Origin: Alphaproteobacteria bacterium
GTDB lineage: Bacteria > Pseudomonadota > Alphaproteobacteria > Micavibrionales > Micavibrionaceae
DNA: 64,000 nucleotides
NCBI GenBank assembly: GCA_028289285.1
Contig: JANQRF010000002.1
Span: 806,001-870,000, forward strand
Direction of reading: 5' to 3'
A model generated the notes under the pieces. That model had not been told where the DNA came from and did not search any database. It saw nothing but the letters and a program-made list of their open reading frames with translations. Positions 1 to 64,000 of this stretch are shown here, piece after piece (the stretch's first letter is position 1; every line of letters starts with the position of its first letter). Position numbers and translations under genes: made by a program.

Positions 1-1341
1 TATATTCTGGATGACGACAACGCAGGCGATCGCAAGATGGGCGCTGCGTCCCGCGTCTGGCTCTACCATGCGCTCAGCGATTTAAATAACAGCCTTGATG
101 GACAACTATATCTTGCCAAAGGCAATGCAGCTCAGATTATTTCTACTCTCACAAAAGAGACAGAGGCACAGGCCGTCTACTGGAACCGCTGCTATGAACC
201 CTGGCGCATAGATCGCGACACCAAAATCAAAAAAGACTTAGAATCTCAAAACATAGACGCCAAAAGCTTTAACGGCTCTTTGCTCTGGGAACCGTGGGAT
301 GTCTTAAAGAACGATGGCACGCCCTATAAAGTCTTCACGCCGTTCTATAAAAAAGGTTGTCTATCCAAGGCTCCGCCGCGCGAACCGCTTCCGACGCCAA
401 AAAACCTAAACTATTTCGAGTATAAAAGTGACAGCGCCCTCGACGATTTAAACCTGTTGCCCCCCGCCCATGAAAATGGCTGGGAAAAGACGATCATTCA
501 AAACTGGGATATCTCTGAACAGGGCGCGCAACAACGCCTGCATGATTTTTTAAAAGACGGTCTTCAAAATTATAAAGACGGGCGCAATGAACCTGCAGGT
601 AACAACGTATCACGCCTGTCTCCCTATCTTCATTTTGGACAAATCTCTCCGAACACCGCCTGGTATGCCGCGCAGGAACGCGGCACGATGGAAGGTTGGG
701 AACGCGACCGCGATCATTTCCTGAGCGAGCTTAGCTGGCGGGAATTTTCCTACAGCCTTCTCTATCACTTCCCGACCCTGCCCTGGGAAAATCTCCAGCC
801 GCGTTTTAATGATTTCCCCTGGCATGAAGAGCGCAGTGGTGATTTAAAAAAATGGCAACAAGGCCAGACCGGGTATCCGATCGTCGATGCCGCCATGCGT
901 GAGTTATATGAAACAGGCTATATGCATAACCGCACGCGAATGATTGTCGGCTCTTTTCTGGTTAAAAACCTGCTCATCCACTGGCACCGCGGCGAAGAAT
1001 GGTTCTGGGATTGTCTGTTTGATGCCGATCTGGCCAATAACTCGGCAAGCTGGCAATGGATCGCAGGGTGCGGGGCCGATGCCGCCCCTTATTTCCGGAT
1101 CTTCAACCCGATCACGCAGGGCGAGAAGTTCGACCCGGACGGCGCATATGTCCGCCGTTTCGTCCCTGAACTCAAAGACATGCCCAAAGAGTATATTCAT
1201 AAACCGTGGGAGGCCCCGCCCCTGACCTTGCAGGAAGCGGGCGTAGAGCTCGGAAAGACTTACCCCCACCCGATTGTGGATCATAAAGAGGCGCGGGAAA
1301 AAGCCCTAAAAGCCTTTGAACAAACGAAAAAAGCTGCTTAA
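1..1341 (+). CDS. phrB: Deoxyribodipyrimidine photolyase, 5'-truncated by window edge
   Basis: This is the C-terminal majority of a class I CPD photolyase/cryptochrome, a flavoprotein that repairs UV-induced cyclobutane dimers using light. The reading frame is open from base 1 and already encodes photolyase-type sequence (YILDDDNAGDRK), so the true start lies upstream of the window. The C-terminal FAD-binding domain is clear: 'NRTRMIVGSFLVKNLLIHW', then 'DADLANNSASWQW' and 'YFRIFNPITQ'. It heads a plus-strand cluster (FAD oxidoreductase, DUF1365, cfa, DUF3833) that accompanies photolyases in many proteobacteria, often under light or singlet-oxygen control. No ECF sigma/ChrR pair is visible here. 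A palindromic repeat separates it from the next gene. Confidence 0.95.
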   Translation, partial: YILDDDNAGDRKMGAASRVWLYHALSDLNNSLDGQLYLAKGNAAQIISTLTKETEAQAVYWNRCYEPWRIDRDTKIKKDLESQNIDAKSFNGSLLWEPWDVLKNDGTPYKVFTPFYKKGCLSKAPPREPLPTPKNLNYFEYKSDSALDDLNLLPPAHENGWEKTIIQNWDISEQGAQQRLHDFLKDGLQNYKDGRNEPAGNNVSRLSPYLHFGQISPNTAWYAAQERGTMEGWERDRDHFLSELSWREFSYSLLYHFPTLPWENLQPRFNDFPWHEERSGDLKKWQQGQTGYPIVDAAMRELYETGYMHNRTRMIVGSFLVKNLLIHWHRGEEWFWDCLFDADLANNSASWQWIAGCGADAAPYFRIFNPITQGEKFDPDGAYVRRFVPELKDMPKEYIHKPWEAPPLTLQEAGVELGKTYPHPIVDHKEAREKALKAFEQTKKAA

Positions 1342-1365
1342 GCTAGCGCTTTAGTCGTTTCAGTT

Positions 1366-1481
1366 AAAAATTGGACGGCTGACGAAAATTTGGGTTTGCG
1401 AGAACCGCATCGAAGAGTACATAGACGTACTTAAGACGCGGAAGCGCAGCAAAGACAAATTTGCAGGCCCGTCAAATTTTT
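1366..1481. repeat. Long imperfect palindrome (GC-core family, copy A)
   Basis: Outer arms about 25 bp long, AAAAATTGGACGG... (from 1366) and ...CCGTCAAATTTTT (to 1481), are imperfect reverse complements. They enclose a GC-richer core with an inner hairpin, AGTAC...GTACT, near 1416-1431. The layout matches elements at 10502-10589 and 13502-13581, although the outer arm sequences differ. It fills most of the gap between the photolyase stop and the FAD oxidoreductase start. Confidence 0.65.
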
Positions 1482-1496
1482 AAATGGAATGACTAA

Positions 1497-2780
1497 ATGA
1501 AAATTGCGGTTATTGGAACAGGGATCACGGGAAATGCGGCCAGCTGGCTGCTGAACCAAAGCCATGATATTACGATCTATGAACGTCATGACCGCCCCGG
1601 CGGGCATTCCAATACGGTGCAGATTGACGGTCACCCGCCGATCGACACAGGTTTTATTGTTTATAATGACTGGACCTATCCAAACCTGATTGAACTCTTT
1701 AAGCATCTTGATGTTCAAACGGATAAAACAGACATGTCCTTTGCCGTGTCCATGGATGACGGCAAACTGGAATATGCAGGTCATAAGCTCTTTGCCCAGC
1801 CAAAGAACAAACTCTCCCCGCGTTTTTTAACAATGCTCAAAGATGTAAAACGCTTTTACGCCACCGCGCCGAAATATCTGGAAAGCAAGCAGCCTAATAT
1901 GCCTTTGGGCCTGTATTTGAAAAAGAAAAAATATTCAGAGGCTTTTATCCGCGACCATATTTTGCCGATGGCAGCTGCGATCTGGTCGTCCGGCATTGGC
2001 GAGATTAGCAAGTTCCCGGCAAAATCCTTTATCCGCTTTTTTAAAAATCACGGTCTGCTGCTCATGAAAAACCGGCCGAAATGGCGCACAGTTCATGGCG
2101 GCAGCCGCGAATATGTTCAAAAACTGATTGAACCGTTTAAAGATAAAATTCTGTTCGGCACGGCGGCTGTCTCTGTTTACCGCCGCGCGGAAGGGATCGA
2201 AATTACCGACAGCCGCGGTAATATTGCTATGTATGACGCTGTTGTCCTTGCCTGCCACACGGATCAGGCGCTGCGCCTTTTACAGGATGCCACCGACCGG
2301 GAAAAAGAAATCCTCGGCTACATTCCCTACAACATGAACAAAGCCTACCTCCACCAGGATGAAAGCCTGATGCCGGGTCTTAAATCTGTCTGGTCGTCGT
2401 GGAATTATCTCTCTTCAACCGCCGATGGGAAAGTCGCTGTCACCTACTGGATGAACAAGCTGCAGCCCGGCATTGGAAGAAAACAAAATTATTTTGTCAC
2501 GCTCAATCCGCCGCGCGAACCCAAACATATTTTACAGGAAATGAGCTATTCGCATCCGATCTTCAATGCAGATTCCGTGAAGCTCTGGCGCGAATTGCGC
2601 ACAATTCAGGGCAGGATGAATACCTGGTATTGCGGCGCCTGGTGCGGGTTTGGTTTCCATGAGGACGGCCTCTCCGCAGGTTTGCGCGTTGCTGAAAGTA
2701 TCGGCCCCACCTTGCGTCCATGGCGCATTAAAGAAAATTCACCGGCAGGCACCTATGCCGCTCCCGACACATCCGAATAG
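1497..2780 (+). CDS. FAD-dependent amine-oxidase-like oxidoreductase of the cfa cluster
   Basis: The protein has 427 residues and opens with a Rossmann dinucleotide-binding motif (VIGTGITGNAASWLL, residues 4-18), followed by 'ERHDRPGGHSNT', typical of the NAD(P)-binding Rossmann/amine oxidase superfamily. Family members sit next to DUF1365 and cyclopropane fatty acid synthase genes in many bacteria and are suspected to modify membrane fatty acids; the exact reaction is not established here. The ATG lies 15 bases after the palindromic repeat. The 3' end overlaps the DUF1365 gene by 26 bases, so the two are probably translationally coupled. Confidence 0.85.
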   Translation: MKIAVIGTGITGNAASWLLNQSHDITIYERHDRPGGHSNTVQIDGHPPIDTGFIVYNDWTYPNLIELFKHLDVQTDKTDMSFAVSMDDGKLEYAGHKLFAQPKNKLSPRFLTMLKDVKRFYATAPKYLESKQPNMPLGLYLKKKKYSEAFIRDHILPMAAAIWSSGIGEISKFPAKSFIRFFKNHGLLLMKNRPKWRTVHGGSREYVQKLIEPFKDKILFGTAAVSVYRRAEGIEITDSRGNIAMYDAVVLACHTDQALRLLQDATDREKEILGYIPYNMNKAYLHQDESLMPGLKSVWSSWNYLSSTADGKVAVTYWMNKLQPGIGRKQNYFVTLNPPREPKHILQEMSYSHPIFNADSVKLWRELRTIQGRMNTWYCGAWCGFGFHEDGLSAGLRVAESIGPTLRPWRIKENSPAGTYAAPDTSE

Positions 2781-3528
2781 TCTGTATATTGGCAAAGTGT
2801 TCCACGAACGCCATGAAACCGATGGGCAGCCGTTCGGGCATAAATTCACCTACCGGGTCTTTACGCTTTGGATCAATCTGGATGACCTCGAACCCCTTTC
2901 CCAAAAACTGAAATATTTTTCCTTCAACAAGTGGAACATCCTCAGCGTCTGGAATAAAGATCACGGCGCGCGTGACGGATCGGATATCCGCAGCTGGATT
3001 GAACGCGCCGCCAAAGATAAAAACATAGACGTACAAAAAATTTATATGCTCGGCTTTGCACGCCTGTGGGGCTATGTGTTCAATCCGCTGACGATTTATT
3101 ACTGCTACGATAGCAATGAAAGCTTGTCCGCCATTCTCTACCAGGTCAAAAACACCTTCAGGCAGCAGCATGGCTATTTGATCCCGGTTGAAGATCATGA
3201 CGACTGGATTAAACAATCCACGCAGAAAGTCTTTCATGTCTCGCCCTTCATTCAGATGGACTGCGAATACAACTTTCGCCTGAAAGTACCGGATGACAAA
3301 CTCGATGTCGCCATTCATCAATTTCAGCCCGACAGCAAAATCCTGACCGCAACCTGGGACGGGCAGGCGATTCCCCTCACCGATTCGAATATCCTGAAAA
3401 CGGTTTTAAAGCACCCGCTCATGACCCTTAAAGTTATTGTGGGTATTCATTGGGAAGCGCTTCGGCTCTGGCTGAAAGGCGCGAAATATATCCCTGTTCC
3501 ACTCTTACCGAAAAAAGATGTAAGCTAA
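2755..3528 (+). CDS. DUF1365 family protein
   Basis: A 257-residue protein beginning MPLPTHPNSLYIGKVFHERH. The 'G.V.H.R..P..H.F.Y.VF..W.DLD' type N-terminus and the 'MLGFARLWGYVFNPLTIYYCYD' segment are characteristic of DUF1365. I chose the ATG at 2755 because an upstream in-frame ATG at 2650 would add about 35 residues unrelated to the family, encoded inside the preceding gene. It overlaps the FAD oxidoreductase gene and precedes cfa. The trio is conserved and presumably acts on unsaturated or cyclopropane fatty acids in membrane lipids; biochemical function unknown. Confidence 0.85.
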   Translation: MPLPTHPNSLYIGKVFHERHETDGQPFGHKFTYRVFTLWINLDDLEPLSQKLKYFSFNKWNILSVWNKDHGARDGSDIRSWIERAAKDKNIDVQKIYMLGFARLWGYVFNPLTIYYCYDSNESLSAILYQVKNTFRQQHGYLIPVEDHDDWIKQSTQKVFHVSPFIQMDCEYNFRLKVPDDKLDVAIHQFQPDSKILTATWDGQAIPLTDSNILKTVLKHPLMTLKVIVGIHWEALRLWLKGAKYIPVPLLPKKDVS

Positions 3529-3553
3529 AAACCGCCGCGTCAGCGGCAATAAA

Positions 3554-3647
3554 TTTTTAAACCACAGAGATCACGGAGTGCACAGAGAGAATTTAAGTCT
3601 ATGAAGACTCCGTGCTCTCTGTGTACTCCGTGGTTCAAACTTAAAAA
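3554..3647. repeat. Palindromic repeat with three 9-mers per arm (CACRGAGNN family, empty)
   Basis: The left arm contains CACAGAGAT-CACGGAGTG and CACAGAGAG; the right arm, read as reverse complement, contains CACGGAGTA, CACAGAGAG and CACGGAGTC. The inner turn is AGTCT-ATGA-AGACT. The whole would form one long hairpin of roughly 40 bp. No open reading frame lies inside. It lies between the DUF1365 gene and cfa. The rest of the 3529-3742 gap shows nothing else I can name. Confidence 0.85.
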
Positions 3648-3742
3648 AGCCTGCGGCGCTATAAATATACAAAGAATTTATAAGAAATCTGATCCAAATC
3701 ACTTTAATTGACGAAATAAAAGGAAAACAATAAGGTGAGAAG

Positions 3743-5023
3743 ATGTCTCCATTTCAGGAAATTGCGCTGCGCCCCGCAGATTTTACCATTCGCACCGATG
3801 CAGCCCTGCGTCACTTTTTAATCAAAACAAAACGCAACCCGCATGCCTATAAACCCTCGCGCGCAATGCAAATGGCGCTGCGCCTGATGCGCAATATGCA
3901 GATTGGTACGCTCGATCTTATCCTACCTGATCAACGCAAAGTGCATTTTCAGGGCAAAGAACCCGGCCCGCACGGTGTTCTCTTCATTCATAATGATCGT
4001 GTCGTGAACCGTTTCCTTGGCAAAGGCAAGCTCGGTTTTTGTGAAGCCTATCTCGATGGCGACTGGAGCAGCCCTGATATTGCCGGTTTCTTTGAACTGA
4101 TCCTGCGCAATGAAGATGTGATGGTCAAAGAACTGCACGGTAAAAACTGGTACCGGACGTTGTCCTGGATCATGCACCGGTTCCAGCCAAACAGTAAAAG
4201 CGGATCAAAGCGCAACATCTATAAACATTACGACCTCGGCAACGAGTTTTATAAAGAATGGCTTGATCCGTCCATGACCTATTCCTCCGCGCTGTTTGCT
4301 GATGGCATAGACAATCTGGAACAAGCACAGGCACGCAAATATGAAGAAATGGTTCAGCGCCTCGATTTAAAACCGGAGCATCACGTTCTTGAAATCGGTT
4401 GCGGCTGGGGCGGGTTTGCCGAATATGCGGCGCATAAGATTGGCTGTAAGGTAACCGGCATTACCATTTCCCGCGCCCAGTATAATTATGCTCGGGACCG
4501 CATCGCCAAGGCGGGCTTATCCGACAAAGTAGAGATCAAACTATGTGACTATCGCGATCTGGACGGACAATATGACCGCATTGCATCCATTGAAATGTTC
4601 GAAGCGGTCGGCGAAGCTTACTGGCCTGCTTTCTTCGGAAAAGTGAAAGAGGTTCTGAAACCCTCCGGGCGCGCTGTTCTTCAAATTATCACCATCCGTG
4701 ATTCCAGTTTTGAAGCCTATCGCCGCAGCGCTGATTACATTCAGCGTTATATTTTCCCGGGCGGGATGTTACCTTCCATGACCGTGCTCGGGGATCAAAT
4801 CCGCAGCGCAGGCCTGAAACAGGGCGATCATTTGTCTTTCGGACCGGATTACGCCCGCACGCTGGATCTGTGGAATAAAGCGTTCCAGGAGAAATGGGCC
4901 ACCCTCGCCCCGCGCTTTGACACACGATTTAAGCGCATGTGGGAACAATATCTTTGCTATTGCCAGGCAGGCTTTGCGACAGGCACTATTGACGTGGTGC
5001 AACTGGCAATCGATAAAGACTAA
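3743..5023 (+). CDS. cfa: Cyclopropane-fatty-acyl-phospholipid synthase
   Basis: This enzyme transfers a methylene group from S-adenosylmethionine to the double bond of unsaturated acyl chains in membrane phospholipids. The protein has 426 residues. The N-terminal lipid-binding region is followed by 'HYDLGNEFYKEWLD' (about residues 162-175) and the SAM-binding motif I 'VLEIGCGWGGFAEYA' (about 215-229), then 'IEMFEAVGE'. Length and motif order match the Mycolic/CFA synthase family. It follows the FAD oxidoreductase and DUF1365 genes and is immediately followed, with no gap, by the ldcA-like gene (TAA then ATG), suggesting one transcript. Confidence 0.95.
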   Translation: MSPFQEIALRPADFTIRTDAALRHFLIKTKRNPHAYKPSRAMQMALRLMRNMQIGTLDLILPDQRKVHFQGKEPGPHGVLFIHNDRVVNRFLGKGKLGFCEAYLDGDWSSPDIAGFFELILRNEDVMVKELHGKNWYRTLSWIMHRFQPNSKSGSKRNIYKHYDLGNEFYKEWLDPSMTYSSALFADGIDNLEQAQARKYEEMVQRLDLKPEHHVLEIGCGWGGFAEYAAHKIGCKVTGITISRAQYNYARDRIAKAGLSDKVEIKLCDYRDLDGQYDRIASIEMFEAVGEAYWPAFFGKVKEVLKPSGRAVLQIITIRDSSFEAYRRSADYIQRYIFPGGMLPSMTVLGDQIRSAGLKQGDHLSFGPDYARTLDLWNKAFQEKWATLAPRFDTRFKRMWEQYLCYCQAGFATGTIDVVQLAIDKD

Positions 5024-5935
5024 ATGGAACCACTCAAACCCCCTGCTCTTCAAAAAGGTGATCTGATCGGGATTATCAGCCCGAGCAGCCATATTTCAAA
5101 AGAAAAAATCACCCCGTCGATTGACTGGCTCGAGGCACAGGGGTTTCAAACTTTTTACCACCCACAAAATGAAAAGAAGTTCGGACAATTTGCAGGCACA
5201 ACCGAAGAACGAGCCGATGCCCTGCATGACATGTTCTCTAATCCGGATATCAAAGCCATTTTTTGCGCCGTTGGCGGAAATGGCTGCATTCATCTTCTTG
5301 ATCAAATTGACTATGACCTCATCCAGGCTAATCCGAAAATATTCATGGGCTTTAGCGATACAACGCCTCTGCTCAATGTCATCACGGCAAAAACGGGGTT
5401 AATCACATTTCACGGGCCGACGCTTACCAAGCTTTATAAAATAAACGAGACATGGAAAAATCAAACCCTATTCATGTTAGCAGGCGCGGAGAACATCTCT
5501 GTTGAAATGCCCGCTTTAAAATATATTCAGGGTACATCATGTGAGGGACGGCTTTACGGGGGCAATCTAAGTGCGCTTCAAACCCTGATCGGCACAGACT
5601 ATGCGCCTGACCTGACGGACGCAGTTTTATTTATTGAAGATATCAATGATCATCTAAGCCGGTATGACCGTATGCTTGGCCATATGAAACAGGCCGGATG
5701 GTTTAACGATCTGGCAGGTATTTTATCCGGTCAGTTTTTAAACCCGCTTGATAATCCAGAGCGTCCTTTCGGTTTTTCCATTGAAGAGTGCCTTCAAAGA
5801 ATAGGGAATGAAAATACACCTATTATGGTAGACGCACCGTTCGGTCACGGGGAAGACTTACCGACTTTTCCTATCGGATGCCGCGTGAAGTTAGAGGGGA
5901 CAACGCTGACGCTTCTTGAAAGCCCCGTTTCGTGA
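5024..5935 (+). CDS. ldcA: LD-carboxypeptidase, peptidase family S66
   Basis: A 303-residue S66 serine peptidase. LdcA enzymes remove the terminal D-alanine from murein tetrapeptides during cytoplasmic peptidoglycan recycling. The start 'LQKGDLIGIISPSS' is typical. The putative nucleophile Ser111 lies in 'MGFSDTTPLL', the Glu in 'FIEDIND' and the His in 'PFGHGEDLPTFPIG', giving the Ser-Glu-His triad. The ATG directly follows the cfa stop codon. The stop overlaps the GTG start of the next transporter gene (GTGA), indicating translational coupling. No signal peptide is visible, consistent with a cytoplasmic role. Confidence 0.9.
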   Translation: MEPLKPPALQKGDLIGIISPSSHISKEKITPSIDWLEAQGFQTFYHPQNEKKFGQFAGTTEERADALHDMFSNPDIKAIFCAVGGNGCIHLLDQIDYDLIQANPKIFMGFSDTTPLLNVITAKTGLITFHGPTLTKLYKINETWKNQTLFMLAGAENISVEMPALKYIQGTSCEGRLYGGNLSALQTLIGTDYAPDLTDAVLFIEDINDHLSRYDRMLGHMKQAGWFNDLAGILSGQFLNPLDNPERPFGFSIEECLQRIGNENTPIMVDAPFGHGEDLPTFPIGCRVKLEGTTLTLLESPVS

Positions 5936-7242
5936 GAAAAATTTCAACGTTTTCGATTATTGCCTATGCGCTGCCCGCCTTTCCGCTTGCGGCACTATCT
6001 TTGCCTGTTTATATTTTCCTGCCGACTTTTTATGCCCAAACACTTGGCCTGGGTCTGGCAACGACAGGGCTCATCCTTCTTATCGCCCGGCTGTGGGATG
6101 TGATTAGCGATCCGGTGGTTGGCGTTCTGTCCGATATGACCAAAACACCATGGGGGCGCCGCAAGCCCTGGATCATTTCCTGGATGCCGATGGTGTGCCT
6201 CTCCAGCTGGTTTTTGCTTGTGCCTTTGCCGGGCGCGGACGCTGCCTATCTCCTGCTTTGGAGCATTCTTCTCTACACGGGCTGGACGGGGATGATCCTG
6301 CCGCTCAATGCCTGGGGCGCGGAACTTTCATCCGATTATCATGAACGCACGCGCATTGCCGGCTGGCGCGAAGCACTCACCGTCGCCGGTATCCTCTTTG
6401 CCCTTGGGACCATTGCCTATCTTGGTTTTGCTGCAGGCGGCAATGAAGGTGACGCGTTGCGGACAATTGCACTGATCATGGTGATTGTCACACCGATTGC
6501 AACGATCCTTATGGCGATGGGCGTGCGCGAACCAAAATATATTGAAAAAGGCCGGGTCGGGTTTCGTGAAGCCCTGCCCGTTTTGAAACATAATGCGCCT
6601 TTTCGAAAACTCATTACAGCTTACCTGATTAACGGGATTGCCAACGGATTGCCTGCAACGCTCTTTCTTCTCTTTGTCGAATTCGGCCTTGGCATGAAAG
6701 ACAAATCCGGAGAGCTTTTGTTCATTTATTTCCTGTGCGGAGTCCTGTCCGTTCCGTTCTGGCTAGTGCTCTCTAAAAAATTCGGCAAGCATCTTGTCTG
6801 GTGCGGGGCGATGATCTGGGCCTGTGTCTTTTTCGGTCTCGTCCCTTTTGTCGGTGAAAGCGATTACACGCTCTTTCTCGCCGTGTGCATTTTGACAGGC
6901 TTTAGCCTTGGTGCGGACCTGGTTTTACCCGCCGCCATGCAGGCCGATGTCGTTGATTTGGATACGCTTGAAACAGGGCAACAACGCACAGGCCTCTATT
7001 TTTCCCTGTGGGGCGTGGCCACAAAACTCTCTTTGGCACTTGCCGCAGGGATCGCCTTCCCGCTCCTCGATCTTGGCGGTTTTAGTGCCGAAACCGGCGG
7101 GGCCGTCTGGCAGCTCGTTGCGCTCTATGCGGTCGTCCCGATCATCTTCAAGATCATTGCGATCAAGATGATGTGGTCCTATCCCGTCACGGAAGAGGCT
7201 GTCTCTCAAAACCATCTGAAAATTATGGAGAAATGGGGCTGA
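5932..7242 (+). CDS. MFS transporter of the GPH (glycoside-pentoside-hexuronide:cation symporter) type
   Basis: The protein has 436 residues and about 12 hydrophobic segments. The loop after TM2 reads 'LWDVISDPVVGVLSDMTKTPWGRRKPWI', a hallmark of GPH/MFS_2 carriers. Translation probably starts at GTG 5932, overlapping the ldcA stop. It could import a sugar or muropeptide-like solute, given the neighbouring LD-carboxypeptidase, but the substrate cannot be read from sequence. MFS proteins of this subtype also recur in photolyase/cfa neighbourhoods. Confidence 0.85.
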   Translation: MRKISTFSIIAYALPAFPLAALSLPVYIFLPTFYAQTLGLGLATTGLILLIARLWDVISDPVVGVLSDMTKTPWGRRKPWIISWMPMVCLSSWFLLVPLPGADAAYLLLWSILLYTGWTGMILPLNAWGAELSSDYHERTRIAGWREALTVAGILFALGTIAYLGFAAGGNEGDALRTIALIMVIVTPIATILMAMGVREPKYIEKGRVGFREALPVLKHNAPFRKLITAYLINGIANGLPATLFLLFVEFGLGMKDKSGELLFIYFLCGVLSVPFWLVLSKKFGKHLVWCGAMIWACVFFGLVPFVGESDYTLFLAVCILTGFSLGADLVLPAAMQADVVDLDTLETGQQRTGLYFSLWGVATKLSLALAAGIAFPLLDLGGFSAETGGAVWQLVALYAVVPIIFKIIAIKMMWSYPVTEEAVSQNHLKIMEKWG

Positions 7243-7273
7243 TCTGCGGCCCTCCACCATACGTAAAGAAGAT

Positions 7274-7816
7274 ATGAAACGCTTTTTGACGTTTGGATGG
7301 ATGATGATTTTTACAGCTTTATTGGCCGCTTGTGCCAGCCCCCAGATAGACACCCACCAGCTCCCCGAACCCAAACTGGTTCTGGAGGACTATTTTACGG
7401 GTGATTTAAAAGCCTGGGGCGTATTCCAGGACCGCTTTGGCAATGTCCGCCGTCAATTCACCGTCGATATGACCGGTACATGGGATGAAGAGACCCAGAC
7501 CCTCACCCTTGTGGAAGACTTTCTCTATAATGATGGCGTAACTGAGCAGCGCACCTGGGAGATCAAAAAGACCGGCGAGAATACCTATGAAGGCACAGAG
7601 AAAAACTCTATTGGTCTGGCCAAAGGTCAAACCACCGGCAATGCCTTTCACTGGGTGTATGATTACAAGCTCAGTGTCGATGGCAAAATCTGGAAGGTAA
7701 ATTTCGATGACTGGATGTTCTTACAGGATGACCAGACACTCTTTAACAAAGCCGTCATCCGCCGCTGGGGCTTTCGCCTTGGTGATGTCTATATCTTCTT
7801 CCGTAAAGAAAATTAG
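7274..7816 (+). CDS. DUF3833 family lipoprotein
   Basis: A 180-residue protein with a lipoprotein signal (hydrophobic stretch ending LLAACAS; the lipobox Cys would be about residue 20). The body, including 'YFTGDLKAWGVFQDRFGNV' and 'DDWMFLQDD', matches DUF3833. DUF3833 genes recur in photolyase/cfa/SDR clusters, supporting a shared light- or oxidative-stress-related function that is not characterised. It is preceded by a 31-base gap after the transporter and converges on a small minus-strand frame with a 4-base overlap. Confidence 0.85.
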   Translation: MKRFLTFGWMMIFTALLAACASPQIDTHQLPEPKLVLEDYFTGDLKAWGVFQDRFGNVRRQFTVDMTGTWDEETQTLTLVEDFLYNDGVTEQRTWEIKKTGENTYEGTEKNSIGLAKGQTTGNAFHWVYDYKLSVDGKIWKVNFDDWMFLQDDQTLFNKAVIRRWGFRLGDVYIFFRKEN

Positions 7817-8016
7817 TGAACCAGCTTTGAAAAAAGCGACCCGTCAGGGATCGCTTGGCCAAAAAGTCTCAAATCTCTCAGGATTTTTTCATGATGATCG
7901 GGCATTTCCCGCGCCGCGCTTCTAATTTCCTGCATCATAAGAACGCGCCCGCCTAAACCCTCTTCCATGGCGCGCCTGAGGACATTGCGCATAATTTCAG
8001 AACTACTCCGCCTCAT
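7813..8016 (-). CDS. Small hypothetical protein (67 aa), uncertain
   Basis: An Arg/Met-rich 67-residue frame (starts MRRSSSEIMRNVLRRAMEEG) that fills the gap between DUF3833 and the NTF2-like gene and lies in line with the minus-strand operon. It has no recognised domain and no strong ribosome binding site (only TTAAAAGT upstream). Its stop overlaps that of DUF3833 by 4 bases. It could be the last gene of the operon or a chance frame. Confidence 0.35.
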   Translation of the reverse strand: MRRSSSEIMRNVLRRAMEEGLGGRVLMMQEIRSAAREMPDHHEKILRDLRLFGQAIPDGSLFSKLVH

Positions 8017-8048
8017 ACTTTTAAGAGTATCAAAAAAGGGTTAATATT

Positions 8049-8501
8049 TTATGATGGCCGCACGCTCAGTTTGTTTTTGATGAAACGGATCAGGGTTCTG
8101 AGCACAGGAACTTTTTCATAGACGTATAGACCTGAATCCCAAAAATCATAATGCGACTCTACCAGCCCCTCTTCCGTGAACCGGACTTCGCTCATGCCGA
8201 TAATATAATCCGCCTTACCGCTTCGCGAAAAATCGCACCGCCATTTGAGATAAGCCGTTGCCTCGTCCTGACCCCAACTGTGATCGAAGACTTTGAATTT
8301 TAAATTTTCAACGTCCTCAAAAGCTTTTTTAAACACTGCCTGCATATCGGCACTGCCGCGCACGTCATTGAACGGGTCGGTAAAATGCACCAGCGGATGC
8401 ACAACCTTTTCAATTAAAGGAATAGAGCGCGGGCTTAAGGTTTCAAAAAAAGAAATATACTCTTCGAGCGGCTTTTGAAATTTCTCGGAATAAGATGGCA
8501 T
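8049..8501 (-). CDS. SnoaL/NTF2-like domain protein
   Basis: A 150-residue protein with the alpha+beta cone layout of NTF2/SnoaL-like proteins: an N-terminal helix, then 'HPLVHFTDPFNDVRG', 'VFDHSWGQDEATAYLKWRCDF' and a C-terminal 'EEGLVESHYDFWDSG'. It starts 3 bases after the SDR stop, so it belongs to the same minus-strand operon. Such proteins accompany SDR, DUF3833 and photolyase genes elsewhere. It may bind or isomerise a small hydrophobic ligand, but no catalytic role can be assigned. Confidence 0.8.
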   Translation of the reverse strand: MPSYSEKFQKPLEEYISFFETLSPRSIPLIEKVVHPLVHFTDPFNDVRGSADMQAVFKKAFEDVENLKFKVFDHSWGQDEATAYLKWRCDFSRSGKADYIIGMSEVRFTEEGLVESHYDFWDSGLYVYEKVPVLRTLIRFIKNKLSVRPS

Positions 8502-8504
8502 AGC

Positions 8505-9257
8505 CTAGTTTTGGCCTGCGGTTGCTTTTTTGACAAGCCTGAAATAGAGCTTGTCCGGCAAAAGACCTGCCAGTTTTAAAAGAAACGCAAAGGCCCACGG
8601 AAAAGTGATTTCAAATTTATTTGAAGATAATCCTTTCACAAGCTTATCGGCAGCCTCATCGACATCCATCAGCATCGGCATGGGAAAATCATTCTTATCC
8701 GTGAGCGGTGTTTTGATAAAACCCGGATTAATCACCTGCACTTTGATCCCTTTATCCAGCATTTCAATGGCCAAAGCTTCGGCCATGTTAATCAGCGCCG
8801 CTTTGGTTGCTCCATAAGACAAAGACCGCGGCAGGCCGCGATAGCCCGCCACACTGGCCACCAGCGCAATATGCCCGCTTTGACGCTCCAGCATGGGTGG
8901 CAAGACAGCTTCAAGCCCGTTGGCCACGCCCTGCAGGTTTATATCCAGGTGATGGGCAAAATTCTCGGCTGAAAATGCACTCATAACATCGTGCTTATAG
9001 GTACCCGCATTTAAAATCACCAGATCAATATGTCCGAGATCGAGTTCAATCCTGCGGACAATATCTTTCATCTGGGCTAAATCAGTCACATCCCCTGCAT
9101 AGGCTTTCAGCAAATCATTTTCGGCTGCCAGCGCATTTAATTTATCTTCTGAGCGCGCCGTGATCGCCACGCGCCAGCCATCGGCTGCAAGGCGTTTTGC
9201 CGCCGCTGCGCCTATGCCACTTGAGGCACCCGTAATCCAGGCTGTTTTTTGAGACAT
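8505..9257 (-). CDS. Short-chain dehydrogenase/reductase (SDR)
   Basis: A 250-residue classical SDR. The cofactor motif 'TGASSGIGAAAAKRL' (TGxxxGxG) is at residues 9-23, and the active-site motif 'SYGATKAALI' supplies the YxxxK pair. The C-terminal hydrophobic stretch (WAFAFLLKLAGLLPDKLYF) resembles membrane-associated SDRs acting on lipids. The start codon abuts the stop of the DUF6134 gene and its stop is 3 bases before the NTF2-like gene: a tight operon. Substrate unknown. Confidence 0.9.
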   Translation of the reverse strand: MSQKTAWITGASSGIGAAAAKRLAADGWRVAITARSEDKLNALAAENDLLKAYAGDVTDLAQMKDIVRRIELDLGHIDLVILNAGTYKHDVMSAFSAENFAHHLDINLQGVANGLEAVLPPMLERQSGHIALVASVAGYRGLPRSLSYGATKAALINMAEALAIEMLDKGIKVQVINPGFIKTPLTDKNDFPMPMLMDVDEAADKLVKGLSSNKFEITFPWAFAFLLKLAGLLPDKLYFRLVKKATAGQN

Positions 9258-9923
9258 TTACCGCTCCGCAAATTCGATAGGATTGACACGCTTATAGGAT
9301 ATTTCAGAGCCGCGCGCATTAAATTCCAGCCCGACCCATTCCTGTGTGGCTGCATCATACCAGACAGTCAGAGGCACACTGGCCTGCACCTGATAACCTG
9401 TTGCCGTCACGCTTCCAAATGCTTTATCAAGGACTTTTGTGCCAACCGGCGTGACCGTCACATCTTCGACCGTGCCTTTTTGGGTGTTTAAAAGCTGATC
9501 TGCCTCCAGCGCGGTTTTGTTCCAGTAGCTGGTGGAATAAATGGATCTGGATGCCTCTGAAACCATACCGTTAATACTGATATCGACAGCTTGCGGCCGC
9601 CAGTCGGCTTTTAGGTAATAATCATCCCCGTCATCATAAGTCGTGGATTCGACCGAAAGCAGCTGATCGCCCTTCCAGATTTCCCTGTTTTCATGCTCAT
9701 AGCGGAAAAAACAGACCGGGCCGGCGCAGTATTTCATTTCAATCGTAATGGTAACCTCCCGCGTACCGTCCGGCCGGTCGGCAAAATTGATCACATGGCT
9801 GCCGAATTTGCTACCATTCCGGTAAATATCAAAGGCGATTTGACCGGAGTCAGGGACTTTCGCCTCTGCAGGCGGGATCATCAGGATAAGAACAAGAAAG
9901 AGGGTCGAAAAATATTGCATCAT
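9258..9923 (-). CDS. DUF6134 family exported protein
   Basis: A 221-residue protein with an N-terminal signal peptide (hydrophobic residues about 4-20, ending PPAEA) and a beta-rich body. 'IAFDIYRNGSKFGSHVINF' near the start and 'VPLTVWYDAATQEWVGLEF' near the end fit the DUF6134 family. It is the first gene of the minus-strand DUF6134-SDR-NTF2 operon and is divergently transcribed from fdxA across a 47-base gap. Function unknown; probably periplasmic. Confidence 0.8.
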   Translation of the reverse strand: MMQYFSTLFLVLILMIPPAEAKVPDSGQIAFDIYRNGSKFGSHVINFADRPDGTREVTITIEMKYCAGPVCFFRYEHENREIWKGDQLLSVESTTYDDGDDYYLKADWRPQAVDISINGMVSEASRSIYSTSYWNKTALEADQLLNTQKGTVEDVTVTPVGTKVLDKAFGSVTATGYQVQASVPLTVWYDAATQEWVGLEFNARGSEISYKRVNPIEFAER

Positions 9924-9970
9924 AGTTATAAATACGCAAAATACCGCGGACTGGATGAGAGGAATTGCCT

Positions 9971-10309
9971 ATGACGTTCGTCGTCACAGATGTCTGTATT
10001 AAGTGTAAATACACCGATTGTGTGGAAGTCTGCCCCGTGGACTGCTTCTATGAGGGAGAAAATATGCTCGTCATACACCCGGATGAGTGTATCGATTGCG
10101 GGGTTTGCGAGCCGGAATGCCCGATTGATGCGATTCTACCGGATATCGATTCGAAGGCGGACGCCTATTTAGAGCTCAACAGAGAGTATTCTGAAAAATG
10201 GCCGAACATCACCCGGCAGAAAGATCCTCTTCCAACAGCCGAAGAGATGAAAACGAAGAAAAATAAGCTAGAAGAAGACTTTAGCCCAAATCCCGGAGAA
10301 GGTGATTAA
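9971..10309 (+). CDS. fdxA: Seven-iron ferredoxin FdxA
   Basis: A 112-residue ferredoxin with the typical 3Fe-4S/4Fe-4S cysteine pattern: '[18 protein letters not shown]' then '[15 protein letters not shown]'. It transfers electrons in the cytoplasm; the redox partner is not evident. I chose the ATG at 9971, which gives the family start [12 protein letters not shown] and has the ribosome binding site AGAGGA about 8 bases upstream. In many alphaproteobacteria fdxA lies just upstream of a carD gene, as here. Confidence 0.95.
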
Positions 10310-10683
10310 AGTTTTATGTTAATATTTTTTCGCTTTCCTGGCGAAATTAGAGTTGAAAATTAACACTTTTTTAAGTATACTCCCTTCCATAAGTTGATAG
10401 AGATGAAGACCAGATCGGGTGGCGCGGGCCCTTAAGACCACGCCCACATATATAATTAACAACGGCTCAAGCTCTCCAACACAATTATTAAGTAAAGCAA
10501 ACAGTCTTTCATTTGAGTCAGGCGCGAGGAGCGCAGTGTAGAAAAACCCTACATAAGCGACGAAGCAACGCAGCACAAATGAAAGAATGAAAGCTTTAGA
10601 AGATATTGGCATCGAATATGCATCTATTCGCGGCCCGTATCTTCTGCGGCGAAAAATCACCGATAACAGGAAAGGATAACCAG
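10310..10683. other. Intergenic region fdxA-carD
   Basis: This 374-base non-coding stretch is AT-rich in its first part and contains the palindrome at 10502-10589. The carD ribosome binding site (AGGATAACC) is at its end. A minus-strand open frame across it has no family resemblance and I regard it as spurious. A carD promoter is expected here but I cannot point to one. Confidence 0.6.
10502..10589. repeat. Palindromic repeat (GC-core family, copy B)
   Basis: The outer arms CTTTCATTTG (within 10505-10515) and CAAATGAAAG (within 10575-10585) are exact complements. The core reads GAGGAGCGCAGTGTAG - loop - CTACATAAGCGACGAAGCAACGC, with a central TGTAG/CTACA hairpin. The architecture is the same as copies A and C, but the arms differ in sequence. 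Confidence 0.75.
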
Positions 10684-11220
10684 ATGGCACAAAACGATAA
10701 TTTTAAAAAAGGGGATTATGTGGTCTACCCGGTACACGGGGTTGGGCAAATTGAAGGCGTGGAAACGCAGACAATCTCCGGCTTAACGGTAAAGCTCTAT
10801 GCCATCAATTTTGAAAAAGACCGTATGCGCGTGAAAATCCCGGTCATGAAGGCTGAAACCTCCGGTCTGCGCAAGCTGTCCACGGCCAACCGCCTGAAAG
10901 ATGCTGTGAAGACGCTCAAGGGCAAGTCCCGCGTACGCCGCACCATGTGGTCGCGCCGCGCCGCCGAATATGAAACCAAGATCAATTCAGGCGACCCGAT
11001 TGCGATTGCCGAAGTGCTCCGCGATCTGAAGCGTAGCAATGACGATAATGAGCAATCTTACTCAGAGCGCCAGATTTACCAGTCTGCGCTGGAACGCCTG
11101 GCCCGTGAAGTGGCAGCTGTGGAGAAAACCTCCGAAGAAAAAGCCATGACTCGTCTTGAAAAAGCGATGGGCATGAGCATGAAGAAAAAGGCAGCCAACG
11201 ACGACAAAAAGGCCGCTTAA
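10684..11220 (+). CDS. carD: CarD/CdnL family transcription regulator
   Basis: A 178-residue protein with an N-terminal CarD RNA-polymerase-interacting domain ('FKKGDYVVYPVHGVGQIEGV', 'FEKDRMRVKIPV') and a helical C-terminal DNA-binding region ('RRTMWSRRAAEYETKINSGD', 'RQIYQSALERLAREVA'). CarD/CdnL proteins bind RNA polymerase beta and stabilise open complexes, chiefly at rRNA and housekeeping promoters. I chose the ATG at 10684, preceded by AGGATAACC; an upstream in-frame start would add residues foreign to the family. The stop codon is followed immediately by a palindromic 7-mer repeat. Confidence 0.95.
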   Translation: MAQNDNFKKGDYVVYPVHGVGQIEGVETQTISGLTVKLYAINFEKDRMRVKIPVMKAETSGLRKLSTANRLKDAVKTLKGKSRVRRTMWSRRAAEYETKINSGDPIAIAEVLRDLKRSNDDNEQSYSERQIYQSALERLAREVAAVEKTSEEKAMTRLEKAMGMSMKKKAANDDKKAA

Positions 11221-11221
11221 A

Positions 11222-11296
11222 AGTTACAAGTTTCGAGTTACAAGTCGCAAGACTAGCCAGAATTTTCTTGCAACTTGCGTCTTTTAACTTGCAACT
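11222..11296. repeat. Heptad palindrome (AGTTGCA family), empty copy after carD
   Basis: The left arm (11222-11252) is four consecutive 7-mers, AGTTACA, AGTTTCG, AGTTACA, AGTCGCA, followed by AGA. The right arm (11266-11296) is TCT followed by four complementary 7-mers (TGCAACT, TGCGTCT, TTTAACT, TGCAACT). It starts two bases after the carD stop codon and has no gene inside. The same design recurs at 19705-19772 and around the gene at 30494-30889. Confidence 0.9.
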
Positions 11297-11377
11297 GGGG
11301 GCCTATGGCCCCCTCCCAACCTCCTTCTCTAGGGTTAAAACAGGGGTCTTCAGTAAGAAGGCCCCTGTTTTTTATTT
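11297..11377 (+). terminator. Hairpin plus rho-independent terminator after carD
   Basis: A perfect 7-bp GGGGGCC/GGCCCCC hairpin (11297-11313) is followed by a second stem, AACAGGGG...CCCCTGTT (about 11339-11370), with a run of T. The second has the form of an intrinsic terminator for carD. Confidence 0.8.
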
Positions 11378-11466
11378 TACACCAAAATGACACGCCATGG
11401 TTGCTTTTTGAGCGTTTACACGCTAAGGACGATATATCTCAACGTCACAAGAACGGAGTGCATCCT

Positions 11467-12423
11467 ATGAGTACAACACTATCTCCTGAAGATATTGCAA
11501 TTGAAGATATTTCCATTTCCGGTATAGGCGAAGCAAACACGATCTCCTCAGGGCCTGACAATGGTGCAAATAACAACCTTGCCTGCGGCTTTTGGAAATC
11601 CATGCGCCATGGCACAACAGCAAAAGCCACTCAAAATTTTAAATCCAGAATTAAAAGCGCCCCGGCAAATACCGGAGATAGCGATGCAGATATTTTGAAA
11701 AAAGGGGTTGGCAAACTCAACCTTTGCGGCCACGGCAATGAAGGCCTTTTAACCACCGGTTGCGGTCAGGATGGAAACCAGGACTACAAGACAAATATCA
11801 TGTCAACATGGAATGAATTTTATTGGGGACCAGAATTTGAAAAACTGAAAGGTAGGAAATTTGCTATTCTCACAATATGGTCATGCCATACAGGTGCAGG
11901 AGAAAGCGGCGCTGACTTTCTGTTTGCCCTTGCAAAGCGCATTGGAAAACCGGTACGTGGCAATACAGGATGGTTATATAGCAATAACAGATGTAAGATC
12001 TGGCGTGAAAAAGGGGCAAGATGGCAAACTGCTATGCCTGACAGACGGCCTGATCCGATCGCATCACCGACCCCTCATTTTGCCTTGAATCCCAAAAAAA
12101 AGAAGGCCTTTGACGGAAAACAGGCTATCACTATAGAAGATAACAGAAGCATGATATTGACCAAACGCATGCGTGATACCTCAAAAGAGTTTCTGGAAAT
12201 TGACATTCCGGCAGAATTTCACAGCCTCATTCTATCCGAAATTGCCCAGTCTACAGAATTTGTACTCCCTGGAGATCCTTTGGCATACATTTCTCATATT
12301 ATAAAATTGCAGAATAAAAAAGGCAGCGCTGTAGAGCTACATGTCTATAACAACCGGATGATCCGCGCAGGTAAGAGCAAAACTGCTTTACTGGTTCCAC
12401 CATCCTTACGGCCTTTCCTATAA
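11467..12423 (+). CDS. Putative caspase-like (clan CD) domain protein
   Basis: A 318-residue protein with no close family I can name. It has the two motifs of caspase-fold peptidases in the right order and spacing: a beta strand ending in His-Gly ('LNLCGHGNEG', His89), then a hydrophobic strand ending in Cys ('KFAILTIWSCHTGAGE', Cys140), followed by a helix and 'KPVRGNTG'. This layout resembles DUF4347 and CHAT-type domains. No signal peptide is visible. I chose the ATG at 11467 because GGAG lies about 8 bases upstream. It sits alone between a strong terminator and the next gene. The peptidase assignment rests on motifs only. Confidence 0.55.
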   Translation: MSTTLSPEDIAIEDISISGIGEANTISSGPDNGANNNLACGFWKSMRHGTTAKATQNFKSRIKSAPANTGDSDADILKKGVGKLNLCGHGNEGLLTTGCGQDGNQDYKTNIMSTWNEFYWGPEFEKLKGRKFAILTIWSCHTGAGESGADFLFALAKRIGKPVRGNTGWLYSNNRCKIWREKGARWQTAMPDRRPDPIASPTPHFALNPKKKKAFDGKQAITIEDNRSMILTKRMRDTSKEFLEIDIPAEFHSLILSEIAQSTEFVLPGDPLAYISHIIKLQNKKGSAVELHVYNNRMIRAGKSKTALLVPPSLRPFL

Positions 12424-12556
12424 GGCGGTTTTAAAGAATACAGAAAATACTCCTTCCATCTCTCTGATTCTCCTGTAAACTAGTGGTGATTCTGGTAATT
12501 CACCGGAAGACGGGTCAAAGCCGTTCCAGGCAATATAAGCAAAATAAAGCTCTAAA

Positions 12557-13381
12557 ATGTGCAAACAAATGGTCGATATGCGCTATAGCGCCCTCGGACA
12601 GCCAAGAAGAATCTGGGCCGTTTCCGCCATCCACAGCGATGCGGAGCGTTTAATGGCTCTGCATGATGAGATTTACCCGCAATTTGAAGCCGGAGACCGC
12701 TTGGTGTATCTCGGTAATTACACAGGTTTTGGCACGCAGCCTGTGGAGACCATTGATGAACTCCTCACGTTCCGGCGTATGATCCTCGCCCGCCCAAGCG
12801 TCAAACCCGAAGATATTGTCTATTTACGCGGTGCGCAGGAAGATATGTGGCACCGCCTGATCCAGCTTCAGTTTTGCCCGAACCCGGTTGATACGTTTTT
12901 ATGGATGCTCGGCAACGGCATGAGCGCCAGCCTGGAAGCCTACGGCATTTCCCCGCATGATGGCATTAACGCCGCCCGTGAGGGTATTATGCCGCTCACC
13001 CGCTGGACCAATGAGATCCGGGAAAAACTGCGCCGCCACCCCGGACACGATATTTTCCTGACCCAGCATCGCCGTGCGGCCTTTACCTCTATCCCCGCAG
13101 AAGACCGCACGCCCATTTTATTTGTAAATGCAGGCATCAATGAATCCCGTCCGCTCGAAGATCAGGGCGATGATCTCTGCTGGTCCGGGCAGCATTTTAA
13201 TGACATGACGCACCCCTACCGCCCGTTTGAAAAAGTGATCCGCGGGTTCGACCCCGCACACCAGGGCGTGCATATTAATTGTGTCACCGCCTCCCTTGAT
13301 GGCGGCTGCGGCTTTGGCGGGCCCCTCGTCTGCGCTGCGATGGATGCGGCCGGTGAGATTTCCGCGATTATGGAAGCTTAA
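12557..13381 (+). CDS. Calcineurin-like phosphoesterase relative with altered metal-binding motifs
   Basis: A 274-residue protein whose order of motifs follows the serine/threonine phosphatase/Ap4A hydrolase group, but with key residues changed. 'AVSAIHSD' stands where GDIHG is usual, 'GDRLVYLGNYTGFG' where GDYxDRG is usual, and 'YLRGAQED' where GNHE is usual. The loss of two Asp and one Asn/His ligand suggests a non-catalytic or modified enzyme. Alternative starts exist at 12569 and 12578. It ends about 120 bases before the palindrome upstream of rpoH. Confidence 0.6.
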   Translation: MCKQMVDMRYSALGQPRRIWAVSAIHSDAERLMALHDEIYPQFEAGDRLVYLGNYTGFGTQPVETIDELLTFRRMILARPSVKPEDIVYLRGAQEDMWHRLIQLQFCPNPVDTFLWMLGNGMSASLEAYGISPHDGINAAREGIMPLTRWTNEIREKLRRHPGHDIFLTQHRRAAFTSIPAEDRTPILFVNAGINESRPLEDQGDDLCWSGQHFNDMTHPYRPFEKVIRGFDPAHQGVHINCVTASLDGGCGFGGPLVCAAMDAAGEISAIMEA

Positions 13382-13501
13382 AAATCTCCCAGACATTTTG
13401 TCACCTTTTAGTGATCTGTCCCGAATAAGCCTGCGTAACAATCTTATAAACAGGACAAAAAACGTTCAGTTTTTAGACTATGAAAAACTATCGTCGTTTG
13501 A

Positions 13502-13581
13502 TTTTATTTTTGCAGAAAGCGCAAGCGACGACGAGTAATTGACCTACTTTAGGAGCGTAGCAACGCTCTGCAAAAATAAAA
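13502..13581. repeat. Palindrome in the rpoH leader (GC-core family, copy C)
   Basis: Perfect 15-bp arms TTTTATTTTTGCAGA (13502-13516) and TCTGCAAAAATAAAA (13567-13581) enclose a core with GCGCAAGCGACGACGAGTA and TACTTTAGGAGCGTAGCAACGC. The right arm ends just before the rpoH ribosome binding site (AAGGAAG). It shares layout and short core words with copies A and B. Confidence 0.8.
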
Positions 13582-13594
13582 GGAAGCGACGAGC

Positions 13595-14473
13595 ATGGCT
13601 TATACAGACGATCCGCTGACACATAAATCCAATCTTGCTTACATCCGCACGGCGATGAATGAGCCGATTCTGGAAAAGGATCATGAGCTGGAGCTTGCCC
13701 GCCGCTGGAAAGAGAAAGGCGATGAAAAAGCCCTCGAAGATTTGATCCGCCCGTATATGCGTCTGGTGATTGCAGCCGCCTCAAAATTTAAACATTACGG
13801 ATTGCCGATGGGCGATCTGATCCAGGAAGGCAATATTGGTTTGATGCAGGCCGCCGAGCGGTTTGAGCCTGAGCGTGAGCTACGTTTTTCAACATACGCC
13901 AGCTGGTGGATCCGTTCTGCCATCCAGGATTATATTTTGCGCAACTGGTCGATTGTCCGCACCGGTACGACCTCTGCCCAGAAATCTCTCTTCTTCAATC
14001 TGCGCCGCCTGCGTGCGCGCATTGAACGCGCGAACGGTTTTGGAGGCCTGACCGATGAAGGCCGCGACAAGATTGCAAATGAATTAAACGTCAAAGTCAA
14101 AGACGTTGAAGATATGGAAGCCCGAATGAATGGCGGCGACAGTTCTTTGAACATGGTCATTTCAGAAGATGGCACAGAAGAATTTCAGAATTTTATTTCT
14201 GATGACCGCCCGAACCCGGAAGATGTTGTGATTGGCTATAAAGATGCCAAAACACGCTCACAATGGCTGAACGATGCTTTAGGTCAGCTCTCTGATCGTG
14301 AGCAGAAAATTATCCGTGACCGTCACCTTCAATATGAAACAGTGACACTGGAAGAGCTCGGCAAAGAGCTTGGTATTTCCAAAGAGCGCGTGCGCCAGCT
14401 GGAAGCCCGCGCGATGGAAAAATTAAAAGATTCACTGGAGCCGCATAGCGGTGACGTGCAGAACATGTTTTAG
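13595..14473 (+). CDS. rpoH: RNA polymerase sigma-32 factor RpoH
   Basis: A 292-residue heat-shock sigma factor. Region 2 is seen in 'DLIQEGNIGLMQAAERFEPE' and 'RFSTYASWWIRSAIQDYI'. The RpoH-box-like segment 'QKSLFFNLRRLRARIE' follows, and region 4 is 'TLEELGKELGISKERVRQLE' near the C-terminus. Length fits alphaproteobacterial RpoH. The start has the ribosome binding site AAGGAAG about 9 bases upstream. Regulation at the mRNA level is possible because a long stem-loop (13502-13581) lies in the leader; E. coli rpoH is thermally controlled by leader/coding RNA structure, but the structure here is unrelated in sequence. Confidence 0.95.
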   Translation: MAYTDDPLTHKSNLAYIRTAMNEPILEKDHELELARRWKEKGDEKALEDLIRPYMRLVIAAASKFKHYGLPMGDLIQEGNIGLMQAAERFEPERELRFSTYASWWIRSAIQDYILRNWSIVRTGTTSAQKSLFFNLRRLRARIERANGFGGLTDEGRDKIANELNVKVKDVEDMEARMNGGDSSLNMVISEDGTEEFQNFISDDRPNPEDVVIGYKDAKTRSQWLNDALGQLSDREQKIIRDRHLQYETVTLEELGKELGISKERVRQLEARAMEKLKDSLEPHSGDVQNMF

Positions 14474-14520
14474 AGGCGTAAAAGATCGGGGCCTTTGCGT
14501 TTTCTGATCCCCTCTAAATC

Positions 14521-14563
14521 AAGACCCGGACTGACTCCCCCCTCCAGTCCGGGTCTTTTTTTT
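14521..14563. terminator. Bidirectional-looking intrinsic terminator rpoH/ftsY
   Basis: A perfect 13-bp stem, AAGACCCGGACTG/CAGTCCGGGTCTT, is followed by eight T residues on the plus strand. It lies between convergent rpoH and ftsY and reaches the ftsY stop codon. Confidence 0.9.
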
Positions 14564-15749
14564 AATCCTTAAGTCCTACTAAAGCCTTCGCAAACTCTTC
14601 AGCTTTAAACGGGCTTAAGTGGGTTTCTTTTTCACCCACGCCAACCGCGTGGATCGGCAGGCCGAATTCCTGTGCAAGCGAGACAACAACTCCGCCCTTC
14701 GCTGAGCCATCCAGTTTCGTGACAATCAGGCCTGTTAAATTCACAGCTTCTTTAAACGCGCTAACTTGTGAGTGCGCATTCTGGCCCGTGGTTGCATCCA
14801 GAACCAGTAAGACGGCATGCGGTAAATTCTCATCCTGCTTTTTCAACACCCGGATAATTTTCGACAGCTCTTCCATCAGGTTCGCTTTATTCTGAAGCCG
14901 CCCGGCCGTATCAATCATCAGGATTTCACTGCCATCTTTTTTGGCCTGTTCATAAGCTTCAAACGCCACGGCCGCCGCATCCGCGCCAATTTCTTTTTTC
15001 ACCAAAGGCGCATGAGCCCGCTTAGCCCATTCTTCCAGCTGTTCAATCGCTGCCGCGCGGAATGTATCCCCTGCCGCGATCGTCACTTTCTGATGCGGCG
15101 GCACGATATGCCAGTTATAGGCAAGCTTGCCGATCGTTGTGGTTTTCCCGGCACCGTTCACCCCGCACACTAAAACTGTGAAAGGCCCGCCATCCGGTTT
15201 TTGAACTTCCAAAGGTTTTGCAACGGGCTCTAAAATTTTGGCAATCTCTTCGGCCAGCGCTGTCTGGATTTCTTCGACCGGTGCGTCGCCTTCAAATTTT
15301 CGGGCTGAAAAATTCTGAACAATCTCGCCGGCTGTTTTCGGACCAAGATCAGCCGTAATCAGAACATCTTCTAAGTCTTGGAGACTATCCGCATCCAGTT
15401 TTGATTTTGTAAAAATATCAGCAATGCCCTGCCCGATTTTGCTGGACGATTTGGATAGACCTTTCGTCAGACGTGAAAACCATCCGCCTTCATTGGTATG
15501 ATCTTTTAAATCTTCATACTCATCCGCATCTTCGCTCGGCGTATGGTCAGGTGTTGGCTGCATCTTCCAGTCATCAATAATATCGTTTGTGCTTTCTTCC
15601 AGCTCCTCATCGACAAATTCAGCTTTCAGCTCAGGCTCTGATTCCGTTGGTGGTTCCAAAGCCGGCTCCCCTTTCGGATGTAAAAGCGCCTCCTCCCGTG
15701 CCTCTTCTTCCAGGGCTTTTTCATTTTTGGTTTTGCGCCAAAAGACCAT
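14562..15749 (-). CDS. ftsY: Signal recognition particle receptor FtsY
   Basis: The SRP receptor GTPase that docks Ffh-ribosome complexes at the membrane. The 395-residue protein has an acidic N-terminal A region (Glu-rich, about residues 1-85), then the four-helix N domain and the G domain: P-loop 'GVNGAGKTTTIGKLAYNW', 'DTAGRLQNKANLMEEL' and 'TKLDGSAKGG'. Its genomic partner ffh lies 2.4 kb away on the opposite strand. Usually ftsY follows mtaB and dapF in alphaproteobacteria; here mtaB is nearby on the same strand but separated by a plus-strand gene. Confidence 0.95.
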   Translation of the reverse strand: MVFWRKTKNEKALEEEAREEALLHPKGEPALEPPTESEPELKAEFVDEELEESTNDIIDDWKMQPTPDHTPSEDADEYEDLKDHTNEGGWFSRLTKGLSKSSSKIGQGIADIFTKSKLDADSLQDLEDVLITADLGPKTAGEIVQNFSARKFEGDAPVEEIQTALAEEIAKILEPVAKPLEVQKPDGGPFTVLVCGVNGAGKTTTIGKLAYNWHIVPPHQKVTIAAGDTFRAAAIEQLEEWAKRAHAPLVKKEIGADAAAVAFEAYEQAKKDGSEILMIDTAGRLQNKANLMEELSKIIRVLKKQDENLPHAVLLVLDATTGQNAHSQVSAFKEAVNLTGLIVTKLDGSAKGGVVVSLAQEFGLPIHAVGVGEKETHLSPFKAEEFAKALVGLKD

Positions 15750-15867
15750 ATGTTCCTCCTGTAACTATCTTACTTCTACACAAAGGCTGCGCCGTGACAA
15801 AGGTCAATTTACAAAAACCTTGACAGATACACCAATCTCTTTATGACAAAGAAAAAGGAGTATTACC

Positions 15868-16293
15868 ATGTCTGACATCGTTTCAAAGGATGAGTTCGAA
15901 AAAGCTTGCCGTAACAAAATCTCAAAAGTTGAAGATATGCTTACAGCATCTATCGGAATGGCAGGACTTTCAGATAAACTTGCTATCACAAAATATTCTG
16001 CAGATGAGAATAAAATTAGATATTTAGCTGATCGCTGGAATCTCAGGGCTCATTTGGATCATAAAAATGGAACCATCTTCTATGTGATGCTTGATTATTC
16101 GGAATGGGAAAAGCCTGGAGATCAAAAAGAAACACGTCCTGGATCTCTTGCGTTTGACCATGAATCAGACCCATCTGAAATCTCACAAGCGCTTCTTGCT
16201 TTCATGCTTGAAGAGCTACTCCCTGAAGATAAAGACCTTCTGGAGCAGTACTTGATTCAAGACAGAGGGCATGACCCAGCACAAACACCTTAA
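15868..16293 (+). CDS. Hypothetical protein (141 aa)
   Basis: A soluble, acidic 141-residue protein with a strong ribosome binding site (AAAGGAG, 7 bases upstream of ATG). No domain recognised. It lies between divergent ftsY and convergent mtaB, overlapping the mtaB stop by 4 bases, and so splits what is normally a contiguous mtaB-ftsY neighbourhood. Lower GC than its neighbours suggests later acquisition. Confidence 0.7.
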   Translation: MSDIVSKDEFEKACRNKISKVEDMLTASIGMAGLSDKLAITKYSADENKIRYLADRWNLRAHLDHKNGTIFYVMLDYSEWEKPGDQKETRPGSLAFDHESDPSEISQALLAFMLEELLPEDKDLLEQYLIQDRGHDPAQTP

Positions 16294-17540
16294 GTAAGTG
16301 CTGATGTTAGATAAGATCCTTGAATACCCGTTGTTGTAACACGGATCAGGCTGCCCGGCACCTGACTTCCGTCAAGTTGAACCTGGGCGAAATGCTCTGT
16401 CCGGCCGGTGTTATTTTGCTCCACAATCACCTCGCGCTCTGTACCGACATGCTGTGCCAAGAATTTTTGCATTTGCGTTTTGCCCAAAGCACGCAATCTT
16501 GCTGCGCGCTCTTTACGAATTTGCGGATCAACCTGCGGCATTTTCGCTGCCGGAGTCCCCTCCCGCTCCGAGTAAGGAAACACATGCAGGAAGGTTAAAT
16601 CGCACTCTTCAACAATGCGCATGGTGTTTTCAAACATCTCATCCGTTTCGGTTGGAAAGCCTGCGATAATATCTGCGCCAAAAGCCATATCCAGGCGATA
16701 ACCTCGCGCCCGTGCGCACATCTCAATCGCATCTTTGCGTAAATGCCGCCGTTTCATGCGTTTCAAAATCATATCATCCCCCGCCTGCAGGCTCATATGC
16801 AGATGCGGCATCAGGCGCGGCTCCTCTGCAATCAGTCTCCACAAATCTTCATCGATCTCCACCGGATCCAAAGAAGACAATCTCAATCTTGGAAGTTCCG
16901 GTACCAGCGCCAATACCCGCCGTATCATCTGCCCCAATGTCGGAGCGCCCGGCAGGTCCGGCCCATAGGATGTAATGTCCACACCCGTAAAAACGATTTC
17001 CTTATATCCACGCGCGACAAGATTACGTACCTGATCAACGATTTCACCTATCGGCACGGACCGCGAATTCCCACGCCCGTAGGGAATAATACAAAAGGTG
17101 CAGCGATGATCACATCCGTTCTGAACCTGCAAAAACGCACGCGCATGCCCTTCGACCCCGTCAATCAAATGCGAGGCCGTTTCCTTCACCGACATGATAT
17201 CGTTCACAAGGACTTTTTCTTCCTGCGGCGCGCCCCATGTTTCGGCTTTCAGTTTCAGATCATTGCCGATAATCTGGTCGACCTCACCCATCTCTGCATA
17301 CATATCGGGGTTAATCTGCGCGCTGCAGCCAGTCACAATAATCTTCGCGTTCGGATTGGCTTTGCGCGCTTTACGGATCGCCTGCCGTGCCTGACGCTCC
17401 GCCTCTTTGGTCACGGCGCAGGTATTGAAAATAATCGCATCATCCAAGCCCGCATTGGCGGCATGGCTGCGCATCACCTCACTCTCATAAGTGTTGAGGC
17501 GACAACCGAACGTTACGAGCTCTGGAGCAGGCTTTGTCAT
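16290..17540 (-). CDS. mtaB: tRNA t6A37 methylthiotransferase MtaB
   Basis: A radical-SAM methylthiotransferase that converts t6A37 to ms2t6A37 in ANN-decoding tRNAs. The 416-residue protein has the N-terminal MTTase domain cysteines ('TFGCRLNTYESEVM', 'FNTCAVTKEAERQ', 'VTGCSAQINPD'), the radical-SAM cluster motif 'NGCDHRCTFCIIPYGRG', and a C-terminal TRAM-like region of about 60 residues. The absence of an extra insert and overall length favour MtaB over MiaB. Confidence 0.95.
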   Translation of the reverse strand: MTKPAPELVTFGCRLNTYESEVMRSHAANAGLDDAIIFNTCAVTKEAERQARQAIRKARKANPNAKIIVTGCSAQINPDMYAEMGEVDQIIGNDLKLKAETWGAPQEEKVLVNDIMSVKETASHLIDGVEGHARAFLQVQNGCDHRCTFCIIPYGRGNSRSVPIGEIVDQVRNLVARGYKEIVFTGVDITSYGPDLPGAPTLGQMIRRVLALVPELPRLRLSSLDPVEIDEDLWRLIAEEPRLMPHLHMSLQAGDDMILKRMKRRHLRKDAIEMCARARGYRLDMAFGADIIAGFPTETDEMFENTMRIVEECDLTFLHVFPYSEREGTPAAKMPQVDPQIRKERAARLRALGKTQMQKFLAQHVGTEREVIVEQNNTGRTEHFAQVQLDGSQVPGSLIRVTTTGIQGSYLTSALT

Positions 17541-17740
17541 AGCGCCGTTTTAAAGCCTTTGAGAAAAACCGTCAAACAGATAAAGATTGACTTTCAACCT
17601 GCAGAAAGCCTATAAAACCTCAAATTCATAGACATTGGTGATTTCATCAATGCCTAACGGTATCCCCCGGCCCGCGAAGATACGCGCACCGGGGCAATTT
17701 TGTATTGGAATAATAAAACGCAAAGACACGAAGAAAAAGC

Positions 17741-18130
17741 ATGAAAGACAACGAAACAGAAAAACTCACATGCACCGTCATCAAAGACTGGACAGCAAGC
17801 TATCCTGACCCCATTCAGGTATCGGCTGGTGAACCGCTGGAACTGGATGGACAAAAAGATGTCTGGGACGGATACACTTGGCTATGGGCAAAAAGCCTGA
17901 ATGGAAAAGAAGGCTGGGTGCCGGATTGCATTTTAAATACGGAAGGCCCGATAACCGTTAAAGAAAATTACACCGCCATGGAGCTCACTTGTAAAAAAGG
18001 GCAAATTTTGACGGCTGAAAAAAAATTGCATGGATGGGTTTTTTGCAAAAATGAAGACGGTTTATCGGGATGGGTGCCGGAACGCAACCTGAGTAAAATC
18101 AATATGACTCAAGTTCAGAATAATGTTTAG
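17741..18130 (+). CDS. SH3-domain protein (129 aa)
   Basis: Two SH3-like repeats are visible: 'VIKDWTASYPDPIQVSAGEP' followed by 'WLWAKSLNGKEGWVPDCIL', then 'VKENYTAMELTCKKGQILTA' followed by 'WVFCKNEDGLSGWVPERNL'. The W-GWVP ends are typical of bacterial variant SH3 domains. No signal peptide, so cytoplasmic. Partner unknown. The 3' end overlaps ffh by 8 bases, so it could be cotranscribed with the SRP gene. Directly upstream, ACGCAAAG-ACACGAAG (17718-17733) resembles a degraded half of the ACGCAAAG repeat family. Confidence 0.75.
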   Translation: MKDNETEKLTCTVIKDWTASYPDPIQVSAGEPLELDGQKDVWDGYTWLWAKSLNGKEGWVPDCILNTEGPITVKENYTAMELTCKKGQILTAEKKLHGWVFCKNEDGLSGWVPERNLSKINMTQVQNNV

Positions 18131-19706
18131 TTCTTTAAGTGACAAACTCGGCGGCATTTTCTCCGGCCTGACGGGCAAAGCCCGTTTGAGCGAGGAAGAC
18201 GTCAATGAGGCCGCCCGCGAGATCCGCGTGGCGCTGCTTGAGGCTGATGTCGCCCTGCCTGTTGTCAAAGACTTCATCGAAACCATCAAGGAAAAAGCCG
18301 TAGGTGCGGATATCACTAAATCCATCTCCCCCGGCCAGCAGGTCGTTAAAATCGTTCATGATGCGATGGTGGAGATGCTGGGCGCAGAAGCCAGTGACCT
18401 GCAATTTGTAACACCACCCAGCGCCTACTTGATGGTCGGTCTGCAAGGCTCCGGTAAAACCACCTCAACGGCCAAGATCGCGAAATTCCTCACCGACAAG
18501 CAGCGCAAGAAAGTTTTGATGGCCTCTCTTGATACGACGCGTCCTGCCGCGCAGGAACAACTTGCAACACTTGGAGAGCAAACAGGTGTCGACACATTAG
18601 AAATTATCAAAGGCCAGAGCCCGCTTGAGATCACGAAGCGCGCTTTAAAAGAAGCAAAACTCGGCGGCTATGACGTGGTGATGCTTGATACGGCAGGCCG
18701 CCTGTCGATTGACGAAGAATTGATGAATGAAGTCACGGCGATCCGCGATCTAGCAAAGCCCGTTGAAACGCTCCTCGTCGTCGATGCCATGACCGGGCAG
18801 GATGCGGTCCAAACCGCGACCGCCTTTAACGAAAAAGTCGGCATTACGGGCACGATGCTCACCCGCGTCGATGGCGATGCGCGCGGCGGGGCGGCGATGT
18901 CGATGCGCGCCGTCACGGGTAAGCCTATCAAGCTGATCGGTGTTGGGGAGAAATGGGATGCGATTGAACCGTTTCACCCGGAACGGATCGCAGGCCGTAT
19001 TTTGGGTATGGGCGATATTGTTTCTTTGGTTGAAAAGGCGAGTGAAACTATTGAGGCCGAAGAAGCGCAGGCCATGGCTGAAAAGCTCAAAAAAGGCCGC
19101 TTTGATTTTAACGATCTTCTGACACAAATGCGCCAAATGTCCAAGATGGGCGGCATGGGCGCGATGATGAACCTGCTCCCCGGCCTTGGCAAAATGGCGG
19201 GGCAGCTCGAAGCCGCGGGCATGAATGACGGGATGCTCAAAACGCAGGAAGCCATCATCCTGTCTATGACGCCTAAAGAACGCGAAAACCCGAAACTGAT
19301 GAATGCGTCTCGTAAAAAACGCATCGCGGCAGGGTCAGGCACAACCGCTCAGGACGTCAATAAACTCTGCAAACAACAATCAGACATGCAAACCGTCATG
19401 AAGCGCATCAAAAAAATGGGCATGGGCAATATGATGGGCATGATGAAAAACATGATGGGCGGCAAAGCCGATGAGCTTGACCTGATGGCCAAATCCATGG
19501 ACCCGGATGCACTCGGTAAAGATATGGACGCGCTTCAAAGCGCGGAGCCCAATCTCGGCCCGAACCCATTCGCCGCGCCGGGCGGCATGCCTGCCGGTTT
19601 AGGTGGCCCTGCCCTGCCCGGTATGGGTATGCCGGGGATGGGCCTGCCCACACGCGGCGGCACAAAAAAGAATAGAAAGAAAAACAAGAAAGGAAAACGC
19701 AAATAG
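18123..19706 (+). CDS. ffh: Signal recognition particle protein Ffh
   Basis: The SRP54 GTPase that binds signal sequences and 4.5S RNA and targets nascent membrane proteins to FtsY. The 527-residue protein has the N domain, a G domain (P-loop 'GLQGSGKTTSTAKIA', 'DTAGRLSIDEELM', 'TRVDGDARGGAA') and a Met-rich M domain ('MGGMGAMMNLLPGLGKMAG', 'MKRIKKMGMGNMMGMM'). The C-terminal tail is Gly/Met/Pro-rich and ends in a Lys/Arg-rich tract. First gene of the ffh-rpsP-rimM-trmD-rplS block. Its TAG stop codon shares two bases with the following heptad repeat. Confidence 0.97.
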   Translation: MFSSLSDKLGGIFSGLTGKARLSEEDVNEAAREIRVALLEADVALPVVKDFIETIKEKAVGADITKSISPGQQVVKIVHDAMVEMLGAEASDLQFVTPPSAYLMVGLQGSGKTTSTAKIAKFLTDKQRKKVLMASLDTTRPAAQEQLATLGEQTGVDTLEIIKGQSPLEITKRALKEAKLGGYDVVMLDTAGRLSIDEELMNEVTAIRDLAKPVETLLVVDAMTGQDAVQTATAFNEKVGITGTMLTRVDGDARGGAAMSMRAVTGKPIKLIGVGEKWDAIEPFHPERIAGRILGMGDIVSLVEKASETIEAEEAQAMAEKLKKGRFDFNDLLTQMRQMSKMGGMGAMMNLLPGLGKMAGQLEAAGMNDGMLKTQEAIILSMTPKERENPKLMNASRKKRIAAGSGTTAQDVNKLCKQQSDMQTVMKRIKKMGMGNMMGMMKNMMGGKADELDLMAKSMDPDALGKDMDALQSAEPNLGPNPFAAPGGMPAGLGGPALPGMGMPGMGLPTRGGTKKNRKKNKKGKRK

Positions 19707-19772
19707 TTGCAAGCTAGTAGTTACAAGTTGCAAGAAAGCCATCTTGAAACTTGTAACCTGTAACTTGTAACT
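19705..19772. repeat. Heptad palindrome (AGTTGCA family), empty copy between ffh and rpsP
   Basis: The left arm (19705-19735) is AGTTGCA, AGCTAGT, AGTTACA, AGTTGCA then AGA. The right arm (19742-19772) is TCT then TGAAACT, TGTAACC, TGTAACT, TGTAACT. The first two bases of the left arm complete the ffh stop codon. The loop is only 6 bases. No gene inside; the rpsP ribosome binding site follows 10-15 bases later. Confidence 0.92.
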
Positions 19773-19795
19773 GAAGTGACTGAAAGGAACGAAAA

Positions 19796-20302
19796 ATGGC
19801 ACTGGCAATGAGACTGTCCCGGGGCGGACGTAAAAAACGCCCGTTTTACCGGATCGTGGTTGCGGATAAACGCATGCCCCGTGACGGCCGTTATATTGAG
19901 CGTTTGGGGACATATAACCCACTGCTCGCGAAAGATGATGCAAACCGCGTCAGCTTGAATGAAGAGCGCATTAAATACTGGCTCGGGGAAGGCGCAGAGC
20001 CGTCTTACCGCGTCGCCACATTTTTAGGCAAAGCAGGCATTGCCCCGATGCCGGAACAGCGCAACAACCCGAACAAGGCCAAGCCGTCTGAAAAGACTGT
20101 AATGCGCGCTGAAGAAAAAGCGGAAAAACAAAAAGCCGCTGCCGAAGCCGCCAAGCAGGCTGAGGAAGACGCAAAAGCCGCCGCCGAGGCCGCTGCCGCT
20201 GAACCGGAAGCTGAAGCGCCTGCGGAAGAGGCCCCTGCCGAAGCAGAAGCTCCAGCCGAGGAAGCACCTGCTGACGCTGAAGAAGAAAAAAAGGCTGAGT
20301 AA
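19796..20302 (+). CDS. rpsP: 30S ribosomal protein S16
   Basis: The N-terminal 80-90 residues are a standard S16 ('[20 protein letters not shown]', '[15 protein letters not shown]'). The remaining 75 or so residues form a low-complexity, Ala/Glu/Pro/Lys-rich acidic tail; total length 168 residues against about 80-110 usually. Similar tails are found in some alphaproteobacteria, and rplS here carries a comparable one. Ribosome binding site AAAGGAA. Normally rimM follows directly; here a DUF559 insertion separates them. Confidence 0.96.
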
Positions 20303-20313
20303 TCACATTCTTT

Positions 20314-20370
20314 CCCTCTCTCTATGGGAGAGGGAGGGGCCCGCGCCATAGGCGCGGGAGGGTGAGGGGT
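20314..20370. repeat. CCCTC/GAGGG palindromic repeat, left block
   Basis: Contains the hairpins CCCTCTC...GAGAGGG and CCCGCGCC-ATA-GGCGCGGG, ending AGGGTGAGGGG. The last segment lies 4 to 10 bases before the DUF559 ATG and can act as its ribosome binding site. Confidence 0.85.
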
Positions 20371-20374
20371 AAAC

Positions 20375-20815
20375 ATGCCCGACCAAAGAGCGCGTGATTT
20401 AAGGAAACACCAGACGGAAGCTGAAAAGCTTCTCTGGTCGCGCATGCGCAACCGTCAACTTGGCGGGTTTAAATTCAGACGGCAGCATCCAGTTCCGCCT
20501 TATATTCTCGATTTTTATAATGAAGAATACAAAATTGCTATTGAACTTGATGGCGATACGCATGGTCATGAGAAACAAATAAAGAAGGATAAAGAACGCA
20601 CAACGTTTCTAGCAAAACAAGGTATCTCCGTTATTCGGTTTTGGAACAATGAGGTATTTCAAAATCTGGAAGGGGTTTTGGAAACGATTTTAAATCACAT
20701 CGAATACCCCTCACCCACTTCGCTAACGCCGCTACGCGGCGAAGCTCCGTTGCCCTCTCCCCCCCGGGAGAGGGAGGGGCCCGGCGAAGTCCGAAGGACG
20801 AAGACGGGAGGGTGA
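20375..20815 (+). CDS. DUF559 (Vsr-like endonuclease fold) protein
   Basis: A 146-residue protein whose first 105 or so residues match DUF559: 'RARDLRKHQTEAEKLLWSRM', 'GFKFRRQHPVPPYILDFYNE' and 'IAIELDGDTHG'. The D...ELD pattern is the restriction-endonuclease/Vsr-like core, so nucleic-acid cleavage is plausible but unproven for the family. The last 35 or so residues (after 'NHIEYPS') are translated from the downstream repeat, and the stop TGA lies within GGGTGAGGGG. It is not part of the normal rpsP-rimM operon and appears to be cargo of the flanking repeats. Confidence 0.85.
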   Translation: MPDQRARDLRKHQTEAEKLLWSRMRNRQLGGFKFRRQHPVPPYILDFYNEEYKIAIELDGDTHGHEKQIKKDKERTTFLAKQGISVIRFWNNEVFQNLEGVLETILNHIEYPSPTSLTPLRGEAPLPSPPREREGPGEVRRTKTGG

Positions 20816-20819
20816 GGGG
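20705..20819. repeat. CCCTC/GAGGG palindromic repeat, right block
   Basis: It begins CCCCTCACCC and ends GGGTGAGGGG, exact complements, with internal stems including CCCTCTCCC/GGGAGAGGG. The segment 20717-20758 is closely similar, in reverse complement, to 23568-23600 inside trmD (shared words GGGAGAGGGCAACG and TAGCG). It supplies the purine-rich sequence just before the rimM ATG. Confidence 0.88.
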
Positions 20820-20821
20820 TT

Positions 20822-21316
20822 ATGAGTCGTCTTCTCGTTGGCAAAATAAAAACCGCGCACGGGGTCAAAGGCCTTGTGAAGGTTCAGGTCTTGTGTGAAG
20901 ACCTGAACCTGCTCAGCGGTGATGTGTTTACAGCTGAAACAGGCGAAGAGACTCTTCACCTCACCCTTAAAAACGCGATGAAAGATCACTGGATCGGGGA
21001 AGTCAAAAACATCACTGACCGCACCCAGGCTGAAACGTTACGCGGCACAAAACTTTACATCGATGAAAGCACCCTGCCCCCGCCTGGCGACGATGAAATC
21101 TATTACAAAGATCTGATCGGCCTCAAAGCCGTTGATGAAAACAATAATGATATTGGCGAAGTCATCGGTGTCTCTAATTTCGGGGCTGGCGATTTGCTCG
21201 ATATTCGCCCAACGTCGGGTGGACAAAGCTTTTACGTGCCCTATACCAGGGAAACGGTTTTAGAAACTAAAAGCAGTGAAATTATTCTCAAGATACCGGA
21301 AGGCTTAAGCAACTGA
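20822..21316 (+). CDS. rimM: Ribosome maturation factor RimM
   Basis: A 164-residue 16S rRNA processing factor. The N-terminal RimM domain starts 'LLVGKIKTAHGVKGLVKVQV' and the PRC-barrel part contains 'YYKDLIGLKAVDENNNDIG' and 'FYVPYTRETVLE'. It assists 30S head assembly. The ATG is 6 bases after the DUF559 stop; its ribosome binding site (GAGGGTGAGGGG) is provided by the palindromic repeat. Its 3' end overlaps the convergent 320-aa gene by 12 bases. Confidence 0.94.
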   Translation: MSRLLVGKIKTAHGVKGLVKVQVLCEDLNLLSGDVFTAETGEETLHLTLKNAMKDHWIGEVKNITDRTQAETLRGTKLYIDESTLPPPGDDEIYYKDLIGLKAVDENNNDIGEVIGVSNFGAGDLLDIRPTSGGQSFYVPYTRETVLETKSSEIILKIPEGLSN

Positions 21317-22267
21317 GGAATTAGGCCCAGGAGCTGTTATAATCTTGCCTGTTTTATACCGGACGAAAAACTTACCCAGCAAAGAATTTTCTTCATCTGC
21401 ATCTTCATTAAATAATTGCTGAATAGATCTTATAGCGCTTACACGTTGGTGAAGATGGCTTTTAGGATCCCTCACAGGCTTATCATAGTCATCATAAATA
21501 AATTGCGTATTATCCTCATCCGGAAGATCATAATCCAAAAGCCAGTGAATGTTGTTCACATCAGACTGCTTAGCATCTGTCAGGTCAAGAAGCGTGAAAA
21601 CATCTGCGCCCGCACCTTCCTGAAAGATCAATGCTGTTTTATAAATTGCATATTCAGGTCTTTCGCGTTTACTGCGGTCCAGCTCTACCTCGACATCAAT
21701 ACCTCTTTCCTTGAGACGTTCTGTCAGGAAGTTTCTATAACATCTTGCTATTTCATTAACAAAAATTCTGCGTTGCTCTTCCGAATAATGACCAAACATT
21801 TTTGCAACCCGCTCAGGAATCCAGTCAAATAATGGAGATTCCCGCTGCATGGCTTTATGCAAATGTGACCAAACAATCGGATTATCCTCATCACAATATG
21901 TTGCCGCTTTTTTAAGAATACGGATAAGAAGCTGCGGATCCAAAGTCGCTTCCGCAAAAACATCCGTTAAACGAAAGGTCGATTTCGTATCAATAACCTG
22001 ATTGATATATTCCTTATCCGTTTCAGGATTAATCTCTCCGGACGGATGATAATCCGTTGTTGATTCAACAATCGCTTCCGATTTCACTTCTTTGGTGAAA
22101 AAGCGGCTTACCGCCAGCGCAATGCTTGCACCAATCGCCGCCGATAAAATGTGCTGGAATGTATGCGCAATAATAAGTGTAGGCGTATAATTCACGCCGG
22201 ACACAAAGTGATCCCAAGCCAATATGAGCCAATTATCAGGTCCGGAAGTCGGAGGGTCAGATGCCAT
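21305..22267 (-). CDS. Hypothetical protein with one membrane segment (320 aa)
   Basis: The N-terminal region contains a hydrophobic segment ('IIAHTFQHILSAAIGASIAL', about residues 33-52) followed by a long hydrophilic part with many acidic residues ('LLDYDLPDEDNTQFIYDD'). No family recognised. It is antisense to and inserted within the rimM-trmD interval, whose genes are normally adjacent. AT-richer codon use than its neighbours suggests acquisition. An upstream ATG with weak ribosome binding site is the only plausible start. Confidence 0.7.
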   Translation of the reverse strand: MASDPPTSGPDNWLILAWDHFVSGVNYTPTLIIAHTFQHILSAAIGASIALAVSRFFTKEVKSEAIVESTTDYHPSGEINPETDKEYINQVIDTKSTFRLTDVFAEATLDPQLLIRILKKAATYCDEDNPIVWSHLHKAMQRESPLFDWIPERVAKMFGHYSEEQRRIFVNEIARCYRNFLTERLKERGIDVEVELDRSKRERPEYAIYKTALIFQEGAGADVFTLLDLTDAKQSDVNNIHWLLDYDLPDEDNTQFIYDDYDKPVRDPKSHLHQRVSAIRSIQQLFNEDADEENSLLGKFFVRYKTGKIITAPGPNSSVA

Positions 22268-22444
22268 TTAAAACCTCTTTATTTTCCAAAATATTGTATA
22301 TTTATGACAATAAGTCTACATTTTTTGAAGCTATTTGAGGTTTTTGAGAAACCTGGGAGCCTAAGATTATTAACCTTTCCACAAAATATTTGCCATAAGA
22401 TTATATTTGTTCTATAACCTGCCTTATCGAAAAGGGAGCCGGGT

Positions 22445-23224
22445 ATGGATGAACAGGCAAAGACATATTTTCCGCATGTGATCGCGGCGCGGCCATCGCT
22501 TGGCGAGGCGGCCTATGAAGTATTTCATGCCGCGTACACAGAGCTTAAAGATAAAAACCCGGAGCGCCCGGTAAATATTGTGTTTCCAACAGGTTCCACA
22601 CCGAAAGGGCTTTATAAACATATCCGCAGCCGTCACGACCCGAAGCACGACAACGGTCTTAATGTCCGGGTTTTTGCACTGGATGAATATGTCGTGGATG
22701 GCCGGGTTATTCCGGACACGGACCCGCGCTCTTACGCACGCGAAATCCGTAAAGAAATCACTGCGCCTCTCAAAATAGATGAAAGCTTGCATCATTTCTT
22801 TAATACACAAGCCTCCACTGCAGATGTTGCCGCTGAGGAAATGGAACGCGCGATTGCGCATAATGGCGGTCTGGATCTGGTCATTCTCGGGATCGGGCAG
22901 AACGGTCATATCGGTTTCAACGAACCGGGCAGTGCTTTTAACAGCCGCGCACGGTTGGTTGATACAAGCCCAAAAACCCATGAGGCAAATGCGGAACATT
23001 GTAAGGATCATGGCGGCGTACCGGGCCAGGCCGTGACGCTTGGTATAGCAACCATTCTGGAAGCCAAAAAAATTCTTCTGCTGGCAGACGCGAACAAGCT
23101 GCAAATCATGGAACGTGCTTTCACACATGAAATCAGTCCAGATATGCCAACCAGTGCGCTCCGCACGCACAACGACTGCACGGTTGTTTGCGCACCGGAT
23201 ATTGCCTGGCGCATTGGCGGATAA
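22445..23224 (+). CDS. nagB: Glucosamine-6-phosphate deaminase
   Basis: Converts glucosamine-6-phosphate to fructose-6-phosphate and ammonia, linking amino-sugar recycling to glycolysis. The 259-residue protein shows 'IVFPTGSTPKGLYKHI', the active-site 'FALDEYV' and 'GIGQNGHIGFNEPGSAF', with 'SALRTHNDCTVVCAP' near the end. Ribosome binding site GGGAG lies 7 bases upstream. Its position between rimM and trmD is unusual. It could work with the peptidoglycan-recycling LdcA encoded at 5 kb. Confidence 0.92.
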   Translation: MDEQAKTYFPHVIAARPSLGEAAYEVFHAAYTELKDKNPERPVNIVFPTGSTPKGLYKHIRSRHDPKHDNGLNVRVFALDEYVVDGRVIPDTDPRSYAREIRKEITAPLKIDESLHHFFNTQASTADVAAEEMERAIAHNGGLDLVILGIGQNGHIGFNEPGSAFNSRARLVDTSPKTHEANAEHCKDHGGVPGQAVTLGIATILEAKKILLLADANKLQIMERAFTHEISPDMPTSALRTHNDCTVVCAPDIAWRIGG

Positions 23225-23283
23225 ATTTTTTCGGATAAAAATCTTTTGCAAGGTCAGGGCATGGCGTGGTTTAAAGCCTTATT

Positions 23284-24075
23284 ATGCACTTTAACCTTCT
23301 CACCCTTTTCCCGGAGATGTTTCCAGGCATGCTGGAACACTCTCTCGCAGGCAAGGCACTCACCCGCGGCGACTGGTCTTATGAGGCTGTGAATATCCGC
23401 GATTTTGCGACCGATACGCACAAGACCGTAGATGATACGCCTTATGGCGGCGGGGCCGGGATGGTCATGCGCGCCGATGTGGTTGAACGGGCTTTATTAT
23501 CCATTCAATCACCCTCTCCCAGCCCGCTCACACGGGGCTCCTCCCTCTCCCTTCAGGGAGAGGGCAACGAAGCTTCGGCGCATAGCGCCGCTAGCGCAGT
23601 GGGAGGGGGATTTGGCCGGCTCATATATTTATCTCCGCGCGGCAAACCGCTGACCCAAAATCTGGTCAAAGAGCTTGCTGCTGCGCCTGCCCTTACCCTT
23701 TTGTGCGGGCGCTATGAAGGGGTCGACCAGCGTATTCTGGACGCTTATGACTTCGAAGAAATCTCAGTCGGTGATTATGTGCTCTCCGGTGGAGAGCCCG
23801 CTTCCCTTATTCTCATGGATTCCGTCATCCGGCTTTTGCCCGGTGTGATGGGCAATGAGGCCACGCCCGATAATGAAAGCTTTGGATCAGCTACAGGCGG
23901 CATGCTTGAATATCCGCATTACACCCGCCCTACCAGCTGGACCGCCGCCAATGGTCAAACCTATGAGGTTCCGGATATCCTGAAAGAAGGCCATCACGCC
24001 AAAATCGAGGCGTGGCGCAAAGAGCAGTCTGAAAAAATTACCCGCGCACGGCGACCTGATTTACTAAAAAATTAA
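23284..24075 (+). CDS. trmD: tRNA (guanine-37-N1)-methyltransferase TrmD with an in-frame repeat insertion
   Basis: TrmD methylates G37 of tRNAs with a 3' purine at 36, using SAM bound in a trefoil knot. Family segments are intact: '[20 protein letters not shown]', '[17 protein letters not shown]', '[15 protein letters not shown]', '[13 protein letters not shown]' and '[14 protein letters not shown]'. Between residues 75 and 111 there are about 35 extra residues (rich in Ser, Pro, Gly, Ala) translated from a palindromic repeat of the DUF559-associated family. The site corresponds to a surface loop in the linear order of motifs. The frame is kept, so the protein is probably functional. Confidence 0.93.
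23511..23610. repeat. CCCTC/GAGGG palindromic repeat inside the trmD coding sequence
   Basis: Contains CCCTCTCCC (23512-23520), an inner CCCTCTCCC-TTCA-GGGAGAGGG hairpin (about 23543-23564), then CAACGAAGCTTCGGCG...TAGCGCCGCTAGCG and AGTGGGAGGGG. The order is the reverse complement of the right block of the DUF559 element. It stays open in the trmD frame. Confidence 0.88.
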
Positions 24076-24101
24076 CCTCTGCCGCGAAGCGGCCATATCC
24101 A

Positions 24102-24184
24102 TTTCACGCAAAGACGCAAAGAACGCTAAAAAATTTAGAGTATTTGGCGAAATCTCTTTGCGGCCTTAGCGTCTTTGCGTGAAA
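24102..24184. repeat. Octamer palindrome (ACGCAAAG family), empty copy between trmD and rplS
   Basis: The left arm reads TTTC-ACGCAAAG-ACGCAAAG-AACGCTAAA. The right arm in reverse complement reads TTTC-ACGCAAAG-ACGCTAAG-GCCGCAAAG. A loop of about 20 bases lies between. The same arms frame the GxxExxY gene at 62853-63327. Apart from a direct repeat CTGCCAGCGGCGCT (about 24191 and 24292), the rest of this 280-base gap shows nothing identifiable. Confidence 0.9.
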
Positions 24185-24355
24185 ATTTACTGCCAGCGGC
24201 GCTTTAGAAAATCCTTGAATTTTAAGCGCTCATCTGCCATAAAGCGCTCAAATTTGAAGGTTTTAAGCCATCAAACAAGAACAGTAAGCCTGCCAGCGGC
24301 GCTCATGGTGAGATCCGGTCTGATTGTCGAGGCTTCAGAATATAGGTGAAAAACG

Positions 24356-24982
24356 ATGAATAATGTCATGAAAAAGCTTCAGGACAAGCAGGTTCAGTCC
24401 CTGTCCGAAGGCAAATCCATCCCCGACTTTTCTGCGGGCGATACAATCAAAGTGAATGTGAAAATCCGCGAAGGCAACCGCGAGCGTGTCCAGGCCTATG
24501 AAGGGGTTTGTATTGCCCGTCACGGCAAAGATGGTGATCTGGATGCCAGCTTCACGGTCCGCAAAATCAGCCTCGGCGAAGGCGTTGAGCGTGTCTTTCC
24601 GCTTTACTCCCCGCGTCTGGAGAGCATTGAGCTGATCCGCCGCGGGAATGTCCGCCGCGCGAAGCTCTATTACCTGCGCGATCGCCGCGGTAAATCCGCC
24701 CGGATCGCAGAGCGGACTTTTGGTCACGGCCTTGAAACCGGTGAAGATGAAACCACAAAGGATATGACTCAAACCGCTAAGCGCGCAGCCAAAAAGGCAG
24801 ATAAGAACGCCAAGCGTGAAGAAGCCCGTAAGACGCAGGAAAAGATCAAGGCAGATAAGAAAGCGGCAAAACAGGCTGAAAAAGAAGCTGCAGCCGCAGA
24901 AGCCAGCGCTGCTGAAGCGCCTGCCGAAGAGGCTCCGGCCGAAGCCCCTGCTGAGGCACCTGCTGAAAATAACGAAGAATAA
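24356..24982 (+). CDS. rplS: 50S ribosomal protein L19
   Basis: The first 125 or so residues are a canonical L19 ('[20 protein letters not shown]', '[20 protein letters not shown]', '[16 protein letters not shown]'). The remaining 80 residues are a Lys/Ala-rich helical stretch followed by an Ala/Pro/Glu-rich acidic tail; total 208 residues against about 115-130 usually. The tail resembles that of S16 in the same block. It closes the ffh-rplS block. Confidence 0.96.
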
Positions 24983-24988
24983 TCAACC

Positions 24989-25070
24989 TGTCATTGCGAG
25001 CGTCAGCGAAGCAATCCAGTTTCGCAAATCTGGATTGCCGCGTCGGCCTCACGGCCTCCTCGTAATGACA
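24989..25070. repeat. Dispersed palindromic repeat TGTCATTGCGAG...GTAATGACA
   Basis: The left arm TGTCATTGCGAGCG...GCAATCCAG and right arm CTGGATTGCCGCG...CTCGTAATGACA are inverted copies; the loop is short. It begins 6 bases after the rplS stop. Repeats of this type are common in many bacterial genomes. Confidence 0.88.
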
Positions 25071-25092
25071 AGATAATAAGTAATATTGAATC

Positions 25093-25120
25093 AAAACGGC
25101 CCAAACGGGCCGTTTTTATT
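25093..25120. terminator. Intrinsic terminator between rplS and the APH-like gene
   Basis: Perfect 10-bp stem AAAACGGCCC/GGGCCGTTTT with a 4-base loop and T run. It sits between convergent genes and could serve both strands. Confidence 0.9.
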
Positions 25121-26003
25121 TTACTTTAAAAGCTATACCCTCATCTTGTGGCGGTACGTCGAAATTTTCAGGCGTTTTTGCTTCTAAATGTATATTTGCA
25201 ACTTTCATGGCTTGCTCAAACCTGTCTGCCGCTTCCAGTTTTTCCAGTGCGGCAAAAATCGCTTCTAATATAGCTATGTTTTTTTGGTTTGGCGCTTCTC
25301 CACCGGCTTTCATATATTCTTCAATGAACAGTTTTTTGTGCACATCACCTCCGGGAAGAGAGCAAAAATCCAACTCTTTAGGGCCCAAACCGGAAAAACA
25401 AAAATCGCACAGGCCTGTCATATCGGACGTCAGGCTTTCACCAAACATGTTTCTCGGCCCCAAATCACCGTGAATAAACACAGACGGACCCTCCAGTTCA
25501 TTCGCCAGACTCAAAGCGGTTTGAATGATTTCCTTTTGTTGAGCGTTTGAATCATATCGCTTTATTCTGTTTAAAATATATTCAAAAGGGTTTCGTGTCA
25601 GTTTTGACCGGTCGGAATCCGTTAATGGAATTTGATGTAAAGCAGCTGCCGCCTCGCCTAATTTACGGGAATACTCTACCCACTGGGCCGGGGATACCTC
25701 ATCCATATTCACTTTGCATAGAGAATTTTGTAATTCTGTCATTTTAATAAAAGCAACCGGTTGGGACTCTTCCCGGTCGGGGTAAATTCCATGATCGACC
25801 AGCCTGGGGATACTGAAAGGCAATCTATTACGATGCCCGTCAAGAACCTCTAATACGCTGACTTCGTTTTGGTAATCTTCTAAAGTATATGGATTGTCCG
25901 GATTGGGGGCCTTGAATTCTTTTATGACAATATTTTTGCAGCCCTCAAAATGTGGCGACAAGCTCTCTTCTGCACGAACAGTTGCGGAAAACCCTTCTGT
26001 CAT
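25116..26003 (-). CDS. Aminoglycoside phosphotransferase (APH)-family kinase-like protein
   Basis: A 295-residue protein of the APH/choline kinase fold. Candidate ATP-binding Lys28 lies in 'IVIKEF'. The catalytic loop 'VFIHGDLGPRNMF' gives Asp180 and Asn185, and 'GLCDFCFSGLGPKELDF' supplies the metal-binding Asp200 (DFG equivalent). The substrate is unknown; such genes are often misannotated as resistance genes. It is the last member of a minus-strand cluster that includes a 35-residue peptide gene, so it might modify a peptide or small molecule; that link is inference. Confidence 0.75.
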   Translation of the reverse strand: MTEGFSATVRAEESLSPHFEGCKNIVIKEFKAPNPDNPYTLEDYQNEVSVLEVLDGHRNRLPFSIPRLVDHGIYPDREESQPVAFIKMTELQNSLCKVNMDEVSPAQWVEYSRKLGEAAAALHQIPLTDSDRSKLTRNPFEYILNRIKRYDSNAQQKEIIQTALSLANELEGPSVFIHGDLGPRNMFGESLTSDMTGLCDFCFSGLGPKELDFCSLPGGDVHKKLFIEEYMKAGGEAPNQKNIAILEAIFAALEKLEAADRFEQAMKVANIHLEAKTPENFDVPPQDEGIAFKVK

Positions 26004-26063
26004 GTAGAAAAAGTAATTTATTGTTATGTAAAAATCAAGCTTTTTACGGCTTTAGTGCTGGAT

Positions 26064-26171
26064 CTACTCTTTAATAACAGTCGTTGTTACACCACCACCT
26101 GCGCTATCTGCGCTAGGATAATGACCGTTTCCAACAATATCTTCTAAATTTTCTGTAAGTTTTTCTGACAT
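26064..26171 (-). CDS. Small peptide gene (35 aa) with strong ribosome binding site
   Basis: An ATG at 26171 (minus strand) is preceded by AAGGAGGGCAAT, an excellent Shine-Dalgarno site 5 bases away. The 35-codon frame runs to TAG. The peptide starts MSEKLTENLEDIVGNGHYPS, continues with 'ADSAGGG' and ends 'VTTTVIKE'. It has no hydrophobic segment and no Cys. The acidic/hydrophobic first half followed by a Gly-rich turn resembles a leader-core layout of ribosomal peptides, but I recognise no family. It lies between two unknown genes and the APH-like kinase gene. Confidence 0.6.
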   Translation of the reverse strand: MSEKLTENLEDIVGNGHYPSADSAGGGVTTTVIKE

Positions 26172-26181
26172 ATTGCCCTCC

Positions 26182-26478
26182 TTATGAGAATTTTGACTGC
26201 AAAATGGGAACAAAAAGGCTCAAAATCTCCCCATTTGGTAGATTTGAGCGCATATTTGCCTGTTTTAAGCTTAAAATACGGAATAAATTGACACTTTGCG
26301 GGATATCTTTGACGTGGTGAATCCCTTCATGGAGCACCACCCCGACCAGCCGTTCGTCCGGGTCGATCAACACCTGGTGTGCCCGGGCGTAAGCAGGATC
26401 AGAAAAATGGAATATAACCCCCTCATCTGATTGTAAAATCTCTGATTTTACCGATGTATTCTGAACGATAATCGACAT
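26182..26478 (-). CDS. Hypothetical protein (98 aa)
   Basis: I chose the ATG at 26478 (MSIIVQNTSVKSEIL), which has AAGGGG about 9 bases upstream; an earlier start would add 14 residues. No domain recognised; the sequence includes 'VLIDPDERLVGVVLHEGIHH', which looks like a beta-strand pair. It lies 10 bases upstream of the 35-residue peptide gene, so the two are probably cotranscribed. Confidence 0.65.
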   Translation of the reverse strand: MSIIVQNTSVKSEILQSDEGVIFHFSDPAYARAHQVLIDPDERLVGVVLHEGIHHVKDIPQSVNLFRILSLKQANMRSNLPNGEILSLFVPILQSKFS

Positions 26479-26551
26479 GCAAAAAACCCCTTTAACGCAC
26501 TGCAATAAGTATAGCGCCAAAGGGGTTTAAATCGGGTTAAGAGAATGGGTT

Positions 26552-26995
26552 TTATGCCACTTGTAAGCTTTGAGGATTGAGCGGTACACCTTCTAAAGAA
26601 GATATGTATTTCAAACAGTTAATACCAAATTCTGCTAAAGTTTGCCGACCTCTTACCACCATTTCTGTAGCTTGCACACCCGGAGTAGACTTATATCTGT
26701 ATGTATCTCCCTCAAGAACAGCATTATCTGCACAGGCATCAACAATTATCTGATTGCTAGAACTAACCAATATGGCGTGAATAACCCCTTCTTGCGCAAG
26801 TGAGCCTAAAAGAACAATTTGGTCTTGTGGCTGTAACATCTGATCTTTTCTAATAGCATGGCAAACATGGCCATAGCAGGACCGAACATAGGCTTCCGGA
26901 TGTCTAGGATTAACAACACTCAGGACCATCCGATCTAATGTATCTTTCGGTGAACGTATATTTTGAAACGCTGAAGTCATTCCGCTTTTATACAT
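26552..26995 (-). CDS. Hypothetical protein (147 aa)
   Basis: An unrecognised, soluble 147-residue protein. The middle contains 'DQIVLLGSLAQEGVIHAILV' and 'DACADNAVLEGDTYRYKS'. A second start at 26980 (MTSAFQN) is possible. It is the first gene of the minus-strand cluster 26995-25116 and starts 35 bases from a parS-like palindrome. Confidence 0.65.
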   Translation of the reverse strand: MYKSGMTSAFQNIRSPKDTLDRMVLSVVNPRHPEAYVRSCYGHVCHAIRKDQMLQPQDQIVLLGSLAQEGVIHAILVSSSNQIIVDACADNAVLEGDTYRYKSTPGVQATEMVVRGRQTLAEFGINCLKYISSLEGVPLNPQSLQVA

Positions 26996-27029
26996 GTTTC
27001 AAACGTCATTTTCAATAATTATTATGTAT

Positions 27030-27049
27030 AATGTTCCACGTGGAACATT
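27030..27049. other. parS: Perfect 20-bp palindrome matching the ParB site parS
   Basis: AATGTTCCAC/GTGGAACATT is fully self-complementary. The inner 16 bases TGTTCCACGTGGAACA match the ParB-binding consensus TGTTNCACGTGNAACA at all fixed positions. parS sites nucleate ParB/SMC loading and usually cluster near the replication origin. It lies in the intergenic region between the divergent 147-aa gene and leuC. No parA/parB gene is in the window. Confidence 0.85.
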
Positions 27050-27105
27050 TAGAGAACATTAATTCTGTTGAACGCCCAGCCCCCCTCTGGGTATAAAAGC
27101 TGACC

Positions 27106-28518
27106 ATGAATAGTAAACCGCGCACACTCTTTGAAAAAATCTGGGACGACCATGTTATCCATACCGATGAGAACGGGACGAGCCTGATCTATATCGACCG
27201 GCATCTGGTGCATGAAGTCACCTCCCCGCAAGCCTTTGAAGGGTTGCGCCTGGCCGGCCGCAAAGTGCATCACCCACATGGAACATTGGCGGTGGTCGAT
27301 CACAATGTCCCGACCACAGATCGCGCGAACGGCATTGATGACCCCGAAAGCCGCCTGCAGGTGGACACCCTGATGGAGAACTGCGAGGCGTTCGGGGTGC
27401 AGGTCTTTGACATCTTCGATAAGCGTCAGGGGATTGTCCATATTATCGGGCCGGAGCAAGGCTTCACCCAGCCCGGCATGACCATTGTCTGCGGTGATTC
27501 CCATACCTCCACCCATGGTGCCTTCGGCGCGCTGGCCTTTGGGATCGGTACCAGCGAGGTAGAGCACGTACTTGCGACCCAGACGCTCATCCAGAAACCA
27601 GCCAAATCCATGCGCGTGACGGTGGATGGAACGCTTCCAACAGGTGTCACGGCCAAGGATATGATCCTGGCCATTATTGGCGAAATTGGTACGGCTGGCG
27701 GGACAGGCCATGTCATTGAATATGCTGGTGAGGCCGTGCGGGCTTTGTCGATGGAAGGACGCATGACGATCTGCAACATGTCGATCGAAGGCGGCGCGCG
27801 CGCCGGTATGGTTGCGCCCGACCAAGTAACGTTTGATTATATCAAAGGACGCCCGATGGCCCCGCAAGGCGCAGACTGGGACAAGGCTGTTGCCTATTGG
27901 AAAACGCTCGCCACCGACGAAGGTGCAGTCTTTGACAAAGAAGTTTCCCTTCGCGCCGAAGACATCGCTCCGACCGTGACCTGGGGTACAACGCCTGAAG
28001 ATGTTCTGCCAATCACGGGCGCTGTCCCCGCCCCGTCCGATTTTGACGATCCGAATAAACAGCAATCCGTAGAACGTATGCTGGATTATATGGGGTTAAA
28101 CGCAGGCACAAAACTCACTGATATTGCGCTCGATAAAATCTTTATCGGCTCATGTACAAATGCGCGCATCGAAGACCTAAGAGAAGTCGCCAAAATTGCA
28201 GACGGTAAAAAGGTGGCAGATACCATCAAATTAGCGATGGTTGTCCCCGGCTCCGGCCTTGTCAAAGAACAGGCCGAGAAAGAAGGTATTGCCGACATTC
28301 TCATCGAGGCAGGCTTTGACTGGCGCGAGCCCGGCTGTTCCATGTGCCTTGCCATGAACGCCGACAAACTTGAACCCGGCGAGCGCTGCGCCTCGACCTC
28401 CAACCGTAATTTCGAAGGCCGCCAGGGCCGCGGCGGACGCACGCACCTGATGTCCCCGGCCATGGCTGCGGCTGCGGCGATTACCGGCCGCCTTGTGGAT
28501 GTCCGCGAGCTTGCCTGA
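27106..28518 (+). CDS. leuC: 3-isopropylmalate dehydratase large subunit
   Basis: With LeuD it isomerises 2- to 3-isopropylmalate in leucine synthesis, using a 4Fe-4S cluster. The 470-residue protein shows '[13 protein letters not shown]', '[11 protein letters not shown]', '[20 protein letters not shown]' and the three cluster cysteines in '[13 protein letters not shown]' and '[11 protein letters not shown]'. Upstream is the parS-like palindrome. leuC and leuD are normally adjacent; here two unrelated genes (degenerate HD-GYP and a secreted protein) separate them. Confidence 0.96.
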
Positions 28519-28580
28519 CTTTTTGCCTTGCAAAATACCATAATAAGCCTATAACGCCTTTCAGGAATAAGGCGTGCCCA

Positions 28581-29348
28581 ATGAAAACCGACCCACACAG
28601 CTACGATCTTCTGGCACTGGATGAGATCATAGAAAGCTATGACTATGAGACGGATCCGGTCTTGCAAGAGCAGTTCCGCCCGGTGGAAGATGCGCTCTGG
28701 ACGTTGATTGAGCATTATGCGGAAGGCGTGAATGATTTCGGCTTTGAAATGGCCCAGCACCTGCAGCGTACTTCCAATGACGGCATGCATTTCCTGATTG
28801 ACGAGCTTGGCTTCAGCCAAAAGGCTGGCCGGAATTTTTATGCTGCCAATCTGTTTCAGGATTTAGGCAAAATTCACCCTGCCTATGATCCACATATCTG
28901 GAACCTGCCCCATCGCCCAACGGACGAAGAGCGCGCAGAGAAAAAGAAACATGTCTGGCGCGGCGTTGAAATGCTGGAGATTGCACTGGCGGATGCATCC
29001 CCGGAGCTAAAGCTGCACCCGCATGTGAAAACCGTCATCCCGGCGATCCAGCTTTTTCACCATGAACGCTGCGACGGTAACGGCCCGTTTGGCATAACCA
29101 GCGATAAAATCGGGCAGGTGATTAAAACGGTCTGCATTGTTGATACCAAAGATGGCGACATGATCCAGCGCGGCCACCAGAACGAAATCCGCGATGAGCC
29201 AACGGCTCTGTGCCGAATGAAAAGCCTGGAAGCCTTCGATGATAAAGGTAAATATGCCGGCGCGTTTGATAGCATGCTGGACCGTTATATCGCCTACCGG
29301 GAGCGGATCAGCGGGCAGGAAATTTTAAGCAACGAAGACAGAGTATAA
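28581..29348 (+). CDS. HD-GYP-related protein with altered catalytic motifs
   Basis: A 255-residue protein following the HD-GYP (cyclic-di-GMP phosphodiesterase) pattern but with substitutions. 'FQDLGKIHP' (Gln93-Asp94) replaces the HD dyad. 'KKKHVWRGVEMLE' supplies the second His. 'FHHERCDGNGPFG' (residues 159-171) resembles HHExxDGxGYP with GPF in place of GYP. 'IVDTKDGDM' keeps an Asp. It may be catalytically impaired or use a different ligand; a sensory or scaffold role is possible. No receiver domain is attached. It separates leuC from leuD. Confidence 0.7.
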   Translation: MKTDPHSYDLLALDEIIESYDYETDPVLQEQFRPVEDALWTLIEHYAEGVNDFGFEMAQHLQRTSNDGMHFLIDELGFSQKAGRNFYAANLFQDLGKIHPAYDPHIWNLPHRPTDEERAEKKKHVWRGVEMLEIALADASPELKLHPHVKTVIPAIQLFHHERCDGNGPFGITSDKIGQVIKTVCIVDTKDGDMIQRGHQNEIRDEPTALCRMKSLEAFDDKGKYAGAFDSMLDRYIAYRERISGQEILSNEDRV

Positions 29349-29423
29349 ATCGCCAATATTTTACGACTCCACTATGGAGAAATAATTTTTGACACTGTAG
29401 ACAAGTTATACTACTAAACTAAT

Positions 29424-29798
29424 ATGAAAATAGCGACACTTCCTGCATTCGCCCTTTCTTTTATGCTGAGTTCAGCTCCGGTACAAGCGGATCCATTTAG
29501 TATTGATGATACAAACTATACGAGAGAGCCCCACTGCTTACAGGAAGATACTTTTATTCCTGACACAGAAAACTCTCATCATTCCATTCTCAAGTCAGAA
29601 CTTGTTATATTTGATTGTCAAAACAGACGATTTTTGACATGGACCTGTAATAAAGCATTATCTTTTCTGAGTGATCAGTTGGTGTATTTTAGAGATCCAA
29701 ATGCACCGGAAAAGCTTAATAAAAGTGAACAAGAAAGAATCGCAGAAACACACCGCTTTTCGGCTTTAGGCTCTCTTTACAGGGAATTGTGCCTCTAA
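29424..29798 (+). CDS. Small secreted protein (124 aa)
   Basis: A signal peptide is visible (MKIATLPAFALSFMLSSAPVQA, cleavage after residue 22), so the mature protein of about 100 residues is probably periplasmic. It contains four Cys residues that could form disulfides. No family recognised. AT-rich relative to the flanking leu genes. Confidence 0.65.
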   Translation: MKIATLPAFALSFMLSSAPVQADPFSIDDTNYTREPHCLQEDTFIPDTENSHHSILKSELVIFDCQNRRFLTWTCNKALSFLSDQLVYFRDPNAPEKLNKSEQERIAETHRFSALGSLYRELCL

Positions 29799-29876
29799 TT
29801 ATAGGCCGCACACAATATTCTATTAGCGAATACTAAAAACCTTGCTGCTATTGTTGAAGGCCGCTAAAACAATTTC

Positions 29877-30485
29877 ATGCAGAAATTCACGACACATAGT
29901 GGGATTGCCGCCCCTTTGCGAATGATGAATGTCGATACGGATATCATCATCCCCAAGCAGTTCCTGCGCACGATTAAGCGTACAGGCCTTGGTGTCCACG
30001 CCTTTAACGATATCCGCTACAATGAAGACGGATCGGATAAAGAGGATTTTGTCCTTAATAAAGAGCCGTACCGGCAGGCCTCGATCCTGATTACAGGGGA
30101 GAATTTCGGCTGCGGCTCAAGCCGTGAACATGCCCCCTGGGCACTGGCCGATATGGGTATAAGAGTGGTTATCGCGCCAAGCTTTGCCGATATCTTTTTT
30201 AATAACAGTTTTAAAAACGGGATGCTGCCGATTGCTCTGCCGCAGGAACAGGTCGATCAGCTAATGAACGAAGCAGAAGAGAACCCGGGCACGCCAATAG
30301 AGATTGATCTGGAAAAACAAACCATCACGCGGGGCAATAAATTTTCTTTTCCTTTCGAGATTGACCCGTTCCGAAAACATTGTTTGCTGAACGGTCTGGA
30401 TGATATTGGTCTGACACTTCAAAAGGGTAAAGAGATTTCCACGTTTGAAGATCAGGATAAACAAAAACGAAGCTGGCTGTATTGA
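29877..30485 (+). CDS. leuD: 3-isopropylmalate dehydratase small subunit
   Basis: The 202-residue partner of LeuC: '[20 protein letters not shown]', then the swivel-domain motif '[17 protein letters not shown]'. Complete and of standard length. Its TGA stop codon (30483-30485) shares its last base with the first heptamer of the palindromic repeat that carries the four-helix-bundle gene. Confidence 0.96.
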
Positions 30486-30922
30486 GTTGCAAGATGCAAG
30501 TTGCAAGTTACAAGAATATAAAAAGTAAACAGCAGAATCATCGCGATTTGATGATTTATCAAAGGGCCTATAAAGCATCTTTAGAAATTTACAAAGCCTC
30601 CAAAACTTTCCCCAAAGAAGAACGCTTTGCAATAACAGACCAAATAAGGCGCGCCTCCAGCAGTATATGCGCTAATATTGCTGAAGGATATGGAAGACAG
30701 CTTTCATCAAATAATGACTTTAAACGCTTTCTTATCATCGCCAAAGGATCATGCCATGAAATGTCTGTATGGATAGATTATTGCAAAGATCTCGGCTTCA
30801 TTAATGAACAAACATGGAAAAAATGGAATGACGAATATGTCGAAATTTCTAAAATGATTTATGGATTTATTCAAACCCTGAAGGATTAAACTCTTGCAAC
30901 TTGAAACTCGCAACTTGAAACT
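30485..30922 (+). mobile_element. Heptad inverted-repeat element carrying a four-helix-bundle gene between leuD and leuB
   Basis: The left arm (30485-30515) is AGTTGCA, AGATGCA, AGTTGCA, AGTTACA, then AGA. The right arm (30892-30922) is TCT, then TGCAACT, TGAAACT, CGCAACT, TGAAACT. The arms have the same design as the empty copies after carD and ffh. One gene fills the space between. The element starts at the leuD stop and ends within the leuB coding region. Mobility is inferred; no transposase present. Confidence 0.75.
30494..30889 (+). CDS. Four-helix-bundle (S23/IVS-like) protein
   Basis: A 131-residue protein of the four-helix-bundle family first described from 23S rRNA intervening sequences. 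Core: '[20 protein letters not shown]', '[20 protein letters not shown]', 'NIAEGYGRQ', '[20 protein letters not shown]'. The ATG at 30494 lies in the second heptamer (AGATGCA) of the left repeat arm, so the first few residues are repeat-encoded. The TAA stop is 2 bases before the right arm. Function unknown in general; related folds include the Avd protein of diversity-generating retroelements. Foreign to the leuD-leuB operon. Confidence 0.85.
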
Positions 30923-32012
30923 AACCTTACTGCCCGGGGACGGGATTGGCCCGGAAGTTATGACTGAAGTCAAAAAAGTCATTGGCTTTTTGGAAGATAA
31001 ATCCAGCCTGTCTTTTGACTTACACGAAGATGATATTGGCGGCGCGGCTTATGACCGCTACGGCCAGCCTTTGGCTGATCAAACGCTGGATACATGCCGG
31101 GCGAGCGATGCGATTATTATAGGCGCCGTCGGTGGATCAAAATGGGATGGGGTGGATTATAATCTCCGCCCCGAAGCAGGTCTTTTGAGGTTGCGTAAGG
31201 AACTCGACCTGTTTGCCAATTTACGTCCGGCGATTGTGTTTGATGCACTGGTCGATGCCTCTACGCTGAAACCCGAAATCGTCAAAGGGCTGGATATTTT
31301 AATTGTGCGGGAACTGACAGGCGGGGTGTATTTCGGGGAGCCGCGCGGAATTGAAGATTTAGGGAACGGGGAAAAGCGCGGCGTGAATACGCAGGTTTAT
31401 ACTTCTTCTGAAATTCAACGCATTGGCCGCGTGGCGTTTGATCTGGCAAAAAAACGCGGCAATCATGTGACCTCCTGTGAAAAAGCCAATGTCATGGAAA
31501 GCGGCAAGCTCTGGCGTGAGGAAATCACAATGCTGCACGGAAAAGACTTTGCGGATGTAAAACTGGATCACATGTATGCGGATAATTGCGCGATGCAGCT
31601 CCTGCGCAATCCATCGCAGTTTGATGTGATTGTGACGGATAATTTATTCGGTGATATTCTCTCTGATGAGGCCGCGATGCTGACCGGCTCTTTGGGGATG
31701 CTGCCATCCGCCTCATTGGGCGCCCCGGGGGTACCGGGCCTGTATGAGCCTGTCCACGGCTCTGCGCCCGACATTGCAGGCCAAGGCAAAGCCAACCCGC
31801 TGGCGACAATTTTGAGTTTTGCGATGGCCCTGCGCTATTCTTTGAATGAAGGGGCTGCCGCAGATATGATTGAAAGCGCCGTGCAGGATGTGTTGAATGC
31901 AGGTATTCGCACAGCCGACATTATGGCCGAGGGCTGCACCGAAGTCAGTACGAGCGCAATGGGCGATGCGCTGATTGCCCAAATGGATAAGACGTTACAG
32001 AAAGCCGCATAA
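30894..32012 (+). CDS. leuB: 3-isopropylmalate dehydrogenase with a repeat-derived N-terminus
   Basis: Oxidatively decarboxylates 3-isopropylmalate with NAD+. The 372-residue protein shows '[14 protein letters not shown]', 'GAVGGSKWD', '[14 protein letters not shown]' and '[20 protein letters not shown]'. No ATG lies near the family start. TTG 30894 has AAGGA (30881-30885) 8 bases upstream. This gives a protein starting [11 protein letters not shown], whose first eight or so residues are encoded by the right repeat arm. A second TTG at 30915 would give the family-like [10 protein letters not shown] but lacks a good ribosome binding site. Confidence 0.95.
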
Positions 32013-32495
32013 ATGGACGCCGTTGAAACAACCAATGCCGCGATAGACTGGATTACCATTGCCGGTATCATGCTTTTGGTAATCGGCTTTGGCATGACGA
32101 TTGTTGAAATCTTTTTCCCAGCGCTTGGATTGTTTGGGATAACAGGCGTTGCCGCCATGATTGTCGGCGCGGTGATCCTGCATCAACATGGCGGGCTGGA
32201 ACAGGTCGGGATTGGCTGGGGCGTGATTGCCGCCGTGATCCTGACGGGGATCGGCCTCTCTATTGCTGGCGGCTGGCTGACCATCAAAGCCATGCAGCAG
32301 GAAGTCACCACCGGGCCTGAAAGCCTGATCGGGGAGCCTGGCATCGTAATTGACTGGTCGGGCAGTGAAGGCAAGGTGCATGTGCAGGGCGAAGACTGGC
32401 AGGCTTTTGCAGAAGACGGTGAACAGCTAAAACCCAAAGATACAGTCTTTGTTGCTAAGGCAGATGGATTAAAACTCAAAGTACGTAAACAATAA
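32013..32495 (+). CDS. NfeD-family membrane protein
   Basis: A 160-residue short NfeD: three or four hydrophobic segments (about residues 14-95) followed by a C-terminal OB-fold ('GEPGIVIDWSGSEGKVHVQG', ending 'LKLKVRK'). NfeD partners with stomatin-like SPFH proteins in membrane microdomains and quality control. The ATG directly follows the leuB stop, and the slipin gene follows 12 bases later. Confidence 0.9.
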   Translation: MDAVETTNAAIDWITIAGIMLLVIGFGMTIVEIFFPALGLFGITGVAAMIVGAVILHQHGGLEQVGIGWGVIAAVILTGIGLSIAGGWLTIKAMQQEVTTGPESLIGEPGIVIDWSGSEGKVHVQGEDWQAFAEDGEQLKPKDTVFVAKADGLKLKVRKQ

Positions 32496-32507
32496 AGGAA
32501 GATTGTC

Positions 32508-33248
32508 ATGGAATTTATTATCATCCCGCTTTTTATTTTGTTCATCGTTCTGGCCGCCTCGCTGCGGATCGTTAAAGAATATGAACGCGGCATTGTCTAT
32601 ACGCTTGGAAAATATACAGGCGATCGCGGGCCGGGCCTGCGGGTTGTGATCCCGGTTTTGCAGCTGATGGATAAGGTTGATATGCGCGTGCGTACCGAAG
32701 ACATCCCGCCGCAGGATGTGATTTCCAAAGATAATGTCTCAGTGAAAGTGAATGCGGTGATTTATTATAAAGTCATCGACCCGGGCCATGCGGTGAACCG
32801 GGTGGAGGATTTCCGTGTCGCCACCAGCCAGCTTGCGCAAACCACCTTGCGCTCCGTGCTTGGAAAACACGAGCTGGATGAAATGCTCTCCAACCGCGAC
32901 CAGCTCAATAATGATGTGCAGAGCATTTTAGACAATCAAACCGAAGGCTGGGGGATTAAGGTGATTAATGTTGAGATCAAACATGTCGATATCGACCCGA
33001 CCATGGTCCGCGCGATTGCCAAGCAAGCCGAAGCAGAACGGGAACGGCGCGCGAAAATCATCAATGCCGAAGGGGAATTACAGGCCGCAGAGCAACTCGA
33101 TGAAGCGGCAGCGATCCTCGCCAAACGGCCTGAAACCATGCAACTGCGCTATCTGGGAACTTTAGGGGAGTTCACAAATGCAAAGGCATCGACAATTGTC
33201 TTGCCGATGCCCATGGATCTTTTAAAAAGTCTCACTCAAAAATTATAG
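32508..33248 (+). CDS. Slipin/stomatin-like SPFH protein
   Basis: A 246-residue SPFH-domain protein with an N-terminal membrane anchor (residues 3-20), then 'VKEYERGIVYTLGKYTGDRG', 'DNVSVKVNAVIYYKVIDP' and 'VINVEIKHVDID'. It assembles as oligomers at the membrane and is paired with the preceding NfeD gene. Convergent with the prepilin gene, with a 6-base overlap. Confidence 0.9.
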   Translation: MEFIIIPLFILFIVLAASLRIVKEYERGIVYTLGKYTGDRGPGLRVVIPVLQLMDKVDMRVRTEDIPPQDVISKDNVSVKVNAVIYYKVIDPGHAVNRVEDFRVATSQLAQTTLRSVLGKHELDEMLSNRDQLNNDVQSILDNQTEGWGIKVINVEIKHVDIDPTMVRAIAKQAEAERERRAKIINAEGELQAAEQLDEAAAILAKRPETMQLRYLGTLGEFTNAKASTIVLPMPMDLLKSLTQKL

Positions 33249-33962
33249 AGCAATATAGACAGAACAGTCTGCGGCAGAACTATTTTCAATATAGCCGCCA
33301 CCCGTAGATATGCAGTCTGTTGTATCCCCTACGCCATATACTGTACCTGTGGCTGGGTCGCCATCATCAAGCGCACGGTCAATCTGGGCTGCCTGCGCGC
33401 CGGTTATCCCCTGCCCTGCTTCTGCTGTATTGCTGCCCGCACTTCCGTTTAAAACGATATAATGGCCCTGACGAACTGTTATCGTTCCGCCTGCACTGCG
33501 CGCCGTTCCGGTAGAATAGCCAACCCAGAATTCTCCGCCTATTTTTGCTTCAAGATATGTATCCGCGGCATCCATAGAGCGTAACAAATCTGCTCTGGAC
33601 ATATGAATAAAAGCACGGCTGGCTTCTGTTGTCCCTGGAGCAGCCCCCAAAACGCCTGCATCAATCCGGCTATTACCATCTCCAGCTGTACTGCATGGCG
33701 TCGCCGCACAATCAGGAAGCACATTGCTTGGATTTGAAATATCACCTGGAAACGCGCCATATTTATCCTGGAAGGATTGCACAGCCAAACGGATATCATC
33801 AATTTGTGAGATTGTTGTCTTTAACCGCGTCGAGTCAATCAACTCCTGCCCTTTCAAAACACCGCCAACCAGCAGGCCGATAATGATCAAAACAACGGCA
33901 AGTTCAACAAGTGTAAAACCTGCTTCGCTTTTTCGATTTCGGATTAAATGCTCCTGTGTCAT
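33243..33962 (-). CDS. Type IV prepilin-like protein
   Basis: A 239-residue prepilin. The class III signal is clear: a short charged leader 'NRKSEAGFTLVELAVVLIII', cleaved after Gly before Phe, with Glu at +5 and a hydrophobic helix to about residue 40. The long C-terminal region ('FQDKYGAFPGDISNP', 'GVYTGVGDTTDC'-like sequence with a Cys pair) is pilin/pseudopilin-like. I chose ATG 33962 because GGGGAAGG lies 9 bases upstream. Last gene of the MSHA-type locus. Confidence 0.85.
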   Translation of the reverse strand: MTQEHLIRNRKSEAGFTLVELAVVLIIIGLLVGGVLKGQELIDSTRLKTTISQIDDIRLAVQSFQDKYGAFPGDISNPSNVLPDCAATPCSTAGDGNSRIDAGVLGAAPGTTEASRAFIHMSRADLLRSMDAADTYLEAKIGGEFWVGYSTGTARSAGGTITVRQGHYIVLNGSAGSNTAEAGQGITGAQAAQIDRALDDGDPATGTVYGVGDTTDCISTGGGYIENSSAADCSVYIAL

Positions 33963-34013
33963 TTTATTCATCCTTCCCCAATTAAATACATCTTTATGCA
34001 TGAATCAAATTCC

Positions 34014-35753
34014 CTATAGTTTAAACGGTCTGCGGTCCTGTGAAAAGGTTCTGTAAAGGTCTTTATCTGTATTGTGAACAGCATTGCGGCCTTCCACAAT
34101 CGTAGCGCGCATCATCACCACAAGCTCTGTTTTTTCTATACTATCTTGCTGGTTACGGAACAGCGCACCCATAACCGGAATTTCCCCGAGCACAGGCACT
34201 GCGTTTTGCGTTGAGGTCGTGCGGTCCTGTATCAGCCCGCCCATGACGATTGCCTGCCCGTCATTCATTTGAAGGACGGAATCAAATTCCTGCACATTCA
34301 CAACCGGAACTTGTGATTCAATCGGCTGCGCAAGCCCCGCAGAGGCAAAAGCAACGGCAGGATCATTCACAAAACCTGTAATACGCGTCACGGTCGGACG
34401 CACCGCCATGGCAATTTCACGCGATCTCAGATCGATAGAGGGCTGCACATTAATCAACACCCCTTCCGGCACATTGCGGATTTCACTATTCACATCCGTC
34501 TGAGACACGCCTTCATTTGTGGTGATATCCACTTCAATTTCAAAATAGACCTGGTTTTCAGCCACGTTCAAGACAGCGGACTGATTATTGAGGACCGTTA
34601 AACGTGGGGAAGCAAGCGCTTTGACGGTTCCAAAACGGGAAATCGCATCAATGGCCGCCGTAAAGTCATTCCCAATAATGGACGCGCCAAAATTAGTGGT
34701 CGGTGTTGTTGCCGGATCCAAAACACCACGTGCAAACGCACCGGCATCAAATTCGATCAAGCCCTCACCGCTAAATAGATCGACCGTGCTCCAGTCAATC
34801 CCGGCCGAAAATTCGTCTGTTAACGAAACTTCTAACACCTTTGCTTCAATCAGTACTTGTGATGTCACAGAGCGGCGCAGCATATCCAGATAGGTCGCCA
34901 CTTTGCGCTGCTGTCGCTCAGGTGCAAAGATAGACACAATCCCGCCCTGACGGTTCACGGAAAAGCGGGCCTGTGTTTCTGCCGCTCCCAAGCTTGCAGG
35001 CGCAGATGCTTCTTGCAGTAAAGGCGGGATATCGCCTTCTGTCAGCACAGCCGGATCTGCTGCCGTTCTCAGATTTCCTGAATCTGCACTTGTTTGTAAA
35101 ATCTGGGTCAAATTGGATTCCAGCTCGCCCCAGAAATTGGCTTCGCTTGTGGCGGATGCTTCAAAGGATGAGCCGGTATCTGCGCCCTCCCCGGAAACAA
35201 CTGCAACATCATTACTGATAGAACTTGTGTTAGAGCGGATATAGCTCAAGTAATTGATTTTGTAATTTTCATGATACGGCGTATCAAGTTCCACGCGCAG
35301 ACGGTCTTGTTCAAATTTATAGCGCAGACCTGCAATTTCAGAGATACGGTCGATCACAACATCCAGCGGACGATTGCGTGCCGTGAAGATAATTGACCCC
35401 TGAATGCGCGGATCAAGTTCAATATCATAATCCGCCTGATGCGCGATTTCGAAAAGTACATCGCGTAACGGCACATCCTGATTGACGGTCACAGATACAA
35501 GCGGCATCGGCTCTGCAGCCTGCGCGGCCTCAGAGACATAAGATTGAAATTCAGGGATATTCGCCCCCGCGGCAGGTTCAGCCTCTTCAGGTTCAGGCAG
35601 ACGCTGCGCCAGCGCATCGCGGTAATCCTGTACTTCCATATCACCGCTGCGATCAGCTTTCAGATAGTTTTGAGATAATTCGCACCCTGTCAGTACACTC
35701 AAAGATAGAGCGACTGCAAGACTAAGCACAAAATATGGCCGTTTAAACATCAT
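34014..35753 (-). CDS. mshL: MshL-type secretin (outer-membrane pilus pore)
   Basis: A 579-residue outer-membrane secretin with a lipoprotein signal (LSVLTGCELS, Cys24). The N-terminal secretin/STN domain contains 'PLRDVLFEIAHQADYDIELD'. The C-terminal secretin domain contains 'VLIEAKVLEVSLTDEFSAGI', 'VLNNQSAVLNVAENQVYFEI' and 'VPVLGEIPVMGALFRN'. Order and motifs fit MSHA biogenesis protein MshL (PilQ/GspD relative). Outlet for the pilus encoded by the minus-strand cluster. Confidence 0.88.
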   Translation of the reverse strand: MMFKRPYFVLSLAVALSLSVLTGCELSQNYLKADRSGDMEVQDYRDALAQRLPEPEEAEPAAGANIPEFQSYVSEAAQAAEPMPLVSVTVNQDVPLRDVLFEIAHQADYDIELDPRIQGSIIFTARNRPLDVVIDRISEIAGLRYKFEQDRLRVELDTPYHENYKINYLSYIRSNTSSISNDVAVVSGEGADTGSSFEASATSEANFWGELESNLTQILQTSADSGNLRTAADPAVLTEGDIPPLLQEASAPASLGAAETQARFSVNRQGGIVSIFAPERQQRKVATYLDMLRRSVTSQVLIEAKVLEVSLTDEFSAGIDWSTVDLFSGEGLIEFDAGAFARGVLDPATTPTTNFGASIIGNDFTAAIDAISRFGTVKALASPRLTVLNNQSAVLNVAENQVYFEIEVDITTNEGVSQTDVNSEIRNVPEGVLINVQPSIDLRSREIAMAVRPTVTRITGFVNDPAVAFASAGLAQPIESQVPVVNVQEFDSVLQMNDGQAIVMGGLIQDRTTSTQNAVPVLGEIPVMGALFRNQQDSIEKTELVVMMRATIVEGRNAVHNTDKDLYRTFSQDRRPFKL

Positions 35754-35849
35754 GGTTTTGAACCGTATAGAAAGCTCCGCACTGAAAGCGCACGGAAAAA
35801 AGAATCACATGATTATGATAAAGGCTTAGAGGCCATATGGCCAGCAAAA

Positions 35850-36140
35850 CTAAAGCCAGAGAGAGAGGCTAACGGCCACTAAACCGCAGCCCGTTTCCAT
35901 CAGCGGATAGAAGATGGAAATTGGTTTCCCACAAAAACGGCATCTTGCTTTTAAGAAAAGCCATGAGAAAACAGGTACAAGATCCTGAATTTGAAGTGTG
36001 TTTTTACAATGTGGGCAGTGAGAACGGTGCTGCGCCGAGGCTGGAACTTTATGGCGCAGGCGGTAGATAAATGCCGCCAGGAAACTGCCGATACAGCTTC
36101 CGGTAAAAAAGAGAAACAGGGTGATGAGAAAATCAATCAA
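35850..36140 (-). CDS. Stand-alone N-terminal domain of a prepilin peptidase
   Basis: A 96-residue protein matching only the N-terminal (methyltransferase-associated, zinc-binding) domain of A24 prepilin peptidases: 'GSFLAAFIYRLRHKVPASA', the CPHC...CRFC zinc motif and 'PISIFYPLMETGCG'. The aspartyl-peptidase half with its two catalytic Asp is absent; the stop is followed by about 96 bases of non-coding DNA before mshL. Either a split protein with the catalytic part elsewhere, or a truncated remnant. Confidence 0.75.
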   Translation of the reverse strand: MIDFLITLFLFFTGSCIGSFLAAFIYRLRHKVPASAQHRSHCPHCKNTLQIQDLVPVFSWLFLKARCRFCGKPISIFYPLMETGCGLVAVSLSLWL

Positions 36141-36145
36141 GGGAG

Positions 36146-37282
36146 TTAAAGCGTGCGCAGGAAGAAAATCCGGTCATAGACCAGGTCCCGCGGAATGGAT
36201 TTGCCGCCGCCATAGATTGCATCGACTTCCAGCGCTTTTTTATAAAAATTCATGGCCTGGACATGCGCGCCCTGTTTATCTGTCAGAACGGCCAGGTTAT
36301 AGACGTGACCTGCATTTTCAGGATCAAGCGCGATCGCAACCCCCATATATTGAAACGCTTTATGCATATCGCCCAGCCGTGCGCTGGACAGCGCGAGCTG
36401 CGCAGCCACATCCGGGTTATTGGCATTATCCCCCCAAAGCGTGCTGAGTTTTTTATACACTTCTTCGGGGCGTGTATCTTTGAGCAGGCTGAGCACATTC
36501 AATGTCGCCTGCAGGTGATCCGGGTCACGGCGCAAAATCTCTTCATAGAGTGCAATCGCTTCTTCACTGCGCCCTGCCTTTTGATGAGAGACGGCCAGCC
36601 CCATCAAGGCGCGCGGGTCTTTGCCATCGCGTTCTTGTAAATTTGTATATAAGGCGCCTGCCGCTTCCACCTGCCCGCTTTCAAGGGCGCGGTCTGCGGC
36701 GACCATCTTTGCTTCATAGGAAGCTGCCTGCGCATTTTTTGTGACACTGACCACGCGGCTTGCCGGATTGCCGCGTGCGCTGACAGGGCGCGGCGGGATC
36801 GGCACGGCGCGGGCTTCCAAAAACGGTTCAAGGTCTTCAATGCTGAGCGGTTCGACACGTAACTCTTCGGCCGTTTCACGGGCCTGTTCGGAGAGTACCG
36901 GCTGGTTTGCAATGCTTTGCGGTTGCGGCGCTGCTCCCGCCTGAGCTAATTCAATGTCCGGACCTGCGGCCGGTTCAAGCGCAGCAAGCTCTTGTTCATT
37001 GAGGGCTTGTTCTATGGCTTGCGCTTTGACGATTTGAAAATCGGGTAAATCTACTGGGCGGCCTGCAATCGCATAGGAGCTTAAACCAGCAAGCAACGCC
37101 ACCAGCGCCAGCGGCGCGCCGAAATGCACGCTCCCCGCTGCGGGCTGCGGGCGCGTAAAGGCCTGCATCGGGTGTCGGCTTTTTACATTGTAAGACGCCG
37201 TTAAAGCAGCTTGCCTGTACCGGGCAGACCGACGATGCGCCGGGCGGCGCGAGCCAATATGAATTTCAATATGTATCGACAT
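36146..37282 (-). CDS. TPR-repeat membrane protein of the MSHA locus (MshN-like)
   Basis: A 378-residue protein with a single N-terminal transmembrane segment (about 'APLALVALLAGLSSYAIAG'), a Pro/Glu/Ala-rich linker and a C-terminal half of TPR repeats ('AAGALYTNLQERDGKDPRAL', 'AIALYEEILRRDPDHLQATL', 'AMNFYKKALEVD'). Organisation resembles MshN. It probably acts as an inner-membrane scaffold of the pilus machine. Start taken at ATG 37282 (MSIHIEIHIG). Confidence 0.7.
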   Translation of the reverse strand: MSIHIEIHIGSRRPAHRRSARYRQAALTASYNVKSRHPMQAFTRPQPAAGSVHFGAPLALVALLAGLSSYAIAGRPVDLPDFQIVKAQAIEQALNEQELAALEPAAGPDIELAQAGAAPQPQSIANQPVLSEQARETAEELRVEPLSIEDLEPFLEARAVPIPPRPVSARGNPASRVVSVTKNAQAASYEAKMVAADRALESGQVEAAGALYTNLQERDGKDPRALMGLAVSHQKAGRSEEAIALYEEILRRDPDHLQATLNVLSLLKDTRPEEVYKKLSTLWGDNANNPDVAAQLALSSARLGDMHKAFQYMGVAIALDPENAGHVYNLAVLTDKQGAHVQAMNFYKKALEVDAIYGGGKSIPRDLVYDRIFFLRTL

Positions 37283-37422
37283 CTTAAAAGAACTCAAAAG
37301 ACAAGAAAGGCACCGCGAATGCGGCAACTAGACTATTCGCTTATAGAATAGCAAATTTCAGGACTCTTGTGAATTCTGAAAGTTTTGTTATTTATCAATG
37401 AGATAAACTGATTCTCTCACAT

Positions 37423-37920
37423 TTATTCCACAGGCTTTTCCACAGGCTGGCCCGGATGGGCCCCTGTGAAGAAAACCTTCGTATCCAGATGAAAGCTCTG
37501 ATGCGGGCGCAGGCGAAGCGGATAAAGCTGATTGGTCTGTCGATCCAGCCAGCTGAAATCAATATAGTGTTTTGTGACATAGAGATTTTGAAGCTCGTCC
37601 ATCATTTTATCCGGTGTGACCCGAACGCCGTTCAGCCAGAACGTCCAATCCTGCGGCCCGGTATAAATCAGACCGGACATAGAGACGATGCGCGGATACT
37701 CTGCAGCAGGCGCATCATCATCTTGTTCTGCAGATTGCGGCACTTCCGGTGCGCGCTTAAAGGCACCGCCCAAAGCCTGTTTTAGTTTTTCAATTTCCTC
37801 CTGACTAAATAAAAACCTGGAAAGAAAAGAAGAGTCATTCGGCGGAGCCTCCTGCGCAGCTGCAGGTAATGCTGTACCAAGAAACGCAAAACCGATTAAA
37901 AGACAGAAAATATATCTCAT
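37423..37920 (-). CDS. Exported protein of the MSHA locus (MshK-like)
   Basis: A 165-residue protein with a signal peptide (FLGTALPAAA, cleavage about residue 22). The central part 'RIVSMSGLIYTGPQDWTFWL' followed by 'NGVRVTPDK' resembles MshK/PilP-type pilot proteins in layout. The ATG overlaps the preceding gene's stop (ATGA). Probably a periplasmic component linking the inner-membrane platform and the secretin. Confidence 0.6.
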   Translation of the reverse strand: MRYIFCLLIGFAFLGTALPAAAQEAPPNDSSFLSRFLFSQEEIEKLKQALGGAFKRAPEVPQSAEQDDDAPAAEYPRIVSMSGLIYTGPQDWTFWLNGVRVTPDKMMDELQNLYVTKHYIDFSWLDRQTNQLYPLRLRPHQSFHLDTKVFFTGAHPGQPVEKPVE

Positions 37921-38588
37921 TCCAGCCCTGCCTCCTGCCCGTCAGCATCGGGTAAATCCTCATTTGCAACAAGACTATGCCATCTGGCGCGCATTTCCGC
38001 CTGCACCAAAAGCGGTTTGTTGCCTTCCGAAATCTGCTCCAGCGCTTGCTGATCCAAAGGCCCGCGCCGGGTAAGCGATAAAGAACTGATCCGCACATGA
38101 CCGGGTAGTTTGTCTTTAAGCGCTTTGACAAAATTGACGATGTCCTGGTCCAAAAATGCATCAACCTCGATCGTCATGTCCGTTCTCATGAGACGGTGAT
38201 TAATCTCCTGCGCCTGCTCGGATTCTTCCATCTGTGCAGGTAAAATATCATAGCGTAGATTCAACAGGCCGAGATTTTCCTGAAGGTCTGCGAATGTCTG
38301 TGCAAGCTCTAAACGGCGCTGCGGCTTTAAAAAACCATCCTTTACAATTTCATCATACGGTGTCCGCCTGTCTGAAAAAGCTTCAAACGCCGTACGGTGA
38401 CCGCCAATGACATCTTCAATTGCTGAAATATCCTGGCGGACTTTATAATAGTCCGTTTCCATCTTATCAATCTGCGGCAATAGATACGCGTAGTAAAAGG
38501 CGATGAGCGCTGCAAACACACCAAGCACACATAAAAACATCATCATGCGCCTTGGTCCGATTAAAGTTGCAAAATCACCTGCCGTCAT
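37917..38588 (-). CDS. PilO/MshJ-like inner-membrane protein
   Basis: A 223-residue protein with one N-terminal membrane helix ('MFLCVLGVFAALIAFYYAYL', residues 17-36), a coiled coil ('KMETDYYKVRQDISAIED') and a periplasmic ferredoxin-like domain, the design of PilO/GspM. Its start overlaps the stop of the MshI-like gene and its end overlaps the MshK-like gene, both by 4 bases, so the three are translationally coupled. Confidence 0.75.
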   Translation of the reverse strand: MTAGDFATLIGPRRMMMFLCVLGVFAALIAFYYAYLLPQIDKMETDYYKVRQDISAIEDVIGGHRTAFEAFSDRRTPYDEIVKDGFLKPQRRLELAQTFADLQENLGLLNLRYDILPAQMEESEQAQEINHRLMRTDMTIEVDAFLDQDIVNFVKALKDKLPGHVRISSLSLTRRGPLDQQALEQISEGNKPLLVQAEMRARWHSLVANEDLPDADGQEAGLE

Positions 38589-40201
38589 AATGAAAGCCCC
38601 CGTATCATGAGACTGGCAGAACGTGACACACGCTCTTCCGATCTGTTTTGTTCATCTGCCTGGCCGGACATACGCGCAGAATAATTAACGTCCGCAATGT
38701 GACGCGTGACAACAACTTCCGTATCCGGAAAGAGCTGACGCAGATTACGCTGAAGCCTGTTCACCAGACGGAACGCTTCATCCGCTGTCATTGTTTCATC
38801 AAGTTGTGTTTCTAAAGAAATATCATAAAAACTGCGGACGGGATCAGTACCCGCATTTTGATCAAAAGATCTAAATTCAGGATTACGCGATTGTTCAACG
38901 CGCATAGAGGTATACCAAATCCCCGGACGCAGTGCGATGCCAAGCCTGCGTATCAGATTTTCAGTATCAATCCGGCCTGAATTTATACGCTCATATATAT
39001 CCAGAACATTTTCAACTTTGAGAAAATTATACCCTGTTTCATCTTCGCGCTGCTTAACCTGCTCGAGATTGGTGCGCGCCATTGCCTGCTGTTGCTGGGC
39101 ATAAATCAGATCATTACGAACAGCACTTGCTTTTTGCATGTCAAAGAAAATGTTAAAGCCAAGCCACGCAATCGCCCCTGCCAAAAGCACCATACAAAAT
39201 AAAACGGCTTCGCGCGGTACAGCGATGCGGGTGTAAAAATCAGGCGTGAGCGGCAACGCAAAAGAACGCTTTTGACCGATCCAGGCTGCATGGATTGGAT
39301 CGGCATAGCGGATATCATCCTGCGCTGTAATCTGCAGGCCGAGTTTATCAGCAACATCCAGAGAAGACATGAGGTGGAGTGTTCCGTCTGTCTGGAAATG
39401 TCTTTCGAAATAAGCTGTCGGTGCGTTCCCGCAGACAACGATAATATCCAGCCCGTCATGTGCCTCATACCCAAAACGCGCCAGGTAGCCCATGGTTGAT
39501 TTAAATTCCTGGACGACATCGCGCGCCCAGTCATCCGGGTTAAGGTCCGTATCAATGATCGGCGTCATCCGGGTAAGCGCAAGTTCTCCATCGCGCACAA
39601 CAATCTGACGCAGCCCGCCGCCATGATGCTGACCGATAAAAATCGTCCAGCGTGTCATATCTTCTTGCGGTGTAGTCCCGCGGATTTTGAGTGCCAGACG
39701 GCTGACCATAGAGGCGCTCTCCACCGGCAGGAATACAAACCCGTTGAGACGCGCCATCGATTTTTCAATCGCTTTCATGGTTTTCTTCAGCGCTTCGGTA
39801 ACAGGCATGCCTGCAAATAAATACATCCGCCCGGGAATGTTTCGCCCAAGCTTGGCCGCGCCAGGCGTCCGGCGTCTTTTTAAACCAAGCGCCGCACGTA
39901 CAGGATAATTTTGAAACAAGCCAGCCAGTTTACGTTTCACGATAGCCGCGCGGTCAAAAGGAGTGGCCACCGGCACGCGCTCTTTGCGGTAATGCTGTTC
40001 GACCATGTCATTGACGATCAGAACAGGTTTTCCCTTACAGCGATTTGAAATGAGATCAGAAAGCGTATCTTCAAAATCTTCCGCCGACCACGGCACGGCA
40101 TCCACAAGATTTGCTCCGTCGGCCTGCGTATCATAAACGCGAATAGCTTCATCCCCCATCAGGAGAACACAACGCGCCGGAAATAAAAAAGACAAAACCA
40201 T
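38585..40201 (-). CDS. MshI-like protein (PilM/PilN-type pilus assembly platform)
   Basis: A 538-residue protein. The N-terminal 320 residues have an actin-like layout as in PilM ('GRMYLFAGMPVTEALKKTM', 'IFIGQHHGGGLRQIVV'). A transmembrane helix follows ('AVLFCMVLLAGAIAWLGFNI'), then a PilN-like coiled coil and periplasmic domain. It thus joins PilM and PilN roles in one chain, as MshI/HofM-type proteins may. Start chosen at ATG 40201, four bases after the gspF-like stop. Confidence 0.7.
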   Translation of the reverse strand: MVLSFLFPARCVLLMGDEAIRVYDTQADGANLVDAVPWSAEDFEDTLSDLISNRCKGKPVLIVNDMVEQHYRKERVPVATPFDRAAIVKRKLAGLFQNYPVRAALGLKRRRTPGAAKLGRNIPGRMYLFAGMPVTEALKKTMKAIEKSMARLNGFVFLPVESASMVSRLALKIRGTTPQEDMTRWTIFIGQHHGGGLRQIVVRDGELALTRMTPIIDTDLNPDDWARDVVQEFKSTMGYLARFGYEAHDGLDIIVVCGNAPTAYFERHFQTDGTLHLMSSLDVADKLGLQITAQDDIRYADPIHAAWIGQKRSFALPLTPDFYTRIAVPREAVLFCMVLLAGAIAWLGFNIFFDMQKASAVRNDLIYAQQQQAMARTNLEQVKQREDETGYNFLKVENVLDIYERINSGRIDTENLIRRLGIALRPGIWYTSMRVEQSRNPEFRSFDQNAGTDPVRSFYDISLETQLDETMTADEAFRLVNRLQRNLRQLFPDTEVVVTRHIADVNYSARMSGQADEQNRSEERVSRSASLMIRGLSL

Positions 40202-40205
40202 TTTT

Positions 40206-41447
40206 TTAATACGTACTGACCATATCAAAGTTGCCGTAAATCGGTCCGAATGTGCCAAGAACAATCCAGAGCATCATACCGCCAAGCACGATGGTTAAAA
40301 AGGGCTCGATCATGGCAATCACTTTCTGGATTTCTTCATCAACATCTTCAGCGTAAAACTCGGATACCTGCGTTAAAACCTCGGGCAATGTACCGGCATT
40401 CTCCCCGACCTTGACCATCCGCACGACCATCATTGGAAATTCGCCGCTATCTTTCATGGCTTCAGCAAGAGAGCTTCCGGAACGCACAGAGTCCTGCACG
40501 CCTTCAAGCGCATCGGAAAGCGCAATATTCGTCACCGTCGTGCTCGCAATTTCAAGAGATTTGAGGATATCCACCCCGCTTGAAAAAGTAGCAGAAAAAG
40601 TCTGCGCAAAACGGGCAATGTTAATTTTACGCACCACCGGACCAATGACGGGTACATGCAGCCCAAACATATCCAGATTGTAAGCGAGTGTACTTGAGAG
40701 AACACGGCCAAATGTGACAAATAGTTTTATACCTAAAGGCACGCCCAGAACCGCCCACCAGTTATGAACAAAGAAATTGGACACCGCCATGAGAGACACC
40801 GTATAGATTGGCAGCTCGCGGTCTGAATCTTCCAAAAACTCAACAATTTGCGGGACAGCCAATGTCATCATGATTGTGACCGCCACCAGCACAAAGACCA
40901 GAAGAATGGATGGATAGACGGTCGCTTTCCTGATTTTTGCCTGCATTGAATCCGCCCATTTCAAATGTTTGGCGAGCTGATCGAAACTTTGAGGTAAATC
41001 CCCTGTCTCTTCACCACTGCCGATAATAGAGATCATGAGGGGTTTGAATGTTTTCGGATGATCCTGCATCGCGCGGGATAAAGATTGCCCTTCCGTGACG
41101 CCCCGGTGTAAATCAGAGAGCAAATCCCGCATAATCGGTTTTTCAGACGCATCACGTAAATCGGACAGGCATTCTAAAAGCGGAATGCCCGCGCGGATCA
41201 TTTGAGAGAGATGCGTAAAGGTTTGCATCAGATCGCGGGTATTAATCTCCCCTTTCATGAAAGAAAGTTCACCGCTAAAGAGCCCGCCGGATTTAAGCCC
41301 CTCACCTGCCGCCATCGGGCGGCTTTGCACGAGGGTGAGGCCGCTGGCTTCAAGCTGCTGAGAGAGGTCCTGCTCATTGGCAGCGGAAATCACACCGCGG
41401 ACAGAACGGCCTTTTTGATTGATGGCTTTATAACGGTAGCGGTCCAT
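40206..41447 (-). CDS. mshG: Type II secretion/pilus platform protein, GspF/MshG family
   Basis: A 413-residue polytopic inner-membrane protein of the T2SF family. The N-terminus 'YRYKAINQKGRSVRGVI' is typical, and two T2SF domains are visible around 'FTHLSQMIRAGIPLLECLSD' and 'FAQTFSATFSSGVDILKSLE', each followed by hydrophobic helices. It transduces the ATPase motion to pilin assembly. Follows the GspE-like gene by 103 bases. Confidence 0.9.
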   Translation of the reverse strand: MDRYRYKAINQKGRSVRGVISAANEQDLSQQLEASGLTLVQSRPMAAGEGLKSGGLFSGELSFMKGEINTRDLMQTFTHLSQMIRAGIPLLECLSDLRDASEKPIMRDLLSDLHRGVTEGQSLSRAMQDHPKTFKPLMISIIGSGEETGDLPQSFDQLAKHLKWADSMQAKIRKATVYPSILLVFVLVAVTIMMTLAVPQIVEFLEDSDRELPIYTVSLMAVSNFFVHNWWAVLGVPLGIKLFVTFGRVLSSTLAYNLDMFGLHVPVIGPVVRKINIARFAQTFSATFSSGVDILKSLEIASTTVTNIALSDALEGVQDSVRSGSSLAEAMKDSGEFPMMVVRMVKVGENAGTLPEVLTQVSEFYAEDVDEEIQKVIAMIEPFLTIVLGGMMLWIVLGTFGPIYGNFDMVSTY

Positions 41448-41550
41448 TTTGTGTTTCGGGCAAACCTTGCGTAAGACTCATGTCGCGCAAAGAGAATCTC
41501 TGCACGGACCTTTATTATATCTGAAGATAAGAAGAAGCGGCAGAGGGCTG

Positions 41551-43515
41551 TTAGCGGCCCCATTTGCGAAGCGAAACCACGCGGGAGAGCGCTTCAACGG
41601 AGATTTCGCCCGAAACAACTTTCAACACGCCATCATCGCGCATGGATTTAAAGCCTTTTTGCGCGGCCACGGCCTTGATATCCAGGTGGGAGCCGCCGCG
41701 GGCAACGATCTCATCCAGGTCTTCATCAAAGACTAGGACCTCAATAACAGGCACCCGGCCTTTATAGCCCTGCCCGCCGCAATGTTCACATCCGCCCTGA
41801 TTGGCCCGGAAGATTTCAGGTTTGTGAATATCCTGTAATCCGAGCAGGAATTTTTCCTCATCTTCAGGTGTATAAGGTGTTTTACAATGCGGGCAGAGTT
41901 TACGGACCAGACGCTGGGCCATAATCCCGATCACATTCCCGGCCAGCATGCTTGGCTTCAGACCCAAATCCAAAAGACGCGGGATCGCCCCGAAAGAATC
42001 GTTCGTGTGCAAGGTTGTATACACCTGGTGCCCGGTCATAGAGGCCTGCAGCGCCATTTGCGCGGTAATTTCATCGCGGATCTCCCCGATAAAGATAATA
42101 TCCGGGTCCTGACGCAAGATCGCGCGGATCCCGTCTGCAAAGTCAAGCACGCCTTCTTTGACGGCTGTCTGGCGGATCATCGGTAAAGAATATTCCACCG
42201 GATCTTCCAGCGTTTGAATATTGACATCGACCGAGCTGATTTCATTGAGCATAGAATAAAGAGAGGTTGTTTTCCCGCTGCCTGTCGGGCCGGTGACAAT
42301 AATAATCCCTTCGGGTTTTTCCTGAACGATTTTGATCTTTTCTAAATTGGCCGAAGAAAATCCAACAGAGGACAGCGCAATAATGCCGGACTGCTTGTCC
42401 AAAATCCGCATGACGATATTTTCGCCATGTACAGTCGGTAAAGAAGATACACGAAAATCAACATCACGCCCGGCAATGTTCATTTTGATGCGCCCGTCCT
42501 GCGGGGCATGTTTTTCAGCAATGTTCAGATGCGCCATGATTTTGAGGCGCTGGGAAATCGCGCTCCAGTGCTGGCGGTGCAAAATCTGGGCGGTGAATAA
42601 AACGCCGTCCACGCGATAGCGCAGGCGCACAAAGTTTTCTTCCGGCTCAAAGTGCAAATCAGACGCGCCGATTTTCACTGCTTCAAAAATAAGCGCGTTC
42701 ACAAGCCGGACAACCGGATGGGTATAGGCTTTATCTTCACTGAGACCTGATAGATCGAGCTTGGTTTCACCCTCACCTTCAAGCTCTTTAATAATGTCGG
42801 CAATGGAACTCGCATAGCCGTAAGCTGCATCCAGCGCATCGGAGAGATGAGCCTGCGAAATTAAAAGCGGTTTGAAATTGATCCCTTTTGGCAGATAGCG
42901 GCGCAACGTATCAAGCGCCACCACATCATAGGGATCGGTCATCGCAATACGCAGCTCATTGCCGTTAATGGAAAGCGGCAAGACTTTATGCAGCTGCGCT
43001 AACTCTTTTGAAATCAGTTCAACCGCTTCACTATCAACAAGTGTTTGTTGTGGGTCGAAAACATCAAAGCCGGATGTTTCGGCCAGAAACGTGGTCAGGG
43101 TTTCTTGCGTGATAAACCCAAGATCAACAAGAACCTCCCCGAGAAGCTTGCCTGAGATTTTCTTTTCCTGAAGCGCCACATTGAGCTGGTCAGCCGTGAT
43201 TAGCCCCATCGCCACCAAACGCTCACCAATACGCGGACGGTTTGCCTGCGCCTGCGCGTTGACCTGGTCCGTATCAATATTGTTTAAGAACGTGTCTTTT
43301 TCTTTGGCAGAAATAAACTCGCTATCTTCATTGACATGAATATCCCGGTTTTCAAGCGGTACATCTGATACAGGCGCTTCTTCAACAGAGGGCGGCGGCG
43401 CAGCCTGGTTTTCTTGCAGGAAGTTTTTCTCCTCAACAGAAAACAAGCCTTCCGCGCCCTCAATCACGAGGCCGATATCATTCGAGAGCGTGTCTTGTTT
43501 ATCCTTAGATCCCAT
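41551..43515 (-). CDS. mshE: Pilus assembly ATPase, GspE/PilB/MshE family
   Basis: A 654-residue hexameric ATPase that powers pilus assembly. N-terminal T2SSE-N domain (about residues 90-240; 'RLVAMGLITADQLNVALQ'), then the catalytic core: Walker A 'VTGPTGSGKTTSLYSML', Asp box, 'DPDIIFIGEIRDEITAQMAL' (Walker B) and His box 'GHQVYTTLHTNDSF'. A C-terminal CPHC...CEHC zinc motif is present. MshE-type proteins bind cyclic-di-GMP through the N-domain in Vibrio; whether this one does is unknown. Confidence 0.93.
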   Translation of the reverse strand: MGSKDKQDTLSNDIGLVIEGAEGLFSVEEKNFLQENQAAPPPSVEEAPVSDVPLENRDIHVNEDSEFISAKEKDTFLNNIDTDQVNAQAQANRPRIGERLVAMGLITADQLNVALQEKKISGKLLGEVLVDLGFITQETLTTFLAETSGFDVFDPQQTLVDSEAVELISKELAQLHKVLPLSINGNELRIAMTDPYDVVALDTLRRYLPKGINFKPLLISQAHLSDALDAAYGYASSIADIIKELEGEGETKLDLSGLSEDKAYTHPVVRLVNALIFEAVKIGASDLHFEPEENFVRLRYRVDGVLFTAQILHRQHWSAISQRLKIMAHLNIAEKHAPQDGRIKMNIAGRDVDFRVSSLPTVHGENIVMRILDKQSGIIALSSVGFSSANLEKIKIVQEKPEGIIIVTGPTGSGKTTSLYSMLNEISSVDVNIQTLEDPVEYSLPMIRQTAVKEGVLDFADGIRAILRQDPDIIFIGEIRDEITAQMALQASMTGHQVYTTLHTNDSFGAIPRLLDLGLKPSMLAGNVIGIMAQRLVRKLCPHCKTPYTPEDEEKFLLGLQDIHKPEIFRANQGGCEHCGGQGYKGRVPVIEVLVFDEDLDEIVARGGSHLDIKAVAAQKGFKSMRDDGVLKVVSGEISVEALSRVVSLRKWGR

Positions 43516-43618
43516 TAAATCTGCACATGAGTTGGAAAGAGTGAGCCGAAACGACCAGAGATACGCTTGTCCACTCTCAAGACTAGTGCAAAATGGTTAA
43601 GAAAAACCTGCCTTATGT

Positions 43619-43888
43619 TTACGTAACGCTTATGCCGTTTTCGGCAGCTTGCTGCATCCACAGCCCGCTCACCTGCTCATCCAGCATATTTTCCAGATTA
43701 TTAAACTCAGAGGTCATCAGATTGAGCAAATGCATCAGATTTTCAATCTGAACAACGTCTTCTCCCTGCCCGTCCTGATATAGGTGCAAAATCGCACAGG
43801 CTGCCTGGATATATATCAAGCAACGCTCATGCGCCATTTTCACAAGAACAATGTTTTTAACATCTTTACCTTTTTGTAGATCACACAT
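43619..43888 (-). CDS. Hypothetical protein (89 aa)
   Basis: An acidic, probably helical 89-residue protein (no domain recognised), with AGGGGATGG upstream of the ATG. It lies upstream of the pilus ATPase gene in the same direction (103-base gap), so it could belong to the pilus operon. Confidence 0.6.
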   Translation of the reverse strand: MCDLQKGKDVKNIVLVKMAHERCLIYIQAACAILHLYQDGQGEDVVQIENLMHLLNLMTSEFNNLENMLDEQVSGLWMQQAAENGISVT

Positions 43889-44072
43889 TTTTCCATCCCC
43901 TAATAAATTATGTTAAACACAAAAACTATTTCTTCAGTCTACCGAACATGCTAAAGTATGCAATATAAAATGCCCTCACATAATATATAACATGTCCTAA
44001 ATTAAATTATGTTTTATTATGTATACTAATATGATCTTAAATTAACTAAATTTAACCTTAGATTATTTTGAT

Positions 44073-44717
44073 ATGATTACAAAAGAACAATGCCGCGCCG
44101 CGCGCAGTTTTATAGGCCTGAAACAGGCCGAATTGGCCGAAGACTGCAATCTGTCCAAAACAGCTATCACTCATTTTGAAAGCGGATTATTCAATCCCCG
44201 GGCTGATAATATGGCCAAGATCCGTGACGCCCTCGAACAGCGCGGAATCGAGTTTGTCGGGGATTACGGCGTGCAAAAGCGACAGACAATTTTCCAGCTT
44301 CTTGAGGGAGATACCATGTATGTGGATGTCTGGGATGACGTTTATAACACCCTAAAAGACAGGGGGGGCGAAGTCCTCATTTCACATGTGGATGAACGTC
44401 CAGTGTTTCAAAAACATCCCGAAGAGCTAACCGCCCATTTAAGAAGACTAAAAGAGCGCAACATTCGAGAGCGCATCTTAGTATGTGAAGGGGATACATT
44501 TTTTATACAAGAGCCGGAAAGCTATCGCTGGCTTCCAAAAGAAATCTATAAATCCGGTGTGATGTCTTTCGTCTATGGGGGTAAAATAGCCCTACAATTC
44601 TGGAACGGAAATGTATGCTTACTCATTGAAAATAAAAGCATTTATGAAGATGAAAAGCAGCGCTTCGAATATCTGTGGGAAAACGCCCTCATCCCGCCAA
44701 ACCCCCGGGAAGACTAA
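44073..44717 (+). CDS. XRE-family HTH regulator with an extra C-terminal domain
   Basis: A 214-residue protein with an N-terminal helix-turn-helix (residues about 5-60, 'FIGLKQAELAEDCNLSKTAI'). The 140-residue C-terminal region ('VWDDVYNTLKDRGGEVLISH', 'LVCEGDTFFIQEPESYRWLP') is unfamiliar; by position it could bind a ligand or form dimers. It is transcribed divergently from the pilus locus across a 184-base AT-rich region, so it may regulate that locus, but this is conjecture. Confidence 0.75.
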   Translation: MITKEQCRAARSFIGLKQAELAEDCNLSKTAITHFESGLFNPRADNMAKIRDALEQRGIEFVGDYGVQKRQTIFQLLEGDTMYVDVWDDVYNTLKDRGGEVLISHVDERPVFQKHPEELTAHLRRLKERNIRERILVCEGDTFFIQEPESYRWLPKEIYKSGVMSFVYGGKIALQFWNGNVCLLIENKSIYEDEKQRFEYLWENALIPPNPRED

Positions 44718-44845
44718 AGAACAGGCATAGTCTTACAGAAATAAAACAACCATACATATATATGCACCCTTTGAATTCTGTTGAGTTTTAACATTTTTTA
44801 ACTTTTTTTCTCCATAAATAGCAACCTAAAGTTGTGTTGGGGAAA

Positions 44846-45835
44846 ATGAGCATACTAAGTTTTGAATTTTTGAAATCTACCTTATCAGGTGAAGATAAAG
44901 CTAAATTAGACAGCTATTTAAATTCACCATTATATTACATGATAACGGGTCGCAGAGGCGCCTATGTCTATAGGGGTGAGCATTCATTATTTGTCTTATG
45001 TGATCACCCCCACATAGAAGATCGTAAAATCATTTTTCCTGAACTGGGAAAAGCCGATTATGAACTGACAGCTTCGTTTTTAAATACCGAGAAACCACCT
45101 AAAAACGGTTTTCAACTTGCACGATATACTGAGGAAGATTTAAAAGCCCTAAGAAAACGATTGGCTGAAATCACCTACTCTCCTGTGTCCGGTATCGTTT
45201 TAACAGAAGAAACAGCGCTAGATTGGCGTTACCCTGTGCGCATTCTCGATACTGAAACAGTGAGTAAAATGGAAGGCGGCAATTTCAAGACGCTTCGAAA
45301 AAGATTTAAAAAACATAATGGAGATATTGAATGCGTACCACTAAATGCCGAGAACGGCTTAAGATACATGAGAGCCGCGCTCAAATTCTGGGAGGGCGCA
45401 ATGATTATGGACGAAAAAGATACACCCGATATGTCTGATTTTTATCATGAATACTTCAAAATCGTGGAGCAAAACCCCGAGCAGACAAAAGGGCTTTTAT
45501 TCAAACAGGGACATCGCCCACTTGGTTTTTGCGCTTGGGATCAAACTCAGCAAGACACGGCCAATTCATTTATAAATGTTGGCGATTTTAAAAACGTAAA
45601 TGGGTTGTCAGATTATCAAACTGTTATTCTATGCATAAAACTTCTTGAAAACGGGATCAGGCGTTTGAACCTCGGTGGATCGGAATTGCAAAGCCTGGAC
45701 TCTTTCAAAGCCAAATTCAAGCCCGTTGCCACGCTCCCGCTTCTATCAGCAGATGTCATTTACGCACAGCCAATGCAGGTGAATGCCGAAGTTTTCACGA
45801 TTGTTGAACCGCAACCGCGCGCGCAGGCAGCATAG
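44846..45835 (+). CDS. DUF2156-like (phosphatidylglycerol lysyltransferase C-terminal type) protein
   Basis: A 329-residue protein with the GNAT-like fold seen in aminoacyl-phosphatidylglycerol synthases. The diagnostic end is 'RLNLGGSELQSLDSFKAKFK' followed by Pro. 'NFKTLRKRFKKHNGD' in the middle also fits the family. It has no transmembrane flippase part, so it is a soluble transferase whose substrate is unknown. I chose ATG 44846; a GTG at 44834 is possible. Confidence 0.65.
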   Translation: MSILSFEFLKSTLSGEDKAKLDSYLNSPLYYMITGRRGAYVYRGEHSLFVLCDHPHIEDRKIIFPELGKADYELTASFLNTEKPPKNGFQLARYTEEDLKALRKRLAEITYSPVSGIVLTEETALDWRYPVRILDTETVSKMEGGNFKTLRKRFKKHNGDIECVPLNAENGLRYMRAALKFWEGAMIMDEKDTPDMSDFYHEYFKIVEQNPEQTKGLLFKQGHRPLGFCAWDQTQQDTANSFINVGDFKNVNGLSDYQTVILCIKLLENGIRRLNLGGSELQSLDSFKAKFKPVATLPLLSADVIYAQPMQVNAEVFTIVEPQPRAQAA

Positions 45836-45858
45836 ATTAAAATTTTTTAGGGAAAAGC

Positions 45859-45935
45859 TGGCGCGCCTGGGAGGATTCGAACCCCCAACCTTCTGATCCG
45901 TAGTCAGATACTCTATCCAGTTGAGCTACAGGCGC
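45859..45935 (-). tRNA. tRNA-Arg (anticodon ACG)
   Basis: A complete 77-base cloverleaf on the minus strand. Acceptor GCGCCTG pairs with CAGGCGC. The anticodon stem TCTGA/TCAGA holds the loop CTACGGA (anticodon ACG). The T arm GTTCGAATC is canonical and the 3' CCA is encoded. ACG is normally deaminated to ICG to read CGN codons. Confidence 0.97.
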
Positions 45936-46149
45936 ATGAGATGGCGCAGACACTACCCTATGGACAGGGCGGTTTGCAAGCTTTATGTGCGCGTCTGCCC
46001 GGAATATGACATCTGTGGCTAATTTTGGTGTAATCCATTGTTCGGCTTGACAGATCAGGGCTTTTGCGGTGTGGTAGCGAGATTACCGCGTTTGTGTTTA
46101 GAAGCTGTTTTTCCGCCAAGTTTGCGCAGCGCTCCGGGCAAACGGTAAA

Positions 46150-47442
46150 ATGAAAATTGCCTTTGAAAAGAATGGGTTCAAAATGTGTGCAACTGTAAAA
46201 TCCGAAGAGACGAGCCTTAAATTGAAACAGATGACCCAAAAAAAGCGTGCGCACACTCTATGCTTAGCCGTAAGCCTGGCCGCAGGCCTTGTGGCAGGCA
46301 CAGCCCTTCCGGCCTTCGCACAAATTGATATGACTGAAAAACCGGTCCTGGTGATTACCAATGACCCTGTGACCCCGGATGTGGCCGCCGTGCCGACAGC
46401 CCCGATTTATTCCCGCCCGTCTAAAGCACCTGAAATCAGCCCGGATCAGATCTCCGGGGCCGCTTACTTTGACCAGATGCAAACCCCGGTTGGGCGTAAG
46501 ATCGACCAGATGCGCAGTGATTTATTTGCACTTCAAACCCGTTTGAACGGTGTTGCCGAAGCGATCTCAAGCGCCGATACAAATAACCAGCAAGCTGCCG
46601 CCCGGTACAATGCCAGCGTGGCCACGATTAATACGGCGCTGCAGTCCGGCACCACGCCCGGCAACCCGCGCCTGATCGCCCGGCTGAATGAAGCGCAGGA
46701 TGCCCTGGATCAAATTTCCAATAACATCACGAATGTAAACGGTACCAGCGTGCGCGTTGCAGAACTTGCTTCTATGGCCTCTTTCTTATTAGAGGCTGCG
46801 CGTTCTACCTATGCGCTCTCCGGTGCGATTGAAGAAGATCATGTACGTCTGGCGCAACTGGAAGATCAGATCAACGGCGTTCTGGTTTTGATTGAACGGC
46901 TTCAGCTTGAAAGCAGTGACAGGCTGTCTCGTACCAACGCTTTTTTAGCAAGCGAGCGGAATAACCTGCGGACCCTTTCCATGGGTGTCACGACCGGAAA
47001 TATGTTCGGCCAGTCTTTGCGTAGCCGCGGTTTTGAAAATGCGGCCTTTACGCAAAGCCCCGCCTCTTCCATGAGTGCAACGCCTGCGGGCTTTGCCCCA
47101 ATGGCCGGACGAACCTCTTCTATGACATCTGCGCCATCCGGACGTACGCCTTTGGCCAAAATCCGGTTCGACCGCCCGGATGTGAATTACAAACAGCCTG
47201 TTTATATGGCGGTCAATGAAGCTTTAAGCAGATATCCGGGCGCGAATATTGAACTGGTTGCCGTCTACCCGCAATCGGGTAATGCCGCGCAAGTTGCGAT
47301 TGAAAATACACGCTCCCGCCGCAATGCAGAGCAGGTTATGCGTAGCCTCGAAGAAATGGGCATTCCCATGGATAAAATCAACTTAAGCGCTGCGCAAAGT
47401 GCAGATGCCCGCAGCAGCGAAGTCCACGTTTTTATCAGGTGA
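46150..47442 (+). CDS. Exported protein with OmpA-like C-terminal domain
   Basis: A 430-residue protein. Signal peptide 'LCLAVSLAAGLVAGTALPAF' is preceded by up to 37 residues, so ATG 46231 (MTQKKRAH) may be the real start. The middle is a long helical/coiled region with Gln/Asn/Ala-rich stretches; a Ser/Pro/Met-rich linker follows. The last 100 or so residues ('VYMAVNEALSRYPGANIELV', 'RNAEQVMRSLEEMGI') have the beta-alpha pattern of OmpA-like peptidoglycan-associating domains. Likely a cell-envelope structural protein. Confidence 0.65.
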   Translation: MKIAFEKNGFKMCATVKSEETSLKLKQMTQKKRAHTLCLAVSLAAGLVAGTALPAFAQIDMTEKPVLVITNDPVTPDVAAVPTAPIYSRPSKAPEISPDQISGAAYFDQMQTPVGRKIDQMRSDLFALQTRLNGVAEAISSADTNNQQAAARYNASVATINTALQSGTTPGNPRLIARLNEAQDALDQISNNITNVNGTSVRVAELASMASFLLEAARSTYALSGAIEEDHVRLAQLEDQINGVLVLIERLQLESSDRLSRTNAFLASERNNLRTLSMGVTTGNMFGQSLRSRGFENAAFTQSPASSMSATPAGFAPMAGRTSSMTSAPSGRTPLAKIRFDRPDVNYKQPVYMAVNEALSRYPGANIELVAVYPQSGNAAQVAIENTRSRRNAEQVMRSLEEMGIPMDKINLSAAQSADARSSEVHVFIR

Positions 47443-47446
47443 TCAT

Positions 47447-48478
47447 TTGAAGGCTTTTAAATCCACTTTACTTCCGGCGCTGTTTTTAATCGTGCTGGGG
47501 CTGTGTGGATTTTGGATCGGACATTCTTTTTTAAAAACGCCGCAATCCCCCCAACCCGGCGAACACATAACTTTCTCGGACAATGTATCTTCTGCTGAAA
47601 TACTCGGCACATATGAAGTTGTAGGCCCGTCCATAGGACCGCTGACAGTCTATGAAACAATCGGCAAGCTTGCTTTTAAAGACGGGAAAACAGCTTCTTT
47701 AAAAATGGATGAAGCAGATATTGAACGCCTTGAGAGCGTATCTGATATTTATTTATTTGATGCATCCGGTGATACGCTTTTACCTTTCACAGCGCGCGCC
47801 GAAAAAACAATTTCCGCACTGACAGGAACGCGTCTTGTGTTTGCCTTGAATGAAGATGTGCATGACCCGGATATCTTACACCATAAGCTGACGGCGAAAA
47901 TTATACACACTGAAATGAATAATGTGCGCAGGCTGCCGCGCTCAACTGTAAATTATACCCAAGACGGCACGCCTATTATCTGGACTGTCTGGCAAGCAGA
48001 TGATGGAAGCTTAAGCGTGACACAAACACAGGCAGATATTCTGATTGAAACGGATGACTTTATCGGCGTCAGCTCTTCTACCGCGCGCACGGATCATGTG
48101 ATTTTGAAAAACCCGCCAAAGATACTTCAGGACGGACAGAAAATAGAAAATGTGATCCTGTCTAATTTTGATGCACCGTTAGTAACAACTGCACAGGCAC
48201 TTACATATGCGAAAGATGAAGTAATTTATGCAGCGCTTCGCTCCGAGGAACTTAAGCGGCATCAGGAACAAGGGACAGATAAATGCTATCTCACTGTTAA
48301 CCGGGACGGCCTGCCCTATACCAGGCTTCCGGGCGGTGGACCAAGTGAAGCTGCAATTCAGGCCGAAAAAAGTATCGATCCGAATGATTTATCTTCTTCT
48401 GCCACAACGGCCTGCGATGTCGGCGGTGGATGTGCCAATAATGGAAGCGGCGGATGCGCCGGCGGATGCAGCCGTTAA
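47447..48478 (+). CDS. Membrane-anchored protein with Cys/Gly-rich tail
   Basis: A 343-residue protein beginning at TTG 47447 (AGGTGA upstream) and following the previous gene by 4 bases. One N-terminal membrane segment ('LLPALFLIVLGLCGFWIGHS') anchors a periplasmic domain with no recognised family. The C-terminus is unusual: 'ACDVGGGCANNGSGGCAGGC' then SR, four Cys in a Gly-rich run. This may bind metal, form disulfides or be a processing tag. Cotranscription with the OmpA-like gene is likely. Confidence 0.65.
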   Translation: MKAFKSTLLPALFLIVLGLCGFWIGHSFLKTPQSPQPGEHITFSDNVSSAEILGTYEVVGPSIGPLTVYETIGKLAFKDGKTASLKMDEADIERLESVSDIYLFDASGDTLLPFTARAEKTISALTGTRLVFALNEDVHDPDILHHKLTAKIIHTEMNNVRRLPRSTVNYTQDGTPIIWTVWQADDGSLSVTQTQADILIETDDFIGVSSSTARTDHVILKNPPKILQDGQKIENVILSNFDAPLVTTAQALTYAKDEVIYAALRSEELKRHQEQGTDKCYLTVNRDGLPYTRLPGGGPSEAAIQAEKSIDPNDLSSSATTACDVGGGCANNGSGGCAGGCSR

Positions 48479-48500
48479 AACCAAAAGCTGATCAAAATTA

Positions 48501-48533
48501 AAAAACGCCCCCGGAAAAACCGGAGGCGTTTTT
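48501..48533 (+). terminator. Intrinsic terminator
   Basis: Stem AACGCC(c)CCGG / CCGG(a)GGCGTT with loop AAAAA and a T run. Located 22 bases after the Cys/Gly-tail gene. Confidence 0.9.
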
Positions 48534-48881
48534 AATGTGTGTGGGGAATACATACCTCTATTACCGTCAAACCCTCTTATTACTTTTAAAAGTTTATTCA
48601 GTAATGTCTTATTTATAGGAAAGACCCCTCTCACTGTCAACACAAACTTTTGGAAAAAATACGATAAACTTTATAATTTCATAAGTTCTTGGCTATTTCT
48701 GTGTATAAAACCCCCTGCCCGGCACACATAAAACCGGCTCAGGCCCTATTATTCCGCCATTTGTGCATGGTTTCCCCTATTCCCTTGAACTTGCATCCAC
48801 CAGCGCTTAGGATTGCGCCTGGGGGCAAAAATCTGTAAAACGCACCCACTATTATACGTTTTAAAGAAAGAATATATTTGG
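48534..48881. other. Non-coding stretch upstream of olsB
   Basis: An AT-rich gap of about 350 bases. Nothing coding is convincing in it. A short hairpin CCAGCGC...GCGCCTGG lies at about 48800-48822. It probably contains the olsB promoter, but no specific site can be identified. Confidence 0.5.
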
Positions 48882-49730
48882 GTGTCTACATCATCTGAAA
48901 AGCCAATCAATCTTGAAACCGTCACCTTCCGGCTTGCCCAAAACCAGGATGAAATCGAAGCTGCACAGCGCCTGCGGTACCGCGTTTTTTATGAAGAGCT
49001 TGATGCCATTCCGAGCCCGGAAATGAAAAAGCTGCGACGCGACATCAATGAATTTGATGAGGCTGCGGATATCCTGATCGTGATCGATAATAGTATCGAA
49101 AATCCGGACGAACAGATTGTCGGCACTTACCGTTTTCTGCGCCAGGAAATTGCAGACAAATACGGACATTTTTATACCAGCGATGAATATGATATTACCG
49201 CCCTTCAAAAATCAGGCGAGAAATTACTTGAGGTTGGACGGTCCTGTGTGCTTGAACCCTATCGTACACGCGCCCTTATTCAAAAGATGTGGGGCTTTAT
49301 TGCAGACTATGTTGCTGAACACCAGATCGGTCTTATGTTCGGCTGCGCGAGTTTTCCGGGCACGGATGTCAGCACAATCGAAAAAGAGCTTTCTTATCTG
49401 TATCACTATCACCTGGCGGAAGAAGCGCTGCGGCCGGTCGTTCTCCCCCAGCACCGCATTGATATGAATCTTATCCCGAAAGAAGAGCTGGATGCCAAGC
49501 GGATCTTCGCCAAATTACCACCGCTGGTGAAAGGTTATTTGCGCCTCGGGGCGAGCATCGGGGATGGGGCCTTTATCGACCGCCAATGGAACAGCGTGGA
49601 TGTGTGCATCGTCATGCCGACCCTGCAAGTGACTGAACGCTACGTTAAACATTACCAGCGCGAAACCGATAAGGTTATCCCCAAAACGCAGGCTATTTCT
49701 GAAAAACTTGCAGCGCAAAGCCGCTCCTAG
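48882..49730 (+). CDS. olsB: L-ornithine N-alpha-acyltransferase OlsB
   Basis: OlsB transfers a 3-hydroxyacyl chain from acyl-ACP to ornithine, the first step of phosphate-free ornithine lipids. The protein (about 282 residues) shows the N-terminal 'RLAQNQDEIEAAQRLRYRVF' and 'LLEVGRSCVLEPYRTRALIQ', family hallmarks. The start is uncertain: GTG 48882 gives a standard length, while an upstream TTG at 48813 would add 23 residues. olsA follows with a 10-base gap. Confidence 0.88.
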   Translation: MSTSSEKPINLETVTFRLAQNQDEIEAAQRLRYRVFYEELDAIPSPEMKKLRRDINEFDEAADILIVIDNSIENPDEQIVGTYRFLRQEIADKYGHFYTSDEYDITALQKSGEKLLEVGRSCVLEPYRTRALIQKMWGFIADYVAEHQIGLMFGCASFPGTDVSTIEKELSYLYHYHLAEEALRPVVLPQHRIDMNLIPKEELDAKRIFAKLPPLVKGYLRLGASIGDGAFIDRQWNSVDVCIVMPTLQVTERYVKHYQRETDKVIPKTQAISEKLAAQSRS

Positions 49731-49740
49731 CCTGACACAT

Positions 49741-50511
49741 ATGAACTTTATCCGCAGCCTCAAAGCCGCTTTTAGACTAACGCTCTATGGCCTGATGTGT
49801 CTTGTTAGCATCCCGCTGCAAGCCGCTGTGCTTATTTTGACGAAAGGGAGCGCTGCTTACATATTGCCCAAACTGTTTCACCGTATTACCTGCAAGCTCT
49901 TTGGCATTAAAGTGCAAATAACAGGAAAGCCGCATACAGATGAACAAACGCTCTTTGTCTGTAACCACCTGTCTTATCTTGACATCCCGGTGCTTGGAAG
50001 CGTTATAACGGGGTCCTTTATTGCCAAAACCGATGTTGCGGGCTGGCCGGTTTTCGGGCTTTTAGCCAAATTACAACGCACCCTATTTGTCAGCCGTAAT
50101 ACCCGCCATGCAGTACAAGGGCAAAAAGATTTTCAGGAAAGACTAAAAGAGGGCATGCATATGATCCTCTTTCCGGAAGGCACGTCTTCAGACGGGCATA
50201 CTGTCTTGCCGTTCAAATCCTCCCTCTTCGCGGCTTTTGAGACTGCTGGTCTTTCATATTTGACCCTCCAGCCCGTGACACTCAATCTGCTTGCCATTGA
50301 CGGCCAGACAGCAGATACGCCTGCCCTTCGAGATCTTTATGCCTATCATGGAGATATTGAATTACCACCTCATTTATGGAACTTTGCAGGCTTAAACGGT
50401 GTAATGCTTGAAATTATCTTTCATAAGACCATTGAACTTTCAGAGCATCAGAACCGAAAAGAGCTCGCGCAGATCTGCGAGGAGGCTGTCCGCAGCGGGC
50501 TTTCCTCTTGA
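49741..50511 (+). CDS. olsA: Lyso-ornithine lipid O-acyltransferase OlsA (PlsC family)
   Basis: A 256-residue PlsC-type acyltransferase completing ornithine lipid synthesis; it could also act on lysophosphatidate. The acyltransferase motifs are 'CNHLSYLDIPVLG' (an NHxSYLD variant of NHxxxxD) and 'LFPEGTSSDG'. An N-terminal membrane segment is present. Its location right after olsB supports the OlsA call. I used ATG 49741 rather than an earlier TTG inside olsB. Confidence 0.85.
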   Translation: MNFIRSLKAAFRLTLYGLMCLVSIPLQAAVLILTKGSAAYILPKLFHRITCKLFGIKVQITGKPHTDEQTLFVCNHLSYLDIPVLGSVITGSFIAKTDVAGWPVFGLLAKLQRTLFVSRNTRHAVQGQKDFQERLKEGMHMILFPEGTSSDGHTVLPFKSSLFAAFETAGLSYLTLQPVTLNLLAIDGQTADTPALRDLYAYHGDIELPPHLWNFAGLNGVMLEIIFHKTIELSEHQNRKELAQICEEAVRSGLSS

Positions 50512-50573
50512 TTTCATGTGCCGGGCCGCTTAAAAGATAGTCTGAATAAACTCTGATAAAGGATTTAAATAAA

Positions 50574-50795
50574 ATGGAATTCACACCTGATGAACTGATC
50601 CGCGTGCAGGCCTATATGCGCTCTACCTTCAGCAATGATAACATTGCCGTGCGTCCGCGTTCCCAGACACCGGATTCAATCGAAATCCTTTTAAACGGGG
50701 AGTTTATCGGGCTGGTCTATAAAAATGTAGAGGATGGAGAAACCTCTTACGATTTCAATATGTCCATCCTGGATATCGATCTACCGGCCGCTTAA
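50574..50795 (+). CDS. DUF3126 family protein
   Basis: A 73-residue protein typical of alphaproteobacteria ('MEFTPDELIRVQAYMRSTFS', 'NGEFIGLVYKNVEDGETSYD'). Ribosome binding site AAAGGA. Function unknown; usually a single housekeeping-linked gene. Confidence 0.85.
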   Translation: MEFTPDELIRVQAYMRSTFSNDNIAVRPRSQTPDSIEILLNGEFIGLVYKNVEDGETSYDFNMSILDIDLPAA

Positions 50796-50898
50796 GCCTG
50801 ATTTTCCTCTTTTTATTGCCCTTAACCAGTACTTTCAGTACGTTAGCACTGAATAACTGTTTTTGCGCGCCGGCGCCTTTTCAGGATAAAATGAAAAG

Positions 50899-51792
50899 AT
50901 GGTGAAACGATTCCCCTTATGCCTGATCTGCATCGCCCTGATGCTGATAGCTCTTCCTGCGGGCGCGCAGGAAGAAGATGAGCTCACAGGCTGTGCTACA
51001 GATACCTGGAATGCCATGACCAACCAGGCGCTACTTGAAGCGCGGCGCGAAAATGTCATGAACCAGACCTTCATCCGCAAACCGGACAGTATTTTGATGT
51101 ATGCCTGCATGGAAGCCATGCTTCGTAATACCGAAAATAATGCCGGTCCTATTTTCAGTGAAACGGATGCCTGGAATAATCTGGATGTCGATATTAGCGG
51201 ACGCAGCAAACATTACCAAAAATCTGCGCAATCCCGAATGGAATTTACACTTGGAGACAGTTCACTTGATGCAGCGATTACGTCAGCCGTCAAGAGCGCC
51301 TATAATCTGCCTAGCAGTGGGTTTGTCCAGAATATGCCTAATGCCCCACAAACCTATGCTAGTGCAAATTTCAATCATAATTATCTCGGCGGCGCTTCAG
51401 GAATTTTTGCCGATCCCTTTTCAGCAAACTGCAATATTATGCAGCGCGTCTGGGAACTCTCCCGATGCGAAAATTTTGATGACCCAAAAGTCTTTTATAC
51501 ATTCGAAGAACTCATGGATGAAGACCCGCGCGATGCCCTGCCGCCCGGTATGGCTTGCGGAGATACAAGCATAACACAAGAAAATATCGATATTGCCCAG
51601 GGAAAAGACGTCTTACGTGATGATATCGTGAGCCATATTGATAAAATCCTTGGAGAAAAAGGGTGTACCCTAACGGTTAATACAGGCGTGACGGTTTCCA
51701 GACGTACGGTGAGCGGGGAATTACAAAAATTCCCGGATGCTGTCTGTACAAATGCTGGCTGCTCTTATGCCCGCCAGGGTGGGTGCCAATAG
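50899..51792 (+). CDS. Secreted Cys-containing protein, paralog 1
   Basis: A 297-residue exported protein (signal peptide ends 'LIALPAGAQ', residue about 23). Not a recognised family. It shares with the next gene the pattern 'W..M...A.LEARREN', 'KPDSIL.Y.C', 'CNIMQRVWELSRCENF', 'TGVTV' and a C-terminal 'VCTNAGCSY' then 'GGC'. The paired Cys suggest disulfide bonds in the periplasm or outside. Confidence 0.7.
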   Translation: MVKRFPLCLICIALMLIALPAGAQEEDELTGCATDTWNAMTNQALLEARRENVMNQTFIRKPDSILMYACMEAMLRNTENNAGPIFSETDAWNNLDVDISGRSKHYQKSAQSRMEFTLGDSSLDAAITSAVKSAYNLPSSGFVQNMPNAPQTYASANFNHNYLGGASGIFADPFSANCNIMQRVWELSRCENFDDPKVFYTFEELMDEDPRDALPPGMACGDTSITQENIDIAQGKDVLRDDIVSHIDKILGEKGCTLTVNTGVTVSRRTVSGELQKFPDAVCTNAGCSYARQGGCQ

Positions 51793-51871
51793 GTAAAAAA
51801 AGGGGAAAAAGTCCAAAAGGTTTGCGCTTACGGCCCCAAATTCGATAGAATAAAAGAAGGACGAACAAAAA

Positions 51872-52801
51872 ATGAAAAGAACCTTTTTAATCGCCGCCTC
51901 TATTTTTTCGGTAACTTTTTTGCCGTTTAGCGCTTTTGCACAAAGCGGTGAAATTGCCGAACAAGCCTGCGATCCGGCTTATTGGACAACCATGAAGGAA
52001 CGCGCCTGGCTGGAAGCCGAGCGTGAAATCATGCAAAACCAGAACCTGATTTTCAAACCGGATAGCGTTTTGGAATATACCTGCTTTGATAAATTCCTAA
52101 ATCATGCTGCAAAAAATCTAGGCGATATTTTTGTACATACAAATTACTTTGGTGATCCGATCATAGCACGCACTGAAAACCCGGAAGGTCAGGGCCACGC
52201 GATTAAAACCGCCGTCTTTGATGCTATGAAATCTTACTTAGAGTCAAATTATGATCCTGATTTTTTGAGTGGCAGGGCGCCTAAGATGCAAAAGCCACCC
52301 GGCATAACCAATCTTGGAAACGCACCGGAAGTCACGACTGAAAATGGAAATAATTATTCGAATTGTAGAGTTATGGCCGAAGTCTGGATGGCGAGTAAAT
52401 GTCTGAATTTCGCTGAAGATGAGTTTGTTTCCGACAGCTTTCATCCTTTCGTCACGATTGAAAAAGGCCCTAATAGTAAAGTTGATGATGTTCCGGGCTA
52501 TACCACATATGAGGATGTCCGTATCTGGCCAACTTTATGCAGTAATATGACTGCCAGCAAATGGGAAACCACTTATAATCGCGCTAACAATATGAACGAT
52601 TTTTTCTATGAATTCCAAAACCCAACGAAAAAAGCCTTCGAAGAAGTCCGGAAAATGGTGGAACCGGGCGCCTGCGGTGATGACACACCTGCCATTATGA
52701 CAGGCGTAACCGTTGTCCTTTCCGGTACAGATTCCAGCGGAGAGCCCGATGGATTTTGTACAAATCCGGGCTGCACCTATACTGGCGGCGAATGCTTATA
52801 A
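51872..52801 (+). CDS. Secreted Cys-containing protein, paralog 2
   Basis: A 309-residue exported protein (signal peptide ends 'LPFSAFAQ', residue 24). It is a diverged tandem duplicate of the preceding gene: 'RAWLEAEREIMQNQNLIFKP', 'CRVMAEVWMASKCLNF', 'TGVTVVLSGTD' and 'FCTNPGCTYTGGEC' align in order. Ribosome binding site AGAAGGACG. Function unknown; possibly a surface or predation-related factor, which is speculation. Confidence 0.7.
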   Translation: MKRTFLIAASIFSVTFLPFSAFAQSGEIAEQACDPAYWTTMKERAWLEAEREIMQNQNLIFKPDSVLEYTCFDKFLNHAAKNLGDIFVHTNYFGDPIIARTENPEGQGHAIKTAVFDAMKSYLESNYDPDFLSGRAPKMQKPPGITNLGNAPEVTTENGNNYSNCRVMAEVWMASKCLNFAEDEFVSDSFHPFVTIEKGPNSKVDDVPGYTTYEDVRIWPTLCSNMTASKWETTYNRANNMNDFFYEFQNPTKKAFEEVRKMVEPGACGDDTPAIMTGVTVVLSGTDSSGEPDGFCTNPGCTYTGGECL

Positions 52802-52829
52802 AAACTAATCTCTTTGATTTTTAAGCACA

Positions 52830-52856
52830 GCAGCCCTATAAACGGGCTGTTTTGTT
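52830..52856 (+). terminator. Possible terminator overlapping the waaA start
   Basis: Hairpin CAGCCC-TATAAAC-GGGCTG followed by TTTTGTT. It follows paralog 2 and ends at the TTG start of waaA, so it may terminate upstream transcription or affect waaA initiation. Confidence 0.6.
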
Positions 52857-54150
52857 ATATTCTGTCTATAAAGCGATTATGTCCTGCAGCGGCCCGGTGC
52901 TCAAACAGCTCCTGGCCCGGAGATCCGCGCGCGGCAAGGAAGACCCGGCGCGCCTAAGCGAGCGCATGGGCACCCCTGCCCGGCTCCGTCCTGATGGACC
53001 GCTGATCTGGCTGCATGCAGCGAGTGTTGGGGAGGCACAATCTGCGCTGATCCTGATTGACGCCCTGCTGGAGGCTTACCCTGGCCTGAATATCCTTGTG
53101 ACAACAGGCACCGTGACCTCTGCGGAGCTGATGGAAAAACGCCTGCCCGCCCGCGCCTTTCATCAATATGTGCCGCTCGATCATCCGGGATGGGTATCTC
53201 ATTTTCTTAATCACTGGACGCCCGATGCAGCGCTCTGGATGGAATCAGAGCTCTGGCCGAATATGCTGATGGCAATTCAAAGCCGGGCGATCCCCTGCGC
53301 GCTTATTAATGCACGCCTGTCGGATGCCTCCTATACGCGCTGGAAACGCCTGCCTGGACTGGCCCGGAATATTCTCAAAAGCTTTCAGATCATCCTGACC
53401 CAGACAGATAAGGATGCACAGCGTTATACGAGCCTCGGTGCGCAAAAAGCAATGGCAACAGATAATCTGAAATATAGCGCGCCACCTCTGCCTTATATCG
53501 AAGAAGATCTGAACACTTTGTCAAAAGCCACCCATAACCGTCCGCTCTGGGTTTATGCAAGCTCTCATGCAGGGGAAGAAGAACTTGCCGCGCGGGTGCA
53601 TATGGACCTGGCGGAAGAGTTTCCGGATTTACTGACAATCATTGTGCCGCGTCACCCGCACCGCGGCGTGGAGATTGAAGATCAGTTGACCATCATGGGC
53701 GTGACAGCTACGCGCCGCACATCTGATAAAACACCTCCGGCACATAGCACCGATATCTACATCGCCGATACGCTTGGGGAAATGGGGTTGTTTTACCGGC
53801 TTGGCAAAATTGTGTTTGTCGGCCGCTCTTTTAGTCATGATGGCGGCGGCGGCCATAATCTGATTGAACCGGCGCAGCTTGAATGCACCGTGCTGACCGG
53901 GCCGAACGTCCAGTTCCAGCAACAAATCCTCGATGATATGCTGGATCAGGACGCCCTATTACAGGTGAAAACACAAACCCATCTGACAGGCGCGCTACGA
54001 CAGCTTTTCAGCGAACCGGATTATCTTCAGAGCCAAGTCGAAAAAGCAGGCGCGTTTGCTCGGCAAAAGACGCATATTATCGAGACTGTGATGACACAGT
54101 TAAAACCGGTTCTGGCGGCGCTTCCACAGATCAAAGACAAGGCGGCGTAA
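52852..54150 (+). CDS. waaA: 3-deoxy-D-manno-octulosonic acid (Kdo) transferase
   Basis: Adds Kdo residues to lipid IVA at the inner membrane, the first step of LPS core assembly. The 432-residue GT30 enzyme shows the N-terminal 'LLARRSARGKEDPARLSERM', 'IWLHAASVGEAQSALILI', 'ALWMESELWPNMLM' and 'HDGGGGHNLIEPAQLECTVL'. A TTG start at 52852 gives the usual N-terminal membrane helix; the next ATG is at 52879. Followed by lpxK and lpxL. Confidence 0.93.
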   Translation: MLYSVYKAIMSCSGPVLKQLLARRSARGKEDPARLSERMGTPARLRPDGPLIWLHAASVGEAQSALILIDALLEAYPGLNILVTTGTVTSAELMEKRLPARAFHQYVPLDHPGWVSHFLNHWTPDAALWMESELWPNMLMAIQSRAIPCALINARLSDASYTRWKRLPGLARNILKSFQIILTQTDKDAQRYTSLGAQKAMATDNLKYSAPPLPYIEEDLNTLSKATHNRPLWVYASSHAGEEELAARVHMDLAEEFPDLLTIIVPRHPHRGVEIEDQLTIMGVTATRRTSDKTPPAHSTDIYIADTLGEMGLFYRLGKIVFVGRSFSHDGGGGHNLIEPAQLECTVLTGPNVQFQQQILDDMLDQDALLQVKTQTHLTGALRQLFSEPDYLQSQVEKAGAFARQKTHIIETVMTQLKPVLAALPQIKDKAA

Positions 54151-54154
54151 CATC

Positions 54155-55123
54155 ATGCAAAGAACGCCTGCCTTCTGGTTTGATAAAGATGCACTTGCCG
54201 CAAAAGCGCTTGCACCTGCCGCCTATTTATACAAAGCCGCCGCATATATGCATAGCAAAACGGCAAAAGACGCTTATAAAAGCTCTTTGCCTGTTATCTG
54301 TGTCGGCAATGTTATCTCCGGCGGCGCAGGCAAAACGCCTGCCGTGCAGGCACTTGCAAACTTACTTAAAGAAAATGATCTATGCGTCAACTCGGCTGTC
54401 TTATTGCGCGGCTATGGCGGCAAGCTGAAAGGGCCGACACTTGTTGCCTCGCAGTTTCACAGCGCGCAGGAGGTCGGGGATGAAGCATTACTGCATGCGC
54501 AATATGCACAAACGATTGTCAGCCGCAAACGCGATCTCGGCGCACGCCTGGCAGAAGCTGGCGGAAATGATATTATTCTCATGGATGACGGCTTACAAAA
54601 TTATCAGCTTCAAAAAGATATAAGCTTTCTTGTGTTTGATACGGCGCAGGGACTTGGCAATGGACATCTTATTCCCGCTGGCCCGTTGCGCGAACCAGTC
54701 GAGACGGCTCTTGCAAAAACAGATGCGCTGATTGTGCTTGGAGACACACCGCTTCCATTTGAAACAGACAAACCCGTTTTCAAAGCCTCTATAAAGCCTG
54801 AAGAAAATATATCACTTAATAATCCAGTTATTGCCTTTGCAGGTATCGGTCAGCCGCAGAAATTTTTTGATACGCTTCAAACATGCGGCGCGGAAATTGT
54901 GCAAACACATATCTTTGCAGATCATCACCCTTACCGGGAAAAAGATATCCTGCCTCTTTTAGATAAAGCTGAAGAGATGAAGGCTGAGCTCATCACAACA
55001 GAAAAAGACTATGTCCGCCTGCCACTGACCTTGAAAGACAGGGTCAAAACCCTGCCTGTGCATATGGTTTTTGACAATACACCTGCCCTGCTTGATTTTT
55101 TAAAGGCACGGCTGCACTCTTAG
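54155..55123 (+). CDS. lpxK: Tetraacyldisaccharide 4'-kinase LpxK
   Basis: Phosphorylates the 4' position of the lipid A disaccharide to make lipid IVA. The 322-residue protein has the P-loop 'CVGNVISGGAGKTPAVQAL', 'LLRGYGGKLKGPTLV', 'IILMDDGLQNYQLQKDISFL' and 'FADHHPYREKDI'. Lies 4 bases after waaA and 7 bases before the acyltransferase gene. Confidence 0.93.
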   Translation: MQRTPAFWFDKDALAAKALAPAAYLYKAAAYMHSKTAKDAYKSSLPVICVGNVISGGAGKTPAVQALANLLKENDLCVNSAVLLRGYGGKLKGPTLVASQFHSAQEVGDEALLHAQYAQTIVSRKRDLGARLAEAGGNDIILMDDGLQNYQLQKDISFLVFDTAQGLGNGHLIPAGPLREPVETALAKTDALIVLGDTPLPFETDKPVFKASIKPEENISLNNPVIAFAGIGQPQKFFDTLQTCGAEIVQTHIFADHHPYREKDILPLLDKAEEMKAELITTEKDYVRLPLTLKDRVKTLPVHMVFDNTPALLDFLKARLHS

Positions 55124-55130
55124 GCTCGTG

Positions 55131-56006
55131 ATGAAAAACCTGCGCTATCTGGCCGAAGCGGCCCTGCTCTATCTCCTGTTTGGCCTGTTTAAATGTCTTG
55201 GGCCTGAAACAGCGAGTAATTTTGGCGGATGGCTTGGGCGGACAATCGGCCCGCGCCTTGCCGCTTCGCGCAAAGCGCTTAAAAATATTGAACACGCCTT
55301 TCCGGATAAAGCACCCGCAGAGCATAAAACTATCCTGAAAGATATGTGGGATAATCTGGGACGCGTGATGGGTGAGTATCCGCATATCCAATATATCGTT
55401 CAAAACCATCTTACCTATGAGGGGGAAGAGCATTTAAATAATCTTACCGGAGAAGCCGTTTTATTTTCTGCGCATCTGGCGAACTGGGAGCTTATTTCCC
55501 CGGCGCTGAATGCGAAACTGAATAACCAGATGCGTTCCCTCTACCGCGCACCGAATAACCCCTATAGCGAGAAGCTTCTTGATCGTGCCCGCATGGAAGG
55601 CGGACATATCGACAACATCCCCAAAAGCAAAGTCGGCGTGCGCGATATGGTGCGTGTTTTAAAGGAAGGCGGAAAGCTCGGTGTTCTGATCGATCAGAAA
55701 TATAATCAGGGACTTGCCGTGCCGTTTTTCGGCAGGCCTGCCATGACCAGCCCGGCCTTTATTCAGCTTGCGCAAAAATTTGACTGCCCGCTTATCCCTG
55801 TTCAAATTGAACGCACTGATGGCATAGATTTTAAACTCACAATCAACCCGCCCCTGAATATAGACGGTAAAAGCGAATATGAAGGCGTGGAAACGGCGCA
55901 TCACATGCTGGAAGACTGGGTCCGTCAAAATCCTGCGCAATGGCTGTGGCTGCACCGCAGATGGGACTCCGCTGCTTTAAAGGAAAACGATAATGAGCAA
56001 CTATGA
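55131..56006 (+). CDS. lpxL: Lipid A acyltransferase (LpxL/HtrB family)
   Basis: A 291-residue inner-membrane enzyme that adds a secondary acyl chain to Kdo-lipid A. N-terminal hydrophobic segment 'AALLYLLFGLFKCLG', catalytic motif 'LFSAHLANWELIS' (HxxxxE), 'VLIDQKYNQGLAVPFFGRPA' and C-terminal 'RQNPAQWLWLHRRWD'. Start taken at ATG 55131; a GTG lies one codon earlier. Its end overlaps gor by 14 bases. Confidence 0.9.
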   Translation: MKNLRYLAEAALLYLLFGLFKCLGPETASNFGGWLGRTIGPRLAASRKALKNIEHAFPDKAPAEHKTILKDMWDNLGRVMGEYPHIQYIVQNHLTYEGEEHLNNLTGEAVLFSAHLANWELISPALNAKLNNQMRSLYRAPNNPYSEKLLDRARMEGGHIDNIPKSKVGVRDMVRVLKEGGKLGVLIDQKYNQGLAVPFFGRPAMTSPAFIQLAQKFDCPLIPVQIERTDGIDFKLTINPPLNIDGKSEYEGVETAHHMLEDWVRQNPAQWLWLHRRWDSAALKENDNEQL

Positions 56007-57351
56007 TTTTGATTATTTTGTAATTGGTGGCGGCTCGGGTGGCGTGCGCTCAGCGCGTATTGCCGTAGGTCACGGCGCAAAGGTTGCCATCGCAGAAGGC
56101 AAAGATTATGGCGGCACCTGTGTGAATGTCGGCTGCGTACCCAAAAAACTTTTTGCCTATGCGTCTGATTTCGGCCCCGCCTTTGAAGATGCGAGGGGCT
56201 ATGGCTGGAGCGCGACGCGCCCGGCTTTTGACTGGAATATCCTGCTTAAAAACAAGAATGAAGAGATTAAGCGGTTGAATAGCGCCTATAAGACTCTTCT
56301 CGATAATGCTGGTGTGAAACGCTTTGATGATTATGCAAGCTTTATCAACACCCATACGCTGGAGGTTGGCGGTGAGCAGATCACGGCAGAGCATATTTTA
56401 ATTGCCACAGGCGGCACACCCCGCCGTCCAACCTTTAAAGGCGCAGAGCACGTTATTGTTTCAGATGAAGCATTTTACCTGAAAGACTTTCCGAAGTCGG
56501 TTGTGCTTCAGGGCGGCGGCTATGTGGCCGTTGAGTTTGCCCATATCTTTCACGGGCTGGGAGCGCATGTCACCTTACTTTATCGCGGGCCCATGTTCCT
56601 GCGCGGATTTGATGAGGATATGCCGCCCTTCCTTGCAGAGGAGATGAAAAAGCAGGGTATTGATCTGCACTTTGAAACGGATATTGAAAGCGTTTCTAAA
56701 AATGATGATCAGTTTATTGTCAACACGACAACCGGGCGGAAAATAGAAACAGGTCTGGTGTTTAGCGCAATCGGGCGCGACCCGAACATAGACGGCTTAA
56801 ATGTTAAGGCAGCGGGTATCGCATTGACTGAAACAGGACAAATTAAAATCAATGAAGATTATCAAACCAATATCCCGCATATTTACGCCGTGGGAGATGT
56901 CGCCAATCAATATCACCTGACGCCTGTTGCACTGGCGGAAGGGCATGTTCTGGCAGATCGTTTATTTAATAAACAAAAAGACCGCAGCGTTGATTACAGA
57001 TACGTGCCGACAGCTATTTTCTCCGGCCCGCCCTGCGGCACGGTCGGCTTGAGCGAACAGGATGCGCGCGCAAAAGGGCTGGAGATTGAGATTTATAAAA
57101 CCGATTTCAAGCCGATGATTCATACACTCTCAGGACGCGATGAGCGTACTTTCATGAAACTCATCATCAACAAAGCCGATAACAAAGTGATTGGCTGTCA
57201 TATGGTCGGACGCGATGTGCCTGAAATGCTTCAGGGTATTGCCGTTGCTATGAATGCCGGTGCAACTAAAGCCGATTTCGATAGAACTATTGGGATACAC
57301 CCGACAAGCGCTGAAGAGTTTGTGACCATGCGCACGCCCGTAAGCAATTGA
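55993..57351 (+). CDS. gor: Glutathione-disulfide reductase
   Basis: Reduces oxidised glutathione with NADPH. The 452-residue flavoenzyme has the FAD motif 'VIGGGSGGVRSARIA', the redox-active pair 'GGTCVNVGCVPKKLFAYAS', an NAD(P)-binding segment 'VVLQGGGYVAVEFAHIF' and the C-terminal active-site 'IGIHPTSAEEF'. The overlap with lpxL implies cotranscription although the functions are unrelated. Confidence 0.95.
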   Translation: MSNYDFDYFVIGGGSGGVRSARIAVGHGAKVAIAEGKDYGGTCVNVGCVPKKLFAYASDFGPAFEDARGYGWSATRPAFDWNILLKNKNEEIKRLNSAYKTLLDNAGVKRFDDYASFINTHTLEVGGEQITAEHILIATGGTPRRPTFKGAEHVIVSDEAFYLKDFPKSVVLQGGGYVAVEFAHIFHGLGAHVTLLYRGPMFLRGFDEDMPPFLAEEMKKQGIDLHFETDIESVSKNDDQFIVNTTTGRKIETGLVFSAIGRDPNIDGLNVKAAGIALTETGQIKINEDYQTNIPHIYAVGDVANQYHLTPVALAEGHVLADRLFNKQKDRSVDYRYVPTAIFSGPPCGTVGLSEQDARAKGLEIEIYKTDFKPMIHTLSGRDERTFMKLIINKADNKVIGCHMVGRDVPEMLQGIAVAMNAGATKADFDRTIGIHPTSAEEFVTMRTPVSN

Positions 57352-57390
57352 TTTCTTGCCTTTTTACAGGCTTTTGCCTAAAAACAACGC

Positions 57391-58743
57391 ATGACTGACT
57401 GGACCCCGCAGAACTGGCGCGAAAAAGAGGCTGAACAGCTTCCCACCTACCCCGATCCGGCCCGGCTGGAATGGGCGGAGGAGATTATCCGCGGCATGCC
57501 GCCATTGGTCTTTGCAGGCGAGGCACGGCGTCTAAAAGCGCAGCTGGCGCAGGTGGCGAATGGCGAGGCTTTTGTCCTTCAGGGCGGGGACTGCGCCGAA
57601 AGTTTTGGCGAATTCGGGGCGAATAAAATTCGTGATACGTTCCGCGTGCTGTTGCAAATGTCTGTCGTCATGACATTTGGCGGCGCAATGCCGATCATCA
57701 AAATGGGCCGCATGGCCGGGCAATTTGCCAAGCCGCGCTCATCCGATACAGAAACACAAGGCGATGTCACCCTGCCCTCTTACCGAGGTGATATTGTCAA
57801 TAAGCTTGAGTTCACAGAAGAAGCCCGCACACCAGACCCGGAACGGATGATCCGCGCCTATAACCAGTCTGCTGCAACGCTCAACCTGCTGCGCGCTTTT
57901 GCTCAAGGGGGGTATGCGGATTTGCATGAAGTGCATCGCTGGAACCTTGATTTTGTGGAAGATAGTCCGCTGGCTGAACGTTATGCGCAGGTCGCAGATG
58001 ATATCGATAAAGCCCTGACCTTTATGGCAGCGTGCGGGATTACAGGCGAGAAAGTCCCATCCATGCGCGAAACGGATTTTCATACCTGCCATGAAGCGCT
58101 GCTGCTGCCTTACGAAGAAGCCATGACCCGCGTGGATAGTACCAGCGGCGATTGGTATGATACATCCGCGCATTTCTTATGGATCGGCGCACGCACCCAG
58201 CAAACAGACGGCGCGCAGGTTGAATTTGTCCGCGGTATTCATAACCCGCTTGGTCTGAAATGCCCACCGAACCTGGAACCGGACACGCTGTGCAAATTAA
58301 TTGAAACCTTAAACCCGGAAAATGAGCCTGGCCGACTGAGCCTGATTGCCCGTATGGGACATGACAAGGTGGAAGAAAAATTGCCGCCGTTCATTCGCGC
58401 CGTCAAAGAGAACGGGTTTAACGTTGTCTGGATCTGCGATCCGATGCACGGCAACACGGAAAAATCCAATAGCGGGTATAAGACACGCCGCTTTGATAAT
58501 ATTCTTGGCGAAGTTAAAAACTTCTTCGCCGTGCATAAGGCTGAAGGAACACATCCGGGCGGCGTCCATTTTGAAATGACAGGTCAGAATGTCACGGAAT
58601 GTGTCGGTGGGGCGTATGATATTACAGATGAAGATTTATCCTCACGCTATCACACGGCTTGTGATCCGCGCCTGAATGCCGGACAAGCGCTTGAACTTGC
58701 GTTCCTCGTTGCAGATGAACTGCGCGCACTAAAGAAATCCTAA
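57391..58743 (+). CDS. Class II 3-deoxy-7-phosphoheptulonate (DAHP) synthase
   Basis: Catalyses the first step of the shikimate pathway from PEP and erythrose-4-phosphate. The 450-residue protein is plant-like class II: '[20 protein letters not shown]', '[17 protein letters not shown]', '[14 protein letters not shown]', '[13 protein letters not shown]', '[14 protein letters not shown]' and '[15 protein letters not shown]'. The 3' end overlaps the convergent Mth938-like gene by 4 bases. Confidence 0.95.
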
Positions 58744-59117
58744 ACAGGTAAAAGGGCCGCCGCCACACGCCGGCCTTCAGCAGCTAAAACATTATAGGTG
58801 CGGCAGGCTGCGCCCGTGTCCATCGCATCAACAGATAAACCTTTTTCTTTTAGTGCTTCGCGTAAAGCGGGGGGAAAGAATTGCATTTGCGGCCCGGTAC
58901 CGAGCAAAAGCACATCAATTTCATTATTGATCTGTGAAAGCATTTCAAAGTGACCGGGTGTTATATCAGAGAGTTTTTCCGGGACAACCCATTCAGAAAC
59001 AGTGTTGGAAGCGATAATAACCGCGCTACTATAAGCCTGCCCGCTAATGCGGAAAGACCCGTTCTTGTAAGATTGAATGACTTTGAGATCGCTGCGAACC
59101 AGCGGCGTGACATCCAT
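58740..59117 (-). CDS. Mth938-like domain (NDUFAF3-type) protein
   Basis: A 125-residue single-domain protein: '[20 protein letters not shown]' and '[20 protein letters not shown]' are diagnostic. In alphaproteobacteria it commonly lies downstream of secDF, as here; the mitochondrial relative is a complex I assembly factor. Bacterial function unknown. Confidence 0.88.
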
Positions 59118-59121
59118 CGAC

Positions 59122-60279
59122 TTATTGCGATACCACGCCCAGAGACCTAAGTGTCTCCATATTCAGACCGCCAGGGGTTAGCTTATTGGCACTTTGATAG
59201 CGGCTGAGTGCATTGAGCGTCATCGTATCCAGCTTGCCGGACGCCGCCCCGCTATAAAACCCTGCCTGTATCAAAGCTTTTTGAACCGCGGCAATCACGG
59301 CCGGATCACTCATGGACATCGTTCCGGCTGTAAAGGCTTGCGGCGTTGCAGGCGCAGTTTGTGTTGTCGCTCCTGCAGGAGCCTGAAGTGTCGGTACACT
59401 CACTTGCTGCGCGCCCTGCCCGTCAGAGGCCGGGATCGTTGCCGTCGCGCCGTCCCCTGTTTGAACAGGCTCAGCGACCGGCATTGGCTCTGCACTTGCA
59501 GCAGGTGCCGGGGTAGGCGCAGGTGCAACCGCTACATTCGGCGATGTACGGAAACGCACATAATCATTTAAGAGCTGACCCGTAACTTTGCCGTCAACTG
59601 GTCCGGTATAAAATCCTGCACGCTGCATGAGCTGCTGGGTCTCCATGACCGTTTCAGGGGATGCTTCGCGCAGCAGGGCCACTTCCCGCGCCAGATCTGT
59701 TGCCGTTGGCGCCTGTGCCATCGGCACTGGCTGCGGCGCAGGTGTTTCAGCAACAGGTTGTGGTTCAGGCATTGGCTCGGGCATTGGTGTCGGTTCTTTA
59801 GACTGTGCCGGACGCATCGTCTCAGGCTCTGTCATCGGTGTTGTTTCCATCGGCTGTGTAAGAACAGCTTCCGGAGCAGCTTGCTCTAAAATTTCCTCTT
59901 TTACAGTCTCCGCCAAAGCGGGATCATTTGTAACAACCTCTGTTTCTTCTTCTATAACTTCAACGGCCTCTTCCTGAGCCAGTTCAACCGGATCAGGAGC
60001 ACGCGGAATATTTTCTTCCGGCGCGGCAATCACTTCTGCTACTTCAGGCACTGCGCCTGCATCTGCATCTTCAACCGTTTCAGCCACAGCGACTTCTGTT
60101 ACTTCCTCCACTGCCTCTTCACGTGCAAGTTCCGGTGGCGGCGGCGCGCGATCATCGCCTGCATTGCGCACAACAATATCATCCCGGCTGCCGATCTCTC
60201 CCGGACCGGCATGTCCTGTACAAGCGCCCAGCGCCAAAGTTGCCGTTCCTGCGAGTAAAACAAGTTTCCATGTCTGCAT
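59122..60279 (-). CDS. Lipoprotein with Pro/Glu-rich linker and peptidoglycan-binding domain
   Basis: A 385-residue lipoprotein: signal with lipobox 'TLALGACTG' (Cys19), then about 180 residues very rich in Glu, Val, Ala and Pro. A partial PG-binding-like motif ('ETQQLMQRAGFYTGPVDGKV') follows and a second at the C-terminus ('AVQKALIQAGFYSGAASGKL', 'ALSRYQSANKLTPGGLN'). The two tandem PG-binding_1-type repeats suggest an envelope tether. Lies between secF and the Mth938-like gene, in the same direction. Confidence 0.75.
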   Translation of the reverse strand: MQTWKLVLLAGTATLALGACTGHAGPGEIGSRDDIVVRNAGDDRAPPPPELAREEAVEEVTEVAVAETVEDADAGAVPEVAEVIAAPEENIPRAPDPVELAQEEAVEVIEEETEVVTNDPALAETVKEEILEQAAPEAVLTQPMETTPMTEPETMRPAQSKEPTPMPEPMPEPQPVAETPAPQPVPMAQAPTATDLAREVALLREASPETVMETQQLMQRAGFYTGPVDGKVTGQLLNDYVRFRTSPNVAVAPAPTPAPAASAEPMPVAEPVQTGDGATATIPASDGQGAQQVSVPTLQAPAGATTQTAPATPQAFTAGTMSMSDPAVIAAVQKALIQAGFYSGAASGKLDTMTLNALSRYQSANKLTPGGLNMETLRSLGVVSQ

Positions 60280-60341
60280 GGCCCTGATCCTTTATGCTTA
60301 TTCAAATAACCCGCACAGTGTGGCGGGATTTCCTATGGAAA

Positions 60342-61280
60342 TCAAGAGGCTGGCGCCGTTTCTTTTTCCGTATTCCCGCTGCGGCGCAGATTCATATAGA
60401 GCAAAAGCGGGGCTGCCACGAAGATAGAAGAGTGCGTGCCGATAATAATCCCGAAAATCAGCGCATCGACAAAGCCGCGAATAACTTCTCCACCGAACAG
60501 CCAGAGCGCAATAAGCGCCAGTAAGGTCGTCAGACCGGTGACAATCGTCCGGGCAAGCGTATCGTTAATAGCGCGGTTGAGAATATCCGGCAGCGCTTTC
60601 TTTTTAAATTTGCGTAAGGTTTCCCGTATCCGGTCGAAAATCACAACTGTGTCATTGATGGAGTAACCTGCAATCATCAAAATTGCCGCCACACTGGACA
60701 GATCAAACGTCATACCCGTGAGGGCAAAAAGGCCAAGTGTGCCGATGACATCATGGGCCACGGCGATAATCGCCGCGACACCGAACTGCCATTCAAAGCG
60801 GAACCAGATATAAATCAAAATCCCGAGCAGTGAGAATAGAACCGCATACATGGCTTGGGTTTTTAATTCTTCCCCGACCTGTGGGCCGACAAATTCCGTC
60901 CGGCGATATTCGATCCCTTCACCGAATTTTTCATTTAAAGACGTACGGACGGTTTCAATCGCAGCGCTTTGTTCTTCCGGCCCGCCCTCTTGTTGCGGCA
61001 AGCGGATCAGCACATCATTCGGAGAGCCGAATTCCTGAAGCGAAATTTCCCCGAGACCAAGATCATTTAAACGTCCGCGTAACTCACTGAGCTCAGGCGC
61101 CTCTTCCACCTGAATTTCAATCAGCGTTCCGCCTGTAAAATCGATCCCGAAATTAAGGCCCTTGGTAAAGACCAGAAAAAGAGACCCGATAATCACCGTC
61201 AGCGACAACGCATAGGCAAAATAGCGGTGCCCGATAAAATTGATATTCGTTTCCTGCGGAATTAAACGTAAACCTTTCAT
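60342..61280 (-). CDS. secF: Protein translocase subunit SecF
   Basis: With SecD it uses the proton gradient to assist the late steps of SecYEG export. The 312-residue protein has six membrane helices; 'LNFGIDFTGGTLIEIQVE' in the first periplasmic region and 'IAGYSINDTVVIFDRIRETL' are hallmarks. Its start codon overlaps the secD stop codon by one base. Confidence 0.96.
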   Translation of the reverse strand: MKGLRLIPQETNINFIGHRYFAYALSLTVIIGSLFLVFTKGLNFGIDFTGGTLIEIQVEEAPELSELRGRLNDLGLGEISLQEFGSPNDVLIRLPQQEGGPEEQSAAIETVRTSLNEKFGEGIEYRRTEFVGPQVGEELKTQAMYAVLFSLLGILIYIWFRFEWQFGVAAIIAVAHDVIGTLGLFALTGMTFDLSSVAAILMIAGYSINDTVVIFDRIRETLRKFKKKALPDILNRAINDTLARTIVTGLTTLLALIALWLFGGEVIRGFVDALIFGIIIGTHSSIFVAAPLLLYMNLRRSGNTEKETAPAS

Positions 61281-62845
61281 CAGACCGGTAACTCCCCACC
61301 CTTTTTATTTTTTAGCCACAGCACAGCCAAGAGCCGCGTGACCATGAGTGCTGTAAAGAAAGATGTGACAATCCCGATGCCGAGCGTCACGGCAAAACCT
61401 TTGATCGGCCCGGTGCCGAACGAAAACAAAATAATGGAAGCGATCAGGGTTGTTAAATTAGAGTCGATAATTGTGCCAAGCGCCATCTTGAATCCGCTAT
61501 CGACGGACGCGATCGCGGATTTGCCTTTGGCAATTTCTTCGCGGATCCGTTCAAAGATCAGCACATTCGCATCCACCGACATGCCGACCGTGAGGACAAT
61601 CCCGGCAATTCCCGGCAAGGTCAGTGTTGCCTGCAGGCCGGACAGAATTGCAAAAATGAGTGTAAGATTTACAACCATCGCAATGGATGCGAACACACCG
61701 AACAGGCTGTAATTGATCATCATGTACATAAGAACAAGCACAAGCCCGATGAGGGCTGCCATCTTCCCGGCTTCAACAGAGTCTGCCCCTAGAGATGGCC
61801 CGACAGAACGCTCTTCGAGGATTTTGAGCGGCGCAGGCAAGGCCCCCGCCCGCAAGAGTAAGGCTAAGTCATTGGCCTCTTTCACTGAAAAGCTGCCGGA
61901 GATTTGACCGGAGCCGCCGCAGATGGCTTCGCGGATCACAGGTGCACTGATGATTTGTGCATCCAGGACAATGGCAAAAAGACGTCCGACACTTTCACGG
62001 CTGACATCGCAAAAGCGTTTCGCCCCGACACTGTTCAAACGAAACGAGACAGCAGGCTGGCCGTTTTGGTCCGGGGCAAAAGCCGCATGGACCAGCATAT
62101 CCCCTGTAATCATCGCCCGGCGTTCCAGCGCCAAAGTCTGCGCCGGGTCTTCAAGCATCGGCAGGACAAGATTGCCACCGCCTGCCCGTAAATTGCTGCC
62201 GACATCCATATTCACAAGGTGAAAACCAAGCTTCGCGGTTTTGCCGAGAAGCTCTTTAATGCGCTCCGGATCATCCACACCGGGCAATTGTACGAGAATA
62301 CGGTCATCGCCCTGTCTTTGAATCACAGGTTCATTCGTCCCTGTTTCGTCGACGCGGCGGCGGACAATTTCAATCGACTGGTTGATTGTTTGCGTTTGCA
62401 ATTCTTCCAGCGCAGCGTCATTAAACCGCGCTTCAATAATCCCGCCATCACTTGTGAGAATATCCAGGTTCGGATCAATCTCTCTCAAAATGCGCCGTGC
62501 TTCTTCTGCCTGTGCAACATCCCGCAGCGTGACACGCATCCCGTTTTCAATACGGCCAATACGCTTATAGCCGATACGCGCAGAGCGCAGTTCCGGCCGG
62601 GCGGACGAGACCAAATCATCCGCGCGCTCTTTCAAGACACTGGAGACATCAACTTCTAAAAGGATATGCGAGCCACCCTGCAGGTCGAGACCAAGATTAA
62701 CGGTCTGCGACGGCGCCCAACCGGGTAATGTCTGTGCGACCCAGTCCCGTGCGCCTGGACCAAGCACATTGGGTGCGCTGTACGCTGCGCCGAACACACA
62801 GACGATCAGTATAAAAATAATTTTCCAGCGCGGGATTTGAACCAT
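61280..62845 (-). CDS. secD: Protein translocase subunit SecD
   Basis: Partner of SecF. The 521-residue protein has six membrane helices and a large periplasmic part with 'LGLDLQGGSHILLEVDV', 'VQLPGVDDPERIKELLGKTA' and 'VGMSVDANVLIFERIREEI'. The ATG lies only 7 bases after the octamer repeat element that carries the GxxExxY gene, so the usual yajC-secD adjacency is broken and the secD ribosome-binding region is now repeat-adjacent. Confidence 0.96.
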   Translation of the reverse strand: MVQIPRWKIIFILIVCVFGAAYSAPNVLGPGARDWVAQTLPGWAPSQTVNLGLDLQGGSHILLEVDVSSVLKERADDLVSSARPELRSARIGYKRIGRIENGMRVTLRDVAQAEEARRILREIDPNLDILTSDGGIIEARFNDAALEELQTQTINQSIEIVRRRVDETGTNEPVIQRQGDDRILVQLPGVDDPERIKELLGKTAKLGFHLVNMDVGSNLRAGGGNLVLPMLEDPAQTLALERRAMITGDMLVHAAFAPDQNGQPAVSFRLNSVGAKRFCDVSRESVGRLFAIVLDAQIISAPVIREAICGGSGQISGSFSVKEANDLALLLRAGALPAPLKILEERSVGPSLGADSVEAGKMAALIGLVLVLMYMMINYSLFGVFASIAMVVNLTLIFAILSGLQATLTLPGIAGIVLTVGMSVDANVLIFERIREEIAKGKSAIASVDSGFKMALGTIIDSNLTTLIASIILFSFGTGPIKGFAVTLGIGIVTSFFTALMVTRLLAVLWLKNKKGGELPV

Positions 62846-62852
62846 TTTTTTA

Positions 62853-63327
62853 TTTCACGCTAAGACGCCAAGGCCGCAAAAGATTTGTTTTTAATATTTT
62901 CAGACATATAAAATCTCCTGATACCGTCTTTAATCAAAGATACGTTAAAATTAATCAAAAGGCCTAAACTGATCCCTGCAAGCTTCATATAGGTCAGGGT
63001 TTGCGCCTCTTGAAGTTTTCCAATTTTTTCAATGCTTTTTAACTCAATTAAAACAGAATCATTAATGATCATATCTGCCCGAAAGGCTGTTTCTATTTTT
63101 CTGCTATTGAAAAATAAAGGAATTGGTTTTTGGGTTTCAACATGAAATCCCCTATGCCGCATTTCATCTGCAAGACAAACCTCATACACATTTTCTAATA
63201 AACCGGGTCCAAAAGCCTTATGAATTTGAAAACAGGCATCAACGACCTGCTTTGCAATTTCATTTTCTTCATTTGTCGGCTCTTTTAGCATATGGCTTCT
63301 TAGCGGTCTTTGCGTCTTTGCGTGAAA
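62853..63327 (-). mobile_element. Octamer inverted-repeat element carrying a GxxExxY gene between yajC and secD
   Basis: On the plus strand the left arm reads TTTC-ACGCTAAG-ACGCCAAG-GCCGCAAA (from 62853). The right arm in reverse complement reads TTTC-ACGCAAAG-ACGCAAAG-ACCGCTAAG (ending 63327). One gene lies between. The right arm touches the yajC stop codon (63328-63330) and the left arm ends 7 bases before the secD ATG. The same arms form an empty hairpin at 24102-24184. Mobility is inferred. Confidence 0.75.
62860..63291 (-). CDS. GxxExxY protein (PD-(D/E)XK-like core)
   Basis: A 143-residue protein of the GxxExxY family, named after 'GPGLLENVYEVCL'. 'FRADMIINDSVLIELKSIEK' has the D...ExK spacing of nuclease-like folds, so nucleic-acid processing is plausible but unproven. 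The last seven or so residues (SFAALAS) and the TAG stop are encoded by the repeat arm, and AAGAAG upstream of the ATG lies at the edge of the other arm. The gene interrupts the yajC-secD operon. Confidence 0.88.
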   Translation of the reverse strand: MLKEPTNEENEIAKQVVDACFQIHKAFGPGLLENVYEVCLADEMRHRGFHVETQKPIPLFFNSRKIETAFRADMIINDSVLIELKSIEKIGKLQEAQTLTYMKLAGISLGLLINFNVSLIKDGIRRFYMSENIKNKSFAALAS

Positions 63328-63693
63328 TTATTTTTTCTCTGCCAAGTTCTGGATTGTGCTTTTGAGCGCCGTGACTTTGACTTCACCAAGATCAACCTCG
63401 ACTTCATCTTTGTCACCGTCGATTTTGGAAATTTTGCCGATCAACCCACCAGAAGTCACAACCTTATCGCCCTTTTTAAGCGCGCCGATCATATCCTGAT
63501 GTTCTTTAAACCGCTTTTGTTGCGGACGGATGAGCAGCACATAAAACAGCACCACCAAAAGAACGATCAAACCCATATTCCAGGCAAAAGCACTGGCCGC
63601 ACTTGGGGGCTGCGCCACGGCGCCATCCGCCATCGGGGTTGGGACTTCGATTGTTGCTGTTGTTTCCTGCGCATAAGCGGTTGATATCACCAT
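63328..63693 (-). CDS. yajC: Preprotein translocase auxiliary subunit YajC
   Basis: A 121-residue single-pass inner-membrane protein: N-terminal region then membrane helix 'GLIVLLVVLFYVLLIRPQQK', and the family motif 'RPQQKRFKEHQDMIGALKKG'. The stop codon directly abuts the octamer repeat. Divergent from the DUF815 gene. Confidence 0.94.
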   Translation of the reverse strand: MVISTAYAQETTATIEVPTPMADGAVAQPPSAASAFAWNMGLIVLLVVLFYVLLIRPQQKRFKEHQDMIGALKKGDKVVTSGGLIGKISKIDGDKDEVEVDLGEVKVTALKSTIQNLAEKK

Positions 63694-63722
63694 CTCTTTA
63701 TGTCCTTATCTAAATGAAATTA

Positions 63723-63747
63723 CGGCCAGACTATAGCGTTCTGGCCG
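63723..63747. promoter_or_regulatory. Inverted repeat between yajC and the DUF815 gene
   Basis: CGGCCAGA-CTATAGCGT-TCTGGCCG: perfect 8-bp arms with a 9-base loop, centred in a 74-base divergent intergenic region. It could be an operator or an RNA hairpin. Confidence 0.5.
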
Positions 63748-63767
63748 CCAAAAACAAGAGAGACCGG

Positions 63768-64000
63768 ATGGACAATACACAAGGCGCAGAGATCAGGGAT
63801 TTGCTGGAGCGCATTGCCATGGCGCTCGAGGCCCGGGCGGATATGGGGACTGCCCGCCCGCCCGCAGACTGGAATGCCGCAGAAGCCTATGTCTGGCTGG
63901 CCAGCGCGCAGGCATTGAAGCCCGTGGCCAATACGGGTGCCCTGCCGCTTGAATTGCTGGTTGGGATCGGCCCACAGATAGAGACCCTTAAAGAAAACAC
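63768..64000 (+). CDS. DUF815-family AAA ATPase, 3'-truncated by window edge
   Basis: A frame opens at ATG 63768 and runs off the window (77 codons). It encodes 'LPLELLVGIGPQIETLKENT' at the edge, matching the segment that precedes the P-loop in DUF815 ATPases. In alphaproteobacteria this gene lies next to yajC in divergent orientation, as here. The P-loop itself is outside the window. Confidence 0.75.
   Translation, partial: MDNTQGAEIRDLLERIAMALEARADMGTARPPADWNAAEAYVWLASAQALKPVANTGALPLELLVGIGPQIETLKEN

Follow-up and report, generated by a model that had tools for sequence, protein, structure and literature searches.

An in-frame palindromic insert in trmD and its candidate link to DUF559 genes flanked by related palindromes

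Introduction

Why does an essential gene, for a tRNA methyltransferase, carry a palindromic repeat within its reading frame, and where might such a repeat have come from? The question is raised by trmD of a bacterium of the Micavibrionaceae (Alphaproteobacteria; assembly GCA_028289285.1, genome G000 below), in a 64,000-nucleotide stretch of contig JANQRF010000002.1 that is referred to here as the window. An earlier note, made from the sequence alone, had described the repeat, had related it to a block beside a neighbouring DUF559 gene and had compared it with the Rickettsia palindromic elements (RPEs), which are palindromes of about 100-150 bp lying in frame in conserved genes, in several genes per genome (Ogata et al. 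2000, 2002; PMC10969869, PMC3767692). In that work no mover has been described for the in-frame coding palindromes of Rickettsia (PMC10969869, PMC3767692).

Results

The insert keeps the trmD frame and folds beyond chance

The insert comprises 105 bp, or 35 codons, at a place where relatives have two residues, e.g. LLSIENPGRKIY (Table 1). The earlier figure of about 35 extra residues therefore stands, while the coordinates given with it, 23511-23610, were slightly too narrow compared with 23509-23613 from ortholog comparison. PF01746 matches the trmD product in two stretches, one on each side of the insert, and the TrmD motifs and the reading frame are undamaged, as had been claimed; in addition, the window TrmD matches 27 distinct PDB TrmD sequences. 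The best reading of these sequence comparisons is that the insert is tolerated in a loop of TrmD, and we infer that the insert-bearing protein is produced and functional.

Table 1. Features of the trmD insert and of the neighbouring DUF559 gene (positions in the window)
Feature	Position	Strand	Basis
trmD, tRNA guanine-N1 methyltransferase, 263 aa with insert	23284..24075	+	ORF; PF01746
In-frame palindromic insert in trmD, 35 codons	23509..23613	+	ortholog comparison; predicted folds
Insert terminal stem, left arm CCCTCTCCCA	23512..23521		pairs with 23600-23609 in predicted folds
Insert terminal stem, right arm TGGGAGGGGG	23600..23609		predicted fold
Insert core hairpin CCCTCTCCC-TTCA-GGGAGAGGG	23543..23564		exact pattern; equals triplex motif core, Holder et al. 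2015
Insert right module with own hairpin, common to DUF559 flank	23565..23599		alignment; predicted fold
DUF559 gene, Vsr/homing-type endonuclease fold	20375..20815	+	domain match; predicted structure
DUF559 gene, left flanking repeat: hairpin and GGGTGAGGGG facing gene	20313..20369		sequence, alignment
DUF559 gene, right flanking repeat, full element CCCCTCACCC...CCCTCTCCC-GGGAGAGGG...GGGTGAGGGG	20707..20819		inverted relative of trmD insert

The insert is predicted to form a cloverleaf, in which a 10-bp terminal stem encloses three hairpins. This folding exceeds chance both as single-stranded DNA (-29.8 kcal/mol, z -4.5) and as RNA (-60.1 kcal/mol, z -5.8), with none of 200 shuffles as stable in either case, and together with the open frame it bears out the description of a palindromic repeat in frame within trmD. 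Two further repeat families were seen in the window. The second, with TTTCACGCAAAGACGCAAAG / CTTTGCGTCTTTGCGTGAAA, lies at 24101-24184, 62853-62880 and 63297-63328 and includes one inverted pair directly 3' of trmD; the third, rich in AGTTGCAAG/CTTGCAACT, lies at 11222-11296, 19704-19772, 30485-30507 and 30892-30923.

The insert is lineage-specific

We searched 38 relatives for TrmD, of which 36 gave a match, one of them (G016) reading N over the insert site. The insert was present at the same site in two genomes only, G000 and G022; in the latter the right stem arm reads TGGGTGAGGG. The site is empty in G001, which belongs to the same genus as G000 and reads ALLSVPSGNRGRLIYMSPRG, and also in G011. 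A TrmD tree built without the inserts pairs G000 with G001 (95/91) and G022 with G011 (97/94). Since the sisters of both carriers are empty, insertion at this one site probably happened twice, as judged from the sequences, although a single gene tree also leaves room for one ancestral gain followed by losses, or for transfer.

Among 289 genomes of the class, 274 had TrmD, and the matches listed break at the insert site, apart from a handful that run through it. Three continuous matches were inspected (G089, G096 and G193) and have other, unrelated extra residues there, which indicates that the site tolerates length change. The same insert in a wide range of TrmD orthologs, which the earlier note had named as the sign of an ancient protein loop, was looked for and not found among these relatives and the listed class matches.

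The insert belongs to a family that includes the flanks of a DUF559 gene

The best non-self match of the trmD insert in its genome is the right flank of the DUF559 gene (79.7 bits, E 2.5e-16), with positions 20708-20782 aligning in inverted orientation to 23535-23609 at 83% identity over 75 nt, so that the reverse-complement relationship proposed earlier is confirmed. This gene sits between the rpsP and rimM ORFs, 2.8 kb upstream of the trmD insert, with one repeat per side, and the right repeat encodes its C-terminal ~36 codons. Terminal inverted repeats, a likeness to MITEs, are present in both copies, as the 10-bp stem of the trmD insert and as the CCCCTCACCC/GGGTGAGGGG ends of the DUF559 flank. 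The predicted structure of the DUF559 protein has a mean pLDDT of 82.5, with low confidence in the repeat-encoded C-terminal tail. Its nearest solved structures are 3HRL, the homing endonuclease I-Bth0305I (3r3p) and E. coli Vsr, and the model resembles I-Bth0305I and Vsr in fold.

A search of the 2.08 Mb of G000 for the core hairpin CCCTCTCCC-N-GGGAGAGGG gave 13 copies, as against 0 for a reversed control pattern. One copy is in trmD, two surround a DUF559 domain in priA and one is in the tail of the window DUF559 ORF, while the other nine appear intergenic from the loci read. The closest relative of the trmD insert elsewhere likewise lies in frame, within a MiaB/MtaB-type gene of G001 (82% over 101 nt).

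The proposed parallel with RPEs was upheld, since the insert is lineage-specific, palindromic and in frame. It is 105 bp long and folds as a cloverleaf, and family members lie in frame in conserved genes, here trmD (G000, G022) and the MiaB/MtaB-type gene (G001). The differences are that this family is found outside the taxa in which RPEs have been reported, that it has an associated nuclease gene and that most of its copies in this genome are intergenic. To our knowledge, the CCCTCTCCC-core family is a sequence family different from RPEs.

A second known repeat is closer in sequence. The triplex motif (TM, or TMECO) of Holder et al. 2015 is reported to be always intergenic in E. coli, and mobility genes were not found near it (PMC4666352). 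Its core, CCCTCTCCC-loop-GGGAGAGGG, is exact in the trmD insert, and the right DUF559 flank in priA of G000 is a short-spacer form of it. In TM, however, GGGTGAGGG is found nearby, about 3 nt after the hairpin, whereas the trmD copy has GGGAGGGGG after about 35 nt, in a spacer that holds a hairpin of its own; in the trmD copy of G022, GGGTGAGGG is retained after a long spacer. Moreover, unlike TM, copies described here occur in frame within genes and on the flanks of DUF559.

The palindrome flanks DUF559 across bacteria

Beyond the single neighbouring repeat of the earlier note, we found that the palindrome core flanks DUF559 in many phyla and that DUF559 also lies in frame in host genes. Eighty named DUF559 loci were examined, the best 80 among at least 591 pattern matches. 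As the alignment used for matching contained nested copies, this is not a random sample, and the nested fraction among the 80 is not representative. In an unbiased count of 9-mers, the strongest enrichment in the 300-bp flanks was that of CCCTCTCCC, at 50 of the 80 loci (4 for control segments from the same loci), and of CCCTCACCC, at 46 (3 for control segments). Counted by 250-bp side, the motif was present in 94/160 sides against 2/160 control segments (Fisher p 5e-34, for these best-match loci). The commonest motif orders mirror each other, with the hairpin followed by GGGTGAGGG on the left and CCCTCACCC followed by the hairpin on the right. The exact motif was absent at 28 of the 80 loci, some of which have variant G/C-rich hairpins.

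Among the 38 relatives, the motif was found in 8/10 with strong DUF559 matches vs 5/28 others; the p value of 9e-4 is only indicative because related genomes are not independent. Five of the 13 motif-bearing relatives had no detected DUF559, and G001 carries 56 hairpins and two DUF559 matches. Class-wide, DUF559 ORFs are mostly 112-200 aa long. In E. coli K-12 the DUF559 gene ycjD ends in CGGTCACCCTCTCCCTGA, with a published TM copy 168 bp beyond. No link of DUF559 with these repeats was found in those parts of the open-access literature on DUF559 that were available to us.

DUF559 is nested in frame inside host proteins

The priA frame of G000 runs unbroken out of the N-terminal domain, across a palindrome, DUF559 and a second palindrome, and on into LLDGVTGAGKTEVYF. 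Three PriA sites were distinguished. Site A has DUF559 in G003 and G001 and a short repeat-like insert in G015, and the G001 gene is split between contigs at this DUF559; site B has DUF559 in G000 and a repeat-only insert in G001; site C has a short repeat-like insert in G002. Host domains were also found on both sides of DUF559 in TrpF (G017) and, by Pfam and outside the bacterial family studied here, in ValS (L168, L184), MetH (L171), HrpA (L197), MetG (L201), Mfd (L187) and a BioA-type aminotransferase (L183). For HsdM, HsdS, IspE, an M14 peptidase, an MmeI-like enzyme and QueH, Pfam identified one side of DUF559, the other being assigned by reading. N-terminal fusions to MurA (G016) and SufS (G022 and G021) count for less, since DUF559 is not preceded by host sequence there. 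In several nested copies no ATG occurs from the insert start up to the nuclease domain, and the nuclease of those copies would therefore be made only within the host protein.

The same host site holds DUF559 in different taxa in MetG (L201, L186, L210), HsdM (L166, L209, L173) and HsdS (L216, L223). In Rickettsiales AM-377-L16, DUF559 is nested in both ValS (L184) and Mfd (L187), and tandem coding palindromes accompany the Mfd copy. In a poorly resolved tree of 63 DUF559 domains the two HsdS copies fall together, as do the PriA copies of G000 and G001, while the HsdM copies and the ValS copies are ungrouped. RecF of G392 was left aside as a nested case, as were several further long ORFs at class level, all being weak, high in GC and unverified.

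Homing endonucleases, some of them nested in inteins, likewise sit in frame in conserved proteins. DUF559 resembles them in being embedded in frame in conserved proteins and in its related fold (Vsr-like I-Bth0305I, 3r3p). It differs in having DNA palindromes at both ends, and no intein family was found among the Pfam matches (E <= 1e-5) of the nested proteins, so the intein reading was not supported; unlike an intein, the DUF559 insert apparently remains in the protein. A group I or group II intron was likewise not supported, with no Rfam match over threshold at ten loci, nor any in the window stretch at E <= 0.1. In REPIN-RAYT systems short palindromes are tied to one enzyme family, RAYT being an HUH/tyrosine enzyme. 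The link of palindromes to one enzyme family is shared, but the partner here is DUF559 and copies lie in frame in genes.

Evidence bearing on mobility

No target-site duplication and no exact empty-filled pair was found at the nucleotide level, the relatives being too diverged. A comparison of E. coli TM-repeat sites, which was not clean, gave partial variants only, with no target duplication seen. At one E. coli site, yjdP-phnP (L250, L252, L253, L254), strains have two, one or no motif hairpins.

Discussion

Based on these comparisons, we consider it fairly likely that the palindrome in trmD is a non-autonomous copy from a family of mobile elements, which in their full form consist of a DUF559 gene between inverted palindromes. 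The recurrent pairing suggests that DUF559 with its palindromes makes up a kind of mobile element that is widespread and, it appears, has not been described before. As a broader and more tentative proposal, which may or may not hold, DUF559 with inverted palindromes would be a pan-bacterial, non-splicing, in-frame homing-type element within and between genes, and palindromes without the nuclease would include both the orphan TM-type repeats and the trmD insert.

In such a scheme, DUF559 units and their nuclease-less derivatives would enter intergenic regions and, frame permitting, conserved genes. Cutting by the Vsr/homing-like DUF559 at or near the palindrome may drive the spread, via repair or recombination. 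Within genes, selection would presumably keep only open-frame copies in a tolerant loop or linker, and the surviving palindromes would end up as translated segments of the host protein. The trmD copy may derive from the DUF559-palindrome family, either through a local hop or through nuclease loss, and the flank of the neighbouring DUF559 gene is a possible local source.

In a variant of this explanation, possible but on the unlikely side, the trmD insert would be the scar of a DUF559 insertion whose nuclease was lost by recombination between the flanking palindromes, in the manner of a solo LTR. PriA offers suitable pairs: site B carries DUF559 in G000 and only a repeat in G001, and site A carries a short insert in G015 where G001 and G003 have DUF559. 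However, a resident palindrome that acquired DUF559 would explain this pattern equally well. In addition, no DUF559-bearing trmD was seen in the 36 relatives or among the matches listed from the 289 class genomes.

It is also conceivable, but in our judgement unlikely, that an RPE-like or MITE-like palindrome is moved by another enzyme and that DUF559 is a frequent passenger settling near palindromes. The five relatives with the motif but without detected DUF559 and the 56 hairpins of G001 beside two DUF559 matches are consistent with another mover, and no nuclease is described for RPEs in the cited work (PMC10969869). However, many palindromes and few DUF559 genes are also expected of a non-autonomous family, in many phyla DUF559 is flanked with a mirror symmetry that exceeds a loose preference, and palindrome and DUF559 are jointly inserted in frame. 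Finally, an ancient TrmD loop that drifted into repeat-like composition is hardly credible: the site does vary in length, with unrelated extra residues in G089 and G193, but the insert shares DNA identity with repeats outside trmD, folds as a palindrome and is missing from sister genomes.

Returning to the mobile-element reading, DUF559, repeatedly flanked by the palindrome, is a candidate mover for in-frame coding palindromes and for the widespread TM repeats. If this is true, DUF559 'fusions' with PriA, ValS, MetG or Mfd would be mobile-element insertions and not functional domain fusions.
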